Assembly (NCBI GenBank): GCA_029213265.1
Contig: JARGNG010000018.1
Coordinates: 2,693 to 66,692 of the forward strand
DNA from: Verrucomicrobiales bacterium
GTDB lineage: Bacteria > Verrucomicrobiota > Verrucomicrobiia > Verrucomicrobiales > DEV007
Length of the DNA: 64,000 nucleotides
Reading direction: 5' to 3'
Both the position numbers and the translations under genes were made by a program. Below, piece after piece: positions 1 through 64,000 of the stretch (positions are counted from its first letter, which is position 1; the number at the start of each line of letters is the position of its first letter). The notes beneath the pieces are model-generated. The model had not been told where the DNA came from. It saw nothing but the letters and a program-made list of their open reading frames with translations, and made no database searches.

Positions 1-133
1 GTTTTCCGCTACGCTTTGCCTCGCCCCTCGAAAAACTTACGTTTTCCGCTACGTTTTGCTTCGTCCGTCGAAAAACTCACGTTTTCCGCTACGCTTTGCC
101 TCGCCCCTCGAAAAACTTACGTTTTCCGCTACG
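1..133. repeat. 40-bp tandem repeat, 3.3 copies
   Basis: Three 40-bp units lie head to tail at 1-40, 41-80 and 81-120, followed by a 13-bp partial copy at 121-133. Units 1 and 3 are identical; unit 2 differs at several positions (for example 54, 60, 64, 67 and 78). Each unit starts GTTTTCCG and has CGAAAAAC near its end, so every unit is an imperfect inverted repeat that could fold as a hairpin. The array ends about 10 bp before the ATG of the aldo/keto reductase and may extend left of the window. There are no unique spacers, so it is not a CRISPR array. Confidence 0.9.
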
Positions 134-143
134 TTGATCCCGT

Positions 144-938
144 ATGATACGCCGCACGATCCACTCGACTGACATTGCCGTTTCCAGCCTGGGTTTGGGG
201 ACGGTGAAGTTCGGGCGCAACGAGCAGGTGAAATATCCGAGTGGGTTTGATCTTCCCACGGATCAGGAAATCATCGCACTGCTGGACCTGGCGCAGGAGC
301 AGGGAATCAACTTTCTCGATACCGCTCCGGCCTACGGAATCAGCGAGGAGCGACTGGGGAGCCTGCTCGGATCACGCCGCGACGACTGGGTCATCATGTC
401 GAAGGCGGGTGAGGACTTCGTCGACGGCAAATCCCGCTTTGATTTTTCGCCCTGTGCGATCAACGAGAGTGTCGAGCGAACCCTCTTGCGTCTGCGATCA
501 GACAGGGTTGAATGCCTTCTCCTTCACTCCGATGGGAATGATCTGGAGATTCTCGATCATTCCGGGGCGGTAGAGGCCCTTTTTAATTTAAAGCAGCAGG
601 GACTGGTTCGATCTATCGGCATCTCGACCAAGACAGTCGAAGGCGGTCTTCGTGCCATCGAACTCGGACTCGACGCCGTCATGGTCACTTACAATCCGTG
701 GAACCGGGAGGAGGAAGCGATTCTCGATGCGGCTGCCAAATCGGGAACCACGATCTTTCTGAAAAAGGCGCTCGGGAGCGGGTGGTTCGGGAAAGAGGAC
801 GAGTCCGGGGATCCCGTCGAAAAGGCGTTGCGCTTTGTCTTTGCTCACCCCGCGACCACTTCGGCGATTGTCGGGACGATCAACCCGAAGCATCTCTGCG
901 AAAATTGCGAAACCATGCGGCAGATCGAGCAAGGCTGA
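144..938 (+). CDS. Aldo/keto reductase family oxidoreductase
   Basis: This 264-aa protein is a cytoplasmic NAD(P)H-dependent aldo/keto reductase with a single TIM-barrel domain. The family tetrad is visible: Asp59 and Tyr64 in the LDTAPAYG segment, Lys87 in IMSKAGE, and His127 in LLLHSDG. The C-terminal part carries a FLKKAL segment and a SAIVGT segment typical of the cofactor-binding end of the barrel. It is slightly shorter than the usual 280-330 aa, as in the small bacterial subgroup. The start ATG lies just after the 40-bp tandem repeats, which therefore occupy its promoter or leader. The next gene follows on the same strand after about 80 bp. The substrate cannot be inferred. Confidence 0.88.
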   Translation: MIRRTIHSTDIAVSSLGLGTVKFGRNEQVKYPSGFDLPTDQEIIALLDLAQEQGINFLDTAPAYGISEERLGSLLGSRRDDWVIMSKAGEDFVDGKSRFDFSPCAINESVERTLLRLRSDRVECLLLHSDGNDLEILDHSGAVEALFNLKQQGLVRSIGISTKTVEGGLRAIELGLDAVMVTYNPWNREEEAILDAAAKSGTTIFLKKALGSGWFGKEDESGDPVEKALRFVFAHPATTSAIVGTINPKHLCENCETMRQIEQG

Positions 939-1016
939 GGAAAAAAGCAGTTGGGTTGCGGCCAACTTGAGGCAACTTGGAGGACTCCTTCCCGTTCGGA
1001 GCGACGTTCCCTTCTC

Positions 1017-1871
1017 ATGGCACAATCCACTCCCCTGTTTTTCGACAGCCACATGCACACACCGCTTTGCAAGCATGCGGTGGGTCATCCTGTGGAGTAT
1101 ATGGAGCAGGGCGTCGAACGCGGTCTGGCCGGGATCATCATGACCTGCCACAGCCCGATGCCGAATCAATTTTCGCACCGCGTCCGCATGTCGCCGGAGC
1201 AGTTTGACGAATATGTCGCTCTCGTCGGTTCCGCTGACGACGCTTCTCCGGACGGTTTTGAAGTCCGCCTGGGAATGGAAAGCGATTACTTTCCCGGCAT
1301 GGAGGAGTGGCTCAGCGAGCTTCACGCGCGGGCCGATTTTCACTACATTCTCGGGTCCGTCCACTGGCACATTCCCGAGTATGTCGAAACTTTCTGGCGC
1401 GGGGATGCCCACGCTTTCCGGCGACAGTATTTTGAACATCTCGCAGAGTCTGCCGAGAGCGGTCTCTTTGACGCCCTCTCCCATCCTGATCTCATCAAAA
1501 ACGCGAGTCCCGAGGATTGGCAATTTTCATCCGTTCGCGGAATCGTGGAAGTGGCCCTCGATCGGATCGCCAAGACGGGCGTTGCCATGGAGATCAATAC
1601 CTCAGGAAAAAACAAGGCCATGCCGGAAATGAATCCCGGTCCCGAGATGCTCGCACTGATGGCGGAGCGGGATATCCCGATCGTGCTTGGATCAGATTCC
1701 CACACGCCGAAACGGGTGGCGGATGGTTTTCATGAAGCCCTCAATCTGCTCGAGGCCGCAGGCTACGACACCGTGAGTGTATTTCGAAAGCGGAAGAGAA
1801 TGGACTATCCCCTTGAGTTGGTTCGAAGCAGCCTTCCGCAGCGGAGAGAAGCAGAGCAAAACATCTGCTGA
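1017..1871 (+). CDS. PHP-family phosphatase, probably histidinol-phosphatase (HisK type)
   Basis: This 284-aa protein belongs to the polymerase and histidinol phosphatase (PHP) family, metal-dependent TIM-barrel phosphoesterases. Metal-binding motifs are visible in order: DSHMHT with CKHA near residues 10-20, TCHSPMP, the GMESDY segment, GSVHWH, SHPD, and SDSHTP near the C-terminus. The N-terminal HMHTPLCKHA arrangement and the length match the HisK type, which converts histidinol phosphate to histidinol in histidine synthesis. I chose the ATG at 1017 because the domain starts right after it; an upstream start at 951 would add 22 unconserved residues. No other his genes lie nearby, so the exact substrate is an inference. 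Confidence 0.82.
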   Translation: MAQSTPLFFDSHMHTPLCKHAVGHPVEYMEQGVERGLAGIIMTCHSPMPNQFSHRVRMSPEQFDEYVALVGSADDASPDGFEVRLGMESDYFPGMEEWLSELHARADFHYILGSVHWHIPEYVETFWRGDAHAFRRQYFEHLAESAESGLFDALSHPDLIKNASPEDWQFSSVRGIVEVALDRIAKTGVAMEINTSGKNKAMPEMNPGPEMLALMAERDIPIVLGSDSHTPKRVADGFHEALNLLEAAGYDTVSVFRKRKRMDYPLELVRSSLPQRREAEQNIC

Positions 1872-1877
1872 GGTCCG

Positions 1878-2771
1878 CTACAAGCGGGACTCGATCTCGC
1901 CAATTTCGCGGGCGAGCTCGGACATCTTCTCCACTTCCTCGCGATACCCCGCCTCATTGTTCTGAATGTAGAACTCGTCTCGGCGGATCCGGCACTCGGA
2001 CATTCTACGGCGAAGGTCTTCGATCAATTGAAGATTTACAAGGTCTCCGTTTTCCTCCTCAACCGGGGGAGAAAAGGCGGGAGGCTCCGGCATCGAAGGC
2101 TCCACCCGACCGGCGAGCTTGACTTCCTTTTGCGGAGAATCCGAAATCGCGCGAATGGATTCGACCTGGGCAGGCTTGTCCCCGTCGTAAAAGTAACTTT
2201 CGACTCCGGAGTAGAGGCGGTTCAAAGGCGGCTCGAAGACAGGTGCTGTGACGTATCCGAGGCGCAGGATCGACAACCCGAAAAGAACCATCGCGGAGAT
2301 CTTAATGGCGCGCTTCTGCCAGTCTTTGCCTGGAAGCATTCCATCGATCGTTTCCATCATAGCCCCGAAGCGCGGGCGTGTGACCGTCTCCACCTCTTCC
2401 TCTTCTTTCCCCTCAAGGAGAGAGAGATCAGAACGGTTTTCCTCCTCTTCAGCCACCAATTCAAAGACAGACTCACATTCACAAAGAACGAGATCTTCCT
2501 GATAGAGCCAGCGATAAAAATTTAGCAGGCCTACCGCTGTGAAGCCGCCACCAGCCTGCTGGTAGACTTCCTTGGCGGCCTCTTCGAAGGTACGCTTGCC
2601 ATCGAATCGGAGGAACATCTCATACTGCCAGCGTCTCACAGAGAAACGTTGTCCATCCTCAACCCGCTCCGCAATCACCTCGTCGCCGGATTGAAAGAAT
2701 CGAAACTCCCTGCTCAGACGGAGTCGGAGCGGAAAGATTTCACTGAGATTTCCTGGAAGTTGATTCGTCAA
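1878..2771 (-). CDS. PqqD-like N-terminal domain protein with one membrane helix
   Basis: This 297-aa protein has no family I can name with certainty. Residues of about 15-100 (LSREFRFF, DGKRTFEEAAKEVY, then a LYQEDLV segment) resemble the PqqD-like peptide-recognition domain found at the N-terminus of M50-type peptidases and export proteins. An acidic linker follows (EEEE and KEEEEVE runs). One hydrophobic helix lies around residues 155-180. The C-terminus is Pro-rich and then helical and charged (EDLRRRMSECR to the end). No HExxH zinc motif is present, so it is not itself an M50 peptidase. The only usable start is a TTG at 2771. It is the last gene of a minus-strand cassette behind the subtilase, separated by 106 bp that can form a hairpin. 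Confidence 0.6.
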   Translation of the reverse strand: MTNQLPGNLSEIFPLRLRLSREFRFFQSGDEVIAERVEDGQRFSVRRWQYEMFLRFDGKRTFEEAAKEVYQQAGGGFTAVGLLNFYRWLYQEDLVLCECESVFELVAEEEENRSDLSLLEGKEEEEVETVTRPRFGAMMETIDGMLPGKDWQKRAIKISAMVLFGLSILRLGYVTAPVFEPPLNRLYSGVESYFYDGDKPAQVESIRAISDSPQKEVKLAGRVEPSMPEPPAFSPPVEEENGDLVNLQLIEDLRRRMSECRIRRDEFYIQNNEAGYREEVEKMSELAREIGEIESRL

Positions 2772-2776
2772 GAGAG

Positions 2777-2827
2777 GTAGATTGTTAACCTTACGAAAAT
2801 TATATGGCTATCCGTAAGATAGTCTAC
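2777..2827. other. Inverted repeat between subtilase and PqqD-like genes
   Basis: GTAGA at 2777-2781 pairs with TCTAC at 2823-2827, and CTTACG at 2790-2795 pairs with CGTAAG at 2813-2818, around a 17-nt loop. It lies in the only gap of the cassette, just upstream of the TTG start at 2771. It could control expression of the last gene relative to the first three, or be a partial terminator. It lacks a good U-tract. Confidence 0.4.
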
Positions 2828-2877
2828 CAGAATTTCCAGAAATTTCGCAACTTCCCAAACAGGAAGAAATAATGCAA

Positions 2878-3648
2878 TTAAACTGGGTCAGCCAAAACTG
2901 TGAGTATTGGCTTGATCAGGGAAGGTTCCATATCAGGAAATGCTTCGAGAAGGCGGCCGATTTTGCCCGTAATCAAAGGAGCGGCATAGCTGCTTCCGGT
3001 CTCCGTCTTTGTCTCGCCATTGAGCCAGGGTACTTCCACACGTTCCCCTCTCGCCAAAAAGGAAACCATTCTCCCCTTCCTCGAGAAAAACTCACTCCGA
3101 TCGCAATCAATTCCCCGTACGCTAATGACACTGGGAAAGTAGGCAGGCCATTCGCGAATCCCGGCATCGATATTGCTGCACGCGGCTACGATTTGCACGC
3201 CGGACAGGTAGGCCTGATCGACCCATTCTTTGTAGTCCATGACATAGCGGGGCAACCCGCGACATCCGAAACTGCAATTGATGACCTGATAGCCCCGTGA
3301 GATCGCCTGGTTCACACATTCAGCAATCACGAAACTTCTCGCATGATTGCTGGAATCAAGCGCCCGGAAGCTCCCCAACTGTATTCCGGGTGCTTCCCCA
3401 AGAAGCAGACTCGCAACCGCCGTTCCATGGCCGTACACATCAGTCGAGTCGTTTTCCTCAATCTTCAAATTCACCCCGTCACACGAGACCGCGATATCGT
3501 CCGTCAGAGCGACTCCGTTCAAAGCGGGGTGGGAAATGTCGACTCCGGAGTCGATCAATGCCACTTTCACACCGCTACCCGTTCCCGTTCGGAGAGCTTC
3601 TCTCGCATCCGCCAATTCCGGCCAGTGCTGTGGGAGGTCAGCCGACAT
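2878..3648 (-). CDS. Minimal S8-family serine peptidase (subtilase)
   Basis: This 256-aa protein is a subtilisin-like protease reduced to the catalytic domain. The triad is intact: Asp33 in LIDSGVD, His74 in YGHGTAVASLL, and Ser220 in GSSYAAP. An Asn in the AACSN segment is the likely oxyanion residue. There is no signal peptide, no inhibitor pro-domain and no C-terminal anchor, so it should act in the cytoplasm. Small cytoplasmic subtilases of this kind are known from peptide-maturation loci such as PatA-type proteases. Its start overlaps the end of the GAF gene by 11 bp, so the two are translationally coupled. A substrate encoded in the same cassette is plausible; the only small candidate is the 73-aa protein at 4240-4461. 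Confidence 0.85.
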   Translation of the reverse strand: MSADLPQHWPELADAREALRTGTGSGVKVALIDSGVDISHPALNGVALTDDIAVSCDGVNLKIEENDSTDVYGHGTAVASLLLGEAPGIQLGSFRALDSSNHARSFVIAECVNQAISRGYQVINCSFGCRGLPRYVMDYKEWVDQAYLSGVQIVAACSNIDAGIREWPAYFPSVISVRGIDCDRSEFFSRKGRMVSFLARGERVEVPWLNGETKTETGSSYAAPLITGKIGRLLEAFPDMEPSLIKPILTVLADPV

Positions 3649-4240
3649 CGCTTAATCCCAGCGCAGACGACAGAATACTCTCATTTGCAAGGCGTTCCAT
3701 AACATTGGAAACGCGCGCGAGGATTTCGACATCACCGGAACTGAACCCGTCGCGATCACCTTCCGCAGTCATTTCTTCCAGCTGAACGCACGAAATCACC
3801 CCGCGAAGGCCAAACGCGAAGTAGAAAGGCACTGCAATCATAGCCGTTGTATGCTTCGCGATCTTCCGGTCGAGCGTATCGTCGTGACCGGAGCTGCCTT
3901 TAATATTGTTCTCGCAATAGGGTTGCTGCTGCGAGAAGACCATCGAAACAATGCCCGAACCAACCGGTTGTTCAAAACCAATCAAGGTCTCGGCCTGGTC
4001 GCCCGAATTGTAGACCACTACGAGACTTTCCTTTTTCAGGTCAGCTAGCCAAATGGTGCCTTCGCATCCTCCCACATGGGAAAAGGCCTCTTTCAGCAGA
4101 GAGATCGAAACGGAATCGAAGAGCCCGATCAGATCAGCAGGTCCGCACGATCTGAACCAAGTCTCAACGTGTTCTTCCAGTTCGCTTCCAACGCGGGCGA
4201 ACTCGGGATTCCGCAATAAGCGGGTACGGGCACCGATCAT
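3638..4240 (-). CDS. GAF-domain protein
   Basis: This 200-aa soluble protein has a helical N-terminus (about 1-45) and a GAF-like sensor fold covering the rest. Support comes from the segments EGTIWLADLKKESLVVVYNS, GSGIVSMVF, a MIAVPFYF strand and RGVISCVQLEE, followed by a C-terminal helix. GAF domains bind small ligands, haem or cyclic nucleotides, or serve as dimerisation units. No kinase, cyclase or DNA-binding domain is attached. Its ATG shares one base with the stop of the upstream small gene (TAATG), and its 3' end overlaps the subtilase start, so all three are co-translated. A sensory or regulatory role towards the subtilase is an inference. Confidence 0.75.
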   Translation of the reverse strand: MIGARTRLLRNPEFARVGSELEEHVETWFRSCGPADLIGLFDSVSISLLKEAFSHVGGCEGTIWLADLKKESLVVVYNSGDQAETLIGFEQPVGSGIVSMVFSQQQPYCENNIKGSSGHDDTLDRKIAKHTTAMIAVPFYFAFGLRGVISCVQLEEMTAEGDRDGFSSGDVEILARVSNVMERLANESILSSALGLSDVG

Positions 4241-4461
4241 TATTGCTGCGCCTTGAGCTTACTGACTAGCTCGTGGAATGCCTTTTCATTTCCGAGGATT
4301 TCGGGAAGAAGCTCGTCTCTGGAACCTGCATCCAGTTTGCCTTCGGCAAACTTCTGGATCATTTCGATCTGCTCGTCGCTGAGGGGAGAAGCAGAGCGTC
4401 CGGAAACCTCCGGGCCCAGGCTTTCGAGGAACTGGGCGATGATTGAAATTTCGTTATTCAT
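4240..4461 (-). CDS. Small helical protein, first gene of the subtilase cassette
   Basis: This 73-aa protein is of unknown function. I prefer the ATG at 4461; an in-frame ATG at 4494 would add 11 residues (MPTTHYPLITI) and neither has a clear ribosome-binding site. The sequence has an N-terminal hydrophobic patch (ISIIAQFLESLG), a Pro/Ser hinge, and a C-terminal pair of amphipathic helices with a G-KLDAGSRDELLPEIL segment. That C-terminal layout resembles the short helical domain at the start of many anti-sigma factors, without the zinc ligands. It contains no Cys. Because it opens a cassette containing a protease and a PqqD-like protein, it could be a regulatory partner or a processed peptide; neither is shown. 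Confidence 0.6.
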   Translation of the reverse strand: MNNEISIIAQFLESLGPEVSGRSASPLSDEQIEMIQKFAEGKLDAGSRDELLPEILGNEKAFHELVSKLKAQQ

Positions 4462-4690
4462 GATTGTTATCAGGGGGTAGTGGGTAGTGGGCATTCGGGA
4501 AGAAAGACGTCACACGGCTCTATCTTATGCAGGAAAAGATCATTATACGGAAGAAAAATGCTCCAGATAAAGCCCAATGCCCCCCCCTTGGTAGTCGAAA
4601 AACAGCAACTTGGAAATGAGTTCCGGTTGCCCGAGAGACAATCAGTCAGCACTCGTAGAAGATAAAAGTATAGTATTTATTGTTTTTGTA

Positions 4691-4719
4691 TTGACTTTAA
4701 TTTACGCCCCGAGTATCCT
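4691..4719 (+). promoter_or_regulatory. Sigma-70-type promoter of candidate small RNA
   Basis: TTGACT at 4691-4696 and TATCCT at 4714-4719 are separated by exactly 17 bp. The upstream flank is AT-rich. Transcription would start near 4724-4727 and run into the hairpin terminator about 50 bp further on. Confidence 0.55.
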
Positions 4720-4723
4720 CAGG

Positions 4724-4812
4724 AACAAACATCGTCTATCCAGACGTTTGTTTTGTGTTGAGGGGTTATAAGGCGGCATCGATCTGAACAGGTCGGTGCC
4801 GTCTTTCTTTTT
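4724..4812 (+). ncRNA. Candidate small RNA of about 89 nt
   Basis: A promoter-like sequence and an intrinsic terminator enclose about 89 bp with no reading frame. The predicted 5' part folds as a hairpin: ACAAAC (4725-4730) pairs with GTTTGT (4746-4751), then a 3-nt bulge, then GTCT (4734-4737) pairs with AGAC (4742-4745) around an ATCC loop. A 20-nt single-stranded linker (4752-4771) containing GAGGGG follows, then the terminator stem. It does not match the signal recognition particle, 6S, tmRNA or RNase P RNAs as I know them. It may be an independent small RNA, or an early-terminated leader of smc 540 bp downstream. Confidence 0.45.
4772..4812 (+). terminator. Rho-independent terminator of candidate small RNA
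   Basis: A 14-bp stem (4772-4785 with 4790-4803) closes on the 4-nt loop GAAC and is followed by a T-rich tract at 4804-4812. All 14 positions pair in the plus-strand RNA, three of them as G-U wobbles. Those positions would be A-C mismatches on the other strand, so the structure is oriented to the plus strand. Confidence 0.75.
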
Positions 4813-4894
4813 CCAGGCCCTCCAATCATTCAGTCGGCCGGCAACGCCGCGTCGCAGCCAATTCCGCGATATCCCCTTCTCCCGTAAAGGAAAA

Positions 4895-4933
4895 CGGCCC
4901 GGCATTCGGACTTTCATCCTTCACGCCGGGCCG
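4895..4933. other. GC-rich inverted repeat
   Basis: CGGCCCGGC at 4895-4903 pairs perfectly with GCCGGGCCG at 4925-4933 around a 21-nt loop. It lies between the candidate small RNA and smc. There is no U-tract, so it is not an obvious terminator; it may be a protein-binding or REP-like element. Confidence 0.5.
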
Positions 4934-5348
4934 CCCCGTTCCGCACAAATTGTAAATTTCCGGGCTGAGCTACCAAGGGGAAAGGTCCCGCATCAACCGT
5001 CTGCGTTTGATTTTCCACCAAACAACCCTCTAACGTACCACCTAAAAATGAAGTCGCAAGAAAAAATATGCATTTTATTCAATTTTGCGGTTTACTTTTT
5101 AAAATTGTCGCAAGAATGGGCAAAATGAGCGCACAAACCCTCCCATTTGGCGGCCCACGGTTCCTAACATTCCGATCTCAAATCACTGATTCGGCTCCGG
5201 GAAATTTCAAAAACATCTCTTTTTTCGCTCGACACTAGCTCAGAAGTCTTCATTGTTAGGTCAAGTTTATCACTTTTGAGAATTAAATTCTTAGAAATGC
5301 GCTGAATTTGATCCGCCCTGAAGTCTATCCTCCGCAACTATCCTGTCA

Positions 5349-8300
5349 ATGCGTCTGAAATCGCTCGAGATGCACGGCTTTAAGTCGTTCGCAGACAAAA
5401 CGAAACTGGAGTTTCACGAAGGTGTTACCGGTATTGTCGGTCCCAACGGATGCGGCAAATCGAACATCGTCGACTCCATGCGCTGGGTGCTCGGGGAAAC
5501 TTCGGCAAAAGCCTTGCGCGGCGGGGAAATGGCGGATGTCATTTTCAACGGAACCGATCGCCGCTCCCCTCTTGGCATGGCGGAGGTGACACTGACCCTC
5601 TCCGGATGTGAAGGGATTCTCGATACCGAATACGATGAGGTATCTCTCGGTCGCCGCGTTTTTCGAGACGGAAAAGGCGAGTATTTGATCAACAAGCAAC
5701 CGTGTCGCCTCAAAGACATCCACAATCTGCTGATGGATACCGGAATCGGCCGGACGAGCTACTCCATCATGGAGCAGGGCAAGATTGATATGCTTCTGAG
5801 CTCGAAGCCGGAAGACCGTCGCGCCGTTTTTGAAGAAGCCGCGGGGATCACCAAATACAAATCTCAGAAGAAAGAAGCGCTCCGCAAACTGGACTACACC
5901 GAAGCCAACCTCGTCCGGATTCGGGATGTGATTGCAGAGAACGAGCGTCAGATTCGCTCCCTCTCCCGACAGGCGTCCAAAGCAAAGCGTTATCAATCCC
6001 TCTTCGACGATGTGAAGACGCTGGAGCTTCACCTAAGCCACAAACAATGGCGCGAACTCCTTGCTCAGAAATCAGAGTTGAATACCTCTGTGCACGGTTT
6101 GCGAATGCAACAGGACGAACTCGAGGATGCGATTGAAAAACGCCAGGCCCAGATGGCCGCCGCCCGGGTGGAATACCAAGAGATCGAAAACCGGCTCACC
6201 GACCTGCAATCCCAGTTGGCCCGCCTCGACAACGAAATTGGCGGAGCCAACAATCGAATCGAATTCAACGGCGAGCGCACCCATGAGCACAGTGTTCTCA
6301 TCAAAAAGAACGAGATTTCTATTGTCGAAGCGTCTGAGAAGAAGGAGAAACAACAGTCTGACATCAATGCCGCGAATCGCCAACTCAAAGGAGTTGAGGA
6401 GCGAATTGCGGAAGAACAGTCCAATGTGGAAAAACTCGAGTCGGAAACCCGCGAAGCCCGCACCACCCGCGAGACGCTGAATCAGCGATTGCGCGAACTC
6501 GAAGAGGAGCGGAGTCAACGCAAGAGCCGGATTGCCAGTCTGGAAGCAACGATCGATACAAATCGCAAGCAAAGTGAATCAGATGAACAAAGAGATCGGC
6601 AACTCACGGACGAGATCTCGCGGCTCCGCGAAAGCGAAGAGGAACGGAAAAAGGACGCGACAGAGCTCAAGGAGCGGATCACGGACCATCAGAAATCGAT
6701 TGAGCAATTCGAAGAAAACCTTGCGGAACTCGATCAGAAATACCACCAGGCAAAGCGGGCTGCATCCGACATGCAGGAGGACCTTTCCTCCCTGCACAAA
6801 CTTTTCGCAGAGAAGCAGTCCCGTCTCGAAGTTCTCGAACAGCTTCTCGCTGACGGAGAAGGATTCGAAAAGGGAACCAGAGCAATCGTTCAGGACTTTG
6901 CAGATGCTGATGAATATCGTGGAAATATTCAGGCTCCCCTTTCCCGCCACATCAAAGTGGAGACCAAATACGCGGAAGCGATCGAGGCTTCTCTCGGACG
7001 CAGGCTGCAGGCGGTGATCGTTTCCGAACTGGATATCGTGGAAAAGCTCGTCAATGCCCTGCAACGGGACAAGCTGGGGCAGGCATCCTTGATTGCGAAG
7101 ACCGCACTGGAGGGAGAGCCAATGCCCCCGTCCCGACGGGCACCTCTTGGCTCGATTGGCTGGGCCATTGATAAAGTGGACTGCGAAAAGGAAGTGGGCC
7201 CGATCATGAGCCGCCTCCTTGAGAATGTTCTCCTCGCCGAAGACCTCAGCACTGCGATCCGGCTTCACCGGAAACATCCCGAGATCGCCGTAGCCACTCT
7301 CGACGGTGCCTTTGTCACGAAAGAGGGAATCATTCAGGGGGGGAAGTCCGGGGATGATTCGGTATCCGTCCTCAAGATGCAGAGCGAGATCGAAGAACTC
7401 CGCACGATCTGCGAATCACTCAAGCATGAAGTGACGACCCGGCAGGAGCGCCGTGACCAGCTCAATTCCCGCGTCGACGAATTCGAGGGCACCCTCTCCC
7501 AGGCAAGAGAGCGACTGCAGCAGAAAAAAGTCGCCTCCTCAACCCTGGAAGGAAAGCTTGCCCTGGTCGAACGCGACCTGAATCAGTTTCGAAACAAAGC
7601 GGAGAGTTTGGAATGGGAGCATCGTGATGTGGCGGAACGACGTCAGAAAGTCGCGGCTGATCTTGAGAACCACGAAGAGGAAAGAGAAGATTCACTGGGC
7701 CGGGTTACGGAACTCGATCTGGAGTCCGGGACCATCATCTCGACGCTCACCGAAGCCAGACTTCGCGAAGAGGAGCTTACCGAGAAAGTGACGGAGGCCC
7801 GCACCAACCTCGCCGTCGAACAGGGCACCCGGCAGAATCTCGAAGAACAGCGCGACCCCATGATTTCCCGTCTCGCTGAGCTGGAAGATCAGATCACCAC
7901 CTCCCGTTCGGACATTGAGAGCTATGGGGAACGGATCGAGAGCGCCCGTATCGAGAACGAAGCGCTAACTGAAAACATTGCAAGATGGAAAACGGAGTCG
8001 GAAGCCGCGAAATCCGAGCAGTCGGGGATTCTTGTGGAGCGGGAAGGCTACTCCTCCCGGATTGAGGAAGGTGAGCAGGAACTCACGCAGAAACGCAAGG
8101 AAGTGCAGCGGGTCGCCGAGCAGCGGGGTAAGGAGGAAGTCAGGATCGCACAGTTCGATATCAAGATTGAAAACGTCGAGCGAGTCTGTCGCGACCGCTA
8201 CCGGACCGAGCTGGAATTCTTTGAACCGGACAGCCATGCTCTTCTTCTCGCGATTGAAGAGCGGAAGAAAAACGGAGCATCCCGATCCATCCGTATCGCC

Positions 8301-9104
8301 TCTGCAGAGTCTTCCGGAGAGGATGACCCCTCGATTTCCGAGGAAGCGGAATCCGCGGGAGATCCCGAAGGAGAAGCAGAGGGAGAATTGCAGGATCCTG
8401 CGGAACCGGACTGGGACTTTGTCGAGGATGTTGTTTCGCAACTCCGTACGAAGCTTGATTCAATGGGACCGGTCAATATCGATGCCATCGAGGAGTTTGA
8501 TGAACTCGAAGAGCACTATCGATTCAACGCACAGCAGTTGGAAGACCTCGAGAATTCCAAGGAAGAATTGCTTCGCATGATTGCGCGAATCAATCGGGAC
8601 ACCCGCAAGATGTTCACGGAGACTTTTGAGAAAATTCGAAAGAATTTCCGCGAGATGTTCAAGGAACTCTTTGGTGAGAAGTCCAAGGCAGATCTCGTTT
8701 TGCTGGATGACGGCGACCCCCTCGAATGCGGCATCGATGTCATCGCCAAACCGCCCGGCAAAAAACTGCAATCGATCAGCCTCCTCTCCGGTGGAGAGCG
8801 ATCCATGACTGCGGTGGCACTTCTCTTTGGGATCTACATGGTGAAACCATCTCCGTTCTGTGTGCTCGATGAGCTGGACGCTCCGCTCGATGAAGCGAAC
8901 ATCACCCGCTTCATTCGCGTTCTCGACCGCTTCATCGGAGACAGTCAGTTTGTGATCGTTACCCACTCGAAGCGAACGATGTCACGGGCCGACGTCATGT
9001 ACGGTGTATCGATGGAGGAATTCGGCGTGTCGAAGACCGTCGGCGTGACCTTCTCCAAGGCGGGCGAATCCAAAGGGATGAAGCAGGCTGCTGTGGGCGG
9101 CTAG
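5349..9104 (+). CDS. smc: Chromosome segregation protein SMC
   Basis: This 1251-aa protein is the structural maintenance of chromosomes ATPase, core of the bacterial condensin that organises and segregates the chromosome. The head is split as in the family. Walker A (GPNGCGKSN) is at residues 31-39, the signature LSGGERS begins at about 1146, and Walker B is LDELDAP with Asp1174 and Glu1175. Two long coiled coils flank a hinge at roughly 510-670. An acidic, low-complexity insert (about 980-1025, rich in Glu, Ser and Asp) interrupts the C-terminal coil before the head. It is slightly longer than Bacillus SMC (about 1186 aa), mostly because of this insert. The ATG at 5349 starts directly with the conserved MRLKSLEMHGFKSF. 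No scpA or scpB is in the window. Confidence 0.97.
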   Translation: MRLKSLEMHGFKSFADKTKLEFHEGVTGIVGPNGCGKSNIVDSMRWVLGETSAKALRGGEMADVIFNGTDRRSPLGMAEVTLTLSGCEGILDTEYDEVSLGRRVFRDGKGEYLINKQPCRLKDIHNLLMDTGIGRTSYSIMEQGKIDMLLSSKPEDRRAVFEEAAGITKYKSQKKEALRKLDYTEANLVRIRDVIAENERQIRSLSRQASKAKRYQSLFDDVKTLELHLSHKQWRELLAQKSELNTSVHGLRMQQDELEDAIEKRQAQMAAARVEYQEIENRLTDLQSQLARLDNEIGGANNRIEFNGERTHEHSVLIKKNEISIVEASEKKEKQQSDINAANRQLKGVEERIAEEQSNVEKLESETREARTTRETLNQRLRELEEERSQRKSRIASLEATIDTNRKQSESDEQRDRQLTDEISRLRESEEERKKDATELKERITDHQKSIEQFEENLAELDQKYHQAKRAASDMQEDLSSLHKLFAEKQSRLEVLEQLLADGEGFEKGTRAIVQDFADADEYRGNIQAPLSRHIKVETKYAEAIEASLGRRLQAVIVSELDIVEKLVNALQRDKLGQASLIAKTALEGEPMPPSRRAPLGSIGWAIDKVDCEKEVGPIMSRLLENVLLAEDLSTAIRLHRKHPEIAVATLDGAFVTKEGIIQGGKSGDDSVSVLKMQSEIEELRTICESLKHEVTTRQERRDQLNSRVDEFEGTLSQARERLQQKKVASSTLEGKLALVERDLNQFRNKAESLEWEHRDVAERRQKVAADLENHEEEREDSLGRVTELDLESGTIISTLTEARLREEELTEKVTEARTNLAVEQGTRQNLEEQRDPMISRLAELEDQITTSRSDIESYGERIESARIENEALTENIARWKTESEAAKSEQSGILVEREGYSSRIEEGEQELTQKRKEVQRVAEQRGKEEVRIAQFDIKIENVERVCRDRYRTELEFFEPDSHALLLAIEERKKNGASRSIRIASAESSGEDDPSISEEAESAGDPEGEAEGELQDPAEPDWDFVEDVVSQLRTKLDSMGPVNIDAIEEFDELEEHYRFNAQQLEDLENSKEELLRMIARINRDTRKMFTETFEKIRKNFREMFKELFGEKSKADLVLLDDGDPLECGIDVIAKPPGKKLQSISLLSGGERSMTAVALLFGIYMVKPSPFCVLDELDAPLDEANITRFIRVLDRFIGDSQFVIVTHSKRTMSRADVMYGVSMEEFGVSKTVGVTFSKAGESKGMKQAAVGG

Positions 9105-9170
9105 AGCCGTGGCAGGAAAAAGCCGTAAAAAACAGTTGAGAGGACCGGTCTGCCTGACCGACTGTGAACC

Positions 9171-10055
9171 GTGACCTTGCGACCCCTCCAGTTTCTCATC
9201 ATCGCAGCAGCCGGACTTTGCTTTTCGGTGGATGCGACAGAATCCGAGCCAAAGTCTGCGACCGGTATCGAGCGAATCCAACTCGCCACCAATGGAAAGT
9301 CGATCTCACCGGGTGAAGAGATCACCGTCGCCCTCGTGATGGTTCCGGCGCCGGGATATCACATCTACTGGCGGGGGCCCGGCATTGTTGGCGTGGCACC
9401 GGTAATCAAATGGATTCTTCCGGATGGATTTGAACCCGGCCCTATCGAATGGCCTGTTCCCGAAAAAGTGGATATGGCCGGGATTGTCGCCAACGGATAC
9501 AAATCAGAAACCTGGCTCCTAACCCGCATTCGGTGCCCCGGGGAAATCCAAGGCGATACGATCACGTTCCAAGCGGAATGTGCGTGGATGGCCTGCGCGA
9601 AGTCCTGCCATCCCAACATGGATTCGCTTTCCCTCGTGCTTCCTGTCACAGATAGAGAATCGGAAACAGAAAGCGAACTGACAGAGCGTTTTGCCAACGT
9701 TCGAAGCAACCTGCCCTCGCCCGCCCCCCCATCCTGGAAGCAGGAGGTAAAACTTGCTGCCAAAAATCAGATTGATCTCACTCTGACAATTCCCGGGTTT
9801 CCCAGGGAGGGCGAATCGTCCTTCACCTTTTTTTGTGAGGATATGCAAGTTGACTCCGACAGTCCCATGACGCCCCGGTGGATCGACCGCGCCTCCGGGA
9901 TTCTTCGTATCTCCTTCGTCCGTCCCGATTTTGCGCCGAAGAACCCGGCCCGGTTTTCCGGACTGCTGCACTCCAGCCTTCCTTTTCCTGAATCAGGGTC
10001 ACACTGGGCGGAGCTCTCTCTCCCCTGGCCGAAAGGAGTGTTCCCCGATGAGTAA
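9171..10055 (+). CDS. Secreted DsbD N-terminal (alpha) domain-like protein
   Basis: This 294-aa protein has an N-terminal signal peptide (about 1-22) and then an immunoglobulin-like domain related to the periplasmic alpha domain of the thiol:disulfide reductase DsbD. Visible family features are the GYHIYWRGPG segment, WPVPEK, and the Cys motif C-x5-C-x3-C-H-P around residues 138-149. The alpha domain normally passes electrons from the membrane part of DsbD to periplasmic partners. Here the membrane beta domain and the thioredoxin gamma domain are missing, so it must work alone or with a DsbD encoded elsewhere. The start is GTG. It overlaps the SET-domain gene by 8 bp. Confidence 0.75.
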   Translation: MTLRPLQFLIIAAAGLCFSVDATESEPKSATGIERIQLATNGKSISPGEEITVALVMVPAPGYHIYWRGPGIVGVAPVIKWILPDGFEPGPIEWPVPEKVDMAGIVANGYKSETWLLTRIRCPGEIQGDTITFQAECAWMACAKSCHPNMDSLSLVLPVTDRESETESELTERFANVRSNLPSPAPPSWKQEVKLAAKNQIDLTLTIPGFPREGESSFTFFCEDMQVDSDSPMTPRWIDRASGILRISFVRPDFAPKNPARFSGLLHSSLPFPESGSHWAELSLPWPKGVFPDE

Positions 10056-10572
10056 ATCAAAATCAGCGCTTCTACCGGGAGAGCGATGCGATTCCGAATG
10101 GTGCGAAGTTCGCAACTCGGGCATCCATGGTCGGGGGATCTTCGCGAAAAAGACCATTCCGGCCGGTACCTACATCATCGAATACGTCGGGGAAAAAATT
10201 GATAAGGACGAGGCGAACGAGCGGGGCTGGGCTCAGATGGATCATTCCCTCGAAACCGGAGACGCCGCAGTCTACATCTTTACCCTCGACGACGAGTGGG
10301 ACATTGATGGCAACGTCCCTGAGAACGCCGCTCGATTGATCAATCACAGTTGCGACCCAAACTGCGAAGCCTTCATCGAAGGCGGGGAAATCTGGATCGC
10401 TGCGCTCCGGAAGATCCCCAAGGATGCGGAACTGTTCTTCAATTATGGATTCGATCTGGAGAACTATGCGGAACACCCCTGCCTCTGCGGTTCCAAAAAA
10501 TGTGTTGGCTACATTGCCGGAGAGGAATACTGGCCCGAGCTGAAGAGGAGACTGAAAAAGAAGAAGGGATAG
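10048..10572 (+). CDS. SET-domain protein (putative lysine methyltransferase)
   Basis: This 174-aa cytoplasmic protein consists of a SET domain with a post-SET cysteine motif. Visible elements are HGRGIFAKK and a GTYIIEYVGE strand near the N-terminus, the cofactor and substrate site NHSCDPNC, then a FFNYGFD segment and the C-terminal CLCGSKKCVGY. A Lys/Arg-rich tail ends the protein. SET proteins transfer methyl groups from S-adenosylmethionine to lysines; in bacteria the targets are mostly unknown. The ATG at 10048 has GGAG nine bases upstream and overlaps the preceding stop by 8 bp, so it is coupled to the DsbD-like gene. An upstream in-frame start at 9931 would only add the overlapping frame. 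Confidence 0.88.
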   Translation: MSKSKSALLPGERCDSEWCEVRNSGIHGRGIFAKKTIPAGTYIIEYVGEKIDKDEANERGWAQMDHSLETGDAAVYIFTLDDEWDIDGNVPENAARLINHSCDPNCEAFIEGGEIWIAALRKIPKDAELFFNYGFDLENYAEHPCLCGSKKCVGYIAGEEYWPELKRRLKKKKG

Positions 10573-10591
10573 AAAGGATTTCCTTTTCATG

Positions 10592-10671
10592 AGCCCCTGG
10601 AAACCGGGGGCTGCAAAGTTCTCCCGCAAAAGAATGCACCTTCCGGCCCGAGAGTGACCGGCTACAGGCTC
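10592..10671. repeat. REP-like two-hairpin intergenic element, copy 1
   Basis: AGCCCC (10592-10597) pairs with GGGGCT (10607-10612), extended by three inner pairs around an AAA loop. A spacer starting GTTCT follows. A weaker second stem and the 12-mer GGCTACAGGCTC (10660-10671) close the element. A homologous arrangement ending in the identical 12-mer lies at 41621-41700. Both sit between convergent genes. Confidence 0.55.
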
Positions 10672-10683
10672 TTCCGATGATCG

Positions 10684-11766
10684 TTATTGCGGAAATCGAT
10701 CCGGCCGTCCGAAACTCAATCCGCCTCCCGGATGCCCCCTCCCTGCTGGAGGCCCTTTCAATTGCTCCGGAATTCCCCGGAATGCCCTCGGAACCACAGG
10801 CCATTCACGAGTCAGGAAATACGCGTAGGTTCCTTCCGGATACTCAGGTGTTACGCAAAACCTCCCATTGCATTCATCGAGCGCCCCCGCCCCTCCCGCG
10901 AACTCATAGTCCTGCACGAAGGCCCCGTCGTATTTCCCTCCCGGCCCCGTCTTCCCGCCCGGACGCTGCCCCGACTTCAGCCGATAGCCTGTTTTCATCT
11001 CTTCAATTACGGAAGAGGAATCATTCGGATCGGAGTATCCATACAGAGCATAGATCGGAAATCCGTCGGCGGCCCAACCTATCAGGGGGGAATGTTCCCC
11101 GGACCTGTATCCGAGACGCTTCATCAGGCCCGTTGGAAGCCCGTGATAGTGGTAATTCCCCCCGGGCTGAACGTGGCCGTAGTTCGCATCGAGACCGAGA
11201 GGAACCGCTCCCCCGAGCGCTTCGTAGTTCCATCCTGATTCACGACTTCCCATCCACGTTTCCGCAGTTCCCGGCTCCAACATGACGCCATCGAGAGTGA
11301 CTCCGAAAACGCGGAACTCCCGCCCCTCACGTTCATGGATAAAGGTAGGTTGTTCCGCCGGACTTGGATCCAGCGGAATCTCGATTTCGTAGCTTTGCTC
11401 CTGAATTTCATGGGGATTTTTCCGGTTCGGAAACCGCCCCACCCGGTGGTCCGGAATTCCGTTCGATTCCACGGCGCGGGTGTTACCCTGCTCACGAATG
11501 TCGACCTCCGTCGCAGCCGGAGGATCCTGATCGGCAGGAACCAAATCGAGAGTCTCCGCTTCCGTCGCGGTGTGTTGTCGACCGCCGGAATGCGGTGGAG
11601 GTCCACCCCGATGCCCTTGAGGGGGAGGTCCTCCGGGAGGCGCTCCTCCGGGAGGCGCCTCCCCTCGAAATGATCGTTCCGGCTCACTTCCCTCGCCCGA
11701 AACCGAGAGAAAAAACACCAGGGCAAGAGAAATGGAGGCGACAGCTGTGCAGAGAATCGATTTCAT
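10684..11766 (-). CDS. Secreted YHYH-domain protein
   Basis: This 360-aa exported protein has a signal peptide at 1-25 and then a low-complexity segment rich in Pro and Gly (about 30-70, repeated PPGG units). The YHYH domain, named for the motif seen here as GNYHYHGLP, occupies about 130-330. It also shows the SPLIGWAADGFPIYALYGY stretch typical of the family. The role of YHYH proteins is unknown; they are common in marine bacteria and often lie near oxidoreductase or cytochrome genes. I chose the ATG at 11766 because it begins the signal peptide; 11790 adds eight residues before it. Confidence 0.85.
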   Translation of the reverse strand: MKSILCTAVASISLALVFFLSVSGEGSEPERSFRGEAPPGGAPPGGPPPQGHRGGPPPHSGGRQHTATEAETLDLVPADQDPPAATEVDIREQGNTRAVESNGIPDHRVGRFPNRKNPHEIQEQSYEIEIPLDPSPAEQPTFIHEREGREFRVFGVTLDGVMLEPGTAETWMGSRESGWNYEALGGAVPLGLDANYGHVQPGGNYHYHGLPTGLMKRLGYRSGEHSPLIGWAADGFPIYALYGYSDPNDSSSVIEEMKTGYRLKSGQRPGGKTGPGGKYDGAFVQDYEFAGGAGALDECNGRFCVTPEYPEGTYAYFLTREWPVVPRAFRGIPEQLKGPPAGRGHPGGGLSFGRPDRFPQ

Positions 11767-11846
11767 GATGGGGATATCGTCCCTCACCAAGCTAACAGAA
11801 GCAGGTATGGGAAAATGACAAACCGTTCATCTTTGTCTCCATCTAC

Positions 11847-12386
11847 TTACGGAACGCGCAGGCTTTGACCGAGACGAATCGTATCTCCGGAGAGACCGTT
11901 GACCCGCTTGAATTCATCTACCGAAGTCGAGTAACGACTGGCTAGGGAGAACAGCGTGTCTCCAGATGCCACCTTGTGATACTGGGGTGTCGCGGTTGGG
12001 GGTGCGGCGGCGGCGCTAACTGCCCCGGCCCCGGCAGCAGGACCATAGTAACCACGGCCCGGAGAAGTCGTATCGGTAGAAGCGACAGAAGTGTCGGCGG
12101 CAGACGCAGCCGGCTCAGGATCGGGAAGTTTGTCGGCTGATCGCACTTTTCCGGAAGCCTTCGTTTTCACCCAGTCTTTGCGATAGTTTCCATCGTCATC
12201 AAAAGGATATTCCTTCTTCTGCATTCCATGGCCCGAAGGCGTTTTCAGTGTGGAGGAATCGTATTCCACATCTTTGTAGCTTCCCGCAGTGGTCTTGCAC
12301 TGGGTGAACAGGAGAGGACAAACTGCTGCCGTGAGCAGCAAAGCAAGGGGGCGGAGTTTCCGAAACAGGCAGGACGTTTCTTTCAT
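11847..12386 (-). CDS. LysM-domain lipoprotein
   Basis: This 179-aa protein has a lipoprotein signal peptide ending in the lipobox LFTQC (Cys at about residue 29). An Ala/Pro-rich linker of about 75 residues follows, and then one C-terminal LysM domain (about 135-179) with the segments YHKVASGDTLFSLASRY and IRLGQSLRVP. LysM domains bind N-acetylglucosamine in peptidoglycan, so the protein probably links the outer or inner membrane to the cell wall. The LysM module is at its very end, with no catalytic domain attached. It is separated by 80 bp from the YHYH gene on the same strand. Confidence 0.88.
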   Translation of the reverse strand: MKETSCLFRKLRPLALLLTAAVCPLLFTQCKTTAGSYKDVEYDSSTLKTPSGHGMQKKEYPFDDDGNYRKDWVKTKASGKVRSADKLPDPEPAASAADTSVASTDTTSPGRGYYGPAAGAGAVSAAAAPPTATPQYHKVASGDTLFSLASRYSTSVDEFKRVNGLSGDTIRLGQSLRVP

Positions 12387-12698
12387 GACGGTAGAGGGGG
12401 TGACTTTACGCTCACTAAAAATACTTCACTTTTCCGAAATGAAAAGGATGAGTCCGGGCCGGATACTGATAGAACGAGGGGAAAGGACGACCTGTTAGAA
12501 ACAATCGAAAGCGTTTCGAGGGAGCCTGCCTATTCCGCTATAGCGTGTCTGTCAGGCGGGGCAAGAGTTCGGCCCACCACATGCAAGCCAAGGACACAGG
12601 TTCCGAAGAGACATTCATTTCCACTCCTTCAGCGCTCCTCTCCGGCAAGGGCGTCTCCGCGGGGATGCTTCGCTCTACCCGGCTTCCAGATGGAGCAC
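12387..12698. other. 312-bp intergenic region
   Basis: It separates two minus-strand genes (thioredoxin-like and LysM lipoprotein). No reading frame, clear promoter or strong terminator is evident. A GTTCCGAAGA segment near 12600 faintly resembles the spacer of the REP-like elements, but without the flanking hairpins. Confidence 0.4.
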
Positions 12699-13676
12699 CT
12701 ATTGTGTGAGGTTCTGCTGCAACGCGTCCACCCGCATTTGATCGAGCTGGCGCTGAGCTTCCTCTCCATACGGACTCTTTTCGTCGAGCTCAACCACCGA
12801 GAGCAGAGTCTCAGCCCGGCCCGCCTGATCCGCCTGCCTCGCCTGCACACCCGACTTGTTCAGAAGTGCTTTCTGGAGGCTCAGTCCTTCGAGCTTGAAC
12901 TCCCTGATGTATTGATCGGTCAGTTGGATCATCTTCCCCCACTGCACGTCTTTGGCCAGCTTCTGCATTTCAGCGCTATACTCGACATCAGCGAGGAGTC
13001 GAATGAACTGCCCGGTTTGTTCGAGCTCCCTCTTTTCATCAAGTTGAATTACATGAGCCATTTCTTTCCGGAAATACCGGGCGGAAAGATTTCCGGGAAG
13101 GTCCGGAATCCCCTCGATCAGCTTCTTTGCTTTCTCCATTCCTTCGAGGCTTTCAACCTCCTCACGGATCTTTGCCTTCTGCGCCCCCAGCTCCCCCATC
13201 GCTGTGATCTGTTTGGCGTATTCGGCAGGCTCAATCGGCTGGTAGCCGTTCAGGCCAAAAGGCTTTCCGTCCGGATGGGTCAGGACGACACTTGGAAATC
13301 CCTTGATCCGATACGCATCACGCAACAATTGGTTTTGCCCGGCCACGTCCTTGGGCAGCTTGTTGTCTTTCGGATACTGCAATTCGACGAGCACAAACCG
13401 CTTCGTAACTTCCTTAAGAAATTCGGGAGCGTTCGCAATTTCGCGATCAAAAATCTGGCAGATCTCGATCCAGTCGGTCCCGGTAAAAAGGAGCAGGATG
13501 TTCTTATTCTCTTTCGTCGCCTGTTTCACCGCTTCGGTGTAATTCGAAAGCCATGGATCAGGCGCGGAAGCGGTTTCCTGCGATGCCGCTGGCGAAGTAG
13601 CAAAAAAGCCCGCAAGACCAAGCGCCACCCCAATGCGCAGTAGGGAAACCGAGAAATATCGAGAGAAAACCTTCAT
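12699..13676 (-). CDS. Secreted thioredoxin-like protein lacking the CxxC pair
   Basis: This 325-aa exported protein has a signal peptide at 1-32. A thioredoxin-like domain follows (about 45-150), with KNILLLFTGTDW, the active-site position WIEICQIF and the cis-proline segment KGFPSVV. The rest, to the C-terminus, is all helical and may be a coiled-coil or TPR-like region. The usual W-C-x-x-C is reduced to a single cysteine because the first Cys position is Ile. A two-cysteine redox cycle is therefore not possible; a binding or single-Cys role is more likely. It is divergent from the cytochrome gene that starts at 13829. Confidence 0.75.
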   Translation of the reverse strand: MKVFSRYFSVSLLRIGVALGLAGFFATSPAASQETASAPDPWLSNYTEAVKQATKENKNILLLFTGTDWIEICQIFDREIANAPEFLKEVTKRFVLVELQYPKDNKLPKDVAGQNQLLRDAYRIKGFPSVVLTHPDGKPFGLNGYQPIEPAEYAKQITAMGELGAQKAKIREEVESLEGMEKAKKLIEGIPDLPGNLSARYFRKEMAHVIQLDEKRELEQTGQFIRLLADVEYSAEMQKLAKDVQWGKMIQLTDQYIREFKLEGLSLQKALLNKSGVQARQADQAGRAETLLSVVELDEKSPYGEEAQRQLDQMRVDALQQNLTQ

Positions 13677-13828
13677 GAATTGTCAACTGTATCACAGAAA
13701 CCTTGTCGCGAGAGTGGAATCCCGCGACACTTCCCGTCCACTTCTCCTATTTGTCGCACGTTTTTACGCCGCGTGGGACTTTGACGACTCCAAAGTTTTC
13801 CCCTACTCTCCACACTCTCCAGATTTTC

Positions 13829-15475
13829 ATGAAGCGATATTTACTCCCCAGTCTTCTTGCCGTCGCCGTTTCCGGTATGCTCTCGACCTACGGCCAGGAT
13901 CAAGTCCTCGATCTCGGCAAAATCACCTTTCAATCCTGTGTCGCCTGTCACGGACCCGACGGAAAAGGAATCAAGGCGGGTGACCTGCAGATGGCCCCTT
14001 CGCTTCACGACTCGGAGTTTATCAAAGGTGACAATGCCGACCTCCTCACCGCAGTGATTCTGAAAGGGATTTTGAAAGAGGACAACCAATACATCCAGGC
14101 GATGCTTCCTCTCGAACTCGCCCTGAATGACGAGCAGATCGCTGCGTTAATCGCCTACATCACGAAGGAGTTCGGGAAAAAGAGACGCTCCCCCACCGCC
14201 AATGACGTAGCCAAGTTTCGCAAGGAATATGCCGACCAGAAGAGTCCCTGGAAACGGAAGGATCTCAAGGAAATGATCCAATCCGCCTCTGCTCCGCAAC
14301 TTCTCACCGATCTCAAATACTCTGTCTACGAAGGGAAATGGGAAGAGCTTCCCGACTTTTCAAAGCTGAAGCCGGTTAAAACCGGTGAACTGAAAGACGG
14401 AAAAATTTCTCTAGACCCGGCAAGAAGCATCAAAGGCGGATTCGGAATGGTCTTTGAGGGCAATTTGACGCTGAAAGACACGGCTGAATATCGCTTTTCG
14501 ATCACTTCCGACGACGGCTCGGCACTCGCCGTCGATGGAGAGACAGTTGTCGGCAATGATGGTATCCATCCCGCCAAAACCCAGAACATGAAGGAGACTC
14601 TTGAGGCCGGAGAACACACCCTGAAAGCTCTCTACTTTGACGGGGGCGGGCAGCGATTTCTTTCCCTGAGTATCCAGGGCGGAAAAGCCGGCAAAGTATG
14701 GCTCTCGAAGGCACAGACAGCAAACAAAGGGAAGTCGAAGGACTACGACCCGATCCCTCTTACCGCAGTGAATCCGGGCGAAGCGATTGTACATCGCGCC
14801 TTTCTTCCCGACTCCAAGCCTCGCGCCATCGGGGTCGGCTATCCCGACGCTGTCAATCTCGTATGGGATGCTGACACGTTGAATCTCGCCTACGTCTACC
14901 GGGGCGCATTCATGGATGCTTCACCGCACTGGAACGGTCGTGGATCCGGAAGCAAACCGCTCGGAACGGACCGGGTTAAAGTCGCCCCGGGCCTTCCCCT
15001 GCAGGTCCTCGAAAGCCTCGACGAACCCTGGGTTCCTTTTTCCGAGGCCACGATCAAATACGAACGGGACAAGCTCGATCCGCAAAAAGACCTCAAGTTC
15101 AACATCAAGCACCCCGATTACCAGTTCCGCGGATACCGTCTCGACAAGAATCGTTTCCCGACATTCCGATATGACTATCAGAATCTCACGGTGACCGACC
15201 GTTTCACTCCGGAGGAGATCGACGGGGTGACTTCCGTGGTTCGCACGCTCAAGCTCGATGGCAACGCCGGGGAAAATCTCTATCTCCGGATCGCGGCGAC
15301 AGGCTCCCTCGCCGACTCGGACGGCTGGTATGATCTCGGAGGCATGAAAGTCAAAATTGACGGGGCCGATCCGGTCCTTCGTCAAGTTGGCGGAGCCAAA
15401 GAACTGCTCGCTCCGGTCAGTAATGACGCCACCCTGACAATCACCTATCGCTGGAACGACCCGCTGAAGCAATAG
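13829..15475 (+). CDS. Secreted c-type cytochrome with PA14-like domain
   Basis: This 548-aa exported protein has a signal peptide (1-21) and a mono-haem cytochrome c domain (about 25-120) with the haem motif CVACH. A PA14-like beta-sandwich follows (about 185-290), recognised from the SITSDDGSALAVDGETVV and HTLKALYFDGGG segments. The remaining 250 residues are a large beta-rich domain of a type common beside haem-binding dehydrogenases in Planctomycetes and Verrucomicrobia. I chose the ATG at 13829, which starts the signal peptide; the frame is open upstream to 13703. The dehydrogenase-like gene starts 31 bp downstream, and the two probably form an electron-transfer pair for periplasmic oxidation of a sugar or polymer-derived substrate. 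Confidence 0.82.
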   Translation: MKRYLLPSLLAVAVSGMLSTYGQDQVLDLGKITFQSCVACHGPDGKGIKAGDLQMAPSLHDSEFIKGDNADLLTAVILKGILKEDNQYIQAMLPLELALNDEQIAALIAYITKEFGKKRRSPTANDVAKFRKEYADQKSPWKRKDLKEMIQSASAPQLLTDLKYSVYEGKWEELPDFSKLKPVKTGELKDGKISLDPARSIKGGFGMVFEGNLTLKDTAEYRFSITSDDGSALAVDGETVVGNDGIHPAKTQNMKETLEAGEHTLKALYFDGGGQRFLSLSIQGGKAGKVWLSKAQTANKGKSKDYDPIPLTAVNPGEAIVHRAFLPDSKPRAIGVGYPDAVNLVWDADTLNLAYVYRGAFMDASPHWNGRGSGSKPLGTDRVKVAPGLPLQVLESLDEPWVPFSEATIKYERDKLDPQKDLKFNIKHPDYQFRGYRLDKNRFPTFRYDYQNLTVTDRFTPEEIDGVTSVVRTLKLDGNAGENLYLRIAATGSLADSDGWYDLGGMKVKIDGADPVLRQVGGAKELLAPVSNDATLTITYRWNDPLKQ

Positions 15476-15506
15476 CCCCCCCCGAACTCTTTTCCCATCT
15501 ACTCCG

Positions 15507-17003
15507 ATGACTCAATCCTGTTACCATTCCCACCCAACCCTGTTTGGTCTCGTTCTCGCAACGATCGCGCTGCTTTCCCCGGCGATGGCCGAAGAGCCCA
15601 AACAGTCGGACTACTACACAATCACATCGATTCCCGCACCCAAGGGTGCTGTCGTCGAAGGCGGAGCGATCGAGCTGCTCCCAGACGGCAAGGTCGCCGT
15701 CTGCACCCGTCGCGGTCAAATCTGGACGATCGAAAACGCTTTCTCCCATCCCGAAAAGCCCGCCAAGTGGACACTGTTTGCCGAGTATCTGCACGAGCCT
15801 CTCGGGCTGGCCTGGAAAGACGGGTGGCTCTACGCCGTCCAGCGACCCGAAGTCACCCGCATGAAAGATGAGGACGGTGACGGGCGCGCCGATGTGTTTG
15901 AGACCGTCAATGACGACTGGGGAATCAACGGCAACTACCACGAATACACCTTCGGCTCCCGTTTTGACAAAGACGGCTACCTCTGGACCACTCTTTGCCT
16001 GACCGGATCCTTCACCGCGGATTCACTTTTTCGCGGCTGGATTCTTCGGATTAATGAGAAAGGGGAAATGATTCCTACTGCAAGCGGAGTGCGTTCACCC
16101 GGCGGAATCGGATTCAACCCCGAAGGAGATGTTTTCTATACGGACAATCAGGGTGCCTGGAATGGATCCAGTTCTCTCAAGTGGGCCCGGCCCGGTTCTT
16201 TCCAGGGCAATCCGAATGGAAACATCTGGTACGAATACGCCGAGGCCAAAGCCGGTGATCGGCCCGTCGATCCCCCTTACACGGAAGAGGGCAGCCGCAT
16301 GGTGACGGAGCGGGAGAAGATCGAGCAGCTCGTCCCCCCTGCGGTCGTTCTTCCCCACGCCAAAGTCGGCAACTCACCAACTGTGATCGAACCGGACCTG
16401 AGTGATGGAAAATTCGGGCCTTTCGCCGGTCAGGTTTTCGTCGGTGAGCAAACGCATTCGAAGATCAACCGGGTCTTTCTTGAGAAAGTGAACGGTCTCT
16501 ACCAGGGTGCCGTGTTTCACTTTCTCGAAGGCTTCGAATCCGGAAACATCGCGGTCCGACTTTCGGAGGACGGAGTTCTCTTCACGAGCGGCTCCAATCG
16601 TGGATGGGGTGCCCGCGGCGGAAAAAACTTCAACTTTGAACGCGTCAACTGGACCGGAAAAGTGCCTTTCGAAATCCGCGAAATGCGGGCCCTCCCCGAC
16701 GGTTTCGAACTGACCTTTACCAAGCCGCTCGACAAGACCTCTGCGGTCGACCCGTCCTTTTCGATGAAGGCCTACACCTACATTTATCAAAAGGCCTACG
16801 GAAGTCCCGAGGTCGACCCGGTAGATCCGAAGGTCACCGTCGCCTCCGTCGCTGAAGACGGCATGAGCCTGAAACTGAATGTCGAGCCAATGACCAAAGG
16901 TCACGTCCACGAGTTGAGCGCGAACGGTCTCAAGACTTCGGATGGCGGCCATGGATTGCTCCACAAGGAGGCCTATTACACGCTGAACGAGATTCCAAAA
17001 TAG
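15507..17003 (+). CDS. Secreted beta-propeller protein, PVC dehydrogenase-like family
   Basis: This 498-aa exported protein has a signal peptide (about 1-28). It carries a beta-propeller of the type seen in soluble glucose dehydrogenase-like and haem-binding-domain-associated proteins of the PVC group. Segments such as LPDGKVAVCTRRGQIW, PLGLAWKDGWLYAVQR and MKDEDGDGRADVFE are typical of that family, as is a DNQG-x-W-N-G-S motif. A C-terminal beta domain follows from about residue 400. The family is thought to oxidise sugars and pass electrons to cytochrome c, but the cofactor is not evident from the sequence. It forms a unit with the cytochrome-PA14 gene directly upstream. A weak hairpin at 17006-17023 may end the transcript. 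Confidence 0.75.
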   Translation: MTQSCYHSHPTLFGLVLATIALLSPAMAEEPKQSDYYTITSIPAPKGAVVEGGAIELLPDGKVAVCTRRGQIWTIENAFSHPEKPAKWTLFAEYLHEPLGLAWKDGWLYAVQRPEVTRMKDEDGDGRADVFETVNDDWGINGNYHEYTFGSRFDKDGYLWTTLCLTGSFTADSLFRGWILRINEKGEMIPTASGVRSPGGIGFNPEGDVFYTDNQGAWNGSSSLKWARPGSFQGNPNGNIWYEYAEAKAGDRPVDPPYTEEGSRMVTEREKIEQLVPPAVVLPHAKVGNSPTVIEPDLSDGKFGPFAGQVFVGEQTHSKINRVFLEKVNGLYQGAVFHFLEGFESGNIAVRLSEDGVLFTSGSNRGWGARGGKNFNFERVNWTGKVPFEIREMRALPDGFELTFTKPLDKTSAVDPSFSMKAYTYIYQKAYGSPEVDPVDPKVTVASVAEDGMSLKLNVEPMTKGHVHELSANGLKTSDGGHGLLHKEAYYTLNEIPK

Positions 17004-17153
17004 GGAAAATCTCATCGGATTTTGGGAGGTGAAGCCACTGGATTCCCGCCGTTTGGATTCTATCAAAAACAACGATTCCAGTGAGTCTGATTCCTCAAAA
17101 GCGGATGCTCACCTTCAATAGTTGATATAATTTCCATAAATGCGATAGTTTAG

Positions 17154-18590
17154 GTGGTTGAATCTTTTCCCACCTTGAACTCCGTTCCCCCAGATAACAA
17201 TGAAGCAGCTCAGCGCGACCGGTCCATCCGTCTCGCTGTAGTGACCTCGTTGGTTTCCAAGCTCGGCACGATCATTCTCCGCCTCGTCTCGATCCCGATT
17301 GCGATGCGTCTTCTCGGAATCGAGCAGTTCGGTGTCTACGCGGCAATCACGATGGCAGTAGGCATGATCGATATGCTCCACGTGGGCATCGGTCCGGCGC
17401 TCACCCGGGAAATCTCGCGGGCCGTGGCCAAGGGGGACAGGAAGCGGGAGAAATCGATTTTTGGAACCTGTATTCTCCTCAGCACAGCCCTCACCCTGAT
17501 TGCAGCATTCGCAGCGGCGATGCTGCTCTACCACATTCCCATCGCGAAACTGTTCGGAGAAGAGTTCGCGCCTCTCAGTGACGTTATGTATCGCGCTGCC
17601 TGGATCGGGATCGTGATCCTCCTGATCGAAGCGATCTGCGTCACCTTCGAAATGGCGAGGGATGGTTACATGGAGACGCGCTACAACAATGCCTGGGGTG
17701 CGGGAGGCAATATCGTGGGTGCGGCCCTTCTTCTCGGGGGAATCTGGTTCTTCCCGACCATCGAATTCCTTCTCATCGCGGTGAACGGCTCCATCGTCTT
17801 AGCCAAGTTCGGCAACTCGATTCATTTCCTTTGCCAGAGACAATATCTCTTTCCGAAATTCTCGCTCTTCCGGGCGGACCTGGTCCCGGGACTGCTGGGT
17901 GACAGTCTCCGCTTTTCCGTGACGTATATTCTCGCTGCCATGATCGAATACAATATCATGGCATTTATCATCGGCCGCACTTCCGGGCCCGATGCAGTAG
18001 CGGTGTTCAATGTGATGGTGACGATCCACTTTTCCCTAGCCGGCGTGGTTGGAATGTTCACCAAGCCGATCTGGCCCGCGCTCATGGACGCCTTCGAGCG
18101 GGAGGACAAACCGTGGATACGCAAGATGGGAGGAAAGCTGCAACTCGGCAGCCTTGGATTTGCCGCAATCGCCGGCTTCGGAATTGTTTTGGTGGGCCCT
18201 GTCGTATTGCCGATGTGGGCTGGTGAGGAATTCACAAGTGTTCGCGATTCTTTTCAAATGGATCGAACCGCTCTCTTCGCCTTTTCGCTCTATTTTCTTC
18301 TTCACGTCTGGCGACATACCAACCAAACCCTGGCCCTCGGGGTTGGGAAAATCAATTCCGTGGTTTGCATCGTTTTGACCGAGGCTGCATTTCTCCTCAG
18401 CCTCGCTGGTTTCGCCCTGATTCAAACCGGCGAGATATCGATGATCTATTTCAGTATGGCCGGCGCCATTGCCCTGTTTTCCGGCTGGATGTTTCCTTTC
18501 ATTTTTCGGGAGGGAATGTCTAACTCCCAACGAGAAGCGAAAATTTCCGATCCGGAAACGCTCGATCCGCTCCCGAAAGTGGTCATGTAA
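17154..18590 (+). CDS. Polysaccharide/lipid flippase of the MOP superfamily (Wzx-like)
   Basis: This 478-aa integral membrane protein has about 12-14 hydrophobic helices distributed over its whole length. The N-terminal pattern (SKLGTIILRLVSIPIAMRLLG, then EQFGVYAAIT) is characteristic of oligosaccharide flippases of the Wzx/RfbX group, which move lipid-linked sugar units across the inner membrane. The reading frame starts at a GTG (17154); the first ATG would be far inside the first helix. No other surface-polysaccharide genes are adjacent, although a glycosyltransferase lies at 22381. The C-terminus is a short charged cytoplasmic tail. It converges with the pseudouridine synthase gene. Confidence 0.82.
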   Translation: MVESFPTLNSVPPDNNEAAQRDRSIRLAVVTSLVSKLGTIILRLVSIPIAMRLLGIEQFGVYAAITMAVGMIDMLHVGIGPALTREISRAVAKGDRKREKSIFGTCILLSTALTLIAAFAAAMLLYHIPIAKLFGEEFAPLSDVMYRAAWIGIVILLIEAICVTFEMARDGYMETRYNNAWGAGGNIVGAALLLGGIWFFPTIEFLLIAVNGSIVLAKFGNSIHFLCQRQYLFPKFSLFRADLVPGLLGDSLRFSVTYILAAMIEYNIMAFIIGRTSGPDAVAVFNVMVTIHFSLAGVVGMFTKPIWPALMDAFEREDKPWIRKMGGKLQLGSLGFAAIAGFGIVLVGPVVLPMWAGEEFTSVRDSFQMDRTALFAFSLYFLLHVWRHTNQTLALGVGKINSVVCIVLTEAAFLLSLAGFALIQTGEISMIYFSMAGAIALFSGWMFPFIFREGMSNSQREAKISDPETLDPLPKVVM

Positions 18591-18606
18591 TCCGGATCCA
18601 CGATTT

Positions 18607-19536
18607 TCACGGCAAAAACACGAGAAATTCATCCGGCAAAGGTGCCTCAAACTGCATCGTTTCAGCCGTCAAAGGATGCCGAATCGAAAGCTTCCAGGCA
18701 TGAAGCATGAGGCGTACGACTATTACCTCCTGTTTTCCCTGGGGACCATAAATCACGTCGCCGAGAATGGGAGTGCGCAGACACTCTTTCAAGTGAACCC
18801 GAATCTGGTGGGTCCGGCCCGTATGGATCACGCAGGAATAGGAAGTCCACCTACCATTTTCGTCAGAGCGCAAGACACGATAGTCCGTCACGGCCTCCTT
18901 TCCGGAGGACGCCTCCACCACGGCCATCTTCTGGCGATTATTTGGGTTCCTTCCGATTTGAGTCGTGAGCGATCCTTCGGTATTCGGAGGAGTCCCCTTT
19001 CCCACCACGATGTATTCCTTTCCCGTCTCTCTCCCGGAAAATTGAGCCACGAGAGAATGATAGGCCAATTCGGACTTCGCGACGACAAGGCATCCGGAAG
19101 TGTCCTTGTCGAGCCGGTGGACGATACCGGGGCGGTCTTCGCCGGCGAGGTCGCACAATTCCCCCTGACAGTGAAAGAGAAGGCCATTCACAAGAGTTCC
19201 CGTCGCATTTCCCGAGCCGGGGTGAACGACCAGTCCCGGTTGTTTGTCGACAACGATGATGTCTTCGTCCTCGAAGAGAATGGAGAGCGGAATCTCTTCG
19301 GGCTGCAACTCCAGGACAACTTCCTCCGGTTCCGCCACGGTGATCTCCTGCCCCTCCAAAACGGCGTACTTGGGCTTGACCCGGTTCCCATCGACAAGAA
19401 CGGAACCATCGCGAATCCATCTCTGCAATTCCGCCCGGGATACCATCTGCCCTTCTTTTTCGAGGGCGCCGGGTAGAAAGCGATCCAGTCGCTCTCCGGC
19501 ATCTTCCGGAGCTACATAAATTCGGAGCGCACTCAA
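18607..19536 (-). CDS. RluA-family pseudouridine synthase with S4 domain
   Basis: This 309-aa cytoplasmic enzyme converts uridines in 23S rRNA to pseudouridine. An N-terminal S4 RNA-binding domain (about 14-75) precedes the catalytic domain. The RluA signature HRLDKDTSG contains the catalytic Asp143. Other motifs seen are VVDKQPGLVVHPG and the C-terminal HTGRTHQIRVH segment. The domain order and length match RluD-like enzymes, which modify helix 69, but RluC-like specificity cannot be excluded. Its start overlaps the end of the upstream SGNH gene by 4 bp (ATGA), so the two are translationally coupled. Confidence 0.93.
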   Translation of the reverse strand: MSALRIYVAPEDAGERLDRFLPGALEKEGQMVSRAELQRWIRDGSVLVDGNRVKPKYAVLEGQEITVAEPEEVVLELQPEEIPLSILFEDEDIIVVDKQPGLVVHPGSGNATGTLVNGLLFHCQGELCDLAGEDRPGIVHRLDKDTSGCLVVAKSELAYHSLVAQFSGRETGKEYIVVGKGTPPNTEGSLTTQIGRNPNNRQKMAVVEASSGKEAVTDYRVLRSDENGRWTSYSCVIHTGRTHQIRVHLKECLRTPILGDVIYGPQGKQEVIVVRLMLHAWKLSIRHPLTAETMQFEAPLPDEFLVFLP

Positions 19537-20696
19537 TCCAGCCTGGGTGTGTAAATCGAGAGTTCGGTGTTCTGGCGAAGGTCATCAACCATTTGCCAGG
19601 TGGATAAAGTCTTGTATTTGCTGAGCGGCACGACTGTCAACGCGATCTCTGTCCCGATGGCGCGGGTTGCGGCGCTGGTGTACTTTTTCCCGAAGACAAT
19701 GCCATGGGCAATCCGAATCCGGTCGTAGGGATAGTTGCCCTGCCTGTCTTCCAAAACTTCATACTCGTACACACCAAGAGCATTCGAATAGTCGAGATCA
19801 CTGAGGTTTTTCAGCTCGGACTTTTGAACCAGTCTCAAAACGAGCTCCAGTTCGCTGCTTTGTGCAGAGGTGGCGATCGCACTGGAACTTGCCGCGAGGG
19901 TTCCGCCAGCCGCGACCTTCGTTTTGGGAGTCTGAACGGGCATGGCCCGGACAATCGTTCTCTCTATCCCGACGGGAGCGATTTTCATATACTCGTTAAA
20001 ATGCTTCGACACTTTCTCTGCCCAGCCACGAGCCTCGGTAGGCCCATAATGAATCCCGTCGGTCGCGGGATACGGGTCATCGAATTTGGTCACTTTCTGG
20101 CTTTCAAAAACCTCCCCTTCATATTTTTCCACCACTCCCTGCATGATCGAGGTCAGCTCCATCTGCAGCTCCCTTGAATAGCGTTTTTCGTGAGAGTGCG
20201 GAGGCAACACCCAATAGGAAGTCGCCCCTGCCTTCGCAACGGAGTAACACATCTGCTCGATCAGGGATCTGACTTCGGCAACATTTTCCTGTTTCGCTCG
20301 CCGCTTCGACCGCAGTGTCGCGTAAAGATTGATTCCGGTCTGCACGACCACGACGTTCGGCTTGTGTTCAGAAATCAAATCCTCCAGCTTCGGAACGGCC
20401 CGAACATAGCCGAGACGACGCTCTGCCGAAGGAGACTTCTCCCAGAATCCGATGGTGCAGGGAAGCGATTGGTAGCTCTTCAGCCAGTAGTAGGGACTCG
20501 CACCACCTGCAACGACGGTATGAACCTGAAAACCCGATGAGCGAAGAGAGTGGTCAAAGGTTTGCCCGAAAGCGCCGATACTCAGGGAGTCACCCAAATA
20601 CAGAATCCGGGAGTTTTTAGCAACTCCATCGACCGCCCATGTCTGGCAAAGAACGATGGCAGTGAGTGCCAAAAAAAAGGAGGTAGCCCGACTCAT
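19533..20696 (-). CDS. Exported SGNH-hydrolase-like protein
   Basis: This 387-aa protein has a signal peptide (about 1-27) and an SGNH/GDSL hydrolase fold. Visible blocks are the nucleophile motif YLGDSLSIGAFG (block I), VVVVQTGINLY (block III region) and the TDGIHYGP segment that supplies the catalytic Asp and His (block V). SGNH enzymes remove acyl groups from carbohydrates or lipids. After about residue 250 comes a Ala/Ser/Thr-rich linker and a second, unrecognised domain of about 120 residues. That domain could bind a carbohydrate or a membrane partner. It is co-translated with the RluA gene, which is probably an accident of gene packing. Confidence 0.75.
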   Translation of the reverse strand: MSRATSFFLALTAIVLCQTWAVDGVAKNSRILYLGDSLSIGAFGQTFDHSLRSSGFQVHTVVAGGASPYYWLKSYQSLPCTIGFWEKSPSAERRLGYVRAVPKLEDLISEHKPNVVVVQTGINLYATLRSKRRAKQENVAEVRSLIEQMCYSVAKAGATSYWVLPPHSHEKRYSRELQMELTSIMQGVVEKYEGEVFESQKVTKFDDPYPATDGIHYGPTEARGWAEKVSKHFNEYMKIAPVGIERTIVRAMPVQTPKTKVAAGGTLAASSSAIATSAQSSELELVLRLVQKSELKNLSDLDYSNALGVYEYEVLEDRQGNYPYDRIRIAHGIVFGKKYTSAATRAIGTEIALTVVPLSKYKTLSTWQMVDDLRQNTELSIYTPRLD

Positions 20697-20821
20697 AGCG
20701 GCGATTTTTACCGTAATTCAGAGCAATCTTCAATAGAAACTGTTAAATTTTAATAAAATTCGCACTTATGCGAATCAGAATTAAAAATGAGAGTGAGTTT
20801 TTTAAGAAGGGGCGAGAATCA

Positions 20822-21529
20822 CTACAGATCCAGTCCGGCGGCACAAAGGCGATGGAAGTCCTCCCATTCCAACTCAAGCGAGGCATCGGATTCCTTGATC
20901 GTTTGCATCGTCACAGAGGCGATCTTCTCCCTTGCTGCGGTAAGGGATCGGCTCACGCGGGTCTGATCACATTGCCACATCAGTGCGATGACTGATTGGC
21001 TGATTCCATGAAGATAGGAAAGTTTCAACATGAGAAGAACTTCCGGCTCCAGCGAGTCAAACGCCGTCTTGATGGCGCGCCCCATCAGTTCTCCAAGATC
21101 TTCATCGATCACGTTTTCTCCGAGATTCTCTCCTTCCAACTTGTCAAAGCGATCGCCGGAACGTCCATCATCATCATCGAAAGTGGGAAGTTCACCGCGA
21201 AATTTATCCCGCCGCTTTAGATCGAGCCAACGATTCCAGGTGATTCGAATCATCCAGGTGGATAGAGAAGAGCGACCTTCAAACTTCTCCAGAAGCGGTC
21301 GGGTTTGCCCTTTCTTTCCAGCCCCAAAGCACTCAGCTACGACATCGGCAACGAGATCCTCGGCTTGAATCCGATCTACCCCACGGGACATCATCACCCT
21401 CTCCAACATGGGCTGATATTCTGACTGAAATTTCCGAACTGCATCATCATCACCGGCCACCGCGCGATCCACCAGATCCAAATCTTCGGCATGCTTCAAT
21501 GGTTTGATTTCAGAAGTCGGACTACTCAT
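20822..21529 (-). CDS. ECF-type RNA polymerase sigma factor
   Basis: This 235-aa protein is a sigma-70-family extracytoplasmic function sigma factor. Region 2 is recognised from the DLVADVVAECF and STWMIRITWNRWLDLKRR segments, the latter being the helix that contacts the -10 element. Region 4 carries the helix-turn-helix around YLHGISQSVIALMWQCDQTRVSRSL, which reads the -35 element. An acidic insert (DDDDGRSGDR) separates the two. No anti-sigma gene is adjacent. The C-terminus extends about 35 residues past region 4 and could be a control element. The gene lies downstream of a LolD-like ATPase on the same strand, with a gap of about 90 bp. Confidence 0.88.
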   Translation of the reverse strand: MSSPTSEIKPLKHAEDLDLVDRAVAGDDDAVRKFQSEYQPMLERVMMSRGVDRIQAEDLVADVVAECFGAGKKGQTRPLLEKFEGRSSLSTWMIRITWNRWLDLKRRDKFRGELPTFDDDDGRSGDRFDKLEGENLGENVIDEDLGELMGRAIKTAFDSLEPEVLLMLKLSYLHGISQSVIALMWQCDQTRVSRSLTAAREKIASVTMQTIKESDASLELEWEDFHRLCAAGLDL

Positions 21530-21621
21530 AGGGCTTTCGCGTCGGCACTATCCATGATGCGGCGACATTATTCAATTAGAACAGATCACTTAGACAATAG
21601 AAACCTTAGAAATACGGAAGA

Positions 21622-22320
21622 TCAGCCAGCGGAGATGGTCTCGCAAATATCTTCAATGATCTCCCCGTCCTGCAAATGGACTTTTCGATCCACGCGATCG
21701 AGAAGCCGGTCATCGTGCGTGCAGAAGAGGAAGGCCGCACCTCGATCCTGATTGATCTTGCGCATCAGGTCGATGATGAGGTTCGCATTCCGGGTATCGA
21801 GGTTGGCGGTCGGTTCATCGGCAAGAACCAGAACCGGTTCTGTGACGAGAGCCCGTGCGATCGCCACCCGCTGCTGCTGACCTCCACTCATCTTTTGCGG
21901 ACGGTGCCCCATCCTGTCTTTCAATTCCACTTCTTCGAGGAGGAATTCGGCGCGCTCCCTTGCCTCTACTTTGCTGACGCCACTGACTTGAAGCGGAAGC
22001 ATCACGTTTTCCACTGCGGTCAAAACCGGTATCAGATTGAAATCCTGAAAAACAAATCCAATCGACGAGTTGCGCAATTCGCTTCTCTCCCCGTCAGACA
22101 ACCCTCCTGAACTTTGCCCTTGAATCAAAACCTCACCCGAAGTCGGCGAATCCAGCAATCCGATGAGATTGCAAAGGGTCGACTTTCCTGATCCAGACGG
22201 CCCCCAAACCGCAATAAACTCTTCCTTTTCAATGGAGAGATCAACGCCCCCAAGAGCCTCGACTTCGGTATCTCCAAAATGATAAGTCTTCCTGAGTGTT
22301 CGGGTTTCGACAATTTTCAT
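21622..22320 (-). CDS. LolD/MacB-type ABC transporter ATP-binding protein
   Basis: This 232-aa cytoplasmic ATPase energises a type VII ABC transporter (LolCDE, MacB or FtsEX-like). Walker A is GPSGSGKST at about residues 39-47, the signature is [15 protein letters not shown], and Walker B is VLVLADEPTANLD followed by a TH motif (CTHDDRL). The best family match is the LolD/MacB/YknY group, which works on lipoproteins or peptides at the membrane. No permease gene is adjacent, so it must pair with a permease encoded elsewhere. A second, complete system of the same type is at 26651-31106. Confidence 0.93.
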   Translation of the reverse strand: MKIVETRTLRKTYHFGDTEVEALGGVDLSIEKEEFIAVWGPSGSGKSTLCNLIGLLDSPTSGEVLIQGQSSGGLSDGERSELRNSSIGFVFQDFNLIPVLTAVENVMLPLQVSGVSKVEARERAEFLLEEVELKDRMGHRPQKMSGGQQQRVAIARALVTEPVLVLADEPTANLDTRNANLIIDLMRKINQDRGAAFLFCTHDDRLLDRVDRKVHLQDGEIIEDICETISAG

Positions 22321-22380
22321 ATCGCTTATGAGTATTAATACTTGCAGTCTAGTCAGCTAACCACAATTTGCACGGGGTAA

Positions 22381-24729
22381 ATGATCGAACGCGTCTTCTT
22401 GATAATCTGGGGCCTTTGGCTGCTGCTAATTTTGTTGGCAGCTTTTCGCGTTTTGGGATTTCTCATCGCTCGGAGGTTTCAAGACAAGCGTTGGGGAGAT
22501 GGCACCAAAGATCAACAACCGGCTGCTGTGATCATTCCGGTAAAGGGATTTGACTACCAGGCTACGCCGAGATTTTTTGACACTCTCTTTGCTCAGGAAT
22601 ATAGCAACTACCGGGTAATCGTTTGCTTCGAGTCTTGGGACGACCCAGTCGCTGTCTGGCTCAAGGAAGAACTTGAGCTGACAGAGGGGCATCCGTTCTG
22701 GATCCATCCCGATGAGGATTCCGGTCTGAAGAGCATCACACTGGCGTGTTCCGGAATTTCTCAAGATGAAGGTCAGAAGGTACACAACCAACGCGCGGCC
22801 TTTGAACATCTCGATGAGAATGACGAAGTGGTGGTGTTTGCCGACGCTGATATCTCCTTCAAGACCGACTGGCTTCCCCGGCTCATCGCTCCGATCAACC
22901 AAAAGACCCACCCTCTTGCAACCACCTACCGTTGGCTCGTCCCGAAGCGCCCCACCCTCCCCAACCAGGTTGCCAGCGTGATCAACGGATCCATCACGAC
23001 GCAGGGTGGATCCGAACTCACCAACGTCCTCTGGGGGGGCTCCATGGCGATCGCCAGGAGCGTATTCGACAAGCTCGACGTTTCGTCCCTGCTCGAGGGT
23101 TCCCTGAACGATGATCTACGCCTCTCCAAAGCGGCCCGGAAGGCGGGAAACAAAATTGCCTTTGTTCGCTCGCTCGTCCTGCCCACGATGATTGACTTCA
23201 ATTGGAAGACTTTCTTCGAATTTGCGAAACGCCAATACACCCAGGTCAAATTCTTCAGCCCGATCCTCTATACGGGAACCAACTTCGTTCTGGGCTTCTA
23301 TGCGATTGGCCTGCTCAGTATCATCGGGGCACTCGTCTACGGATACTTCTATGCCTGGATCCCGATTGCGGCAGCCTATGTGATTGACCAGTTTCGTGCT
23401 CTGATGCGGCAGCAAATCTATCTCTCACTTTTTCCGGAGGACGGCGTTCGTAGGAAGTTGTTCTCGGCGGGCTGGCTCGAGCACATGCTGACTCCATTCT
23501 GGATGCTTTTGCACTGGCTCCTTCTGATCAGCACCTGGACGCAGAGCAAAATCACCTGGGCTGGAACGCAGTATCGAATTCTTTCCAAATCGAAAACCAG
23601 AATTCTCAGCCGGACGGTCGTGGCCGAAAGGCTCCCTGTCGGAGTTCCCGGACTCACCCTGGTTTCGGCTCTTCATGACAGAAAGCGCACCGGCTACACC
23701 CAGCCGATTCAGCCCTTGCTGCCCCCGGTAAAAACAGAGGCGGTCGCAGATCCAGTGGAAGATCTGGCCGCAGAAAAGGTTGAGGCGGTCGACATCGTGC
23801 ATGAAGAACCCTCATTGCCTGACACCGGGACTGCCGAACCGGACGAGACCTCCGAAGGGGGGACTGGGGACTTCGAACCGGCGAAGCGGCAAGAACCCAC
23901 GCCTGCGCTCACTCATCCCGGGGTCAATCCCCATGTCCTTGCGCTGAGCGCTCCGCCACCTTCGCTCCGTCGCAAAAGGAAAGCACGAGCCCAGGCAAAG
24001 AGGAAGAAGAATGCCCGCACCACCCCTTCCATGCGCTCCAAGAGCCAAGCCCGATCTCGTCTTTTGCATGCCCCCTTCTTTCTCGCCAAACCGGGCCAAT
24101 CCCTACGCTGGGGATCGGCGCTCAAAACGAAAAATACTGATGAGGAAAGCAACGAGAACGCCATAGATGCTTCATCAGAGGCAACTTTGACGGAGACTCC
24201 GGAGCCGAAAGAACCTGCGCCGGCGCTCTCCCATCCGGGGGTCAATCCTCATGTCCTCGCGCTGAGCGCTCCGCCACATTCGCCCTGTCGCAAACGAAAA
24301 GCGCGAACCCCGGCGAAGAAGAAGAGGAATGCCACCATTCCTTCCTACCTCTCCAAAACCCGGGCCCACCCCCATGTTCTGTTTTCTCCCCTTCCTCTCG
24401 CAAAACCCGGCCAGTCTCTTCCCCCGGGATCGGCGCTGAAAACGAAAGACACCGGTGAGGAAAGCAGGTCAATGGCACTCGGTAGGTCATCAGATACTAC
24501 GCCGCCGGAGTCTCCAGTTCCATCGCCCGAGCCAACCCTTCCCGCGAGCTCCGCCTTGTTTTCCACTTCCCACGCGGCCCGCCGCGCCATTGGGAAAGCG
24601 AATCCGTCCCACCCGGGGTCAGGCTCCCGGAGGAGTGCGCTTTCTTCCCGGGCCAATCAGATCTCCAACCTGCGTGGACACCGCATTCTCCGTCCCGTGA
24701 GCCACCGTCCGAGCGGCCGCCCTTTGTGA
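22381..24729 (+). CDS. Family 2 glycosyltransferase with a repetitive basic C-terminal tail
   Basis: This 782-aa membrane protein has an N-terminal helix (about 5-27) and a GT2-type glycosyltransferase domain (about 45-290). That domain shows the DxD motif within VVFADADIS, a GGSMAIARSVF segment and the KRQYTQ element, the equivalent of Q-x-x-R-W. It ends with several membrane helices (about 295-400), as in ceramide glucosyltransferase or HpnI-like enzymes. From about residue 430 the protein turns into a 350-residue hydrophilic tail rich in Pro, Ser, Lys and Arg. The tail contains two copies of a unit of about 106 residues. Such a tail is unknown in this enzyme group, to my knowledge. The enzymatic part should add a sugar to a membrane lipid or polymer. 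Confidence 0.8.
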   Translation: MIERVFLIIWGLWLLLILLAAFRVLGFLIARRFQDKRWGDGTKDQQPAAVIIPVKGFDYQATPRFFDTLFAQEYSNYRVIVCFESWDDPVAVWLKEELELTEGHPFWIHPDEDSGLKSITLACSGISQDEGQKVHNQRAAFEHLDENDEVVVFADADISFKTDWLPRLIAPINQKTHPLATTYRWLVPKRPTLPNQVASVINGSITTQGGSELTNVLWGGSMAIARSVFDKLDVSSLLEGSLNDDLRLSKAARKAGNKIAFVRSLVLPTMIDFNWKTFFEFAKRQYTQVKFFSPILYTGTNFVLGFYAIGLLSIIGALVYGYFYAWIPIAAAYVIDQFRALMRQQIYLSLFPEDGVRRKLFSAGWLEHMLTPFWMLLHWLLLISTWTQSKITWAGTQYRILSKSKTRILSRTVVAERLPVGVPGLTLVSALHDRKRTGYTQPIQPLLPPVKTEAVADPVEDLAAEKVEAVDIVHEEPSLPDTGTAEPDETSEGGTGDFEPAKRQEPTPALTHPGVNPHVLALSAPPPSLRRKRKARAQAKRKKNARTTPSMRSKSQARSRLLHAPFFLAKPGQSLRWGSALKTKNTDEESNENAIDASSEATLTETPEPKEPAPALSHPGVNPHVLALSAPPHSPCRKRKARTPAKKKRNATIPSYLSKTRAHPHVLFSPLPLAKPGQSLPPGSALKTKDTGEESRSMALGRSSDTTPPESPVPSPEPTLPASSALFSTSHAARRAIGKANPSHPGSGSRRSALSSRANQISNLRGHRILRPVSHRPSGRPL
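23899..24470 (+). repeat. Two tandem in-frame repeat units in the glycosyltransferase tail
   Basis: Unit 1 (23899-24216, residues about 507-612) and unit 2 (24217 to about 24470, residues from 613) share HPGVNPHVLALSAPP, then a Lys/Arg-rich stretch, then LAKPGQSL and GSALKTK with EES. The units are about 106 and 85-105 residues long. The conserved blocks are nearly identical at the protein level, while the basic parts diverge. Confidence 0.8.
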
Positions 24730-24772
24730 GTTTTGGCTTTTCATTCAAAATCGCAATCTCTAGCGTTCCGAC

Positions 24773-25702
24773 ATGAAGCCCATTTCTCTGCACAGCCTCC
24801 TCGCGCTGCTGATCCTGCTCACATCGAACCTGCTATCGGGTGCGGAATCCAGAACCTGGACCTCCGCCGAGGGAAAGACCTTCGAAGGAACCCTGCAGAC
24901 CGCGACCGAAGCTTCCGCTTCGCTTCGGCGCTCTGACGGCCGCACTTTCGATGTGCCATTGGACAAACTGTCTTCAGAAGATCAGGAATATGTGAAGCAG
25001 TTTCTTGCGGACCGGAACCGCGAAAGCGGACTCAGCGAAGGGCCATTCGCAGACAAGATCAAAGGCGAATGGATCAAAGTTCCGATGGAGGAATATGGTC
25101 TCCAGTTTCAAATCTACGGCACGTCAAAACTCAAACGGCTCAAGGAACCTTTCCCACTCTACGTTCACCTCCATGGTGCTGGCGCGCGGGGTTCTGACAT
25201 GGAAATCGGCAAGGTTGAAATCGCAGCGCAGCGACTCGCCAGCGAAGAGATCTACGATGATCACCCCTGTCTCATTGTCGTTCCGCTTTGTCCCGCCGAC
25301 ACCTCCTGGGGAGATCACAAATCCAAATTGGAGGGGATCATCGACACCTTGACCAACAGCCTGCCCATAAACAGGAACCGTATCTATCTGTCCGGCTATT
25401 CCATGGGCGCACGGGGAATTGGATCGCTCATCGAATCCCGCCCCCATTTCTATGCCGCAGCACTCTTTGCCGACGGCGAGGCGAAAGCGAGCTGGGTCGA
25501 CACGGTCGATACCGCTCTCTGGTTTACCTTTTCGGGGGAGCGCGACCTGAAAGGTGCCGAGGCCGTCGCTAACGCCTACACTTCCGCAGGAAAAACGGCC
25601 CACTTTGAGGGATTTCCCGATCACACCCACAACCAGATTCACTGGACCCTCGCGAAAACGGAAGGAGTCTACGACTGGTGCTTCGAACAGATCCGGAAGT
25701 AG
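24773..25702 (+). CDS. Secreted alpha/beta-hydrolase with SHD1-like domain
   Basis: This 309-aa exported protein has a signal peptide (1-22). A short SHD1-like domain follows (about 24-75, starting RTWTSAEGKTFEG and ending with a PLDKLSSEDQEYV segment), which is common in secreted PVC proteins. The C-terminal 220 residues form an esterase or prolyl-oligopeptidase-like hydrolase domain. It shows the oxyanion region LYVHLHGAGARG, the nucleophile elbow SGYSMGARG and a late DHTHNQIHW segment with the likely catalytic His. Carbohydrate esterase or feruloyl-esterase-like activity is a reasonable guess. The MazG-like gene follows after 9 bp. Confidence 0.82.
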   Translation: MKPISLHSLLALLILLTSNLLSGAESRTWTSAEGKTFEGTLQTATEASASLRRSDGRTFDVPLDKLSSEDQEYVKQFLADRNRESGLSEGPFADKIKGEWIKVPMEEYGLQFQIYGTSKLKRLKEPFPLYVHLHGAGARGSDMEIGKVEIAAQRLASEEIYDDHPCLIVVPLCPADTSWGDHKSKLEGIIDTLTNSLPINRNRIYLSGYSMGARGIGSLIESRPHFYAAALFADGEAKASWVDTVDTALWFTFSGERDLKGAEAVANAYTSAGKTAHFEGFPDHTHNQIHWTLAKTEGVYDWCFEQIRK

Positions 25703-25711
25703 CATAGGCCA

Positions 25712-26068
25712 ATGGCGGATCTCGAAGAAATCACCGCCCGAATCCGGGAGTTTCGGGATGCGCGGGACTGGGCACAGTTTCACAATCCCAAGGATATGGC
25801 CATCGCCATTTCACTGGAGGCGGGAGAGTTGCTGGAGCATTTTCTCTGGAAGTCGCCTGAGGAAGTCGAAGCACGCCTAGACTCCCATCAGGAAGAAATC
25901 CGTGAGGAAATCGCCGACATCGCAATTTACCTCACCGAACTTGCCGACAATCTTGGAATTGATCTACTGGAAGTAATGGAAGCCAAGATCGGAAAGAACG
26001 AGGCGAAATATCCGGCCGAAAAAGTAAAAGGCTCGTCGAAGAAGTATTCTGAATACCCCGATGAATAG
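25712..26068 (+). CDS. MazG-like nucleotide pyrophosphohydrolase
   Basis: This 118-aa cytoplasmic protein has the all-alpha NTP pyrophosphohydrolase fold of the MazG/dCTPase group. The metal-binding pattern is visible: EAGELLEHF in the first helix and EEIADIAIYL (E-x-x-x-D) in the second. A Lys/Ser-rich tail ends the protein (EKVKGSSKKY). These enzymes hydrolyse non-canonical or excess dNTPs to monophosphates. The length and the tail match small stand-alone dCTPase-like members. It starts 9 bp after the esterase gene and is probably co-transcribed with it. Confidence 0.9.
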   Translation: MADLEEITARIREFRDARDWAQFHNPKDMAIAISLEAGELLEHFLWKSPEEVEARLDSHQEEIREEIADIAIYLTELADNLGIDLLEVMEAKIGKNEAKYPAEKVKGSSKKYSEYPDE

Positions 26069-26071
26069 TCT

Positions 26072-26623
26072 CTACTTCGTTGCTTGATACAGGCCTTTCA
26101 CATTCACAATCATGTTCCCGGCACTGGAGCCTTCGGCGACGACTCCGCTCACAACGATCGAATCCAACTCCTTGAGTCCTTTGACTCCTTTGAGGCTTTT
26201 CGAAACAGGACGGGAGTCCTCTCCAAGAATCTGAATTGTCAGGCGCGAGGCTTTGATGACCTCCGGATCAGCGCAGCAGGCGTCCCAGGGAGTCGGGCAT
26301 TCATCGCCGGGAATCAGATCGCAGGTCTTCAGGGTCGCATCCGAGAGGACAGCCGTGGCAAATCCATCCGTGAACGGATTCATGGCACCGGCAATCTTTC
26401 CGGCAACGACAACCGTGTCACCCGGCTTTGCCGTTTTCCGGAGATTGGAAACAGCCACCGCTCCGGCCGGTTCGGCGTCGACGAAGATGGCGTCCAGAGC
26501 CGGGTTGTCGGTAGGTTTTGTGGAAGCAGACTCCGGCTTTTCCCCGGTGCCGCAGCCAACGAGAAAGGCAATGCCTGCCATGAGGGTGATCGATTGGATT
26601 CGTGATTTCAGTGGTGTTGTCAT
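26072..26623 (-). CDS. Putative lipoprotein of unknown function
   Basis: This 183-aa protein has a lipoprotein signal with the lipobox FLVGC (Cys at about residue 24). The mature part contains an OB-fold-like beta domain, suggested by the GDTVVVAGKIAG and SIVVSGVVAEG strands. It has four conserved-looking cysteines in a short span (TCDLIPGDEC and DACCAD) that could bind metal or form disulfides. No enzyme motif is seen. It lies 27 bp downstream of the last permease of the HlyD/ABC operon and is probably its last gene, so a role in that export system is possible. Confidence 0.65.
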   Translation of the reverse strand: MTTPLKSRIQSITLMAGIAFLVGCGTGEKPESASTKPTDNPALDAIFVDAEPAGAVAVSNLRKTAKPGDTVVVAGKIAGAMNPFTDGFATAVLSDATLKTCDLIPGDECPTPWDACCADPEVIKASRLTIQILGEDSRPVSKSLKGVKGLKELDSIVVSGVVAEGSSAGNMIVNVKGLYQATK

Positions 26624-26650
26624 AATGATAGGATATGGGTGGAAAAAATC

Positions 26651-27802
26651 TTATTGAGAACGCAAAGCCACTGGCAGTGGCGCGCGGAGGCAGCGGATCG
26701 CCGGAGGAAGAGCCCCCAGAGTCCCGAGGAGGAGGCCCGTCCCGAGGCCGAAGAAAATAACGACTCCCGTCAAAGTGAGCCGGAAGGTTCCTATGGAGAA
26801 CGGAACGGTTTGGCCTTCCAGAAGCAGGGTCGCAAGAAATGCCGCAAGCAGCGTTCCCATAAGCGTGGCGAGGAGGCTCTCTTGAATCAGGGAAACCAGA
26901 ATGGCCCACCGCGAAAATCCCACCGCCTGCAGCGTTCCCATCTCGCGGATCCGGGAAGAAAAGGAGGCGTAGAGCATGTTCAACCCGCCAAAGACAGCGC
27001 CGGCCGCAACCAGTCCCGCGGTCAGCCAGGTCATCGCCCGAATCGGGCCGTAAAAGCGCGCCAGCTTTCGATAGTAGTCCGCTTCGGTAATCGCGACCAA
27101 TTCCAGGTCGAGGCGCTGCTTCGTGAAAAGGTCCACTTCCGGAAAGTCCTTCCCGGACTCCAGCCGAATCACGACACAGGAAAGAGAGTCCCGCTGCACC
27201 AGCGTCATGAGGTCATTCCGATCGAGCCAGAGTTCGGATTCCATGACCGTTCCGGGAGCCTCAAACACTCCGGAAATCTGAAAGGCCTGATCTTCAAAAA
27301 CGATTTCCCTGCCCCGTGCAAAGTCTGCCTCCTCCGCACCCATCGTATGCCAGGCAAGTTTCCCGACCAGGATTTCACCGGGCTGCGGATAGCGCCCCTC
27401 TAACAAACGAACCTCGCGGTGAACTTCGAAAGCCGCCGGAGTGACTCCCCGGAGAAGAGCTTGCGACTCCCCTTTCTCCTTCCAGTAGATATTCCCCATG
27501 TAGTGAACCTCACCGGAAACGGCCGGCGCTCCAAGTCGGGACTCAATCCCCCGGACCCCGGCTGTTATCTGTTCCTCCGACTGGACCATCACTTCGCTGC
27601 GCTCGACGCTTTCTTCCGATCCCGCACTGAGAAGAATAACATTGCGGGACGAACCGCTCGCCCTCAGCACATTTTCCATTCCCTTGTTGAAACTCGCTGC
27701 CGAGAAAATCAGGAAAACGACCAGGGCAGACCCCAGCACCTTCTGGATCAGCTTCCACGGATCCCGGAACAGATTTCGAACGGCGTAAGAGAACGGCAAC
27801 AT
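26651..27802 (-). CDS. ABC transporter permease, FtsX/MacB type (second of two)
   Basis: This 383-aa inner-membrane protein is a permease of the FtsX-like family. One N-terminal helix (about 20-38) is followed by a large periplasmic domain (about 40-245). Three more helices lie near the C-terminus (about 255-280, 305-330, 345-370), the typical topology for MacB/LolC/FtsX. It lies 1 bp downstream of the first permease gene and has the same length of 383 aa, suggesting a heterodimer. With the ATPase (28952-29656) and the HlyD-like protein (29649-31106) it forms a DevBCA- or MacAB-like exporter. The substrate is unknown. Confidence 0.9.
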   Translation of the reverse strand: MLPFSYAVRNLFRDPWKLIQKVLGSALVVFLIFSAASFNKGMENVLRASGSSRNVILLSAGSEESVERSEVMVQSEEQITAGVRGIESRLGAPAVSGEVHYMGNIYWKEKGESQALLRGVTPAAFEVHREVRLLEGRYPQPGEILVGKLAWHTMGAEEADFARGREIVFEDQAFQISGVFEAPGTVMESELWLDRNDLMTLVQRDSLSCVVIRLESGKDFPEVDLFTKQRLDLELVAITEADYYRKLARFYGPIRAMTWLTAGLVAAGAVFGGLNMLYASFSSRIREMGTLQAVGFSRWAILVSLIQESLLATLMGTLLAAFLATLLLEGQTVPFSIGTFRLTLTGVVIFFGLGTGLLLGTLGALPPAIRCLRAPLPVALRSQ

Positions 27803-27803
27803 A

Positions 27804-28955
27804 TCAGGCAGACCGGAGAGAGTTCACGATGGGTTTTCGAGAGGCCACATAGGCAGGCCAGAGCGAAGCAACCAGGCCAAGGAGAAGAGCGATGAAAAGT
27901 CCCGTCACCGCAACCGCCCCGCTCGGTTGAAGCGCCAGGGTGAGACCTTCATTCCCCAGTGTGAAGCGTTTCCAACTGAAGAAAAACAGGGCGGCGGCAC
28001 ATCCGGTCAATCCGCCGAGCAATCCCAGGATCATCCCCTCCCACAGCATCAGGCCGGCGACGGACAGCCTCGAAAAACCAACCGTCTGAAGAATCGCATT
28101 TTCCTTGATGCCTCCCCGGACGACAAGGAGGAGAGCGTTGGCCACGAGGGCGAGGACTGCAATCACGGCACCGATTCCAAGCCAGCGGGTAAAATGAATC
28201 ATTTCAATCATGTCCTTGGCGGTTTGAGCAAAGAAAGCCTTCTCCGGTCGCGTGTCGGTCGGTGACTGATCCGACTGAAACAGTTCGTCGATTGCTGCAC
28301 TGACGGAATCGAGCTTGTCCGGCCCTTCGACCCTGACATTGAACTGTGTCACGACCCCCAGACCCACTTTGGAAGCCTGCTGAAGAAACGGCAGGTGCAC
28401 ATAGGCCACATTATTGTCCTGTGGCTCCGGGGACCGGATGATCCCGGAGACCAGAACCCGGACCCCAACGGCTTCGAACTGATCGCCCGGTTTCAAACCA
28501 CGACGGGCTGCAAAGTGTTCTCCCAAAAGGGCGCCGTCGCTGCGGTTGGCCCACTGCTCAAAGGATCCATCGATGACCTCCATCTCCGGATTGAAGGACT
28601 GCAGGTCTTCCGGGGGCACTCCCCGAAAGGCGATCACGTCCAGACTGGCCCCGCAGTTGTTGACAAGAATCTGAATCGGAATGGCTTCCACCACTCCGGG
28701 TATCCGCTCGATCTCGGGCTGGTAATGCTCCGGCAGCCGGGAGGTGGCGGGGCAAAAGCGGTTTTCCCGATAGACCACCAGAGTCGTGTCTTCCGCCCCC
28801 GCTTCGGTAGCGACTCGAAGCGACTCCTGCATCGTCTCGACGGCCGTAAACAAAAACATACCCGCAGCCACTCCTGCAATCGTGAGGAGGCTCCGAATCC
28901 GGTGCCGCAATACCTGCTTGGCAGCAAGAGCGGCAAGGTGAATCAAAAGCCTCAT
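27804..28955 (-). CDS. ABC transporter permease, FtsX/MacB type (first of two)
   Basis: This 383-aa inner-membrane permease has the same topology as its neighbour: an N-terminal helix (about 20-40), a periplasmic domain and three C-terminal helices (about 255-370). The start ATG overlaps the ATPase stop by 4 bp. The periplasmic domain contains RENRFCPATSR and PIQILVNNCGASL segments, with two isolated cysteines that are absent from the partner. Heterodimeric permeases with an adaptor protein are found in heterocyst-type DevBCA exporters and in macrolide or peptide exporters. Confidence 0.9.
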   Translation of the reverse strand: MRLLIHLAALAAKQVLRHRIRSLLTIAGVAAGMFLFTAVETMQESLRVATEAGAEDTTLVVYRENRFCPATSRLPEHYQPEIERIPGVVEAIPIQILVNNCGASLDVIAFRGVPPEDLQSFNPEMEVIDGSFEQWANRSDGALLGEHFAARRGLKPGDQFEAVGVRVLVSGIIRSPEPQDNNVAYVHLPFLQQASKVGLGVVTQFNVRVEGPDKLDSVSAAIDELFQSDQSPTDTRPEKAFFAQTAKDMIEMIHFTRWLGIGAVIAVLALVANALLLVVRGGIKENAILQTVGFSRLSVAGLMLWEGMILGLLGGLTGCAAALFFFSWKRFTLGNEGLTLALQPSGAVAVTGLFIALLLGLVASLWPAYVASRKPIVNSLRSA

Positions 28956-29656
28956 GCCCCGAGCTCCTCCCGTTGCTCAACCAGCTTTCCCTTTTCCAGA
29001 TGAAGGGTCCGTGCGGCGGCGTTCGCAGCCCGGGCATCGTGAGTCACCATTACGATCGTCTTGCCGTGCTCGTTCGCCAATTCAGCTAACAAACCCAGAA
29101 TCTGATCGGCACTCTCCCGGTCAAGATCGCCGGTCGGTTCGTCCGCCACCAACAGAGGCGGGTCTGCCACCAGCGCACGGGCAATCGCAACCCGTTGTTC
29201 CTGCCCCCCGGAAAGCTCCGAGGGACGGTGATCAGCCCGGTCGGAAAGACCCACCAATTCGAGTGCGGACGTCACCTTCGCTCTCCGTTTCGACCGGGAA
29301 AGACCCGACTGCAAGAGCAGAGGCAATTCGACATTCTCGAAGGCCGACAGAATTGGAACGAGGTGGTAAAGCTGAAAAATATAGCCACAGCCGGAAGCCC
29401 TCCACTTGGTCAGCTGCCCGCGGCTCATCCGGCTGATCTCGTTGTCTCCGACAAACAGGTCTCCGGAGGAGGGTTGATCAATTCCCGCAATGAGATTCAG
29501 CAGGGTTGTCTTGCCCGATCCCGAAGGCCCCATCAGGGCGAGGAAGTCGCCTGCTTCCACATCGAGCGTGAGATCTTCGAGCGGAGTGACCTCAATGCGG
29601 CCCTTCCGGTAAATCTTGGTCAGCTTCCGGCACCGGATAAATGCGTTTTTACTCAT
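28952..29656 (-). CDS. ABC transporter ATP-binding protein (MacB/DevA type)
   Basis: This 234-aa ATPase powers the adjacent permeases. Walker A is GPSGSGKTT, the signature is [15 protein letters not shown], and Walker B is [12 protein letters not shown] with VTHDARA as the switch His segment. I chose the ATG at 29656 (MSKNAF), which overlaps the HlyD stop by 8 bp; the frame upstream would add 12 basic residues. The overlaps on both sides show translational coupling of the whole operon. Confidence 0.92.
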
Positions 29657-31106
29657 CTCCCGCCTCCTTTTCCGCTTCAATTCTCTCACCACTTTCCAAA
29701 TCCATTGCAGGGTTCACCACGACGCGGTCTCCCGGCCGGAGCCCTTCATGGACCAGCCGGTATCCCTCCCGGGTTTCTCCTCCGAGGACAACATCTCGCT
29801 TCTCGATTCGTTCTCCCGTCGAATCGACGACCCAAACCCGGGCATCCCGTCCCGAAGGGGAAAGCAGAGCCGCTTCCGGGACGAAGAGATCAACCCGTCC
29901 GGAACCTGCTTCACTGATCCCCCTGGCCGCATCCTGAGTGCCCGATAGAAACTCGGCCCGGCAAAGCATGTCCGGCCTCAATCTTGCATCAGGATCCATC
30001 ACTTTCACCTTGGCCTGGAGCGTGTTTCGCTGCAAATCCGCCCCCCCTGCAATCCTCGTCACAACTCCCTGAAAGATCCGGTCTTGGAGAAAGTTGGAAC
30101 GCAACCGAACGGCCTGCCCCACCGAGAGCTTGGAGGCTTCTTCCAGCGGAACATCGATCCGGGCCTGGAGAAAGTCGGGCTGATACAGAATCGCAACCGT
30201 CGCCGAATCCGCGTCGTCCATATCGAGCATCCGCTTCTGACCCGGCACGGCAAGGAGTCGCAACACTACGCCATCGACGGGGGAACGAATCTCAGATCGG
30301 CTCAGGGCAAGCTCCCGCTTTGCCAACTCGGTTTTCGCTTTTGCAATTTGAGAAGCAAACTGCCCGGTCGTCGCCTCGAGTTGTTTCTTTTCACTGAGCA
30401 GCTCATTCTGAGAAGCTTCTAGGGCAGCCACTTCACTGGAGTGAGTTTGCAACCGAAGCGTCGCCGAAGCGAGGTCACCGGCGGCGACCGCCCCTTCCCC
30501 GGCACGTTGAAGACGGTTCCGCTGGTCTTCCAGTTCAAAGCATTTCATCTCTCCGGCTTTGACCTTCATGTGAAGCGTATGAATCTGAGCGTCGACGGTT
30601 TCGATGGATGCCCCGTGTGCCTCGGCCTGGGCCGTCAACGCAGCCAGTTCGCTTTCCGCCGTTGCCACATCGAGTTCGAAGTCCTCTCGAATCATTGTCG
30701 CGAGCACCTGCCCCTTCGAAACCTGATCGCCTTCCAGCACCAATACCGTTTCGACCACTCCGTTGACGAGGGCGGTCGCTTTGATCGGGAGAGGATCCGG
30801 CTCAATCCATCCTGATGCCTGAAAGAGAAGGGAAGCATTCCACGGATCTCCAATCTCTGTTGTTTCCGATACCGTGGTCGCTTCTTTGGCACTCTGCTTC
30901 ACGGTCACGACGGTCTCCAGTTGGACCGGGGTCGCGGGCAGGAGACGCTCACCAAAAAGGACCCAGGCGAGCAGAAAAAAGCCAACCAGGAGTATGCATG
31001 GGATTGACAGATAGATCCACCGTCCCCGGTTGCTGGCCGGGGAGTCGGAGGAGGTTTCAGATGGGGACGACGTCGATTTGACGAGAGATGATAAGGTAGT
31101 GTTCAC
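29649..31106 (-). CDS. HlyD-family periplasmic adaptor protein
   Basis: This 485-aa protein is the membrane-fusion (adaptor) subunit of the exporter. One transmembrane helix (about 30-52) anchors it in the inner membrane. A biotinyl-lipoyl-like half motif (ATALVNGVVETVLV, EGDQVSKGQVLATM) and a long alpha-helical hairpin (about 155-275) follow. The second lipoyl half (IRSPVDGVVLRLL), a beta-barrel and a membrane-proximal domain complete it. It is longer than MacA (about 370 aa), mainly because of a Ser/Thr-rich cytoplasmic N-terminus. It is the first gene of the exporter operon. No TolC-like outer-membrane channel gene lies in the window. Confidence 0.9.
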   Translation of the reverse strand: MNTTLSSLVKSTSSPSETSSDSPASNRGRWIYLSIPCILLVGFFLLAWVLFGERLLPATPVQLETVVTVKQSAKEATTVSETTEIGDPWNASLLFQASGWIEPDPLPIKATALVNGVVETVLVLEGDQVSKGQVLATMIREDFELDVATAESELAALTAQAEAHGASIETVDAQIHTLHMKVKAGEMKCFELEDQRNRLQRAGEGAVAAGDLASATLRLQTHSSEVAALEASQNELLSEKKQLEATTGQFASQIAKAKTELAKRELALSRSEIRSPVDGVVLRLLAVPGQKRMLDMDDADSATVAILYQPDFLQARIDVPLEEASKLSVGQAVRLRSNFLQDRIFQGVVTRIAGGADLQRNTLQAKVKVMDPDARLRPDMLCRAEFLSGTQDAARGISEAGSGRVDLFVPEAALLSPSGRDARVWVVDSTGERIEKRDVVLGGETREGYRLVHEGLRPGDRVVVNPAMDLESGERIEAEKEAGDE

Positions 31107-31204
31107 AGGAAATTGGATTCAGTTGGTTACCGAAGAGATGGAGAGATCCATCTAGGGCCGAGCGGCACAAAGCCGGGCTCGCTGCCGCGGAGGGCAGAAC
31201 CAAA

Positions 31205-31585
31205 TCAAACCAACTGACGCTCGAACACCGTCAACCGTTCCCGCCCGGAAAGAGGCGGAGGATCCGGGCTGTCCCGGGTGAAATTCAGAAACCTGTTTGG
31301 TGTGATAATCACAGCCGGGCTAAGCGCAGGAATTTCGATTTCCTGAAGCTCGATCGAAAGACAAATCCCCGCCGGAACCGGGAAGCCGTCCCAGTCTGCT
31401 TCCGCGATCACACAACAGTCGGAACCGTTCGTATTGCGGGATTCTTCGCAGCAATCGGGCTCACAGAATTCACCGTCACAGGGAGCCAAAGACACGAGGC
31501 AGATCTGCTCGATTTGAGCCGGCAGGCCCAACGAGATCGCAAGAGAGATCGCCAGAAAAAGGGCGCCTGCAATCGGTCTTAACAT
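31205..31585 (-). CDS. Small exported Cys-rich protein upstream of the exporter
   Basis: This 126-aa protein has a signal peptide (about 1-24). A cysteine cluster follows within 35 residues: one Cys at EQIC, then C in LAPCDG, EFCEPDCCEE and SDCCVIAE. The rest is Pro-rich and ends in a conserved-looking SPDPPP segment and charged tail. No domain is recognised. It lies 98 bp upstream of the HlyD gene on the same strand. A redox or metal-sensing role for the exporter is possible but only a guess. The gap holds a small inverted repeat (CGAGC at 31159-31163 with GCTCG at 31177-31181). Confidence 0.6.
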   Translation of the reverse strand: MLRPIAGALFLAISLAISLGLPAQIEQICLVSLAPCDGEFCEPDCCEESRNTNGSDCCVIAEADWDGFPVPAGICLSIELQEIEIPALSPAVIITPNRFLNFTRDSPDPPPLSGRERLTVFERQLV

Positions 31586-31660
31586 GGGTAAGGATACGCT
31601 CCGCGATGTGGTTCTGTCAAATCGGCACCCATTCCATCGTGTGCCGGGAGCCTTTCACGA

Positions 31661-33823
31661 CTAACGAAAGTAACGCCCCCACAAGTCATTCAAGATCGTC
31701 TTTGCCTCCTCTTCGGACAAGGCGCGGTCGAAAACGAGCAATTCAAAAATTGCATTGGAAAAGGGATCGACATATCCGTCGCCAAATCCGCGTTTTCCGA
31801 TCGTAAGTTTGCGAAGTGAGCCCACCGTGCCCTTGACCTGCCCCGCTTTTACCGTGGCGGTTGCGGCAGTCCCCTCGCGAACCATCAGAAACTGGCTTCC
31901 CTCCGTCGCATTGACCGAGTAGGCAATCACTCCCGCCCCGCCCGGAGTCCACGGGAGCGGAATTCGATTTTCCGGCTTGCCCGAAACGAGCCTCGCTCCA
32001 CCTATCACATTTCCGGCGTGGTCAGCGGTCAGGTGGATCATTTCCCCCCCGCCTTTCTCCGGCACAACCCTGACGATTTTATCGGTTCCGGCTTCCAGCT
32101 TCCCCACCAGAAAAATCGTCGCACCAGCCTCAAAGGAGAAGCAGGTATCGGGTGTCGACATGGTCGTTTTGTTATTCAAGTGAGCGGCCCGGTAGACTCC
32201 TGAAAGAGCGGGAATCTCTTCGCTCGAAAAGCGAACGATGACGGGAAGATGGCTTCCATCCCGGTCTCCCCAGTCCCGCAGAAGAGAATCGGAGCGCCCC
32301 TCCCCGGCCAGATTGTACCACGCCGCGAGCTGATCCCCCGGCTCGGCGCGATTGCGATAGTCTCTTCCAAATGAGCCCTTGCTCCCGAAAAACCGGGCAA
32401 TCAATCCCTTTTCATTCGGGATCGGCGAAGGATCCGCCCGGCCATCGGAACGAACGAGAGACTCCGGAAATGGCAGTGGAGGATACACTTTTTCCGCCGG
32501 CTCTTCGACTCCGGTCTCGCCGGCTACCGGGGTTCCCGCCTCGCTTTCGCTTTCGTCGACTCCCCCCAAAATTCCTGTCAAAATCAATCCTAAAACAACC
32601 ACGCCCAGTCCCACTCCGACTCCAATCTGGTAGCGACGATCCCGCAACAAACGACCCCATCCTTCCTCAGTGGTTTCCGTCGGTGAGCTCACTGCGGCCG
32701 TGCGGGGACCGGTGGCCCGCGACGGAACGAATCCTGTCCGGGGGGACGTGATTGCCCCGGTTCGGGGAGCTGGAATGACAGGTTGCCGAGCGGTTGTCGT
32801 TGTCGGTACTTGCGGCCCTGACACCGGTCCCGTCACGATTCGTATCGGCGAAGAACCGGGATCGACAGTTTCGTTTTCTGCCGCAGAACCCGTCTCACCG
32901 GGAGCAGGCTCACCGGGAGCGGTATACACTGCGATAACTTCCTCCGGCAGTGCAGATTGCACCTCGTCGCCCTCTTTCCTGTCCTGATACGTCTCCCCCG
33001 CCACCGCAGCATGAAACTGGGCCAGCGCTTCGACCGCATTGGCCGGGCGATCTTCCCGTCTCCTGGAAATCATCCGCATCAACCAGTCACAGACCAAGGG
33101 TGGAACGTCGTCGCGCAGCTCGTGAATGGGACGACATCGATGCTTCATGTGATTCATCGTAGTCTCGGCAGGATTATCGCCCGTGAACGGGGCTTCCTGT
33201 GCCAGTGCGTAGTAGAGCACGCAGCCCATCGAATAGAGATCGGTGCGCTGGTCAAGGGCCTTCAGCTCCAATTGCTCGGGAGCAATATAATCAATCGATC
33301 CCAGAAACGATCCTGCTTGATCCAATGTCTGGGTGGAGGGCTGCTGACTGAATTTCGCGAGGCCGAAGTCGAGAATCTTTACGAGGAAACGATCCGACAG
33401 CGTGACCGTGAGCATGATGTTCCCTGGTTTGATATCCCGATGAAGAAGGTTCAACTCATACGCTTCCACGAGGGGCTCGAGGCATTGCGTGGCAACATCC
33501 TGAAAATCGGGCCAGGACAAAGCACCGGCCGTCAGAATATCATGAAGATCCTCGCCCTCGATCAGTTCCATGACCACATAGGGGCCATCTTCATCCTCTT
33601 CAATCGCGTAGACGGTAACCACATTCGGATGCTGAAACTTGGCAAGCGCAGCGGCCTCTTTCTCCAGCGATTCGACGCCTGAAGCCTCATTGAGATTCGT
33701 CTCTTCGACCGGGAGGAGGCGCTTGAGGGCGACCTCCCTGCCCATCACCGTATCAAAGGCGCGGTAAATGGCGCTCATGCCCCCGCGTCCCAGCTTTCCC
33801 CGAATTTCGTAACGGTCAGACAT
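31661..33823 (-). CDS. Membrane-anchored Ser/Thr protein kinase with LamG-like C-terminus
   Basis: This 720-aa protein is a eukaryotic-like kinase. The kinase domain covers about 5-275 with the glycine loop GRGGMSAIY, the ATP-binding Lys34, catalytic HRDIKPGN (Asp130), DFGLA (Asp152) and the APE motif. A Pro/Thr/Ser-rich linker with repeated PRTG units follows (about 300-385). A transmembrane helix (about 399-420) leads to an extracytoplasmic concanavalin A/LamG-like domain (about 480-720), ending in the typical VFDRALSEEEA motif. Such kinases sense an external ligand and phosphorylate cytoplasmic targets. I chose the ATG at 33823, which starts with MSDRYEI right before the kinase domain; the frame upstream is unconserved. 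Confidence 0.92.
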   Translation of the reverse strand: MSDRYEIRGKLGRGGMSAIYRAFDTVMGREVALKRLLPVEETNLNEASGVESLEKEAAALAKFQHPNVVTVYAIEEDEDGPYVVMELIEGEDLHDILTAGALSWPDFQDVATQCLEPLVEAYELNLLHRDIKPGNIMLTVTLSDRFLVKILDFGLAKFSQQPSTQTLDQAGSFLGSIDYIAPEQLELKALDQRTDLYSMGCVLYYALAQEAPFTGDNPAETTMNHMKHRCRPIHELRDDVPPLVCDWLMRMISRRREDRPANAVEALAQFHAAVAGETYQDRKEGDEVQSALPEEVIAVYTAPGEPAPGETGSAAENETVDPGSSPIRIVTGPVSGPQVPTTTTARQPVIPAPRTGAITSPRTGFVPSRATGPRTAAVSSPTETTEEGWGRLLRDRRYQIGVGVGLGVVVLGLILTGILGGVDESESEAGTPVAGETGVEEPAEKVYPPLPFPESLVRSDGRADPSPIPNEKGLIARFFGSKGSFGRDYRNRAEPGDQLAAWYNLAGEGRSDSLLRDWGDRDGSHLPVIVRFSSEEIPALSGVYRAAHLNNKTTMSTPDTCFSFEAGATIFLVGKLEAGTDKIVRVVPEKGGGEMIHLTADHAGNVIGGARLVSGKPENRIPLPWTPGGAGVIAYSVNATEGSQFLMVREGTAATATVKAGQVKGTVGSLRKLTIGKRGFGDGYVDPFSNAIFELLVFDRALSEEEAKTILNDLWGRYFR

Positions 33824-33943
33824 CAAAAGTGTAATGCAGATAAAAATATACACGTAAAGTTCACAAGCACGACCTTTTCCGCCCCCCTTCGTGTCATCAC
33901 TTTTTGCTTCGTAACCCCGCACCGGAACGCGACACTCCGCTCC

Positions 33944-34576
33944 ATGAAATCACTTCGCCTCGCTCTCGCTTCTCTCGGGATGGTCTCCCTCTGTTTTTCT
34001 GCCGATCCGCCGGCCGGGGCTGAACAGGTCATCGACGACAATTTCGAAAGGAAAGACCTCGGGAAAGGATGGGCGGTCCAGACCGGTTCCTGGGCGATCC
34101 GGGATGGTGTGCTTCATGGTTCCGAGATCCCTGCCGACAAACACTCCGCCGCCGCACGCCGCGTCATCGAGACCGAAGATGCGACCTACCAACTTCGCTT
34201 TCGCATGAGGGAAGGCGCGAAAAGCTTTCACTTTGGATTCGATCCCAAACGTGGAACCCTCGATAAAAAGGGACACCTCTTCTCCGTGATCATCAATCCG
34301 GACGGCTGGAGAATTCTCAAGCACATCGACAAGGCGAAACCAAAAGAGGATCCCAACGAAATCCTTGCCAAGGCAACCCATACTTTTCAAACCGGCGAGT
34401 GGTATTCGCTGCGGGTAACCACTCAGTCGACGGCAGTGAAAGCCGTCATCGAAGGACTCGAACCACTTTCCGCAAACCATCCCAGTTTCGGGGTGCCGAA
34501 GCCGACTCTCGTTTTCCGGGTCATCGGCGATGGCGTGGACATTGATGATCTCCGGGTCTGGTCGGCAAAACAATAG
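33944..34576 (+). CDS. Secreted LamG/DUF1080-like protein
   Basis: This 210-aa exported protein has a signal peptide (about 1-19). The rest is one jelly-roll domain of the concanavalin A/laminin G type: DDNFERKDLGKGWAVQ at the start, a GSWAIRDGVLHG strand, TYQLRFRMREG, and a C-terminal DIDDLRVW. The layout resembles DUF1080 proteins, which are widespread in Verrucomicrobia and Planctomycetes and are related to 3-keto-disaccharide hydrolases. No catalytic residues can be assigned. It is divergent from the kinase gene, which has a similar fold in its extracytoplasmic part. Confidence 0.75.
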   Translation: MKSLRLALASLGMVSLCFSADPPAGAEQVIDDNFERKDLGKGWAVQTGSWAIRDGVLHGSEIPADKHSAAARRVIETEDATYQLRFRMREGAKSFHFGFDPKRGTLDKKGHLFSVIINPDGWRILKHIDKAKPKEDPNEILAKATHTFQTGEWYSLRVTTQSTAVKAVIEGLEPLSANHPSFGVPKPTLVFRVIGDGVDIDDLRVWSAKQ

Positions 34577-34609
34577 CAAGAGCAGGCGATCACAAAGATC
34601 CGCTTTTTT

Positions 34610-35581
34610 CTATGGGAGAATCTGACTTCGGACTTCCTCCATCATTTTTGACAAGGCCCTCGAATCTTCGTGCGAGTGGCCGGGACATTCGTTCAAACCG
34701 GCGGCCAATGCGTCCGTCACTGCCTCGATCTCTGCCTTGACCATACCCCCGGAGTCATCTTCAAAAACTTCCAGAATCTCTCCGTCCCGACGCAGCTCTG
34801 TGCGCACCCCGGCGTGAAACTTCGGAAGACGAATCTCCCCTTCTGTTCCCCGGACTACGGCATCCATGGCCTCTTCCGCTCGAAAGGAGCAGGTCATTGC
34901 CGCGCTCGCCCCGCTCCCGTGCTTCGAAATCATGGAAACGGAATCCTCCACCCCTGTCTCTGCCAGAGTCCCGACGGCCGAAATGGCGGTCGCCTCGCCA
35001 AGTAGAAACCGAGCCAGATACAGAGGATAAATCCCGACATCGAGAACCGCACCCCCGGCCAGTTCCGGATTCATAAGCCGGTCCTCCGGATCCGTGGGCC
35101 CTTGAAAGCAACAGTCAGCCTGAAGCAACCGCGGCTCACCGATTCTGCCGTCCGCGATCCATTGCTTCGCCTTTCTCACGGCGGGGAGAAAGCCGGTTTT
35201 CATCGCCTCCATGAGGAACCGTTTCTTCCCGGACGCGAACTGAAGCAGGGCGTCGGTTTCCTCAAACGAAGGAGTGAGCGGCTTTTCACAGAGCACTGCT
35301 TTTCCGGAAGACAGGGCCTCTTCGGCGAGACCTCGATGGAAGACATGCGGAACGACGATGTAGACGACATCGACTTCCTCATCGGCGAACAGCTCCCCGT
35401 AGTTTCCGTAGGATCGTTCAAACCCGAACTCCCCCGCGAACGCCGCTGACTTTTTCCCGTCTCTCGACGCCACAGCTACAAGCCGGGCCCGATCGACCGT
35501 TCCCAGTTCCTCCGCAAATTCACGAGCGAACCGCCCCGGACCGATCAGCCCCCAACCGAATGTTTCTTTGTCAGGATTCAT
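34610..35581 (-). CDS. Gfo/Idh/MocA-family oxidoreductase
   Basis: This 323-aa cytoplasmic protein has an N-terminal Rossmann fold starting with GWGLIGPGRFAREFA and a C-terminal substrate-binding domain. The EKPLTPS segment contains the conserved catalytic Lys region of the family. These NAD(P)-dependent enzymes oxidise or reduce sugars and related cyclic polyols. I chose the ATG at 35581 because GAGGTGG lies 3-9 bases upstream and the Rossmann motif follows; the frame is open to 35689. It converges with the LamG-like gene and is divergent from the sucrose cluster. Confidence 0.92.
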   Translation of the reverse strand: MNPDKETFGWGLIGPGRFAREFAEELGTVDRARLVAVASRDGKKSAAFAGEFGFERSYGNYGELFADEEVDVVYIVVPHVFHRGLAEEALSSGKAVLCEKPLTPSFEETDALLQFASGKKRFLMEAMKTGFLPAVRKAKQWIADGRIGEPRLLQADCCFQGPTDPEDRLMNPELAGGAVLDVGIYPLYLARFLLGEATAISAVGTLAETGVEDSVSMISKHGSGASAAMTCSFRAEEAMDAVVRGTEGEIRLPKFHAGVRTELRRDGEILEVFEDDSGGMVKAEIEAVTDALAAGLNECPGHSHEDSRALSKMMEEVRSQILP

Positions 35582-35716
35582 ATCCACCTCACTTTCAATG
35601 TAGTCCAATTCCCGGAAAATCCAGATCTTCACTGGAAATCGATGCATCCGCCGGTAATATGACGGTGGTATTGATAATGCTGAGGGCACTCAAACAGGCA
35701 TTACCAGACGATACCT

Positions 35717-36475
35717 ATGTTTCTTTTTTCCACCGACATCGACGGAACCATCTACGACGGCCCCGAAACGGCCGAGCGCTTCTCCGAGTTCTGGCAGCGC
35801 CTTCGGGACAGCGGCACCCCCCCTGTTCTTTGCTACAATACGGGACGGTCCCTGGCGGACACCCGGGATCTGATTTCCAGAACCTCGCTGCCCGAGCCCG
35901 ACTACATCATTGCCGGAGTCGGGACGGAAATGTTTCATTTCGGGCAGGAGGCGATGATACCCGAGTGGGGCGACGAGCTTTCCGGTGGCTGGGATTTTGA
36001 AATCGTGAAAACGATTGTGCTCGAATCGGGCGTCGACATCGAGATGCAGCCACCGGAGTGTCAAAACCCCTTCAAGTGCAGCTGGTTTTTCTTCGAAAAA
36101 GAACCCTCTGAAATCGAAGCACTCGGCCTCGCCATCGCGGAAGCCGGAGTGCAGGCACAACTCGTCTACTCTTCCAATCGGGACCTCGATATTCTGCCCT
36201 GTGGTGCCAATAAGGGGAATGCGATCGGCTGGCTTGCCGACAAACTCGGGACGCCGACAGAGAATGTTCTCGTCGCAGGTGATTCCGGGAATGATGCCTC
36301 CATGTTCGACCTCAAAAATGCCTCCGGCATTGTCGTCTCGAATGCAGAGCCGGCGCTCTTTGCCGCCATTGCCGAAAGACATTTCCGCGCCACGGATCCC
36401 TGCGCCGACGGCGTGATCGAGGGCATCACCCTTCGCATCGAAACGCTTCATCCTGACTTTTTTCAACCCGGCTGA
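35717..36475 (+). CDS. spp: Sucrose-phosphatase (HAD superfamily)
   Basis: This 252-aa cytoplasmic enzyme removes phosphate from sucrose-6-phosphate, the last step of sucrose synthesis. The HAD motifs are intact: TDIDGTI (Asp7 and Asp9), YNTGRS, a Lys in the GANKGNA segment, and GDSGNDASMF. The YSSNRDLDILPCGANKG segment is typical of sucrose-phosphatase and mannosylglycerate phosphatase relatives. Its position 1 bp before sucrose-phosphate synthase supports the sucrose assignment. The phosphatase domain attached to the downstream synthase has lost its catalytic residues, so this gene probably provides the activity. Confidence 0.85.
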   Translation: MFLFSTDIDGTIYDGPETAERFSEFWQRLRDSGTPPVLCYNTGRSLADTRDLISRTSLPEPDYIIAGVGTEMFHFGQEAMIPEWGDELSGGWDFEIVKTIVLESGVDIEMQPPECQNPFKCSWFFFEKEPSEIEALGLAIAEAGVQAQLVYSSNRDLDILPCGANKGNAIGWLADKLGTPTENVLVAGDSGNDASMFDLKNASGIVVSNAEPALFAAIAERHFRATDPCADGVIEGITLRIETLHPDFFQPG

Positions 36476-36476
36476 T

Positions 36477-38714
36477 ATGAAGACCCCTGACGACCTCTAT
36501 ATCGTTCACATTTCGATCCACGGGCTCATCCGCGGCGAGAATCTCGAACTCGGGCGCGATGCCGACACCGGGGGGCAGTGCAAATACGTTGTCGAATTGG
36601 TGAAGGCTCTCTCCGAACACGAAAATGTCGGAAGAGTCGATCTTTTCACCCGGCTCGTGTCAGATCCGAAAGTCAGCCCTGACTATGCGCAGCCGGTCGA
36701 AGACCTCGGAAACAATGCCTACATCCGCCGTATCCTCGCCGGTCCGAAGCGCTACCTGAGAAAAGAATCTCTCTGGCGCTATCTCGACAGCTTCATTGAT
36801 CAGGCACTTGCACTCTTCCGTGAAAGCCATCGGCTGCCGGATGTAATTCACGCCCACTATGCGGACGCCGGCTACGTGGGCAGTCGATTGGCCTCGCTGT
36901 TGGGATGTCCCTTCATCTTCACGGGCCATTCGCTCGGCCGGACGAAACTGGAGAGCCTTCTCGCCAACAAAGGGGACCGGGCCAAAGTGGAGCGAAGCTA
37001 CAACCTCCCCGCCCGGATCGAGGCCGAGGAACTCGCTCTCGACAGTGCGGCAATGGTTTGCACCAGCACGCATCAGGAAGTGAAGCAGCAGTATTCGGTC
37101 TACGAGCTTTACGCCCCTGAGCGAATGCGGGTCATTCCTCCAGGCGTAGACCTCTCACGTTTTGAGCCCCCGAACGGGGACAACATTCCCGCAGCCGTTT
37201 CAGCAAAGATCGAACGCTTCCTCGACCACCCGGAACGCCCCGCCATCCTCTCGATTGCGAGAGCGGATGAAAAGAAGAACCTTTCCTCGCTCGTTCATGC
37301 CTACGGACAGAGCAAAACCCTCCGCGACCGGGCAAATCTCGTTCTCGTGGCGGGAAACCGGGACACAATCTCTTCCCTCAACCCGGGAGCGCGTAAGGTC
37401 TGGACCGAACTCCTTCAGCTGATCGACGACTACGATCTCTACGGATGTGTATCCATCCCCAAGCACCACGAGCCGAACGAGATTCCCGCCTTCTACCGAT
37501 ATGCAGCGGCGAAGAAAGGGCTTTTCATCAATCCGGCCTTGAATGAACCCTTCGGCCTCACCGTGATCGAAGCCGCGGCATCCGGACTTCCGGTTCTGGC
37601 CACCAATGACGGAGGTCCCCGGGATATTCTCGGCAACTGCCACAATGGAGAACTGATTGACCCTCTCGACATCCCTGCACTCACCGAAAAGCTGGAGCGG
37701 GGAGTTTCCGATCCTGATCTATGGGAAAGCTGGTCGCAATCCGGCATCGACGGAGTCAACCGCCACTACACCTGGCATGGCCACGTCGATCGCTACCTCG
37801 AAGAAGCCTCCAGTCTGCTTGCCGAGATAACGCAACCGCACTTGATTACCGAGAAGATCCGAACCTCTCTCCCCCTTGCCGACCGAATCGTTTTTACAGG
37901 CCTCGAAGGGCAGCTTCTGGAGGAGGATCCGGAAGCGATTCGAAGGCTGCGTGAGCTCGCCAATCGAAACCAACCCAACCTCGGGTTTGGCATCGCGTCG
38001 GGCAGGAGCCTCAAGATGGCTCGCGATCTAATTGAGAAACACGGCCTCCCTGAGCCGGACATCTACATCACGCAACTCGGCGCGGAAATTCACTACGGAA
38101 AACGCCAGGTTCTCGACCTCTCCTGGGAAAAGCATCTCTCCCACCGTTGGGAGCCCGAAGCCATCATGGAAACACTGGAGAACATTCCCGGTCTCAAGGT
38201 CCAGGAGGAGCCCGGTCATCAGCACCGGTTTAAGATTTCCTACCACTTCGAAAAAGGAGTCGCTCCGAGAAGAAAGGAGATTCAGCGTCTTCTCCGCGAA
38301 AACGGACTCCGGGCCAAGGTCATTCTATCGCAGGGAAAATGGCTCGATGTCATTCCTCTTCGATCCGGAAAGGGCCAGGCGATTCGTTATGTGACGATGC
38401 GGTGGGGCATTCCTGCAGACCGGGTGCTCTTTTATGCCCGTCGCGGGAGCGACTACGAAGCGCTATCCGGACAATTTCTGGGAGTACTTGGCGGAGATCA
38501 TGCTTTGGAGTTGAAGTCAACGACCTCACTCCCCCGTGTCTATCTTGCCGAAAAACCGAATTTCGCCGGCCTCGTCGAAGGCATCGAAGCCTACCAGTTT
38601 GACGGTGGCATTGAAGTCCCGGAAAGTGCTGAAGGCCTTCACCCTGAAGAGGCGGAAGAGCAGGAGGCCGTGTTGGCGCCGGACATGATTGCTCATTCCA
38701 GTGACGAGGATTAA
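36477..38714 (+). CDS. sps: Sucrose-phosphate synthase with a degenerate phosphatase domain
   Basis: This 745-aa cytoplasmic enzyme makes sucrose-6-phosphate from a nucleotide-activated glucose and fructose-6-phosphate. The GT-B fold (about 1-460) shows the N-terminal HGLIRGENLELGRDADTGGQ segment, GHSLGR, and the C-terminal E-x7-E motif in NEPFGLTVIEAAASGLP. Residues of about 465-710 form a HAD phosphatase-like domain. There the nucleophile motif D-x-D is replaced by TGLEG (474-478) and the GDSGND motif reads ARRGSD, so this part is probably inactive, as in plant enzymes. Its ATG lies 1 bp after the sucrose-phosphatase stop. The last 35 residues are acidic. Confidence 0.93.
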   Translation: MKTPDDLYIVHISIHGLIRGENLELGRDADTGGQCKYVVELVKALSEHENVGRVDLFTRLVSDPKVSPDYAQPVEDLGNNAYIRRILAGPKRYLRKESLWRYLDSFIDQALALFRESHRLPDVIHAHYADAGYVGSRLASLLGCPFIFTGHSLGRTKLESLLANKGDRAKVERSYNLPARIEAEELALDSAAMVCTSTHQEVKQQYSVYELYAPERMRVIPPGVDLSRFEPPNGDNIPAAVSAKIERFLDHPERPAILSIARADEKKNLSSLVHAYGQSKTLRDRANLVLVAGNRDTISSLNPGARKVWTELLQLIDDYDLYGCVSIPKHHEPNEIPAFYRYAAAKKGLFINPALNEPFGLTVIEAAASGLPVLATNDGGPRDILGNCHNGELIDPLDIPALTEKLERGVSDPDLWESWSQSGIDGVNRHYTWHGHVDRYLEEASSLLAEITQPHLITEKIRTSLPLADRIVFTGLEGQLLEEDPEAIRRLRELANRNQPNLGFGIASGRSLKMARDLIEKHGLPEPDIYITQLGAEIHYGKRQVLDLSWEKHLSHRWEPEAIMETLENIPGLKVQEEPGHQHRFKISYHFEKGVAPRRKEIQRLLRENGLRAKVILSQGKWLDVIPLRSGKGQAIRYVTMRWGIPADRVLFYARRGSDYEALSGQFLGVLGGDHALELKSTTSLPRVYLAEKPNFAGLVEGIEAYQFDGGIEVPESAEGLHPEEAEEQEAVLAPDMIAHSSDED

Positions 38715-38725
38715 ATGGAACCCTG

Positions 38726-39631
38726 ATGGAAGAAAACAACGACATCCCCCTTCTCGCCGGTATTGAAGCCGGAGGAACCAAATATGTCTGCGCCGTTGCG
38801 ACCAATCCAACGGAGCCGCTCCTCGAATCCCGTTTTCCAACCGGTGATCCGGAAGCGACCATTGAGCAGGCCGTGACCTTCTTTCAGGAGGCGATGGAGC
38901 GCTATGGGCCGATTCGGAGCATGGGAATCGGCACCTTTGGACCCGCTGACATTCACGTCAAATCTCCCGGATACGGCTCGATCCTCACCACCCCCAAGCG
39001 TGGTTGGGCGGGCTTCAATGTGGTCAATGCAGTCCGGGACGGACTCGGACTTCCGATACCGATCGCCTTCGATACGGATGTCAATGCAGCGGTTCTCGGA
39101 GAAGCCGAATACGGCGCCGCTATGAACCATCGCTTCGTTGCCTACATCACGATTGGCACAGGAATCGGGGCCGCGTTTCTTCATGACGGACAAATCATCC
39201 ATGGTCGCATGCACCCCGAGGTCGGACATATGGTGATGCCGGATTTCGACAAAGCCTTCGGCAAGAGCACCAACCACTGCCCCTTTCATGAGTCGTGCTT
39301 CGAAGGACGGGCGGCAGGACCCGCCATCGAGAGTCGCTGGGGAATTCCCGGAGGCGAACTCCCGGACGATCATGAAGCCTGGGATCTGCAGGCGGCCTAC
39401 CTTGCCGCAGGATGTATCAACCTCACTGCCGTGTGGTCTCCCGACCTCATACTTCTGGGTGGAGGGGTCTCTCAAAAGGCAGGGTTGATCGACCGGGTCC
39501 GCCGTGAATTTGAGAAGCAGGCGGGCGGCTACTGGAGTCTGCCTCCCCTCGATCTGTATCTGCAAACTCCTTCGCTGGATCAAAACGCCGGAATCGTCGG
39601 CTCTCTTGCGTTGGCACAACGGCTGCTGTAA
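38726..39631 (+). CDS. ROK-family fructokinase
   Basis: This 301-aa cytoplasmic kinase phosphorylates fructose to fructose-6-phosphate with ATP. Visible ROK features are the ATP-binding GIEAGGTK at the start, GIGTFGPAD, DTDVNA with the catalytic Asp, the TIGTGIGAA segment and HPEVGHM followed by a Cys/His zinc cluster (HCPFHESCFEG). The length matches bacterial fructokinases of the GmuE/ScrK group. It lies 11 bp after the synthase and before amylosucrase, whose reaction releases fructose, so it recycles fructose in the cluster. Confidence 0.9.
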   Translation: MEENNDIPLLAGIEAGGTKYVCAVATNPTEPLLESRFPTGDPEATIEQAVTFFQEAMERYGPIRSMGIGTFGPADIHVKSPGYGSILTTPKRGWAGFNVVNAVRDGLGLPIPIAFDTDVNAAVLGEAEYGAAMNHRFVAYITIGTGIGAAFLHDGQIIHGRMHPEVGHMVMPDFDKAFGKSTNHCPFHESCFEGRAAGPAIESRWGIPGGELPDDHEAWDLQAAYLAAGCINLTAVWSPDLILLGGGVSQKAGLIDRVRREFEKQAGGYWSLPPLDLYLQTPSLDQNAGIVGSLALAQRLL

Positions 39632-39672
39632 CGCGTCCTGTGCAAACCGCTCCCCTTTTTCCTAAAACCTCT

Positions 39673-41616
39673 ATGGTGATCTCTGACCATCAATGTGAAA
39701 CCACCCTGAACCGCCTCAAGCTCTTACTTGAGAAGCGCTACCCCGATTCTGTCCGGACCCCGGAATGGGAAGGTTTCATGTATCGACTGGAAGAATCCTT
39801 CCCCACGTTGCTCGGCCATTTGCTGGAGCTCTACGGTCACCACTTCGATTTCTATTATCACCTCGAGAGACTTCTCGAAGTGATGGCCGATGCCTGGTTG
39901 GAGAGACCGCCCGACTGGAAGAGCACCGACGCCATGCGCGAAGCGGACCGGACCTGGTACAAATCGGGCCATCTCATCGCGGCGATGGCCTATGTCGATC
40001 TTTTCTCTGATGACATCAAGGGACTGCAGGAGCAAATTCCCTATCTGAAGGAAATGGGGATCACCTATCTCCATCTCATGCCCATCTATCAGTCTCCCGA
40101 GGGAGACGACGATGGTGGTTATGCGGTTAGCAGCTATCGCGACGTCGATCCCGAACTCGGCAACATCGACGACCTCCGGATCCTTGCCGAAGAACTGAGG
40201 CGCCAGGGCATCAGTCTCGTTCTCGACTTCGTGTTCAACCATACCTCGGACGAACACGAATGGGCCCGCCGTGCCTTCGAAGGCAACGAGGCCTATCAGG
40301 ATTTTTACCTGATGTTCGACACCCGCCAGGAAACCGAGGAATACCAGCGTCAGTTGCGAGCTATCTTTCCCGACGAACGCCCCGGAAATTTCACCTACCT
40401 GACCCGGCTCAAGAAGTGGGTCTGGACGACCTTCCACTCCTACCAGTGGGACTTGAACTATCGAAATCCGGAGGTCTTCAATGCGATGGCCGGCGAGATG
40501 CTCTTTCTCGCCAATGTCGGGGTCGAGGTTCTGCGAATGGATGCGGTTCCCTTCGTCTGGAAACAGAAAGGGACGAACTGTGAGAACCTTCCGGAAGCCC
40601 ACACGATCATCGAGGCCTTCAGTGCCATCGCCGGAATCGTTGCCCCGAGTATGGTATTCAAATCGGAAGCCATTGTCGCTCCCGACGAGATCAAGAAATA
40701 CATCGGAACGGATCAGTGCCAGATTTCCTACAATCCCCTTCTCATGGCACTCCTCTGGGAGGGAATTGCAACCCGCAACGCCCGTCTCCTGCGAACTTCG
40801 ATGGAAAAGCGTTTCGACATTCCCGAAGGCTGCGCCTGGGTCAACTACGTCCGCTCCCATGACGACATCGGATGGGGATTCGACGATGGCGATGCCTACT
40901 CGATCGGAATCAATCCGAACGATCACCGGAGATTCCTTACCAACTTCTTCGTTGGCCGCCACGAAGCGAGCTTTGCCGAAGGCGAGCCCTTCCAGGAGGA
41001 TCCCGAAACCGGAGACGCCCGCGTCTGCGGAACGACCGCGTCCCTCTGCGGTCTCGGAAAAGCACTCGAGCTCGGAGACGCAGAGGAAATCGAACTGGCC
41101 CTGCGGAGAATCCTGTTACTTCACGGTGTCTCCTTCACGATCGGGGGGATCCCGCTGATCTATCTCGGAGAGGAGATCGGGATGCTGAACGATCCGTCCT
41201 ACAAAAAGGATCTCGACAAAGAGGGCGACGAGCGCTGGCTGCACCGACCGAAATTTGACTGGGAGAAAGCGGCGAAACGAACCGAAGCGGGAACGATCGA
41301 GCACACCCTCTACGAAGCCTTTCTGAAACTCACCCGACTCCGGCTCAACAACATTGCACTGGCCCGTGGGGAAACCGAAATCATTGATCCCGGCAACGAT
41401 CACGTCTTTGCCTACTTCCGGACCTCTGCAGAGCAAAGCATTCTCTGTCTCGCCAATTTCAGCGATCAGGACCAAAGCGTTCCGGCAAGCCGCCTGCGTC
41501 AGTTAGGCCTGAAGAAGGTACTCACCGACATCATCGCCGGCCAGACCGTAATCGCTGCCAAATCCCTCGAACTGGAACCCCACCAGTTCATGGTGTTGCT
41601 GAGGCAGGGAGGATAA
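39673..41616 (+). CDS. ams: Amylosucrase (GH13)
   Basis: This 647-aa enzyme uses sucrose to lengthen alpha-1,4-glucan and releases fructose. The sequence follows Neisseria amylosucrase closely. The nucleophile is Asp290 in LRMDAVPF, the acid/base is Glu332 in KSEAIV, and the transition-state stabiliser is Asp397 in RSHDDIGW, at nearly the same positions as in the Neisseria enzyme. Also visible are the helical N-terminal domain, DDDGGYAVSSYRDV, DFVFNHTSDEH and a C-terminal beta domain. I chose the ATG at 39673; the frame starts at a GTG at 39640. There is no signal peptide, so it acts inside the cell, unlike the Neisseria enzyme. This is the last gene of the sucrose cluster. Confidence 0.93.
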   Translation: MVISDHQCETTLNRLKLLLEKRYPDSVRTPEWEGFMYRLEESFPTLLGHLLELYGHHFDFYYHLERLLEVMADAWLERPPDWKSTDAMREADRTWYKSGHLIAAMAYVDLFSDDIKGLQEQIPYLKEMGITYLHLMPIYQSPEGDDDGGYAVSSYRDVDPELGNIDDLRILAEELRRQGISLVLDFVFNHTSDEHEWARRAFEGNEAYQDFYLMFDTRQETEEYQRQLRAIFPDERPGNFTYLTRLKKWVWTTFHSYQWDLNYRNPEVFNAMAGEMLFLANVGVEVLRMDAVPFVWKQKGTNCENLPEAHTIIEAFSAIAGIVAPSMVFKSEAIVAPDEIKKYIGTDQCQISYNPLLMALLWEGIATRNARLLRTSMEKRFDIPEGCAWVNYVRSHDDIGWGFDDGDAYSIGINPNDHRRFLTNFFVGRHEASFAEGEPFQEDPETGDARVCGTTASLCGLGKALELGDAEEIELALRRILLLHGVSFTIGGIPLIYLGEEIGMLNDPSYKKDLDKEGDERWLHRPKFDWEKAAKRTEAGTIEHTLYEAFLKLTRLRLNNIALARGETEIIDPGNDHVFAYFRTSAEQSILCLANFSDQDQSVPASRLRQLGLKKVLTDIIAGQTVIAAKSLELEPHQFMVLLRQGG

Positions 41617-41620
41617 ATCG

Positions 41621-41700
41621 CCGGGGTTTGTAACCCCGGAATGTGCGTTCTTCGGAAACAGAGCATCCACTCCCGCCTCACAGAGGCGGGCTACAGGCTC
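41621..41700. repeat. REP-like two-hairpin intergenic element, copy 2
   Basis: CCGGGGTT (41621-41628) pairs with AACCCCGG (41632-41639). After a spacer, CCCGCCTC (41672-41679) pairs with GAGGCGGG (41683-41690). The 12-mer GGCTACAGGCTC ends the element (41689-41700). The order, the GTTCT-containing spacer and the 12-mer match the element at 10592-10671. It lies between the convergent amylosucrase and DUF1552 genes and may also act as a bidirectional terminator. Confidence 0.65.
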
Positions 41701-43060
41701 ACGACAGAATTCCCAACCGTCCGGTCGAGTCGCCGAATCGCTCCTCTTTGACCCCGGTGCGGTCGATCAGGTCGAGGAAGAGATTGCTCATCGGTGTGTC
41801 CTGACCGAGATCCGTATGCAGACCGGTCTTGATCGTTCCCCCGCCCTGCCCCGCAACAATGATGGGGAGCTCGTTGTGGCGATGGCGATCCGGATCGGAA
41901 AGACCTCCGCCGAAGACGATCTGTGAATTGTAGAGAAGGGACTTTCCGTCCGCATCTTTCTTGGCCTTCAACTGCTTGAGAAAGTAGGCAAATTGACGGC
42001 TGTAAAACAGGTCGATCTTTGCGAGTTTCTCGAGCGATTCGGGATTCTGTCGATGATGGGAAATCGTGTGGTGGCCATCGGGAACGCCAATCTCCTTGAA
42101 GCTCCGGTTGCTTCCGTCGTGCGCCATCAGGAAGGTAGCGACGCGAGTCGAGTCGGTCTCAAAGGCGAGGACCATCATGTCCATCATGAGGCGCATATGT
42201 TCCTCGTACGAGCCGGGGACGCCATCAGGAGCCGGCACCCCGGGATCATCTGGAAGGCCGAATTTCTCCGCCTTGTGAATCCGGCGTTCAATCTCCCGAA
42301 CTCCCGTCATGTACTCGTCGAGCTTCAGCTGATCGTTGCGACCGAGCTGCTTGTTCAACTGCTTCGCATCCTCCAGAACAAAATCGAGAATGGAACGCTG
42401 CGACTCATTGCGAAGCGCAAAACTCTTCTTCCGGTCCTCTTTGCTGCCCGCTCCGAAAAGTCGCTCGAAGACGTGACGAGGATTCGATTCGGGTGTCATC
42501 GGGGTGGTGTCCGAACGCCAGGAAAGATTAAACTGGTAGGCGCAGGAATAGCCGGAGTCACACACCCCGCTCTTGCGCACGCCGTCACAGGAAAGCTCGA
42601 GGGAGGAAAAGCGCGTTTTGTCACCGATGTGATTCGCGATGACCTGGTCGACGGAAACCCCCAGCTTGATATCGGCACCGGCCGTCTTTCGAGGGCGAAC
42701 CCCGGTGAGAAAGGAAGCATTGGCGCGGGCGTGATCCCCGCCACCGTCCGGTCCCGCGGTTCCGTTCTCGTGTTCGAGATGGCTGATCAGGTGAAAATCA
42801 TCCTTAAACTGGGCATAGGGCTCATGCGTCGCATTCAGCTGGTAGTCCTTCCCCGTCCCGGTCGGCTTCCACTTTTCCACATTCACTCCGTTGGGCTTGT
42901 AGAGAAAGGCGGTCCGCAAGGGCATTCCCGAAGCGGTCGTGGCTGCGGCGGAAGCCCCTTCGGCTCTGGCCACACCCGGGAGAAAGGATTCGAAAACCGG
43001 AAGAGAAATTCCGGCTCCGATGCCCCGGAGGAGTGTGCGTCGATCAATCGATGGATTCAT
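41699..43060 (-). CDS. DUF1552-domain Tat-exported protein
   Basis: This 453-aa protein has a twin-arginine signal (DRRTLLRGIGAGISLP, about 6-30) and one DUF1552 domain covering the rest. Typical segments are LYKPNGVNVEKW, SLELSCDGVR, SDTTPMTPE and MMVLAFETDSTRVATF. DUF1552 proteins are abundant in Planctomycetes and Verrucomicrobia and usually sit beside cytochrome-containing DUF1588/DUF1592 proteins. Their function is unknown; the fold is related to sulfatase-like or DUF1501 proteins. Here the partner is the diheme cytochrome 106 bp upstream. No DUF1588/1592 gene is in the window. Confidence 0.9.
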   Translation of the reverse strand: MNPSIDRRTLLRGIGAGISLPVFESFLPGVARAEGASAAATTASGMPLRTAFLYKPNGVNVEKWKPTGTGKDYQLNATHEPYAQFKDDFHLISHLEHENGTAGPDGGGDHARANASFLTGVRPRKTAGADIKLGVSVDQVIANHIGDKTRFSSLELSCDGVRKSGVCDSGYSCAYQFNLSWRSDTTPMTPESNPRHVFERLFGAGSKEDRKKSFALRNESQRSILDFVLEDAKQLNKQLGRNDQLKLDEYMTGVREIERRIHKAEKFGLPDDPGVPAPDGVPGSYEEHMRLMMDMMVLAFETDSTRVATFLMAHDGSNRSFKEIGVPDGHHTISHHRQNPESLEKLAKIDLFYSRQFAYFLKQLKAKKDADGKSLLYNSQIVFGGGLSDPDRHRHNELPIIVAGQGGGTIKTGLHTDLGQDTPMSNLFLDLIDRTGVKEERFGDSTGRLGILS

Positions 43061-43166
43061 GATAGAGGGAAAGGTGGGAAGGTCGATCCTTCTCAGCCTA
43101 TGGGACAGGTTACGTGCCCGATTCGTTCGAACAATTCACGCATTCAGGCAGGAAAAAGTGACTCGA

Positions 43167-43955
43167 TCAGGCATCCTTTTTCCCTGGATCGGGAAGAGAC
43201 TGGATAAAAGCGACCAAATCCCAGATCTGTTCTTCCGTCAGGACCTCCGCGTATCCGATCATGGGTGTGCCGTTCAGGCCCGTCGCAATCGTCCGGTAGA
43301 GATCGGTCGGGCGATCGCCCGACTTGTGGTGCTCGGCAGACAGCGCGGCCGGAGTAATGGGGTGCTCCCAGACATCCATGAGCCCTTTCGCACCGGGACC
43401 GTCTCCATTTCCCTCCTCGCCATGACAGGCCGCACAGGTCGACTTGAATAAGGGCGCCCCGGAAGCAGCATGCTTCTGTTTCTTCTCCACCGAACCAAAC
43501 CAAGCCGGAATCTCCGGGAGGGAAAGCGGCTCGCTCTGCAGTTCCTCTTTGTCCCATTCCCGGGAGAGGCTCTGCAGAAACACGATCAGCGCATCGACAT
43601 CATCGTCGGAAAAGTCTTTGAAGAAAGGCATCGCGGTTCCGGAGATTCCGCTGCGAATCGTGCGCCGAAGGTCGTCCGTCACCGGCAGTTTTCCGTATGG
43701 TGTGGTCCGGAACTTAAAGATCCCGGTGCGGAAATTCCTCGGTTTGTCCGTCAACTCCGCTGCCCAGGGGCCGTTTCCCCGCCCCGTCGTTCCATGGCAG
43801 GTCGTGCATTGCTTTTGAAAGAGGTAACGCCCCTTCAGATACAAATGCAGCTCGCGACGCTCCGCTTCGTCGTCCGCTTCGCTTGCCAACGCCCCTGTAA
43901 ACAGAAACGCGCAGACAATTGAAAACCAACGAAATACCAATGAATGCCAAACCAT
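43167..43955 (-). CDS. Diheme c-type cytochrome
   Basis: This 262-aa exported protein has a signal peptide (about 1-25) and two cytochrome c domains. The haem-binding motifs are CTTCH (about 50-54) and CAACH (about 174-178); the axial Met ligands are likely in TAMPFF and TPMIGY. It transfers electrons in the periplasm. It is in the same orientation as the DUF1552 gene downstream and could be its redox partner. No high-potential oxidase genes are nearby. Confidence 0.9.
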   Translation of the reverse strand: MVWHSLVFRWFSIVCAFLFTGALASEADDEAERRELHLYLKGRYLFQKQCTTCHGTTGRGNGPWAAELTDKPRNFRTGIFKFRTTPYGKLPVTDDLRRTIRSGISGTAMPFFKDFSDDDVDALIVFLQSLSREWDKEELQSEPLSLPEIPAWFGSVEKKQKHAASGAPLFKSTCAACHGEEGNGDGPGAKGLMDVWEHPITPAALSAEHHKSGDRPTDLYRTIATGLNGTPMIGYAEVLTEEQIWDLVAFIQSLPDPGKKDA

Positions 43956-44081
43956 GTTGAAATAGAAATGCCACCGTAGCGTGCCACTTTTCTGGAATTC
44001 CTCTTCGCAGAATTTGCGAAACGATCCGCATCGATTTGAAGACCCAACAGGGTCAGGTCGGGCACTCCACCCTCTTGACTC

Positions 44082-44113
44082 GCGGCTAGCGGCTAGCGGC
44101 TAGCGGCTAGCGG
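44082..44113. repeat. 7-bp tandem repeat, about 4.5 copies
   Basis: The 7-mer GCGGCTA is repeated four times with a partial fifth copy. Each junction also contains the palindrome GCTAGC. The array lies 24 bp downstream of the stop of the FtsK/EccC-like gene and 126 bp upstream of the cytochrome gene. Copy number could vary between strains. Confidence 0.85.
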
Positions 44114-44136
44114 GGAAGGTGAATCGAAACTCGTTT

Positions 44137-47100
44137 CTACCCCGAGAACCAACTCAGGGGAGGTTCCGCGTAAGGACGGAAAATCTCGACCGTTCCGGTG
44201 GGCTCATCGTAGTAGAGAGCGCGGTTCAATCCGAGCTCCGAGGCCGCGCCGGAATCGATCAGGCTGGCGGAATCGGCGGCGCTCATCTGGAAGAGAACTT
44301 TCTTTTCAAACTCCCCTGCCGCCTTGCGGCCGAGGCAACGATTCACGTTGTTGTAGGAATCGACCGAAGTGATGAGATGGAAGCCCCACCCGGAGCCTTC
44401 GGTAATGATCTCGTTCAGGGACGTCGCCGGCTTCGCTTCCGTCTCCTCTTCCAGGGAAAAGCTGAAGTCCTCTTCGTAGCGGAGTTTCTTGTAGCGATGC
44501 AGCGAGGGAATGAAAAGGAAGGTCGAGCTGCCCGGCATCTCTGCTTCTCCATTGGAAATCTGCTTCATCTCCGCCGCGAGCTCATTGATGACGTCCCCGA
44601 ACTCATGCGCATTCGGAGTCACGACCCCGCCAATCGCCCTCACCGCTTCGCAAAAGAACGAGCTGTCATCCGGCTGGGCGAAACGATTGTCGATCAGAAC
44701 GAGCCGCGCCTTTTCTCCCAGCTGCTCGCGGAGCAATTTCAGTCCGACCACCGTCATCGAGTCGACCGCATCGTCCCGCTGGCCAACGACCAGCAGATTG
44801 GATCCGCTCTGACGCTCGAAGCGAATTTCGGTCGGTCCTTTGATCGCATTCGGTGCACCGAGGAAAATTCGGGGTGGCCCGGCAAACTCCAGCTGATCGA
44901 GAAATTTCTGCACTGCGGTGTCGCGAGTCACATCGCCGGGCGCGTTGCCTTCAAAGACGACCAGTTCGCCGTCGGCCTTCCCTGTCTCGATGGCGCGCTC
45001 CCTCACTTCGGTGAGATAGGTATCCCGCTCTTTTTCATCGAGCCATACGACCTGGAAAGGCGAGTTGGCTTCGACGGCTCCCGCACGATCGTTGTAGATC
45101 CCCTCTCCCGGCCGGGTCAGCAAACGCGGGGCGGGGTTGGAATCGTCCATGATCAAATAGGCATCCGCCTCGTTGCAGGCCAGTGCGATCCGGACCGTCA
45201 TCTGGCCGAGCGTCGCCCGGGCAAGGGTAAAGGCGCCACCGAGCGTCTGTGATCCTAACACGGCATGAATTCCGAAGGCACGTCCCTGTCTCACGATCCG
45301 GTCGAGAAGAACCGCCGCCTGCTGCGAAATCTGGTCGTCCTGGGTGAAGAACTCCTGAAATTCGTCGATCAGAAGGAGCGTTCTCGGCATCGGCTTCGCA
45401 TTGGGCGTCGCCCGATAACCGGGGACATCCTGCACTCCGGACGCCCGGAACAGTTCGCCCCGCTCTTTGAGTTCTTCATCGAGCCGCTGCAGAACGCTTA
45501 AGCCAAACTCGCGATCACTCTCAATTGCAATGACCCGGGCATGTGGCAGTTGGGCGTCGGCATAACATTTGAATTCGACCCCTTTCTTGAAGTCGATCAG
45601 GTAAAACTCGACCTCGTGGGGATCGCACCAGAGCGCCAGGTTGGAAACGATGACGTGAAACAGCGTCGACTTACCGGAACCCGTCTTACCGGCGATGAGC
45701 GCATGCTGGCAGGTTCCTTTTCCAAGAGCCAGTTGCTGCAGCTTGGTGGCGCCGCTTCGCCCGATCGGGACAGTGAGCTCTTTCGCGGTGTTGCCGGACC
45801 AGAGTTGCCCTTCCGGAGGTGCGATGAAGGAAAACGGGACCTCGATGCGATTCGAGTCGCGGTTGGCCTCTCCAATCCGATGCACCCATTGGGAGAAAAC
45901 CTCCGGCGCCGGGGGGTGATCCAGCGTGAGCTTGGACCCGGGCACGGGATTGTCCTTGAGGAAAAATCCGTCCATGTTGCTCCGCAGGCAGAGGCAGGAT
46001 TTTCGCAGATCTTCCATCTGGAATCCGGACGGCAGGGCGGCACGCTGATCACAGTGGATCAACAGAAATACGCCACAACGGGCACCGGAGGAAGCGATGC
46101 TCATGAGCCTTCGCGCGGCCTGCTCGGTGAATCCGTTCGGAAAATCGGCCACCACCAGGAAATGATACCGCTCCGCAATCGTTCCCGCAGCTTCGTTGTA
46201 TTGCGTAATCGTCTCGTAATCGCTTCGCAAATACATCTGGATCACTTTTTCCATGTGATCACAAAGCTCGCCGACGCGCTGATCGATTTGATCCGGCTGC
46301 GTTCGAATCCGGGAATTGATCAACACCTCTTCATAGTCGGAAAGATGCATCAGACCGGCAAAGCTTTCCCCGAGACCGATTGGATCGACAAAGGAAAAAG
46401 ACAGTCGCCCCGGAGGTGAGTTCGCCAGCCATCCGAGCGTGAGATAATTCAGAAACTCAACCGCCTCATCGCGACCGAACTGTTTCGTCTCGATCAAAAT
46501 CGAAGCCATATCCGGAATGCGCAAACGCATCGGAGCCTGGTAGGATATCGGATCCGGAAGCTGCAGAGTCTCCGACTTGGGCAGCTTGATCTCGTTCGAC
46601 TCGCCGTCGTATTCGACCTCTCCGAACCGAAGGGTTTCGAGAAAGACCTGAGGGGCTTCCCACTCCGAAGGCGATTGCTCAAACCAGCGGGCTTGCTTCG
46701 CCTCTGCCGATTCGGCGACCAGATTTTGATGCCCCGGGAGAACCGATGCCTGCCATTGTTCGACGAGAGATCCAAACTGCCGCTGCAGCTCGCCCTGCAC
46801 ATCCGAATGGGAGGAGGTTTGATTGCCCTGGAGATCGTCGATCCGAGCGTCCCGCCTGCTTTCCTCTTCCGCAATTTTCAAAGCCAGTTTCTGATCGACC
46901 GACCCAACCCGCTGGTCCCTTGCCGTTTCGATCCGGGACTTCAAATCGCTGGCCCGTTGCTCCACGTCCTCCGCTCCCGCGTATTTGCTATCGGCTCCTG
47001 CCGGCCCCTCCGCGGTTCCGAGTCCTTTCTCGAAACCACTCTTCCGTTTTACGAAATCAGCTTCGATCGACTCGCTGGTTTTCTCATGCCAGGACTCGAG

Positions 47101-47988
47101 CGTTTCTTTGAATGAAAGTCGCTTCCCCTTCGCATTCACAAACGCGTCCTTCGTCTCTTTGAGAAACTTCGCGGAGGAAGACTTCGCCGCAAAAAACATC
47201 GCGACACAGGCAATCGACAGAGCAACCGCGATCCCGATCGTCAAGCCGTAGCTGAGGACTGGTCCTCCCAGGGCCGCCGAAGCAAAGGGAGCTCCACCGC
47301 CGATCAGCAGCAGGAGAAAAATCTGCAGGACGAGTGGGAATCCATTGAACCATCCAACGAGAGGATTTTTCTGATGTTTCCGAAACTTGGCGGCAAGATC
47401 GGAGTGGCTCTGCAAAAGCTCTTCCGCAGAAGGAGATTCCCCGCTTCCGGCCTCGACGCTCTTGAGTCCTTCGATCAGCGAGATTTGCAGCGAGCGGAAT
47501 CCCTTGAGCGACTTCACCGCCGCTTTCTCCAACTTGATGAAGCGCGACTGGATGGATTGAGACTCGGCGGAATTTTCCGCATACTCCGCGGCCATCCGGG
47601 CCAGCCTCGATTCGCGCTCCTTGCCCGCCTCCATGAATTCCCGCTGAAGCTGAAAGCGACGGGCCCCTTCCACCTCCTGGATTCCCGCGATGACCTGATT
47701 CCGTACTTCAATCTGGGCCTTATCGATCCGGATCTGCCTGGCGTCATTGACCTGCTGGATCAATGCCTTTTCCTCCTCCGCCGCCCGCTGCAGCAGCGAA
47801 ACGGCCTCGGCGGACTCCTTCTCGATCAATGCCTTCTGCTCGGCAAGATCCTGACGGAAATTCGAATCTTTGAGTTGGCGGGCCCGTTCAATCCCCACTT
47901 CCCGATCCGCAAACGACTGCGTCCCAGTGACGACATTCTCGAGCCACTCCAGCGTTTCGCCGGCAGATGCTTTATTCTTCGATTTCAC
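44137..47988 (-). CDS. FtsK/EccC-like ATPase of a type VII-like secretion locus
   Basis: This 1283-aa membrane ATPase resembles EccC/EssC, the motor of type VII (ESX) secretion. A long coiled coil (about 10-205) precedes two membrane helices (about 218-270). A second coiled coil (about 275-420) follows. The first ATPase-like module (about 440-720) contains FVDPIGLGESFAGLMHL but no Walker A. The second (about 730-1000) is complete: AGKTGSGKS with Lys773 and LLLIDEFQEFF with Asp875. The third (about 1030-1283) again lacks Walker A (VVGQRDDAVDS in its place). The gene overlaps the 73-aa gene by 17 bp and ends a four-gene operon. The cytoplasmic coiled coils are unlike the FHA or DUF domains of known EssC or EccC proteins. 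Cell-division FtsK is excluded: there are no four-helix membrane region and no gamma domain. Confidence 0.85.
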   Translation of the reverse strand: MKSKNKASAGETLEWLENVVTGTQSFADREVGIERARQLKDSNFRQDLAEQKALIEKESAEAVSLLQRAAEEEKALIQQVNDARQIRIDKAQIEVRNQVIAGIQEVEGARRFQLQREFMEAGKERESRLARMAAEYAENSAESQSIQSRFIKLEKAAVKSLKGFRSLQISLIEGLKSVEAGSGESPSAEELLQSHSDLAAKFRKHQKNPLVGWFNGFPLVLQIFLLLLIGGGAPFASAALGGPVLSYGLTIGIAVALSIACVAMFFAAKSSSAKFLKETKDAFVNAKGKRLSFKETLESWHEKTSESIEADFVKRKSGFEKGLGTAEGPAGADSKYAGAEDVEQRASDLKSRIETARDQRVGSVDQKLALKIAEEESRRDARIDDLQGNQTSSHSDVQGELQRQFGSLVEQWQASVLPGHQNLVAESAEAKQARWFEQSPSEWEAPQVFLETLRFGEVEYDGESNEIKLPKSETLQLPDPISYQAPMRLRIPDMASILIETKQFGRDEAVEFLNYLTLGWLANSPPGRLSFSFVDPIGLGESFAGLMHLSDYEEVLINSRIRTQPDQIDQRVGELCDHMEKVIQMYLRSDYETITQYNEAAGTIAERYHFLVVADFPNGFTEQAARRLMSIASSGARCGVFLLIHCDQRAALPSGFQMEDLRKSCLCLRSNMDGFFLKDNPVPGSKLTLDHPPAPEVFSQWVHRIGEANRDSNRIEVPFSFIAPPEGQLWSGNTAKELTVPIGRSGATKLQQLALGKGTCQHALIAGKTGSGKSTLFHVIVSNLALWCDPHEVEFYLIDFKKGVEFKCYADAQLPHARVIAIESDREFGLSVLQRLDEELKERGELFRASGVQDVPGYRATPNAKPMPRTLLLIDEFQEFFTQDDQISQQAAVLLDRIVRQGRAFGIHAVLGSQTLGGAFTLARATLGQMTVRIALACNEADAYLIMDDSNPAPRLLTRPGEGIYNDRAGAVEANSPFQVVWLDEKERDTYLTEVRERAIETGKADGELVVFEGNAPGDVTRDTAVQKFLDQLEFAGPPRIFLGAPNAIKGPTEIRFERQSGSNLLVVGQRDDAVDSMTVVGLKLLREQLGEKARLVLIDNRFAQPDDSSFFCEAVRAIGGVVTPNAHEFGDVINELAAEMKQISNGEAEMPGSSTFLFIPSLHRYKKLRYEEDFSFSLEEETEAKPATSLNEIITEGSGWGFHLITSVDSYNNVNRCLGRKAAGEFEKKVLFQMSAADSASLIDSGAASELGLNRALYYDEPTGTVEIFRPYAEPPLSWFSG

Positions 47989-48193
47989 AGTCGTTCCTCA
48001 GTTTGGCCAAAATTTTGTCGAGATTCTCCATCGCCGCAACGGCGTTGTCGGCGGCGTCGAACAGGGGTTGCATGTAGGTCTGGTCAAATTCACGGCCCTT
48101 CTGGTCCCGCCACACTTCCTGGGTATCCTGCCAGTTACGAAGGAGTTCGCGCGAAATACCGAGAAGGCGGCCTTTGGTGTTCTGCAATGCCAT
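47972..48193 (-). CDS. Small WXG100-like helical protein
   Basis: This 73-aa helical protein has the motif W-x-D-x5-F (WRDQKGREF, Trp at about residue 28) in the middle, followed by a long second helix (about 40-70). The layout of two helices with a W-x-[GD] turn is that of WXG100 proteins, the small substrates or partners of type VII secretion. It is slightly shorter than the usual 90-100 aa. It lacks a signal peptide. It lies between the coiled-coil gene (6-bp gap) and the ATPase gene (17-bp overlap), so it is almost certainly expressed with them. Confidence 0.7.
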   Translation of the reverse strand: MALQNTKGRLLGISRELLRNWQDTQEVWRDQKGREFDQTYMQPLFDAADNAVAAMENLDKILAKLRNDCEIEE

Positions 48194-48199
48194 CTCTTT

Positions 48200-48727
48200 T
48201 TATTCTACGTCGTCCGTTTCGGACCCGGTGGGAGGAGGGGAAGAAGACGCCGGCATCCCACCGGACGAATACTCATCGAGCAGGCGAATCGATTCACTCA
48301 AAAAGCTCACCGCATGCTTCATATCACTATCGAGCAGGAATCGGAGTTTCTCCACTTTGCGCGCCTCGACTTCCACGGTGGAGTCAAAATTCCTCGCCCA
48401 CCCAGCGACTGCTCGCATCGTTTCCTCAAGGACACGAATCTCGCGTCGCTTCTTGTTAATCTGCATCTGGGCTCCGGTTTTGGCTGTCTTGAGACTGGAA
48501 AGGCGGGCGGAAAACATCTCTGCCTCGAGCATTTCCAGTTCCCGGTTTCGCCGCTTCATGTCCTGCGTGAGCTTCAGCTTCTGCTCCGTCTGGAGCCAGA
48601 TCCGGGTTCGCTTTACCTCTTCGCTGACTTCGTCGAGAATGGAATTCACCCGCTCCAAATAAACGACGAGATTGGACCGGAAACGATCCAATGCCTCGAT
48701 GCTGGCGACGTTTGCTTTGTCAGCCAC
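48200..48727 (-). CDS. Coiled-coil protein of the type VII-like locus
   Basis: This 175-aa protein is almost entirely helical and highly charged. A first helix pair (about 10-60) is followed by a long coiled coil (about 65-155) and an unstructured Ser/Pro/Asp tail. It has no signal peptide, no membrane helix and no recognised domain. Two tryptophans are present (IWLQTEQ and VAGWARNF), but no W-x-G turn. It may be a chaperone, an assembly factor or a larger substrate of the ATPase. It begins 1 bp after the upstream WXG100-like gene, and the 73-aa gene follows after 6 bp. Confidence 0.7.
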   Translation of the reverse strand: MADKANVASIEALDRFRSNLVVYLERVNSILDEVSEEVKRTRIWLQTEQKLKLTQDMKRRNRELEMLEAEMFSARLSSLKTAKTGAQMQINKKRREIRVLEETMRAVAGWARNFDSTVEVEARKVEKLRFLLDSDMKHAVSFLSESIRLLDEYSSGGMPASSSPPPTGSETDDVE

Positions 48728-48728
48728 C

Positions 48729-49001
48729 TTATCGCTGGTTCAGGTATTCCTGGATTCGCTGCGCTTTTCGTAATAGGAAAGGAGCCTGATGGCTCGAACT
48801 CTCCATGAAACGACGCAACACTTTCATCGTCTCCTGAAACTCACCCGCGAACTTCGCGTGCTCGTGATCCTGCCAGGTATCGCTCAGGCCTGCAAACCGG
48901 GCCTGGAGAGAGGACATGGAGTTCTGAAGGTCGCCGTTGAATCGTTTTAATTCCTCGGCAAACTGCTTCAACTCATCCGGATCTACTATCGCTTTCGACA
49001 T
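48729..49001 (-). CDS. WXG100-family protein
   Basis: This 90-aa helical protein is typical of WXG100 (ESAT-6-like) proteins in length and layout. An N-terminal helix (about 7-37) is followed by the turn motif WQDHEHAKF (Trp at about residue 41, W-x-D in place of W-x-G) and a second helix (about 45-85). Such proteins form hairpin dimers and are the substrates or structural partners of type VII secretion. The ATG at 49001 is preferred; the frame is open to 49052 and would add 17 residues. It is the first gene of the operon and is divergent from the ABC-F gene. Confidence 0.82.
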   Translation of the reverse strand: MSKAIVDPDELKQFAEELKRFNGDLQNSMSSLQARFAGLSDTWQDHEHAKFAGEFQETMKVLRRFMESSSHQAPFLLRKAQRIQEYLNQR

Positions 49002-49144
49002 GGCGACACGGTAAAGGTTTCCCGACGCTTCTGGCAATCGGAATCGAGCCAAATGCGCGGAAATGCAGGGGCGAATCGATCCGCCTTTCGATTTGCGGAT
49101 CGGATACTATCAGCTATGTAGGAACGAACCTTTCCCACCTACCC

Positions 49145-50752
49145 ATGCTGACGATACGCAAACTCAAAAAATCCTACGGAGGACAGACCCTTTTCGAGGA
49201 CGCCGACCTGCAGGTCAACTACGGCGAGCGCGTTGCTCTGGTCGGACCGAACGGAGCCGGAAAGTCGACGATTTTCCGCATCATTCTCGGGGACGAAGAA
49301 GCAGATAAAGGCACGGTGGAGCGGGACGAATGGACTTTGACCGGCTTCCTTCCTCAGGAAAGCGAAGATGTCGGAGACTACACCGTGATTGAGATCGCGA
49401 CCGGTCGCGCCGGAATGATCCAGGAGCTCGAAGCCACCTTGAAGAAGCTCGAGGAAGCAGGGGACGTCTCGTGCCCCGCCTACCTCGAGGCAGATGGAAA
49501 ATTCACCGCTCTCAACGATCCGAAGGTGGAGGCGAAAGCGAAAGAAATGCTCCGCGGTCTTGGCTACAAAGAAACCGACTTTGACCGTCCCGCGAAAGAA
49601 ATGAGCGGAGGTTGGATCATGCGGGCCCACCTCGCCCGGCTTCTCGTGATCGAGCCGGACCTGCTGATGCTGGACGAGCCCACCAACCACCTCGACCTGA
49701 TGTCCCTGCTCTGGTTTCAGGACTACCTGAAGAACTACTCCGGAGCGATTCTCATGATTTCGCACGATCGCGAGTTTATGGATGAACTGGTCGAATCAGT
49801 CCACGACATCGAAGAACGAAAGCTCGTTCACTACACCGGCAACTACTCCGACTTCGAAGTCCAAAGGCAAAAAAACTACGAAAACCGGAACAACGCCTAC
49901 AAGAACCAGCAGAAGCAGATCAAGGAACTCCAGGCCTTCGCGAACAAGTTCCGCTCCGTTTCCTCCAAGGCAAGCCAGGCACAATCCAAGCTCAAGGAGA
50001 TTGAGCGAATGGAGAAAATCGAAAAGCCGCAGGCTCCGAAAAAGCCGTTCCGTTTCCAGATCCCCGATCCTCCCCGCGGTGGACAAAAGGCGATCACCCT
50101 GGAAGGAGTCGATTTTGCCTACGGAGACAACGTGGTTTACGAAGGACTCGATATCACCATCGAACGGGGGGAACGCACCGTGCTGGTCGGCCCCAACGGA
50201 TCCGGAAAATCAACTCTTCTGAAGTTGCTCGCCGACGAACTGCAGCCTCGGGCAGGGAAACGAATCCCCGGCCACAATGCCAAGATCGGCTACTTTTCCC
50301 AGCATCGCGCGGCGACCCTGAACCCGAACAACTCCGTCGTCAGCGAGGTCCTCGAAGCCGCCCCCACGATGCGGGAAGATGAAGCCCGGGGCATTCTCGG
50401 GTCCTTCATGTTCCGCAAAGAGGAAGTCTACAAAATGACGAAAGTTCTCAGTGGAGGAGAAAAATCCCGGCTCAACCTCGTGAAGTTTCTCGTCGACCCG
50501 CCGAACATCCTCCTCATGGATGAGCCGACGACCCACCTCGATATTCTCACGGTGGAGTCACTCATCCTCGCGCTCGAAAGCTACGCCGGAACCCTCGTCT
50601 TCATTTCTCACGACGTGCACTTCATCAAGCAGCTCGCCACCGACGTCATTCACGTGAACAACGGAGAAGCGAAACGCTTTCACGGCGACTGGGACTACTT
50701 CATCGAGAAGTCGGGCGCAGGTGATGAGCGGGCCGCCTTGACTTCGGAGTAG
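49145..50752 (+). CDS. ABC-F family ATP-binding protein
   Basis: This 535-aa cytoplasmic protein has two ABC ATPase domains in one chain with no membrane part, as in ABC-F translation factors (EttA, Uup, YbiT). The first domain has Walker A GPNGAGKST, the signature MSGGWIMRAHLARL and Walker B LLMLDEPTNHLD. The linker between the two (about 240-320) is helical and Lys-rich. The second domain has GPNGSGKST, LSGGEKSRLNLVKFL and ILLMDEPTTHLD. ABC-F proteins bind the ribosomal E site and help in stalled translation or antibiotic protection. The ATG at 49145 starts the first domain directly. Confidence 0.95.
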   Translation: MLTIRKLKKSYGGQTLFEDADLQVNYGERVALVGPNGAGKSTIFRIILGDEEADKGTVERDEWTLTGFLPQESEDVGDYTVIEIATGRAGMIQELEATLKKLEEAGDVSCPAYLEADGKFTALNDPKVEAKAKEMLRGLGYKETDFDRPAKEMSGGWIMRAHLARLLVIEPDLLMLDEPTNHLDLMSLLWFQDYLKNYSGAILMISHDREFMDELVESVHDIEERKLVHYTGNYSDFEVQRQKNYENRNNAYKNQQKQIKELQAFANKFRSVSSKASQAQSKLKEIERMEKIEKPQAPKKPFRFQIPDPPRGGQKAITLEGVDFAYGDNVVYEGLDITIERGERTVLVGPNGSGKSTLLKLLADELQPRAGKRIPGHNAKIGYFSQHRAATLNPNNSVVSEVLEAAPTMREDEARGILGSFMFRKEEVYKMTKVLSGGEKSRLNLVKFLVDPPNILLMDEPTTHLDILTVESLILALESYAGTLVFISHDVHFIKQLATDVIHVNNGEAKRFHGDWDYFIEKSGAGDERAALTSE

Positions 50753-50824
50753 GAGAATTTCTTGGCCTGATGAAGGAAGGGTTTGGATTCGACTTTCGTC
50801 TGGCGGCGACTGTTAACTCTCCCT

Positions 50825-52144
50825 ATGCGACTCCGACTGCTTCCCTTGATTCTGGTTTCTTTTTCGACACTTCTCCATGCGGAGGACGCGGCGCCTTCCG
50901 CATCGGATCAGCGTCCGGATCTTGCCTCGCTGCCTGACCAAACGGAAGCGCTTCAGAAGCAGATCAACGAGACCGGTTCGCTCCTGCTTCCGGCAGGCAC
51001 TCATCGAATTACCAAACCGCTCGTTTTCCCCCTCTCTCAAAAGCGGAGCACCGCCGTGCGCCCCGGGGCCGGAGCGGTCACGCTCATTATGGACGGACCC
51101 GGACCTGCCATCCGGATCATCGGATCCCACAAGGGCACGGCCAGCCCCAAATCCTTTGAAGCCGCGACCTGGAACGAAAACATGCCCATCATCGAAGGCA
51201 TCGATATCGTGGGGAACCACCCGCAGGCAAACGGGATCGAACTGTTCCAAACCGTCGGCGCCATCGTGAACAAAGTCAGTGTTCGCTGGTGCCACCACGG
51301 AATCCACCTCGTCGAACGCAATCGCAACGTCGTCATTTCAGACGTCCACCTCTACGAAAATTCCGGCATCGGTCTCTACCTCGACGATCTGAGCCTCCAC
51401 CAGATCAACGTGAGTAATTCTCACATCAGCTACAACCGGACCGGAGGAATCGTCGTCCGCGACGGCAACGTCCGGAACCTGCAAATCACCGGATGCGACA
51501 TCGAGGGCAACATGCCGGCAGACGATACCCACACCAACGCGGCCAATATCATGATCGATGTCTCCGCCTCGCCGGGGGACCGATCAAAATCCGTCGCCGA
51601 AGTCGCAATCACCGGTTGCACAATCCAGCACAGCTCCAACTACAGCGGCAGCCAGTACGACTCCATCGCCCCGGGCGGTGCCAATATCCGAATTCTCGGA
51701 AAGGAAATCTGGCCGGTCGATTCCGTGACGATCACGGGAAATGTGATCAGTGATACCAATGTTCACCTCGATATGAGCTACGCGACCGATGTCACCGTCA
51801 CCGGAAATACCTTCTTCGCTCCCAATCCCGATTTTGTTCACGTGCGCGACAGCAAGAGAATCCTGCTAAACGGCAACACTTTCAACCCGCGCCAGTTCGA
51901 GCGGCCGGGGCGGCTCGTTTTCGAACGATGTCAGGACAGCATTCTTTCCAATTGCACCTTCCGCGCCCTCCAGGCTGAAGACGGTGTCATTGTCATTCGC
52001 GACAGTATCCGGATCAATTTGAACTCCAACATCCTCACCGAATCAAAAAGCGGCGTGCGAACCGAGCGCTCGGAACAGATACAGGTGGAGAACTGGATCG
52101 TTTCGGGACTACCCGATGGGAAAAAGCTCCTTGAATCGCGGTAG
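50825..52144 (+). CDS. Secreted right-handed beta-helix protein
   Basis: This 439-aa exported protein has a signal peptide (about 1-20) and a parallel beta-helix fold of the pectate-lyase type. It begins with the LQKQINETGSLLLPAGTHRI segment typical of this fold. Then come repeats of about 20-25 residues with N-x-x-x-V and G-I-x-L patterns, for example VVISDVHLYENSGIGLYLDD and VTGNTFFAP. These proteins usually bind or cleave acidic or sulfated polysaccharides. No catalytic residues can be assigned. I chose the ATG at 50825, which starts the signal peptide. It converges with the next gene. Confidence 0.82.
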   Translation: MRLRLLPLILVSFSTLLHAEDAAPSASDQRPDLASLPDQTEALQKQINETGSLLLPAGTHRITKPLVFPLSQKRSTAVRPGAGAVTLIMDGPGPAIRIIGSHKGTASPKSFEAATWNENMPIIEGIDIVGNHPQANGIELFQTVGAIVNKVSVRWCHHGIHLVERNRNVVISDVHLYENSGIGLYLDDLSLHQINVSNSHISYNRTGGIVVRDGNVRNLQITGCDIEGNMPADDTHTNAANIMIDVSASPGDRSKSVAEVAITGCTIQHSSNYSGSQYDSIAPGGANIRILGKEIWPVDSVTITGNVISDTNVHLDMSYATDVTVTGNTFFAPNPDFVHVRDSKRILLNGNTFNPRQFERPGRLVFERCQDSILSNCTFRALQAEDGVIVIRDSIRINLNSNILTESKSGVRTERSEQIQVENWIVSGLPDGKKLLESR

Positions 52145-52256
52145 CTTCGAATGCATCCAAATCTGCTTTTGCCGGGCGAATTGAAGGGTTGAGTCGGGTT
52201 TTGACAAAAGCGAGGCGCTTGCGAATAGCCCCACCTGTTGACGAAGCGAGCCTGGA

Positions 52257-52808
52257 CTAGTTCAACCCGGCCGGCGGATCGTCCTCACTGCTGGCAGGGG
52301 GAGTAAAGCGCAGATCCTGATTCCACTTTGCCTTCGCCGAGGTATCGACAATTAATTTGCAAAGGGAGTGCAGGATCTGGTCGTTCAGGACCATTTCGAT
52401 CCCCTGCCCTTTCTCCGGATGCATGCAAAGCATCGGCTGTCCCTGCGGATTCGGCTTAATCCCGACACTGAAAAGGAGAGCCGGCTCTTCACCCAGGGGT
52501 AGATAACTACTCTCCTGGTACTGCGTTTCAAAATCTGACGTTGCGATCTTTTCTTTGTGCTCGATTTCCTTTTTTGCCGATTCGACGAGGGCATCTTTCA
52601 TGACCGGCTGGCGCTCGGACTTAGTGATGTCGACCTCCTTTTTCGAATCCGACTCGGCAATGATCTTCGCCAAGGTGTTCCAGAGAATCTCCATGTAACG
52701 CCGTGTCATCCAGAAACGAAACTCCTGACGTGCCTTCGTATTGAGACGGAAAAGGATCCGGTCCTCCGTCGGAACGTAGGACAATTGCATCTGGTGCATC
52801 TGACTCAT
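52257..52808 (-). CDS. Conserved protein of unknown function
   Basis: This 183-aa soluble protein begins with a MQLSYVPTEDRILFRLNTK segment and an FRFWMTRRYMEILW motif. These recall a family of uncharacterised proteins found in many Proteobacteria in which both motifs are conserved. The middle (about 50-95) is helical and charged. No signal peptide, metal site or catalytic motif is visible. It lies 31 bp downstream of the dehydrogenase gene on the same strand and may be co-transcribed with it. Confidence 0.65.
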   Translation of the reverse strand: MSQMHQMQLSYVPTEDRILFRLNTKARQEFRFWMTRRYMEILWNTLAKIIAESDSKKEVDITKSERQPVMKDALVESAKKEIEHKEKIATSDFETQYQESSYLPLGEEPALLFSVGIKPNPQGQPMLCMHPEKGQGIEMVLNDQILHSLCKLIVDTSAKAKWNQDLRFTPPASSEDDPPAGLN

Positions 52809-52839
52809 TCCAACAAAGCTCGTTGTTTCGCGTCGTGAG

Positions 52840-53724
52840 TCAAGCGTCCTCGTAGAGTTTGAAAAGGCCGGAGTGATCGAGGTCCCCGTGTCCCAATTCG
52901 TCCACGAATCGCTCCCAGAGCGCCAGCGAGTTTGCTAAGGTGGAAGACTCCAGACCCACCCGGTCGGCGAGCTGGCTCATGAGCCGGACATCCTTGAGTT
53001 GCAGTTCGCTCCGCCCTCCCGGTGCAAAATCCCGGTTCACCATGCGTTCTCCGTGAAGTTCGAGAATGCGACTCTCCGCAAATCCTCCCCGGAGGGCGTC
53101 CCGTACCAGTCCTGAATCCACACCGGCTTTTTCCGCCATCCGCAAGGCCTGGGCGACAGCATCGATGGTCTGGGCAACGATCAACTGGTTGGCCAGCTTT
53201 GTGACCTGTCCCGCTCCCGGCCCGCCCATGAGAGTGATCTTCTCCCCCACGACATCGAGGACCGGCTTCACTCGCGCAAAAGCCACCTCCCCACCACCGC
53301 ACATGATCGTCAGATTCCCGGCTTCCGCCCCGACCTGCCCTCCGGAAACGGGGGCATCGATCCAGTGCCCCGCTTTTTTCCGGAGAAGTTCGGAAAATCC
53401 GAGGGTCTCTTCGTATCCGGTCGTTCCAAAATCGACCACCGTCACTCCCTGCGAAAGCGAGTCCGCGATCATTTCCACCATCCCGGCCACCACGTGGGAA
53501 TGTGTCAGGTTGATGCAGAGAATTCCATCCCCGACCCATTCGGCAAGAGCCTGCGGGTCCGTCGCAACGAGCATGCCCCGCTCGGCGGCCTTTCGGGCGG
53601 GACCTTCGCTGCGGTTCCAAACGGTAAGGTCGGCGCCGGCGTCCTGCAGGTGACATGACATCGGCCAGCCCATGTTGCCGAGTCCGATAAATCCAATCTT
53701 GTATCCGGAGAGGGTTTCGCTCAT
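52840..53724 (-). CDS. 3-hydroxyisobutyrate dehydrogenase-family oxidoreductase
   Basis: This 294-aa cytoplasmic NAD(P)-dependent enzyme of the beta-hydroxyacid dehydrogenase group has an N-terminal Rossmann domain with GFIGLGNMGWPM. It shows the substrate-binding DAPVSGGQVGAEAG segment and the catalytic Lys in KLANQLIVAQ. Family members reduce or oxidise 3-hydroxyisobutyrate, tartronate semialdehyde, or L-threonate (LtnD). It is divergent from a DenD-like dehydrogenase with only 35 bp between the starts, which suggests a shared role in C4 sugar-acid metabolism. Confidence 0.88.
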   Translation of the reverse strand: MSETLSGYKIGFIGLGNMGWPMSCHLQDAGADLTVWNRSEGPARKAAERGMLVATDPQALAEWVGDGILCINLTHSHVVAGMVEMIADSLSQGVTVVDFGTTGYEETLGFSELLRKKAGHWIDAPVSGGQVGAEAGNLTIMCGGGEVAFARVKPVLDVVGEKITLMGGPGAGQVTKLANQLIVAQTIDAVAQALRMAEKAGVDSGLVRDALRGGFAESRILELHGERMVNRDFAPGGRSELQLKDVRLMSQLADRVGLESSTLANSLALWERFVDELGHGDLDHSGLFKLYEDA

Positions 53725-53759
53725 GTTCGCACTTTTACGGATTCTGTGAACAATCGCGA

Positions 53760-54767
53760 ATGAAAGTTGTAATTACCGGAGGCGGAGGATTTCTCGGAAA
53801 CCAGCTCTGCCGAAAACTACAGGAACGCGGAACTCTCACGGGCCCGTCAGGTGGGCAGGAGGAGATCGATGAAATCGTTCTCTTCGATGCCTACTTTTCG
53901 CCGGAAGCCAGACAGGGTTCCGCCTCTGACCCAACCCTGTTGAGTCCCGCATTGCTGGAAGCCGACATGGGGGATCGCGAGGCCGTCTTCAGTGCGATCG
54001 ACCGAGACGACATTGCGGTCTTTCACCTCGCCTCGATGGTGAGCGGAGAATGTGAACAGCGCTTTGACGACGCGATGCGAGCCAATCTCGACGGGGGGCG
54101 CTATCTGCTTGAAGCACTCCGCAGCCGAGAAGGAACTCCCCGGCTCGTCTTTGCCAGCAGCGTTGCCTCCTTTGGCGGCGAAGTCATGCCCGACTGTGTT
54201 TCTGATTCGACCAAGCGCACGCCACAGACGACCTACGGAATGACCAAGGTGATCGGAGAATTGATGATCAACGATTACTCCCGAAAAGGCTTTCTCGACG
54301 GTCGATCCGCCCGACTCCCGACCATCATCATTCGCCCGGGAAAACCAAATGCCGCAGCGTCAAGCTGGGCCAGCGGGATGTTCCGGGAACCGCTTAATGG
54401 AGAACCCTGCTATCTTCCGGTTCACCGCGACCAGTTACATCCCGTCCTCGGATATCGTGATGTGATCGATTCCTTCATCGCCCTGCACGAAGCCGATCCA
54501 GATCTGCTCGGAGATGACCGCGCCTTCGGCCTCCCCAGCCATCGGATCTCGGTTGCGGAAGCGATGACCATTCTCGAACAGGTTGCCGGGGAAGCCGAGA
54601 TCGATTTGGGAATGGTAGTGGATGAACCCGACCCGGTCATTCAGGGCATTGTCGACTCCTGGCCTACCGCAACCGACGGAAGTCGCGCCCTGCGACTCGG
54701 AGTTCCCGAGCCGAAACCTGTCGCCGATATCATCCGCGACTACATCTCTGACTTTCTCACTTCCTGA
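53760..54767 (+). CDS. NAD-dependent epimerase/dehydratase, DenD-like
   Basis: This 335-aa extended short-chain dehydrogenase has the Rossmann motif GGGGFLGN at about residue 7. The catalytic Ser-Tyr-Lys set is visible in ASSVASFGG and TTYGMTKVIGE. The opening segment (EEIDEIVLFDAYF) and the FHLASMVSGE element fit D-erythronate dehydrogenase (DenD), which oxidises erythronate in C4 sugar-acid use. The divergent LtnD-like gene supports this. Without the partners OtnC, OtnI or DenK in the window the assignment stays tentative. Confidence 0.8.
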   Translation: MKVVITGGGGFLGNQLCRKLQERGTLTGPSGGQEEIDEIVLFDAYFSPEARQGSASDPTLLSPALLEADMGDREAVFSAIDRDDIAVFHLASMVSGECEQRFDDAMRANLDGGRYLLEALRSREGTPRLVFASSVASFGGEVMPDCVSDSTKRTPQTTYGMTKVIGELMINDYSRKGFLDGRSARLPTIIIRPGKPNAAASSWASGMFREPLNGEPCYLPVHRDQLHPVLGYRDVIDSFIALHEADPDLLGDDRAFGLPSHRISVAEAMTILEQVAGEAEIDLGMVVDEPDPVIQGIVDSWPTATDGSRALRLGVPEPKPVADIIRDYISDFLTS

Positions 54768-54773
54768 CATTGC

Positions 54774-55181
54774 ATGAAACTGTTTCTCCAACTGCCCCTT
54801 CTCGCAATCATTCTCGTGGTCTTCAACGTGATCATCATCAATGACCCCATGGCCCTTCGTGGAGATGCGGATCCCCTCTTTGCTCTTCCGCTTCCCTCCG
54901 GAGTATCGTGGCTCCCCGATGTGAGCGACCTACTGATTATTTGCGGTGTCGCTCTGCTCTATCTCGAGCTTTTCAAAGCCACCCGAACCAGCGTTGGCGC
55001 GATCGTCGAACACATTCTTTCGCTACTGGTCTTTCTCATTTTCCTGATCGAGTTCATCGTCTTCCCTCCCGCTGCGAATTCCACCTGTGTCATCCTCATG
55101 CTGATTTGCCTGCTTGATGTGATCGGTGGATTTACCATTTCGATCTCCACCGCGCGGCGGGATATGAGCTTTGGCGGTTAA
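54774..55181 (+). CDS. Small integral membrane protein
   Basis: This 135-aa protein has four hydrophobic helices (about 3-22, 45-62, 75-95 and 100-122) with short loops. No domain or binding motif is recognised. It starts 6 bp after the DenD-like gene, so co-transcription is likely. The topology resembles small uncharacterised membrane proteins found in many bacteria. It may be a membrane partner or a simple structural protein; nothing specific can be said. Confidence 0.7.
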   Translation: MKLFLQLPLLAIILVVFNVIIINDPMALRGDADPLFALPLPSGVSWLPDVSDLLIICGVALLYLELFKATRTSVGAIVEHILSLLVFLIFLIEFIVFPPAANSTCVILMLICLLDVIGGFTISISTARRDMSFGG

Positions 55182-55192
55182 CAAGTTCCCCG

Positions 55193-56629
55193 ATGAATTT
55201 TCTGCGTCTATTTCTGTATTTCCTTGCGCTGTTCGGTGGATCGATTCACGCAGAGGAAGTCATTGAACTGGGCACGAGGAGAGAACTGTTTGTCGATTCC
55301 CTTCTCATTGAAAAGCTCAAGGGAGTGGAGCACAAGCTTCACTCGCCGACGAAACGGTCTGCTCCTCCGAGACCGTTCGGGCACTATGCAACGGTGCTCT
55401 TCGATCAGGGAATTTATCGCCTCTACTATCGGGGCGATTTGAAGCCCGGAATGCACTGGAAAAACGACGGTTGGGGCCCCTACCATGAAAACGAAGTGAC
55501 TCTCTATGCCGAGTCCAGGGACGGTCTTACCTGGTCTGAGCCAAACCTGGGACTCTATGACTTCGCGGAGATACCAAAAGGAAATGTCGTGCTCGCCGAC
55601 CAGTTTCTCGTGACTCACAACTTCACTCCCTTTGTCGACGGAAACCCCGATGCGCCCGAAAATCAGAGTTACAAAGCCTTGGGCGGGGGGCGCTACCCGG
55701 ACGAAAACTGGGGCGGATGGCCTTACAAAAGCATGAGGAAATCCCTGCGGGAAAAACACGGCCCAGGCGGTCTCTACCCATTTGTCTCCGGGGACGGTAT
55801 CCATTGGAAAAAGCTCGGCAACGAGCCCGTTCTCACGGAAGCACAGGGGAATTTCGATTCGCAGAACGTCGCCTTCTGGTCGGAAGCCGAGCAACAGTAT
55901 GTCTGCTACTTTCGCATCATGCGAAACGGGCTGCGCTCGATCCGCCGGGCAACGAGCCGGGACTTTCTCCACTGGTCCGAACCGGTCGACATGGAGGCGA
56001 ACCTGCCCGGCGAACATCTTTACACGAGCAGCACGCAACCATACTTCCGGGCGCCTCACATTTACATTGCCACGCCGACTCGATTTCAGAGCAATCGGGG
56101 GTCCATCACCGATGTGGTTTTCATGAGCACCCGCCCCGGCTCGGATCACTACGACCGTCCCGCAAAGGAAGCGTTTCTGCGTCCCGGACTGGGGCCCGGC
56201 GGATGGGGAAACCGCTCCAACTACGTCACTCAGAATATCGTTCCTGACGGTCCGAATCGAATGCTCCTCTATCTCTACGGTGGTGGAATCTACTCTCTCC
56301 GAACCGATGGGTTTCTCTCCCTCAACGCCGGGTATGAGGAAGGCGAGTTTCTCTCCAAGCCGGTCACATTCACGGGTGATCGGCTGGAATTGAACTACTC
56401 CACCAGTGCCGCCGGCATGATCCGAATCGAATTGCAGGAGCTCGACGGAACTCCGGTCGAGGGTTTCCGATTGGAGGACGGTGCAAAAATCTGGGGTGAT
56501 GAAATCAGCCGCTTCGCAAAATGGAATGGGTCCAACGATTTGAGCGGTGTCGCCGGCAAAACCGTCCGTCTCCGCTTCGTCATGAACGAAGCGGACCTCT
56601 TTTCCATTCGATTCCCCCGGGGTGAGTAA
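55193..56629 (+). CDS. Secreted glycoside-hydrolase-like beta-propeller protein
   Basis: This 478-aa exported protein has a signal peptide (about 1-20). It has a five-bladed propeller-like fold of the GH32/43/68 or GH130 superfamily, with segments such as LFVDSLLIEKLKG, YRLYYRGDL, SRDGLTWSEPNLGLYDF and SGDGIHWKKLG. The C-terminal 110 residues form a beta-sandwich. Proteins of this type are common in Verrucomicrobia and Planctomycetes and are thought to act on polysaccharides. Catalytic acid residues cannot be assigned with certainty. The gene lies 11 bp after the small membrane protein and ends before the convergent oxidoreductase. Confidence 0.7.
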   Translation: MNFLRLFLYFLALFGGSIHAEEVIELGTRRELFVDSLLIEKLKGVEHKLHSPTKRSAPPRPFGHYATVLFDQGIYRLYYRGDLKPGMHWKNDGWGPYHENEVTLYAESRDGLTWSEPNLGLYDFAEIPKGNVVLADQFLVTHNFTPFVDGNPDAPENQSYKALGGGRYPDENWGGWPYKSMRKSLREKHGPGGLYPFVSGDGIHWKKLGNEPVLTEAQGNFDSQNVAFWSEAEQQYVCYFRIMRNGLRSIRRATSRDFLHWSEPVDMEANLPGEHLYTSSTQPYFRAPHIYIATPTRFQSNRGSITDVVFMSTRPGSDHYDRPAKEAFLRPGLGPGGWGNRSNYVTQNIVPDGPNRMLLYLYGGGIYSLRTDGFLSLNAGYEEGEFLSKPVTFTGDRLELNYSTSAAGMIRIELQELDGTPVEGFRLEDGAKIWGDEISRFAKWNGSNDLSGVAGKTVRLRFVMNEADLFSIRFPRGE

Positions 56630-56644
56630 GGGGCTCCTTGCCGT

Positions 56645-57679
56645 CTAGCCCAGAAGCTCCGCCATATCGACGGACTCTTTCCTGCGGATTGACTCCTGCG
56701 CAGCGAGACAAACCGCGACCGCCAACTTCGCTGACTCGCCGTCGTTGATCGGCTGACGGTTTTCCCGGATGCAATCCACAAAGTGCTCCAGCTCCGGACC
56801 AATGCCTCGATCGACACGCCCGGAACTGTCCGTGAAATTGGCGGCATCCCCTTCGTCCGCAATTTGCATGCGATTCCGATCGGGAACATCGAATCCGTGA
56901 TAGACCAGCTCGAGAGCCTGATTCTTTGTGTCAATTCGTCCTTTGTCTCCGCACGCACCGACCTCGCATTCACCGCCATTGGGAGCGAACAGACAAAGCT
57001 CGAGGGTGGCCCGGCGCCCGCCTTCGTATTCGATGAGAACCTGGGCATTGTCCAGAATTTCGCGATCTGTCAGGACATTGGTCCCACCGTGGGCGGAAAC
57101 CCGAACCGGTGCGCAATCCATCATCCAGTTAAACAGATCGATGTGGTGGACATTCTTCTCCAGAATCGTTCCCCCGGTGAGCGCTTCGCTGGAGCGCCAG
57201 CCCGGTCGCATTGGCCCGCGAAATTCACGACACCACATCAACTGCAAATCACCGATATCTCCCCGGTCGATCATGTGTTTCATGTGACCATAGAGACGCT
57301 GGAATCTCATTTCGTGGCCAATCTGGAGGATCCTTCCCGCCTCTTCCGCCGCCCCAATGATCTCATCGCATTCTGCAATCGTCAGACCGAGCGGCTTTTC
57401 ACAGAGAACATGTTTCCCTGCTTTCAAGGCTGCCATGGCGGCGGCATGATGCTGGTCGTTGGTCAATGCCACGATGACAGCGTCCAACTCATCCAGCGCA
57501 GCGACATCCTGCCAATTCTGAAAAACCTGCAATCCGGGACCGACCAGTTCCTTCGACGCGTCGAGACTGGCCTCACTCCGACTGCTCACGGCACTCACTT
57601 CGACGCCGTCCAGGGTTAACAAATTACGCAGGTGAGCCTCCCGCCCAAACCATCCTGCTCCAAGTAGTCCGATTTTCAT
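56645..57679 (-). CDS. Gfo/Idh/MocA-family oxidoreductase
   Basis: This 344-aa cytoplasmic protein has the Rossmann motif GLLGAGWFGREAHLRNL at the N-terminus, the EKPLGLTIAECDEI segment with the catalytic Lys, and a C-terminal alpha/beta domain. A Cys/His-containing WCREFRG segment and a HHIDLFNWM motif carry the substrate-binding His and Asp residues of the family. The substrate is probably a sugar or inositol derivative. It converges with the glycoside-hydrolase-like gene and has a close paralogue at 34610-35581. Confidence 0.93.
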   Translation of the reverse strand: MKIGLLGAGWFGREAHLRNLLTLDGVEVSAVSSRSEASLDASKELVGPGLQVFQNWQDVAALDELDAVIVALTNDQHHAAAMAALKAGKHVLCEKPLGLTIAECDEIIGAAEEAGRILQIGHEMRFQRLYGHMKHMIDRGDIGDLQLMWCREFRGPMRPGWRSSEALTGGTILEKNVHHIDLFNWMMDCAPVRVSAHGGTNVLTDREILDNAQVLIEYEGGRRATLELCLFAPNGGECEVGACGDKGRIDTKNQALELVYHGFDVPDRNRMQIADEGDAANFTDSSGRVDRGIGPELEHFVDCIRENRQPINDGESAKLAVAVCLAAQESIRRKESVDMAELLG

Positions 57680-57756
57680 ATGTGCATCAGGGGAAAATTT
57701 CTTTGAATCGTATTCTTACGTTCCTTCGAATGATGGCAAGTTGAGATCCCGCGGAT

Positions 57757-58668
57757 CTACGCCCAGACATTGAGTAGGACGACCCCTGCCACGGCCACGA
57801 ACGCTCCCGCAATCGAAAGACGCGAGGGATGATCGCCCTCCGTAATCGCTGTCATAGGGATCAGAACGATGGGCGTCATCGCCACAACCGCGAGAACGAT
57901 CCCGCTCTCGAGAGACTGGAGAGCCCACTGAAAAAAGCTGACTCCCACGACCGGTCCGAAGAGAGCCGCCCCCATCAGCCAGGGAAACAACTTTCGATCC
58001 AGGGGTGAACTCCAGGTCGCCGAATGCATTCGATTGCAGAAAAAGCGAATCACGATGACGGCGACCAGCGCAAACAGGAATCCTGCAAAGACCCGCTGAA
58101 AGGCCGCGCTGATCCCGTTGATTTGCGTTCCCATCTCGAGGGCGACTTCTTCCGCTTTTCGACTGATCACCGCTCCGGTCCCCTGCCCGAAACCGGCCGT
58201 AATCGCCGCAAAAATTCCTACTACGAAGTTTCCGCGCCGTTCCATTTTCTGTCGTGATTTCGCGCCCGGACGAAGTGCCATCGTTACTCCGGTCAGAATC
58301 AGGGCGGAGCAGAGAACGACCTTGGCTGTGACTCCATTCCCCAGCCAGGACCACTCCATCGCCATAGCAAACAAGGGAGCGAGACAGAGGTTGAGGAGAA
58401 TCGTCAACCGCGCTCCGATCCGCTCGTAGGCGAGAAAAAGCGCTACATCCCCGATCCCGAATCCGATGATACCACTGATAAAAAACCAGAAGAAGGTTTC
58501 GCGACTGAGAGACTCCGGCCAGAAAATCCCCACGAGACTGCCCAGAACGATCGCCGCGATAAAGAGACGAACCGCATTTCCCCACACGCCCCCGAGTTTG
58601 ATGGCCACGTGCTGCCCCGTTACCGCAGAACATGCGAAAAGAAACGGGGTAATGATGGCAGCAAGCAT
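57757..58668 (-). CDS. DMT-superfamily (EamA) transporter
   Basis: This 303-aa integral membrane protein has ten predicted helices in two EamA repeats (about 1-130 and 150-300). Typical segments are FFWFFISGIIGFGIGDVALFLAYERIGARL and GIVLAVVAMTPIVLIPMTA. Such transporters export amino acids, nucleotide sugars or drugs. I chose the ATG at 58668, since upstream residues lack family features and the frame is open to 58932. It is divergent from the aminotransferase gene with 92 bp between the starts. Confidence 0.85.
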   Translation of the reverse strand: MLAAIITPFLFACSAVTGQHVAIKLGGVWGNAVRLFIAAIVLGSLVGIFWPESLSRETFFWFFISGIIGFGIGDVALFLAYERIGARLTILLNLCLAPLFAMAMEWSWLGNGVTAKVVLCSALILTGVTMALRPGAKSRQKMERRGNFVVGIFAAITAGFGQGTGAVISRKAEEVALEMGTQINGISAAFQRVFAGFLFALVAVIVIRFFCNRMHSATWSSPLDRKLFPWLMGAALFGPVVGVSFFQWALQSLESGIVLAVVAMTPIVLIPMTAITEGDHPSRLSIAGAFVAVAGVVLLNVWA

Positions 58669-58760
58669 ACGGCGGAAACAAGTAGGCAAATGGGATTGTT
58701 CCCGGGAAGACAACTCGCGGGTTGCAAAGGCAACGCTATCCGGAAAGGTTTGTAAAGTCG

Positions 58761-59597
58761 ATGAGTTCTGAATCCCCCACACCAACCTACCTGCTCGCCA
58801 ACGGTGAGTGGAAACCGGAAGGAAGCCCGTTGCTTCCGGTGGATGACCGCGCCGTCTCGGTGGGAGCGGGCCTGTTTGAGACTCTTGCGGCGTATCGTGG
58901 AAAGCCTTTTGCCTTCGACCGGCACATGGCACGTCTCGAGGCAGGACTAAGTGCCCTCGGCATCCCCCTTCGCATCCCGGATGAATGGGGAACCGCTCTC
59001 CCGGAGTTACTGAAGAGGAACCAACTTCTCGAAGCGGAACAAGCGCGCCTTCGGATCACGGTGACAGCGGGGACTCCCGAAACAGGCCCCCGGTGGTTCA
59101 TCGAAGCAAGCGAGGCACCAACGCACCCTGTCCCGGCCCGACTAATCACCGGTCCGTTTGTCCGAAACGAAAGGAGCCTTCTTGCCGGATACAAAACGAT
59201 CAACTACGGCGACAACGAGATCGCGATGCGCCTCGCGCATGAGGCTGGAGCCACCGAGGCCCTTTTCGGAAACACCCGGGACCAGATCTGCGAAGGCACC
59301 TGGTCCAATATTTTTATATCTTGCGGGGGAAAATGGCTGACGCCCCCGCTCTCTTCCGGTTGCCTTCCGGGAGTGACCAGAAGCATCGTTCTCCAGTTGG
59401 CCGAAGAAGAGGGGCAAGCGATCGAGGAGACCGACCTCCCTCTTTCCTCCATCCCCGCGATCGAGGCTGCGTTTCTCACTTCCTCGATTCGGGAAATTCA
59501 GCCCGTGGAATCCATTGATGCCCATACCCTTCTCTCGCCCGAAAATCCACAGCTCGCGGCATGGCAACGGGCCTTTCGAGACTACGTGAATTCGTAA
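58761..59597 (+). CDS. Class IV aminotransferase
   Basis: This 278-aa PLP enzyme belongs to the class IV fold-type IV aminotransferases. The PLP-binding lysine is Lys145 in LAGYKTINYG. The VDDRAVSVGAGLFETL element near residue 25, the ATEALFGN and EGTWSNIFI segments and the C-terminal FLTSSIREI match the family. Related enzymes are branched-chain aminotransferase, D-alanine aminotransferase and aminodeoxychorismate lyase (PabC); the short length and the GLFET segment favour a PabC-like activity. I chose the ATG at 58761; the frame starts at 58722. Confidence 0.88.
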   Translation: MSSESPTPTYLLANGEWKPEGSPLLPVDDRAVSVGAGLFETLAAYRGKPFAFDRHMARLEAGLSALGIPLRIPDEWGTALPELLKRNQLLEAEQARLRITVTAGTPETGPRWFIEASEAPTHPVPARLITGPFVRNERSLLAGYKTINYGDNEIAMRLAHEAGATEALFGNTRDQICEGTWSNIFISCGGKWLTPPLSSGCLPGVTRSIVLQLAEEEGQAIEETDLPLSSIPAIEAAFLTSSIREIQPVESIDAHTLLSPENPQLAAWQRAFRDYVNS

Positions 59598-59654
59598 GCC
59601 ACCAGAGCAAAGAATGAGATTGCGAAATCCTTAGAGAATCGCGACGATCCCCCC

Positions 59655-60623
59655 ATGCGAAAATTTGCTTTCCTTTCCCTTCCCGGAGCCCTTTCCCTTC
59701 TTGCTGTCCCGCTTGTTTCCAGCGCGGTGGAATTTGAAAAGGAGGTCCTGCCCGTTTTCGAAGCCAAATGCATCGAATGCCATCGTGCTCCCTACGAAGA
59801 AAACGGTCGGACCAAGAAACCCAAAGCCGGCCTGCGAATGGACGCCGCCTGGGCCATTGCACTCGGAAGCGAGAATGGCTCCATACTCAAGGCCGGTGAT
59901 CCCGGCAAGAGCGAACTCTACTTCCGGGTCACACTTCCCCACGATGATGACGATTTTATGCCCCCGAGTGGAAAAGCAGATCCCCTCACCGAGCAGGAAC
60001 TCGCACTCTTCAAAGCCTGGATCGAAGAAGGAGCCGATTTTGGTGGCTGGGTCGGAAGCACCGAAGGAAAGCCCAAAGATATCACGAACGCCGGGGGCAA
60101 AGTTCCCGTCTCTGAAATTCAGGAAGTCTACAAAGGAATCGCTGATTCGCTCCCTGCACTCGACGAAAAGACATGGGCCCCACTGACCGACTCCGGAGCC
60201 CGCGTCGCCCGCCTCTCGACCAAGAGCCCGCTCGTTTCCGTCGACTTCCGCCTTTCTCCGGAGAAAGCCACCGGGGAAGCGATTGGTGGAATTGCCATCA
60301 TTGCACCTCATGTCGCTGAGCTGGACCTTTCCAAGACGTCCGTTACCGACGGTGCGCTTTCCATCCTGAAAGAAACGCCCAATCTCGTTCGCCTGAATCT
60401 CAGCCAGACAACGATTGGCGATGCCGGACTCGCCAACCTGAAGGGACTCAAAAACCTTCGTTATCTCAATCTCTACGGCTCTACCGTGACCGACGCTGGA
60501 CTCAAGCACTTGAAGTCGCTTTCCAACCTGGAGGCACTCTACCTGTGGCAAAGCAAGGCGACGCCCAAGGGCGCGAAGGAACTTCAGAAGGCTCTGCCCA
60601 ACGCGAAAATCAATCTTAAATAG
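59655..60623 (+). CDS. Secreted cytochrome c-type protein with leucine-rich repeats
   Basis: This 322-aa exported protein has a signal peptide (about 1-24). A planctomycete-type cytochrome c domain follows (about 28-130) with the motif CIECH, a GDPGKSELYFRVT segment and a DDFMPPSGK methionine-ligand motif. After a linker come about five leucine-rich repeats of the GL-x-x-LK-x-L type (about 215-315). This combination is typical of PVC bacteria, where such proteins anchor electron transfer to surface complexes. The protease gene follows after 15 bp. Confidence 0.88.
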   Translation: MRKFAFLSLPGALSLLAVPLVSSAVEFEKEVLPVFEAKCIECHRAPYEENGRTKKPKAGLRMDAAWAIALGSENGSILKAGDPGKSELYFRVTLPHDDDDFMPPSGKADPLTEQELALFKAWIEEGADFGGWVGSTEGKPKDITNAGGKVPVSEIQEVYKGIADSLPALDEKTWAPLTDSGARVARLSTKSPLVSVDFRLSPEKATGEAIGGIAIIAPHVAELDLSKTSVTDGALSILKETPNLVRLNLSQTTIGDAGLANLKGLKNLRYLNLYGSTVTDAGLKHLKSLSNLEALYLWQSKATPKGAKELQKALPNAKINLK

Positions 60624-60638
60624 AGGATCAGGAACCGG

Positions 60639-61505
60639 GTGAAACAACATTTCTTCGCTGCCTTCTATTCCGTCCAGCTCCTTACTGCGACAGTGGCGGT
60701 GTCGCAGGAATGGATCGATGATAAGAGCCTCCTTCGATCGTTCGAAACCCAATTCCAGGAGGTTCAGCGTTCCGGGACAGGACTTTCCGCGAATGAAGTT
60801 CGTCGACATCTCAAACGCGAGTTCACCTTCGCGGGGAAAATCGAACCGGTTGGGAAAACCGAGTCGCTCACGGCCCCGCGACTCTACGAGAGAGCCAAAG
60901 CAGCGACCCTTCTCGTTGGGCACCTGTATCTCTGTGGCAACTGCGATAAACTCCATGGCAGCGCAGCAGGAGGCGTTGTTATCAGTAAAGACGGACTCGC
61001 GCTAACCAACTACCACGTCCTCGAATTCACCCGCGCGAAAGTCTTCGGAACGATGAGCTCCGACGGGAAGGCCTATCCCATCAGCGAAGTCCTCGCCAGT
61101 TCCCGACAACATGATCTGGCCCTGGTTCGGCTCGAAGGGGCCTCCGACCTCCCCTTTCTTCCCTTGGCGGCACAAGCCGAAGTGGGAGAGCCCGTCTCTC
61201 TCGTTTCCCATCCGGATTCCCACTTCTACACGCTCACCACGGGGCAAATTTCCCGCTACTACCTCGCCCCGCGCAGCAAGGCACCGCGGTTGCAAATCAC
61301 GGCTGATTTTGCACGGGGATCGAGCGGTTGCGGCGTTCTGAATGAGGCGGGACAGCTCGTCGGACTCGTCACGTCCACCAATTCGATCTACTACACTCAG
61401 GAGAAGGACCTTCAGAAAGACCTTCAAATGGTCATTAATGCCTGCGTTCCGCTCTCGTCAATTCAGTCGTTTCTGAAAGGGGCCACCAGCCCGGACGGAG
61501 AGTGA
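60639..61505 (+). CDS. Secreted trypsin-like serine protease
   Basis: This 288-aa exported protein (start GTG at 60639) has a signal peptide (about 1-21) and a trypsin/HtrA-type protease domain. The catalytic triad is visible: His126 in LTNYHVLEF, Asp159 in RQHDLALVRL and Ser229 in ARGSSGCGV. No PDZ domain follows, so it is a simple S1-type protease. The Cys pair LCGNCDK precedes the catalytic His. Such proteases act in periplasmic quality control or on a specific target; the cytochrome-LRR gene 15 bp upstream may be functionally linked. Confidence 0.9.
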   Translation: MKQHFFAAFYSVQLLTATVAVSQEWIDDKSLLRSFETQFQEVQRSGTGLSANEVRRHLKREFTFAGKIEPVGKTESLTAPRLYERAKAATLLVGHLYLCGNCDKLHGSAAGGVVISKDGLALTNYHVLEFTRAKVFGTMSSDGKAYPISEVLASSRQHDLALVRLEGASDLPFLPLAAQAEVGEPVSLVSHPDSHFYTLTTGQISRYYLAPRSKAPRLQITADFARGSSGCGVLNEAGQLVGLVTSTNSIYYTQEKDLQKDLQMVINACVPLSSIQSFLKGATSPDGE

Positions 61506-61509
61506 TCGA

Positions 61510-63336
61510 CTAGAAATCAACCACCTGATTCGCCCACTCCACAATCGGAGTCGGATCATGAAGCGAATGCGGGTGATGCCACACTCCTGCTTTGACAATC
61601 GCCTGAAACTTTCCGCCCGCTTCGGTGAACCGCTCTTCGAGGATGCCGGCATTGTCGCGATACGGCACCACCTCATCACCGCCCCCGGCGACCACGAGCA
61701 CAGGAACTCCGGCATCGACCAGAGCTTGGAAATTATCGAGCGGCCCTTTCCACGAGTCCGCCGTTTCCGCAGTAAGCCCATACACCTTCATGCAAGTCTC
61801 CCAGAGCTTCGGCGAATTCGGCTTCGGCCAGGAATGAATGTCGAGAACAGGCGCATCGAGATACACGCCACTGACCTTTTCCGGGTTTTGAATCGCCCAG
61901 TTCATCGCAGGAAGACCGCCGCGACTGAATCCCTCCATGATGGGCTTTGGGCTCACCCCCGCGCGGGAAACGACCGTTTTATAAAACTCCTCAAATGCTT
62001 TCATGGCCCCTTCGGAACCGAAAAGATTGGCGACATCGATCCATGCGATGTGCCATCCTGCCGCCAGAAGCGCTTCGTCGGCGGAAGGAAACGCCCCGTA
62101 AAACCGGCAACGCCAGATCCAGGGCTTCCCGTCCGCTACCTTCTTTGGCTTCGTCAGCTTGCAGGCACGACCCGCCACCTCAAACATGGCCGTCTCGTAG
62201 TCGGCGAGTTTCGAGTTGGGCAGCCCGCCGGGCAACCCTGACACCTTTCTCACTTTGTGAGTCTCAGAATCCCCGATGTAGAGGTCTCCGTTGACCGGGT
62301 CGGTTCCGATCCCGTGCAGTCTCGCCATTGCGCAGGTAAATGGGTCGGGCGAATCAGGGCCGTCGCCCTTCTTTCCCGTCCCCGCCACCAAGCGCAGAAC
62401 CGGTGGATTCTCCATCAGGTCAACGACGCGAACGGTATGGGATTCGGTATCGGCCAGATAGATCTGTGTTCCGTCCGGGGAAATCGCGACGCCCTTGGGG
62501 CCGGACAACTCCGATTCCAACGCCGGCCGATCTTCGGCATGAAATCCCTTTTTTCCCGTTCCCGCGACATGATGCAAGATCTCCGACTGGTGATCGATCC
62601 GGAAAAGCTGATTTCCTTCCCGAAGCGCCAGCCAGATGTCTCCGTTCGGTGCGCGGTCCAGTGCCCGAGGCCCTTTCAGAGGAGTCTCTTTGCTGACCTT
62701 CGCGCCATCTCTTGTTGTCTCCGGCCTCCCTGTTCCGCACCAGGTGTCGATGACTCCCGACTCCAGATTGATGACTCGAATTCGATGATTTTTGATATCA
62801 CAAACATACAAAACCGACCCTGTGTGATCGAACTGAATCGAATGCGGCTGGCTCATCATCGCCTCCGGTCCGGGCCCTCCGTCGCCCCCAAAACCCGCCT
62901 CCCCGGTTCCTGCCAGAGTCGACACCTGATTGGTTCGCGCATCCAGTTTACGAACCGTGTGACTGATTCGCTCGACCCAATACAGATCGCCAGAGGGATG
63001 ATAGCGAATCTCGTAGGGTTCGTTCAGCTTTGCGTCCAGAGGGGGCCCGCCGTCTCCCGAATAGCCTTGTTCGCCCGTTCCAACAATCGTTTCGATCTTC
63101 CCGGACTTGCGGGAGATCCGGCGGATCACGTGATTGTTCGTATCGCAAAAAACGATGTCCCCTCCCGGCCCGACGATCACGCCGAAGGGATTGTCGAGTT
63201 TCGCTTCGAGAGCTTTCCCGCCATCGCCGAAATATCCCTGCTCCCCACTACCCGCGACCGTATCGATCCGGGGCTCCGCCTGAGTTAACCAAGTGAGACT
63301 TACAAAGCCGAGAAAGAGAAAGATCGTTCGAATCAT
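61510..63336 (-). CDS. NHL-repeat beta-propeller fused to an alpha/beta-hydrolase domain
   Basis: This 608-aa exported protein has a signal peptide (about 1-20). A six-bladed NHL-type beta-propeller covers about 22-370, with the repeated units G-x-G-E-Q/A-G-x-G-G-D-G-G and the DTNNHVIRRI motif. The C-terminal 240 residues form an esterase/hydrolase domain with the nucleophile elbow EGFSRGG, an Asp in VAGGGDEVVP and a late His segment VWHHPHSLHDP. The propeller probably binds a ligand or a partner and the hydrolase acts on a sugar or lipid ester. It converges with the protease gene. Confidence 0.82.
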   Translation of the reverse strand: MIRTIFLFLGFVSLTWLTQAEPRIDTVAGSGEQGYFGDGGKALEAKLDNPFGVIVGPGGDIVFCDTNNHVIRRISRKSGKIETIVGTGEQGYSGDGGPPLDAKLNEPYEIRYHPSGDLYWVERISHTVRKLDARTNQVSTLAGTGEAGFGGDGGPGPEAMMSQPHSIQFDHTGSVLYVCDIKNHRIRVINLESGVIDTWCGTGRPETTRDGAKVSKETPLKGPRALDRAPNGDIWLALREGNQLFRIDHQSEILHHVAGTGKKGFHAEDRPALESELSGPKGVAISPDGTQIYLADTESHTVRVVDLMENPPVLRLVAGTGKKGDGPDSPDPFTCAMARLHGIGTDPVNGDLYIGDSETHKVRKVSGLPGGLPNSKLADYETAMFEVAGRACKLTKPKKVADGKPWIWRCRFYGAFPSADEALLAAGWHIAWIDVANLFGSEGAMKAFEEFYKTVVSRAGVSPKPIMEGFSRGGLPAMNWAIQNPEKVSGVYLDAPVLDIHSWPKPNSPKLWETCMKVYGLTAETADSWKGPLDNFQALVDAGVPVLVVAGGGDEVVPYRDNAGILEERFTEAGGKFQAIVKAGVWHHPHSLHDPTPIVEWANQVVDF

Positions 63337-63554
63337 TAACGGGAAGTTTTCTCAAGGATCCCTCTCTTGACTACCGAAAAGTGAGTCGCACTCGCGTAGT
63401 TTGATCGCCGGTGAAATCGAGCTCCCTGGATTCAACCCGTAGCGGAAAACGGAAGTCTTTCGTTTTGCGGACGCCCGAGGAACGACCGCCCCGTCTTCCG
63501 GAAGAAACTCTTACGAGTTCCTCTACCGGCTTTCGAGAACGATCGCGGAGATGT

Positions 63555-64000
63555 CTACCACCTCCGCGAGGCACCGCGAACCAGTCCCACCATGACCCCC
63601 TGGATCAGCAATTCCTGAGCGGGAATCAGATCAGGGAAGTCGGGATTTTCCGCTTTGAGAAAGGGCTTTCGCCCATTGTTGACATAGCGCTTCAAGGTCG
63701 TTTCTCCATCGATCAGGGCCGCGACGATATCCTGATCGCGTGGCTCCCGGTATTCCAGAACGACATGGTCGCCATCCATGATGTGGGCTTCGATCATTGA
63801 TTCCCCCCGCACTTTCAAGGCGTAGGCTTTGGACCGTTCATCCAATCCCATAGATCGAACATCCACCGAGAGTGTGCCATCGGCCTCTGGTGTCGTATCG
63901 TCACTGTATCCCGCCGGAATGGCCCCGTAAATGGGAACATCGACAATCGGCTCCCGATCGGCCGCATCAGCAAATATGAGAGACCGTGCCTTGCGGTCCT
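63555..64000 (-). CDS. lexA: LexA-like transcriptional repressor, partial (C-terminal peptidase S24 part)
   Basis: The gene runs off the right edge; about 148 residues are visible, so the N-terminal DNA-binding domain is missing here. The visible part is the S24 peptidase domain of LexA/UmuD-type proteins. The autocleavage site is an Ala-Gly bond in YGAIPAGYS, the catalytic Ser is in GESMIEAHI, and the catalytic Lys is in GETTLKRYV. The C-terminus is LVRGASRRW. LexA represses DNA-damage genes until RecA triggers its self-cleavage. A GTG at 63866 is not the true start, because the frame continues to the window edge. UmuD or another S24 regulator remains possible until the N-terminus is seen. 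Confidence 0.82.
   Translation of the reverse strand, partial: DRKARSLIFADAADREPIVDVPIYGAIPAGYSDDTTPEADGTLSVDVRSMGLDERSKAYALKVRGESMIEAHIMDGDHVVLEYREPRDQDIVAALIDGETTLKRYVNNGRKPFLKAENPDFPDLIPAQELLIQGVMVGLVRGASRRW

Follow-up and report, generated by a model that had tools for sequence, protein, structure and literature searches.

A conserved four-gene ESX-like module of Verrucomicrobiota, a candidate minimal type VII-like machine of outer-membrane bacteria

Introduction

What could an ESX (type VII)-like locus reduced to four genes do in an outer-membrane bacterium? A WXG100 protein and a membrane ATPase are the two components common to T7SSa and T7SSb, according to the abstract of PMC11217815, and a compact operon encoding relatives of both lies in a 64,000-nucleotide stretch of DNA (the window) from a Verrucomicrobiales bacterium. 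The initial annotation of this operon named Gram-positive bacteria and mycobacteria as those in which type VII secretion is described. The literature does not support a restriction of such sets to these groups: passages of PMC3482391, PMC4978471, PMC11090510 and PMC6471051 describe Gram-negative bacteria with WXG/FtsK sets or WXG100 proteins, two of the four naming Verrucomicrobia, and the passage in PMC6471051 cites Sutcliffe (2011) on this point. A WxG protein and an FtsK protein of Helicobacter pylori are said in a passage of PMC4978471 to form a minimal type VII set, and footnote 6 to Table 1 of PMC3482391 (2012) lists verrucomicrobial solo WXG proteins with a YueA-like ATPase, called mobile. 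Bare type VII cores are already in print, and the conserved four-gene Verrucomicrobial version analysed here is a variant of these.

Results

A conserved operon of four genes

The operon occupies positions 44137-49001 of the window, in the order wxg-cc-sm-ATPase, and the tight packing first described for it was confirmed in full, with gaps of 1 and 6 bp and an overlap of 17 bp. Its features are as follows.

wxg: 48729..49001, minus strand; WXG100-superfamily protein, 90 aa (PF06013 profile, PDB profile match, motif count)
cc: 48200..48727, minus strand; coiled-coil gene, 175 aa, helical hairpin (AlphaFold2 model, alignment, position comparison)
sm: 47972..48193, minus strand; second, remotely WXG100-like protein, 73 aa (decoy-tested profile, motif count)
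ATPase: 44137..47988, minus strand; EccC/EssC-like, 1283 aa (PF01580 profile, Foldseek)
Predicted transmembrane pair of the ATPase: 47188..47358, minus strand; residues about 211-229 and 249-267 (hydropathy; helical in the model)
ATPase domain 1: 45814..46668, minus strand; residues about 441-725, approximate boundaries; well conserved, without a conserved P-loop
ATPase domain 2: 44989..45813, minus strand; residues about 726-1000; GKTGSGKS P-loop at residue 767, LLLIDEF
ATPase domain 3: 44140..44988, minus strand; residues about 1001-1283, approximate boundaries; well conserved, without a conserved P-loop

Loci were counted over the best 80 of 375 relatives; a wider set of 111 holds the window's locus twice, together with overlapping genomes. 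All four genes were present in 71 of these 80 best loci, which rules out chance or artefact, and they were contiguous in all 71 except L098, where two extra genes lie between cc and sm. This survey of gene order supports conservation of the genes as a unit. Most of the 80 loci (75) are labelled verrucomicrobial, the others bacterium, PVC group or Bacteroidetes, and the Verrucomicrobial module is widely spread on chromosomes. No family outside the four genes occurred in more than nine of the best 80 loci, of which 53 had 3 kb or more of upstream flanking sequence and 56 as much downstream.

The module alignment comprised 70 of 81 loci (the 80 and the window's), those in which every one of the four genes was matched and the ATPase exceeded 1200 aa. 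Individual alignments had 30 rows (A1-A3), 34 (A4), 69 (A6: 66 of the 69 other copies, the window, L084 and L129) and 51 (A7). Mean pairwise identity was highest for wxg (70%), followed by the ATPase (47.5%), sm (42%) and cc (39%).

Small genes were missing, despite room for them, in three of the best 80 of 375 loci (L071, L082 and L084). The arrangement of L071 is the same as that of genome G075, one of two genomes with a split set: here wxg-cc lies on contig C90 and sm-ATPase on C94, and in G066 wxg-cc-sm lies on C50 and the ATPase on C5, all four genes being kept in both. The suggestion that the module is what decay has left of a mobile, type VII-like operon for a toxin would fit the lack of an adjoining toxin or immunity gene, the existence of plasmid relatives and the ATPase of L109, which is split over two open frames. 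However, the open frames and strong conservation of 70 copies, and the retention of all four genes even when unlinked, argue against such decay, and we reject it as having almost no likelihood.

A phage origin was also rejected: alignment A4 gave 85 pattern matches against viral contigs, none of them a relative, and the L123 ATPase matched 177 phage records, none over 80% of the query. At L150, a pilin-like frame had no Pfam match.

Two small WXG100-like proteins

Counted from the ATG at 49001, wxg has 90 aa, and an in-frame TTG is also present 51 bases upstream. The protein passes the WXG100 profile PF06013 (31.6 bits, cut-off 27.3), in agreement with its first description as WXG100-like, and scores below the stricter NCBIfam WXG100_ESAT6 model TIGR03930 (28.7 bits, cut-off 44.85). 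Among PDB structures, the wxg profile matched HP0062 of Helicobacter (3fx7) best (E 1.1e-10). A W-x-G turn motif and a C-terminal YxxxD/E export signal characterize the WXG100 proteins of T7SSa and T7SSb. In the 70 aligned copies of wxg, window included, the turn carries W-x-D instead (W43, D45; 70/70), W-x-G is found in none, and none has YxxxD/E among its last 20 residues; the C-terminus reads YLxQ(R/H/K). All 70 copies are 90 aa long, a length of which only the shared C-terminal end is independent of our choice of starts near that of the window protein.

The second small protein, sm, has W28-x-D30 and, in 70/70 copies, a Cys among its last 12 residues. By itself the hhalign comparison of wxg with sm was weak (probability 8.6%), and a decoy test was therefore run with 1659 shuffled or reversed sequences, the best of which reached 10.4 bits. 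The sm profile scored 9.4 to 20.0 bits (median 13.4) on the 70 wxg proteins, 66 of them exceeding the best decoy, as did seven of nine further WXG proteins (up to 24.4 bits); the exceptions were that of L122 (9.8 bits) and one of L124 (no score). On this profile evidence sm is remotely WXG100-like, which extends its earlier description as a second small W-x-D protein.

A three-domain ATPase with predicted membrane segments

The ATPase matches FtsK_SpoIIIE (PF01580) with 105.5 bits (cut-off 24; E 3.7e-30) and lies below the NCBIfam EccC/EssC equivalogs (TIGR03924, 105.4 bits of 509; TIGR03925, 88.2 of 347; TIGR03928, 86.6 of 778). Both wxg and the ATPase thus exceed their Pfam cut-offs, and neither reaches the corresponding NCBIfam ones. 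When the ATPase model was searched with Foldseek, the top eight matches were all EccC or EssC, and FtsK and TcpA were also among the matches. The best match, to EccC 4nh0, had an E of 6.2e-31 over 983 alignment columns including gaps, with TM-scores of only 0.30/0.36, so low that a match of domain arrangement to EccC is not established.

Three FtsK-type domains were recognized, with a single canonical P-loop, in domain 2, in 70/70 ATPases; a looser P-loop pattern occurs elsewhere in six of the 70, at a different site each time. We take the LLLIDEF of domain 2 to be its Walker B motif. The predicted transmembrane pair lies between two coiled-coil stretches. Simple hydropathy predicted at least two N-terminal membrane segments in 61 of the 70 ATPases (two in 58, three in three), one in seven and none in two. 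Together with the Foldseek result, these predictions uphold the original reading of the protein as an EccC/EssC-like membrane ATPase. In the ATPase tree the 19 membrane-type rows group together (91/86), the deep joins being unsure because of long branches elsewhere.

A motor of the FtsK/SpoIIIE superfamily, with FtsK and TcpA among its structural matches, might also be a DNA translocase or a conjugation coupling protein with accessory factors. We consider this very improbable and reject it: three tandem domains with a WXG100 partner fit EccC, not FtsK or TcpA, EccC and EssC fill the top of the Foldseek results, and a separate FtsK-like match exists elsewhere in the genome (G000 C159).

Other ESX parts and the cell envelope

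The absence of other ESX parts, noted initially for the flanks, was confirmed for YukC/EssB and, at the profile cut-off, for YukD. The YukC/EssB profile had no match in 56 related genomes, and the YukD profile none over the cut-off and one below it (25.1 of 27 bits), the Bacillus subtilis control being positive in both cases. With the EccB profile, neither the 56 genomes nor the control gave a match. Five Omp85 matches in the window's genome show that the host has an outer membrane, as had been proposed from the gene neighbours; LptD was not found in this genome, although the control was positive.

The helical hairpin protein and its counterparts in related cassettes

AlphaFold2 predicts for cc one long hairpin of two antiparallel helices (2-76 and 80-155; pLDDT 91, pTM 0.70). 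Foldseek returned no fold match at E 0.001, only varied coiled coils (best E 4.6e-3). W110, L150 and Y153 are invariant across 69 aligned rows. A Pfam scan of the 69 cc proteins detected no toxin domain; five unrelated weak matches appeared, in one member each.

Other content is found in the cc position of non-canonical relatives. L126 has a WHH nuclease followed by SMI1/KNR4; in L123, L127, L128 and L141 the position is taken by a coiled-coil protein that shows a D...ExK pattern. At the Pfam cut-offs no family was matched by the coiled-coil proteins of L122, L123, L124, L125, L127 and L128, and among the relatives' nuclease and immunity genes only the Helicobacter ones had Pfam backing. In a plasmid relative from a Helicobacter other than H. 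pylori, the WHH nuclease and SMI1/KNR4 genes accompany an ATPase of 823 aa. The membrane pair is missing in all eight non-canonical relatives: L123, L124, L127, L128 and L141 have no segment, and L122, L125 and L126 one borderline segment. The cc-position comparison therefore joins proteins that may act in the cytosol. The cc profile did not match the nuclease stems of relatives significantly (E 0.098), which counts against the proposed reading of cc as a counterpart of these nuclease-bearing coiled-coil stems.

The toxin-immunity pair of L126 and the nuclease-like proteins in the same position elsewhere would suit ESX-like antibacterial delivery with toxin cargo encoded elsewhere in the genome. 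Such delivery nevertheless appears improbable, as the only PF06013 match in the window's genome is the module's own wxg, and no Pfam toxin domain occurs among the cc proteins. Moreover, 26 of the 30 PF06013 matches in the 56 related genomes share a contig with the module's ATPase (hand tally), the remaining four being two in G066 and G075, whose sets are split, one at a contig end (G022) and one in a nuclease-type cassette (G005).

The relatives also bear on whether the module exports anything. The WXG proteins and cc could be permanent subunits of an ATP-driven, membrane-bound assembly acting in the response to stress or in defence inside the cell, a role proposed for relatives found within TerY-P and CoCoNuT loci. 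Genes annotated as VWA, PP2C, kinase and CARF adjoin L123, VWA and PP2C genes adjoin L141, and L122 is near TerD genes; WXG/FtsK-type cassettes are linked to defence in passages of PMC11090510, the conservation of wxg resembles that of a structural part, and no cargo gene was found. On the other side, no other family accompanies the module in more than nine of the best 80 of 375 loci, its ATPase has the membrane pair, which is missing from the eight other relatives, and PADLOC returned only motor-domain and weak coiled-coil matches. We regard a fixed assembly as a rather unlikely explanation, if one to be taken seriously. L128 and L141 are separate cassettes, each with a VWA gene and a D...ExK coiled-coil protein and without a membrane segment; in L141, a kinase-like frame and a second VWA-like frame had no Pfam match.

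Discussion

The module resembles several published systems and coincides with none of them. With T7SSa and T7SSb (EccC, EssC) it shares the WXG100 protein and the membrane ATPase, but it has no YukC, no YukD over the cut-off, W-x-D and no YxxxD/E tail. Its P-loop is conserved in domain 2 only, whereas EssC has ATP-binding motifs in D1 and D2, as stated in a passage of PMC11090510. HP0062 is described in a passage of PMC3397514 as a WXG100-like hairpin with WRD at its turn, and the HP0062/HP0066 set of H. pylori is similar in its hairpin, its W-x-D-type turn and its FtsK partner, HP0062 having been compared here and HP0066 taken from its description. Unlike the Helicobacter plasmid relative, the Verrucomicrobial module is without WHH nuclease and SMI1/KNR4, and its ATPase is larger, with a predicted membrane pair. 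The systems of the PMC3482391 footnote are likewise from Verrucomicrobia, with three HerA/FtsK domains of which the middle one alone is active, in line with the P-loop in the middle domain alone here. The footnote calls them mobile, however, and the passages concerned describe no gene set, cc or sm, in contrast to the widespread chromosomal four-gene module.

A further comparison is with the Type III-A CoCoNuT cassette, which passages of PMC11090510 describe as having an EssC-like ATPase, two WXG100 proteins and a coiled-coil D-ExK nuclease. Two WXG100-like proteins and a coiled-coil partner in one operon are common to both, as are three ATPase domains with the middle one alone predicted active and a long N-terminal coiled coil. 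As there described, the CoCoNuT cassette is without membrane helices, which are predicted here, and has features of its own that we did not see in the module: a coiled coil that bears a nuclease, a DNA-mimic-like gene and flanking VWA genes.

We propose, with a probability of about one in two, that the module is an ESX (type VII)-like machine in minimal form, belonging to an outer-membrane bacterium and predicted to work as an inner-membrane exporter or assembler of a helical complex. The proposal builds on what was computed, namely how the families are related, how the motor is built, the predicted membrane segments, the linkage of the genes and the content of the cc position in relatives; the correspondence of cc to the nuclease stems, complex formation, tail recognition and the direction of movement we infer. 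Several findings weigh against it: the departure of wxg from the W-x-G and YxxxD/E motifs, the scores below the NCBIfam models, the lack of YukC and of YukD over the cut-off, the low TM-scores to EccC, the missing membrane pair of the eight non-canonical relatives, the lack of Pfam backing for most of their coiled-coil proteins, the non-significant match of cc to the nuclease stems, the three loci that lack small genes and the two-frame ATPase of L109. The transmembrane hairpin would anchor the ATPase in the inner membrane and its coiled coils would mediate its assembly; the middle domain would do the work, the P-loop-less domains 1 and 3 serving as putative docking surfaces. The two small proteins wxg and sm would combine with the long hairpin of cc into one helical complex. 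The motor could recognise this complex by the C-terminal tails, conserved in both wxg and sm, and push it into or across the inner membrane. If cc is a payload-free counterpart of the coiled-coil stems that bear a nuclease in related operons, the module may therefore carry a structural helical product, or an unlinked cargo, rather than a toxin.

Tentatively, the module could then be a stably inherited inner-membrane ESX-like translocase of diderms, made of one ATPase and three helical proteins only, without toxin or other ESX subunit, which delivers a helical product of structural kind to the periplasm or envelope. It would represent a stand-alone core machine, apart from the unanchored, nuclease-bearing branch.

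These results bear on two questions, namely the minimum needed for type VII-like export and the basic role of WXG100 proteins. As a set of four genes, retained across many Verrucomicrobiota even where they lie apart in the genome, the module is a small system open to testing. Furthermore, one genus holds both the membrane-anchored branch, which has no toxin, and relatives that bear a nuclease and lack the membrane pair, and the contrast between these two branches may show how such systems switch between envelope work and conflict.

The four-gene module and its conservation

The initial annotation had described four minus-strand genes as a minimal type VII-like locus, and on rechecking the coordinates their positions, gaps and overlap were as it had stated:

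44137-47988, minus strand: ATPase, with three FtsK-like domains
47972-48193, minus strand: sm, small W-x-D protein
48200-48727, minus strand: cc, coiled-coil protein
48729-49001, minus strand: wxg, WXG100-like protein
49145-50752: ABC-F-like gene (ABC_tran match), adjoining the operon

Its family assignments held in part: wxg passes the Pfam WXG100 model and the ATPase passes FtsK_SpoIIIE, but the NCBIfam EccC, EssC and WXG100_ESAT6 models matched the module proteins below their cut-offs only, and cc and sm reach no Pfam family at its cut-off. A 7-bp perfect tandem repeat (4.6 copies of GCGGCTA, 44082-44113) lies just beyond the ATPase stop codon, and a 40-bp repeat (3.3 copies) occupies 1-133 at the window edge. 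A local AT skew of 0.275 is probably explained by the SMC gene at 5349-9104 (SMC_N 217 bits).

That the genes belong together, as had been proposed, is borne out by related genomes: the full set occurs in 71 of 80 loci, the best 80 of 375 relatives. Six of the remaining nine (L047, L048, L059, L077, L083, L091) are cut by a contig end, and in L071, L082 and L084 the small genes are missing though room is present. L071 resembles L029, a locus of genome G075, in arrangement. In G075, wxg-cc lies on a separate contig, and in G066 wxg-cc-sm lies apart from the ATPase; all four genes are thus retained even where unlinked. After cc in the split operon of G075, the open frame L150 2883-3497 has what we take to be a pilin-like hydrophobic motif, with no Pfam match. 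L098 carries two genes between cc and sm (3199-3800) with Gp49-like (PF05973) and addiction-module antidote (PF21716) matches. Among 56 genomes searched for both proteins, a hand tally gave 28 with WXG100 and ATPase, two with ATPase only, one with WXG100 only and 25 with neither; both ATPase-only matches start less than 600 bases from a contig end, and the lone WXG100 gene runs to one.

No family outside the four genes occurred in more than 9 of the same 80 loci, the available flank reaching 3 kb or more on the upstream side in 53 of them and on the downstream side in 56, and the larger sequence clusters were other reading frames within the four genes. The ABC-F-like gene also lies directly beside the operon in L033, L036 and L043, as shared descent among close relatives would predict.

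Host range

Among the matches listed, the closest named relative, with 79% identity in the ATPase, is a genome of the Verrucomicrobiales. The ATPase was matched at E 5.3e-64 or better in 56 of 95 genomes searched, own included (by hand tally 39/58 in the window's family and 17/37 in the rest of the order); weaker matches were mostly to the motor domain alone. Across the phylum, wxg was matched in 20 of 387 genomes, one of which (G275) has a nuclease-type cassette only, and the sm profile found 53 of 286 genomes of the class (48 matches near full-length, five of 29 residues with E near 1e-4). These surveys show a module that is common within the window's family and scattered outside it. The window's own genome has five Omp85 matches and no LptD match (control positive; assembly 93% complete).

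The proteins

All 70 aligned wxg copies, window included, have W-x-D and a C-terminal YLxQ(R/H/K), and none has YxxxD/E. The best PDB match of the profile is HP0062, described in PMC3397514 as a hairpin with WRD and an FtsK neighbour. In sm (68-79 aa), W-x-D and F36 are invariant and a Cys stands among the last 12 residues in 70/70. Against the sm profile, 66 of the 70 wxg proteins outscore every one of 1659 decoys, which makes sm a remote second WXG100-like protein. The cc model is a single long helical hairpin (pLDDT 91), for which the structure search returned no specific relative; Pfam found no toxin domain in 69 cc proteins, giving five weak, unrelated matches, each in one member.

The ATPase comprises an N-terminal coil, a predicted membrane pair, a second coil and three FtsK-like domains. 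The canonical P-loop is restricted to domain 2 in all 70 copies, with a looser pattern elsewhere in six, at a different site each time. Mean pairwise identity is 55%, 78% and 50% for domains 1 to 3 and 20-24% for the coils and membrane part. The first eight Foldseek matches of the model were EccC and EssC, the best covering 983 columns with gaps, yet at TM-scores of 0.30/0.36, so the modelled domains fit EccC/EssC better than their arrangement does.

Relatives and nuclease-type cassettes

Five plasmid records (two Rhodococcus, Caballeronia, Deinococcus, Helicobacter) contain relatives that are 25-32% identical to the three-domain part and span 88-92% of its length.

L126 (Helicobacter cat plasmid), 4030-5441: WHH nuclease and SMI1/KNR4 pair within a WXG/FtsK operon
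L141 (G005, contig C85, 8000-20000), L128 (G290), L127 (G275), L123 (Caballeronia plasmid): nuclease-type WXG/FtsK cassette of WXG100, D...ExK coiled-coil protein, small genes and ATPase

The L126 order is WXG100, WHH-nuclease-domain protein (44.6 bits vs cut-off 25.1), SMI1/KNR4 (29.1 vs 25.4), a 77-aa protein and ATPase. In the other four the cc position holds a coiled-coil protein with a D...ExK region, a conserved motif read by inspection; the three scanned reached no Pfam family at its cut-off, nor did the coiled-coil proteins of plasmids L122, L124 and L125. A VWA gene precedes this protein in the Caballeronia, G290 and G005 copies, and a PP2C gene follows the cassette in Caballeronia (annotated) and G005 (PP2C_2 136 bits). 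G005 belongs to the window's own genus, and both G005 and G290 carry the cassette and the membrane-type module; the nuclease-like protein of G005 occurs in one of 141 relatives, namely G005 itself. The membrane pair is absent from all eight non-canonical ATPases, five having no segment and L122, L125 and L126 one borderline segment each.

Known features and a possible mechanism

WxG plus FtsK is described in PMC4978471 as a minimal type VII set, and PMC6471051, citing Sutcliffe 2011, places WXG100 proteins in Verrucomicrobiae. Footnote 6 of PMC3482391 mentions verrucomicrobial solo WXG proteins with a three-domain ATPase of which only the middle is active; the host, and the P-loop in domain 2, are likewise those found here. 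The cassette described in PMC11090510, where secretion was inferred, bears a nuclease, whereas the 69 cc proteins scanned here have no toxin domain by Pfam. Among the open-access papers found that combine WXG100 or type VII secretion with any of the names Verrucomicrobia, Planctomycetes and Verrucomicrobiota, none deals, by its title or abstract start, with such a verrucomicrobial locus. We have not seen there in print the constant set of four genes, the predicted membrane pair, a payload-free cc in its position or retention when split.

No outer-membrane partner was found in the operon flanks. The main alternative, that the proteins form a fixed, non-exporting assembly, seems to us possible, if rather doubtful. 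The best-supported picture, to which we give roughly even odds, is an inner-membrane motor driven by domain 2 that would act on a helical wxg-sm-cc complex, with export putative.
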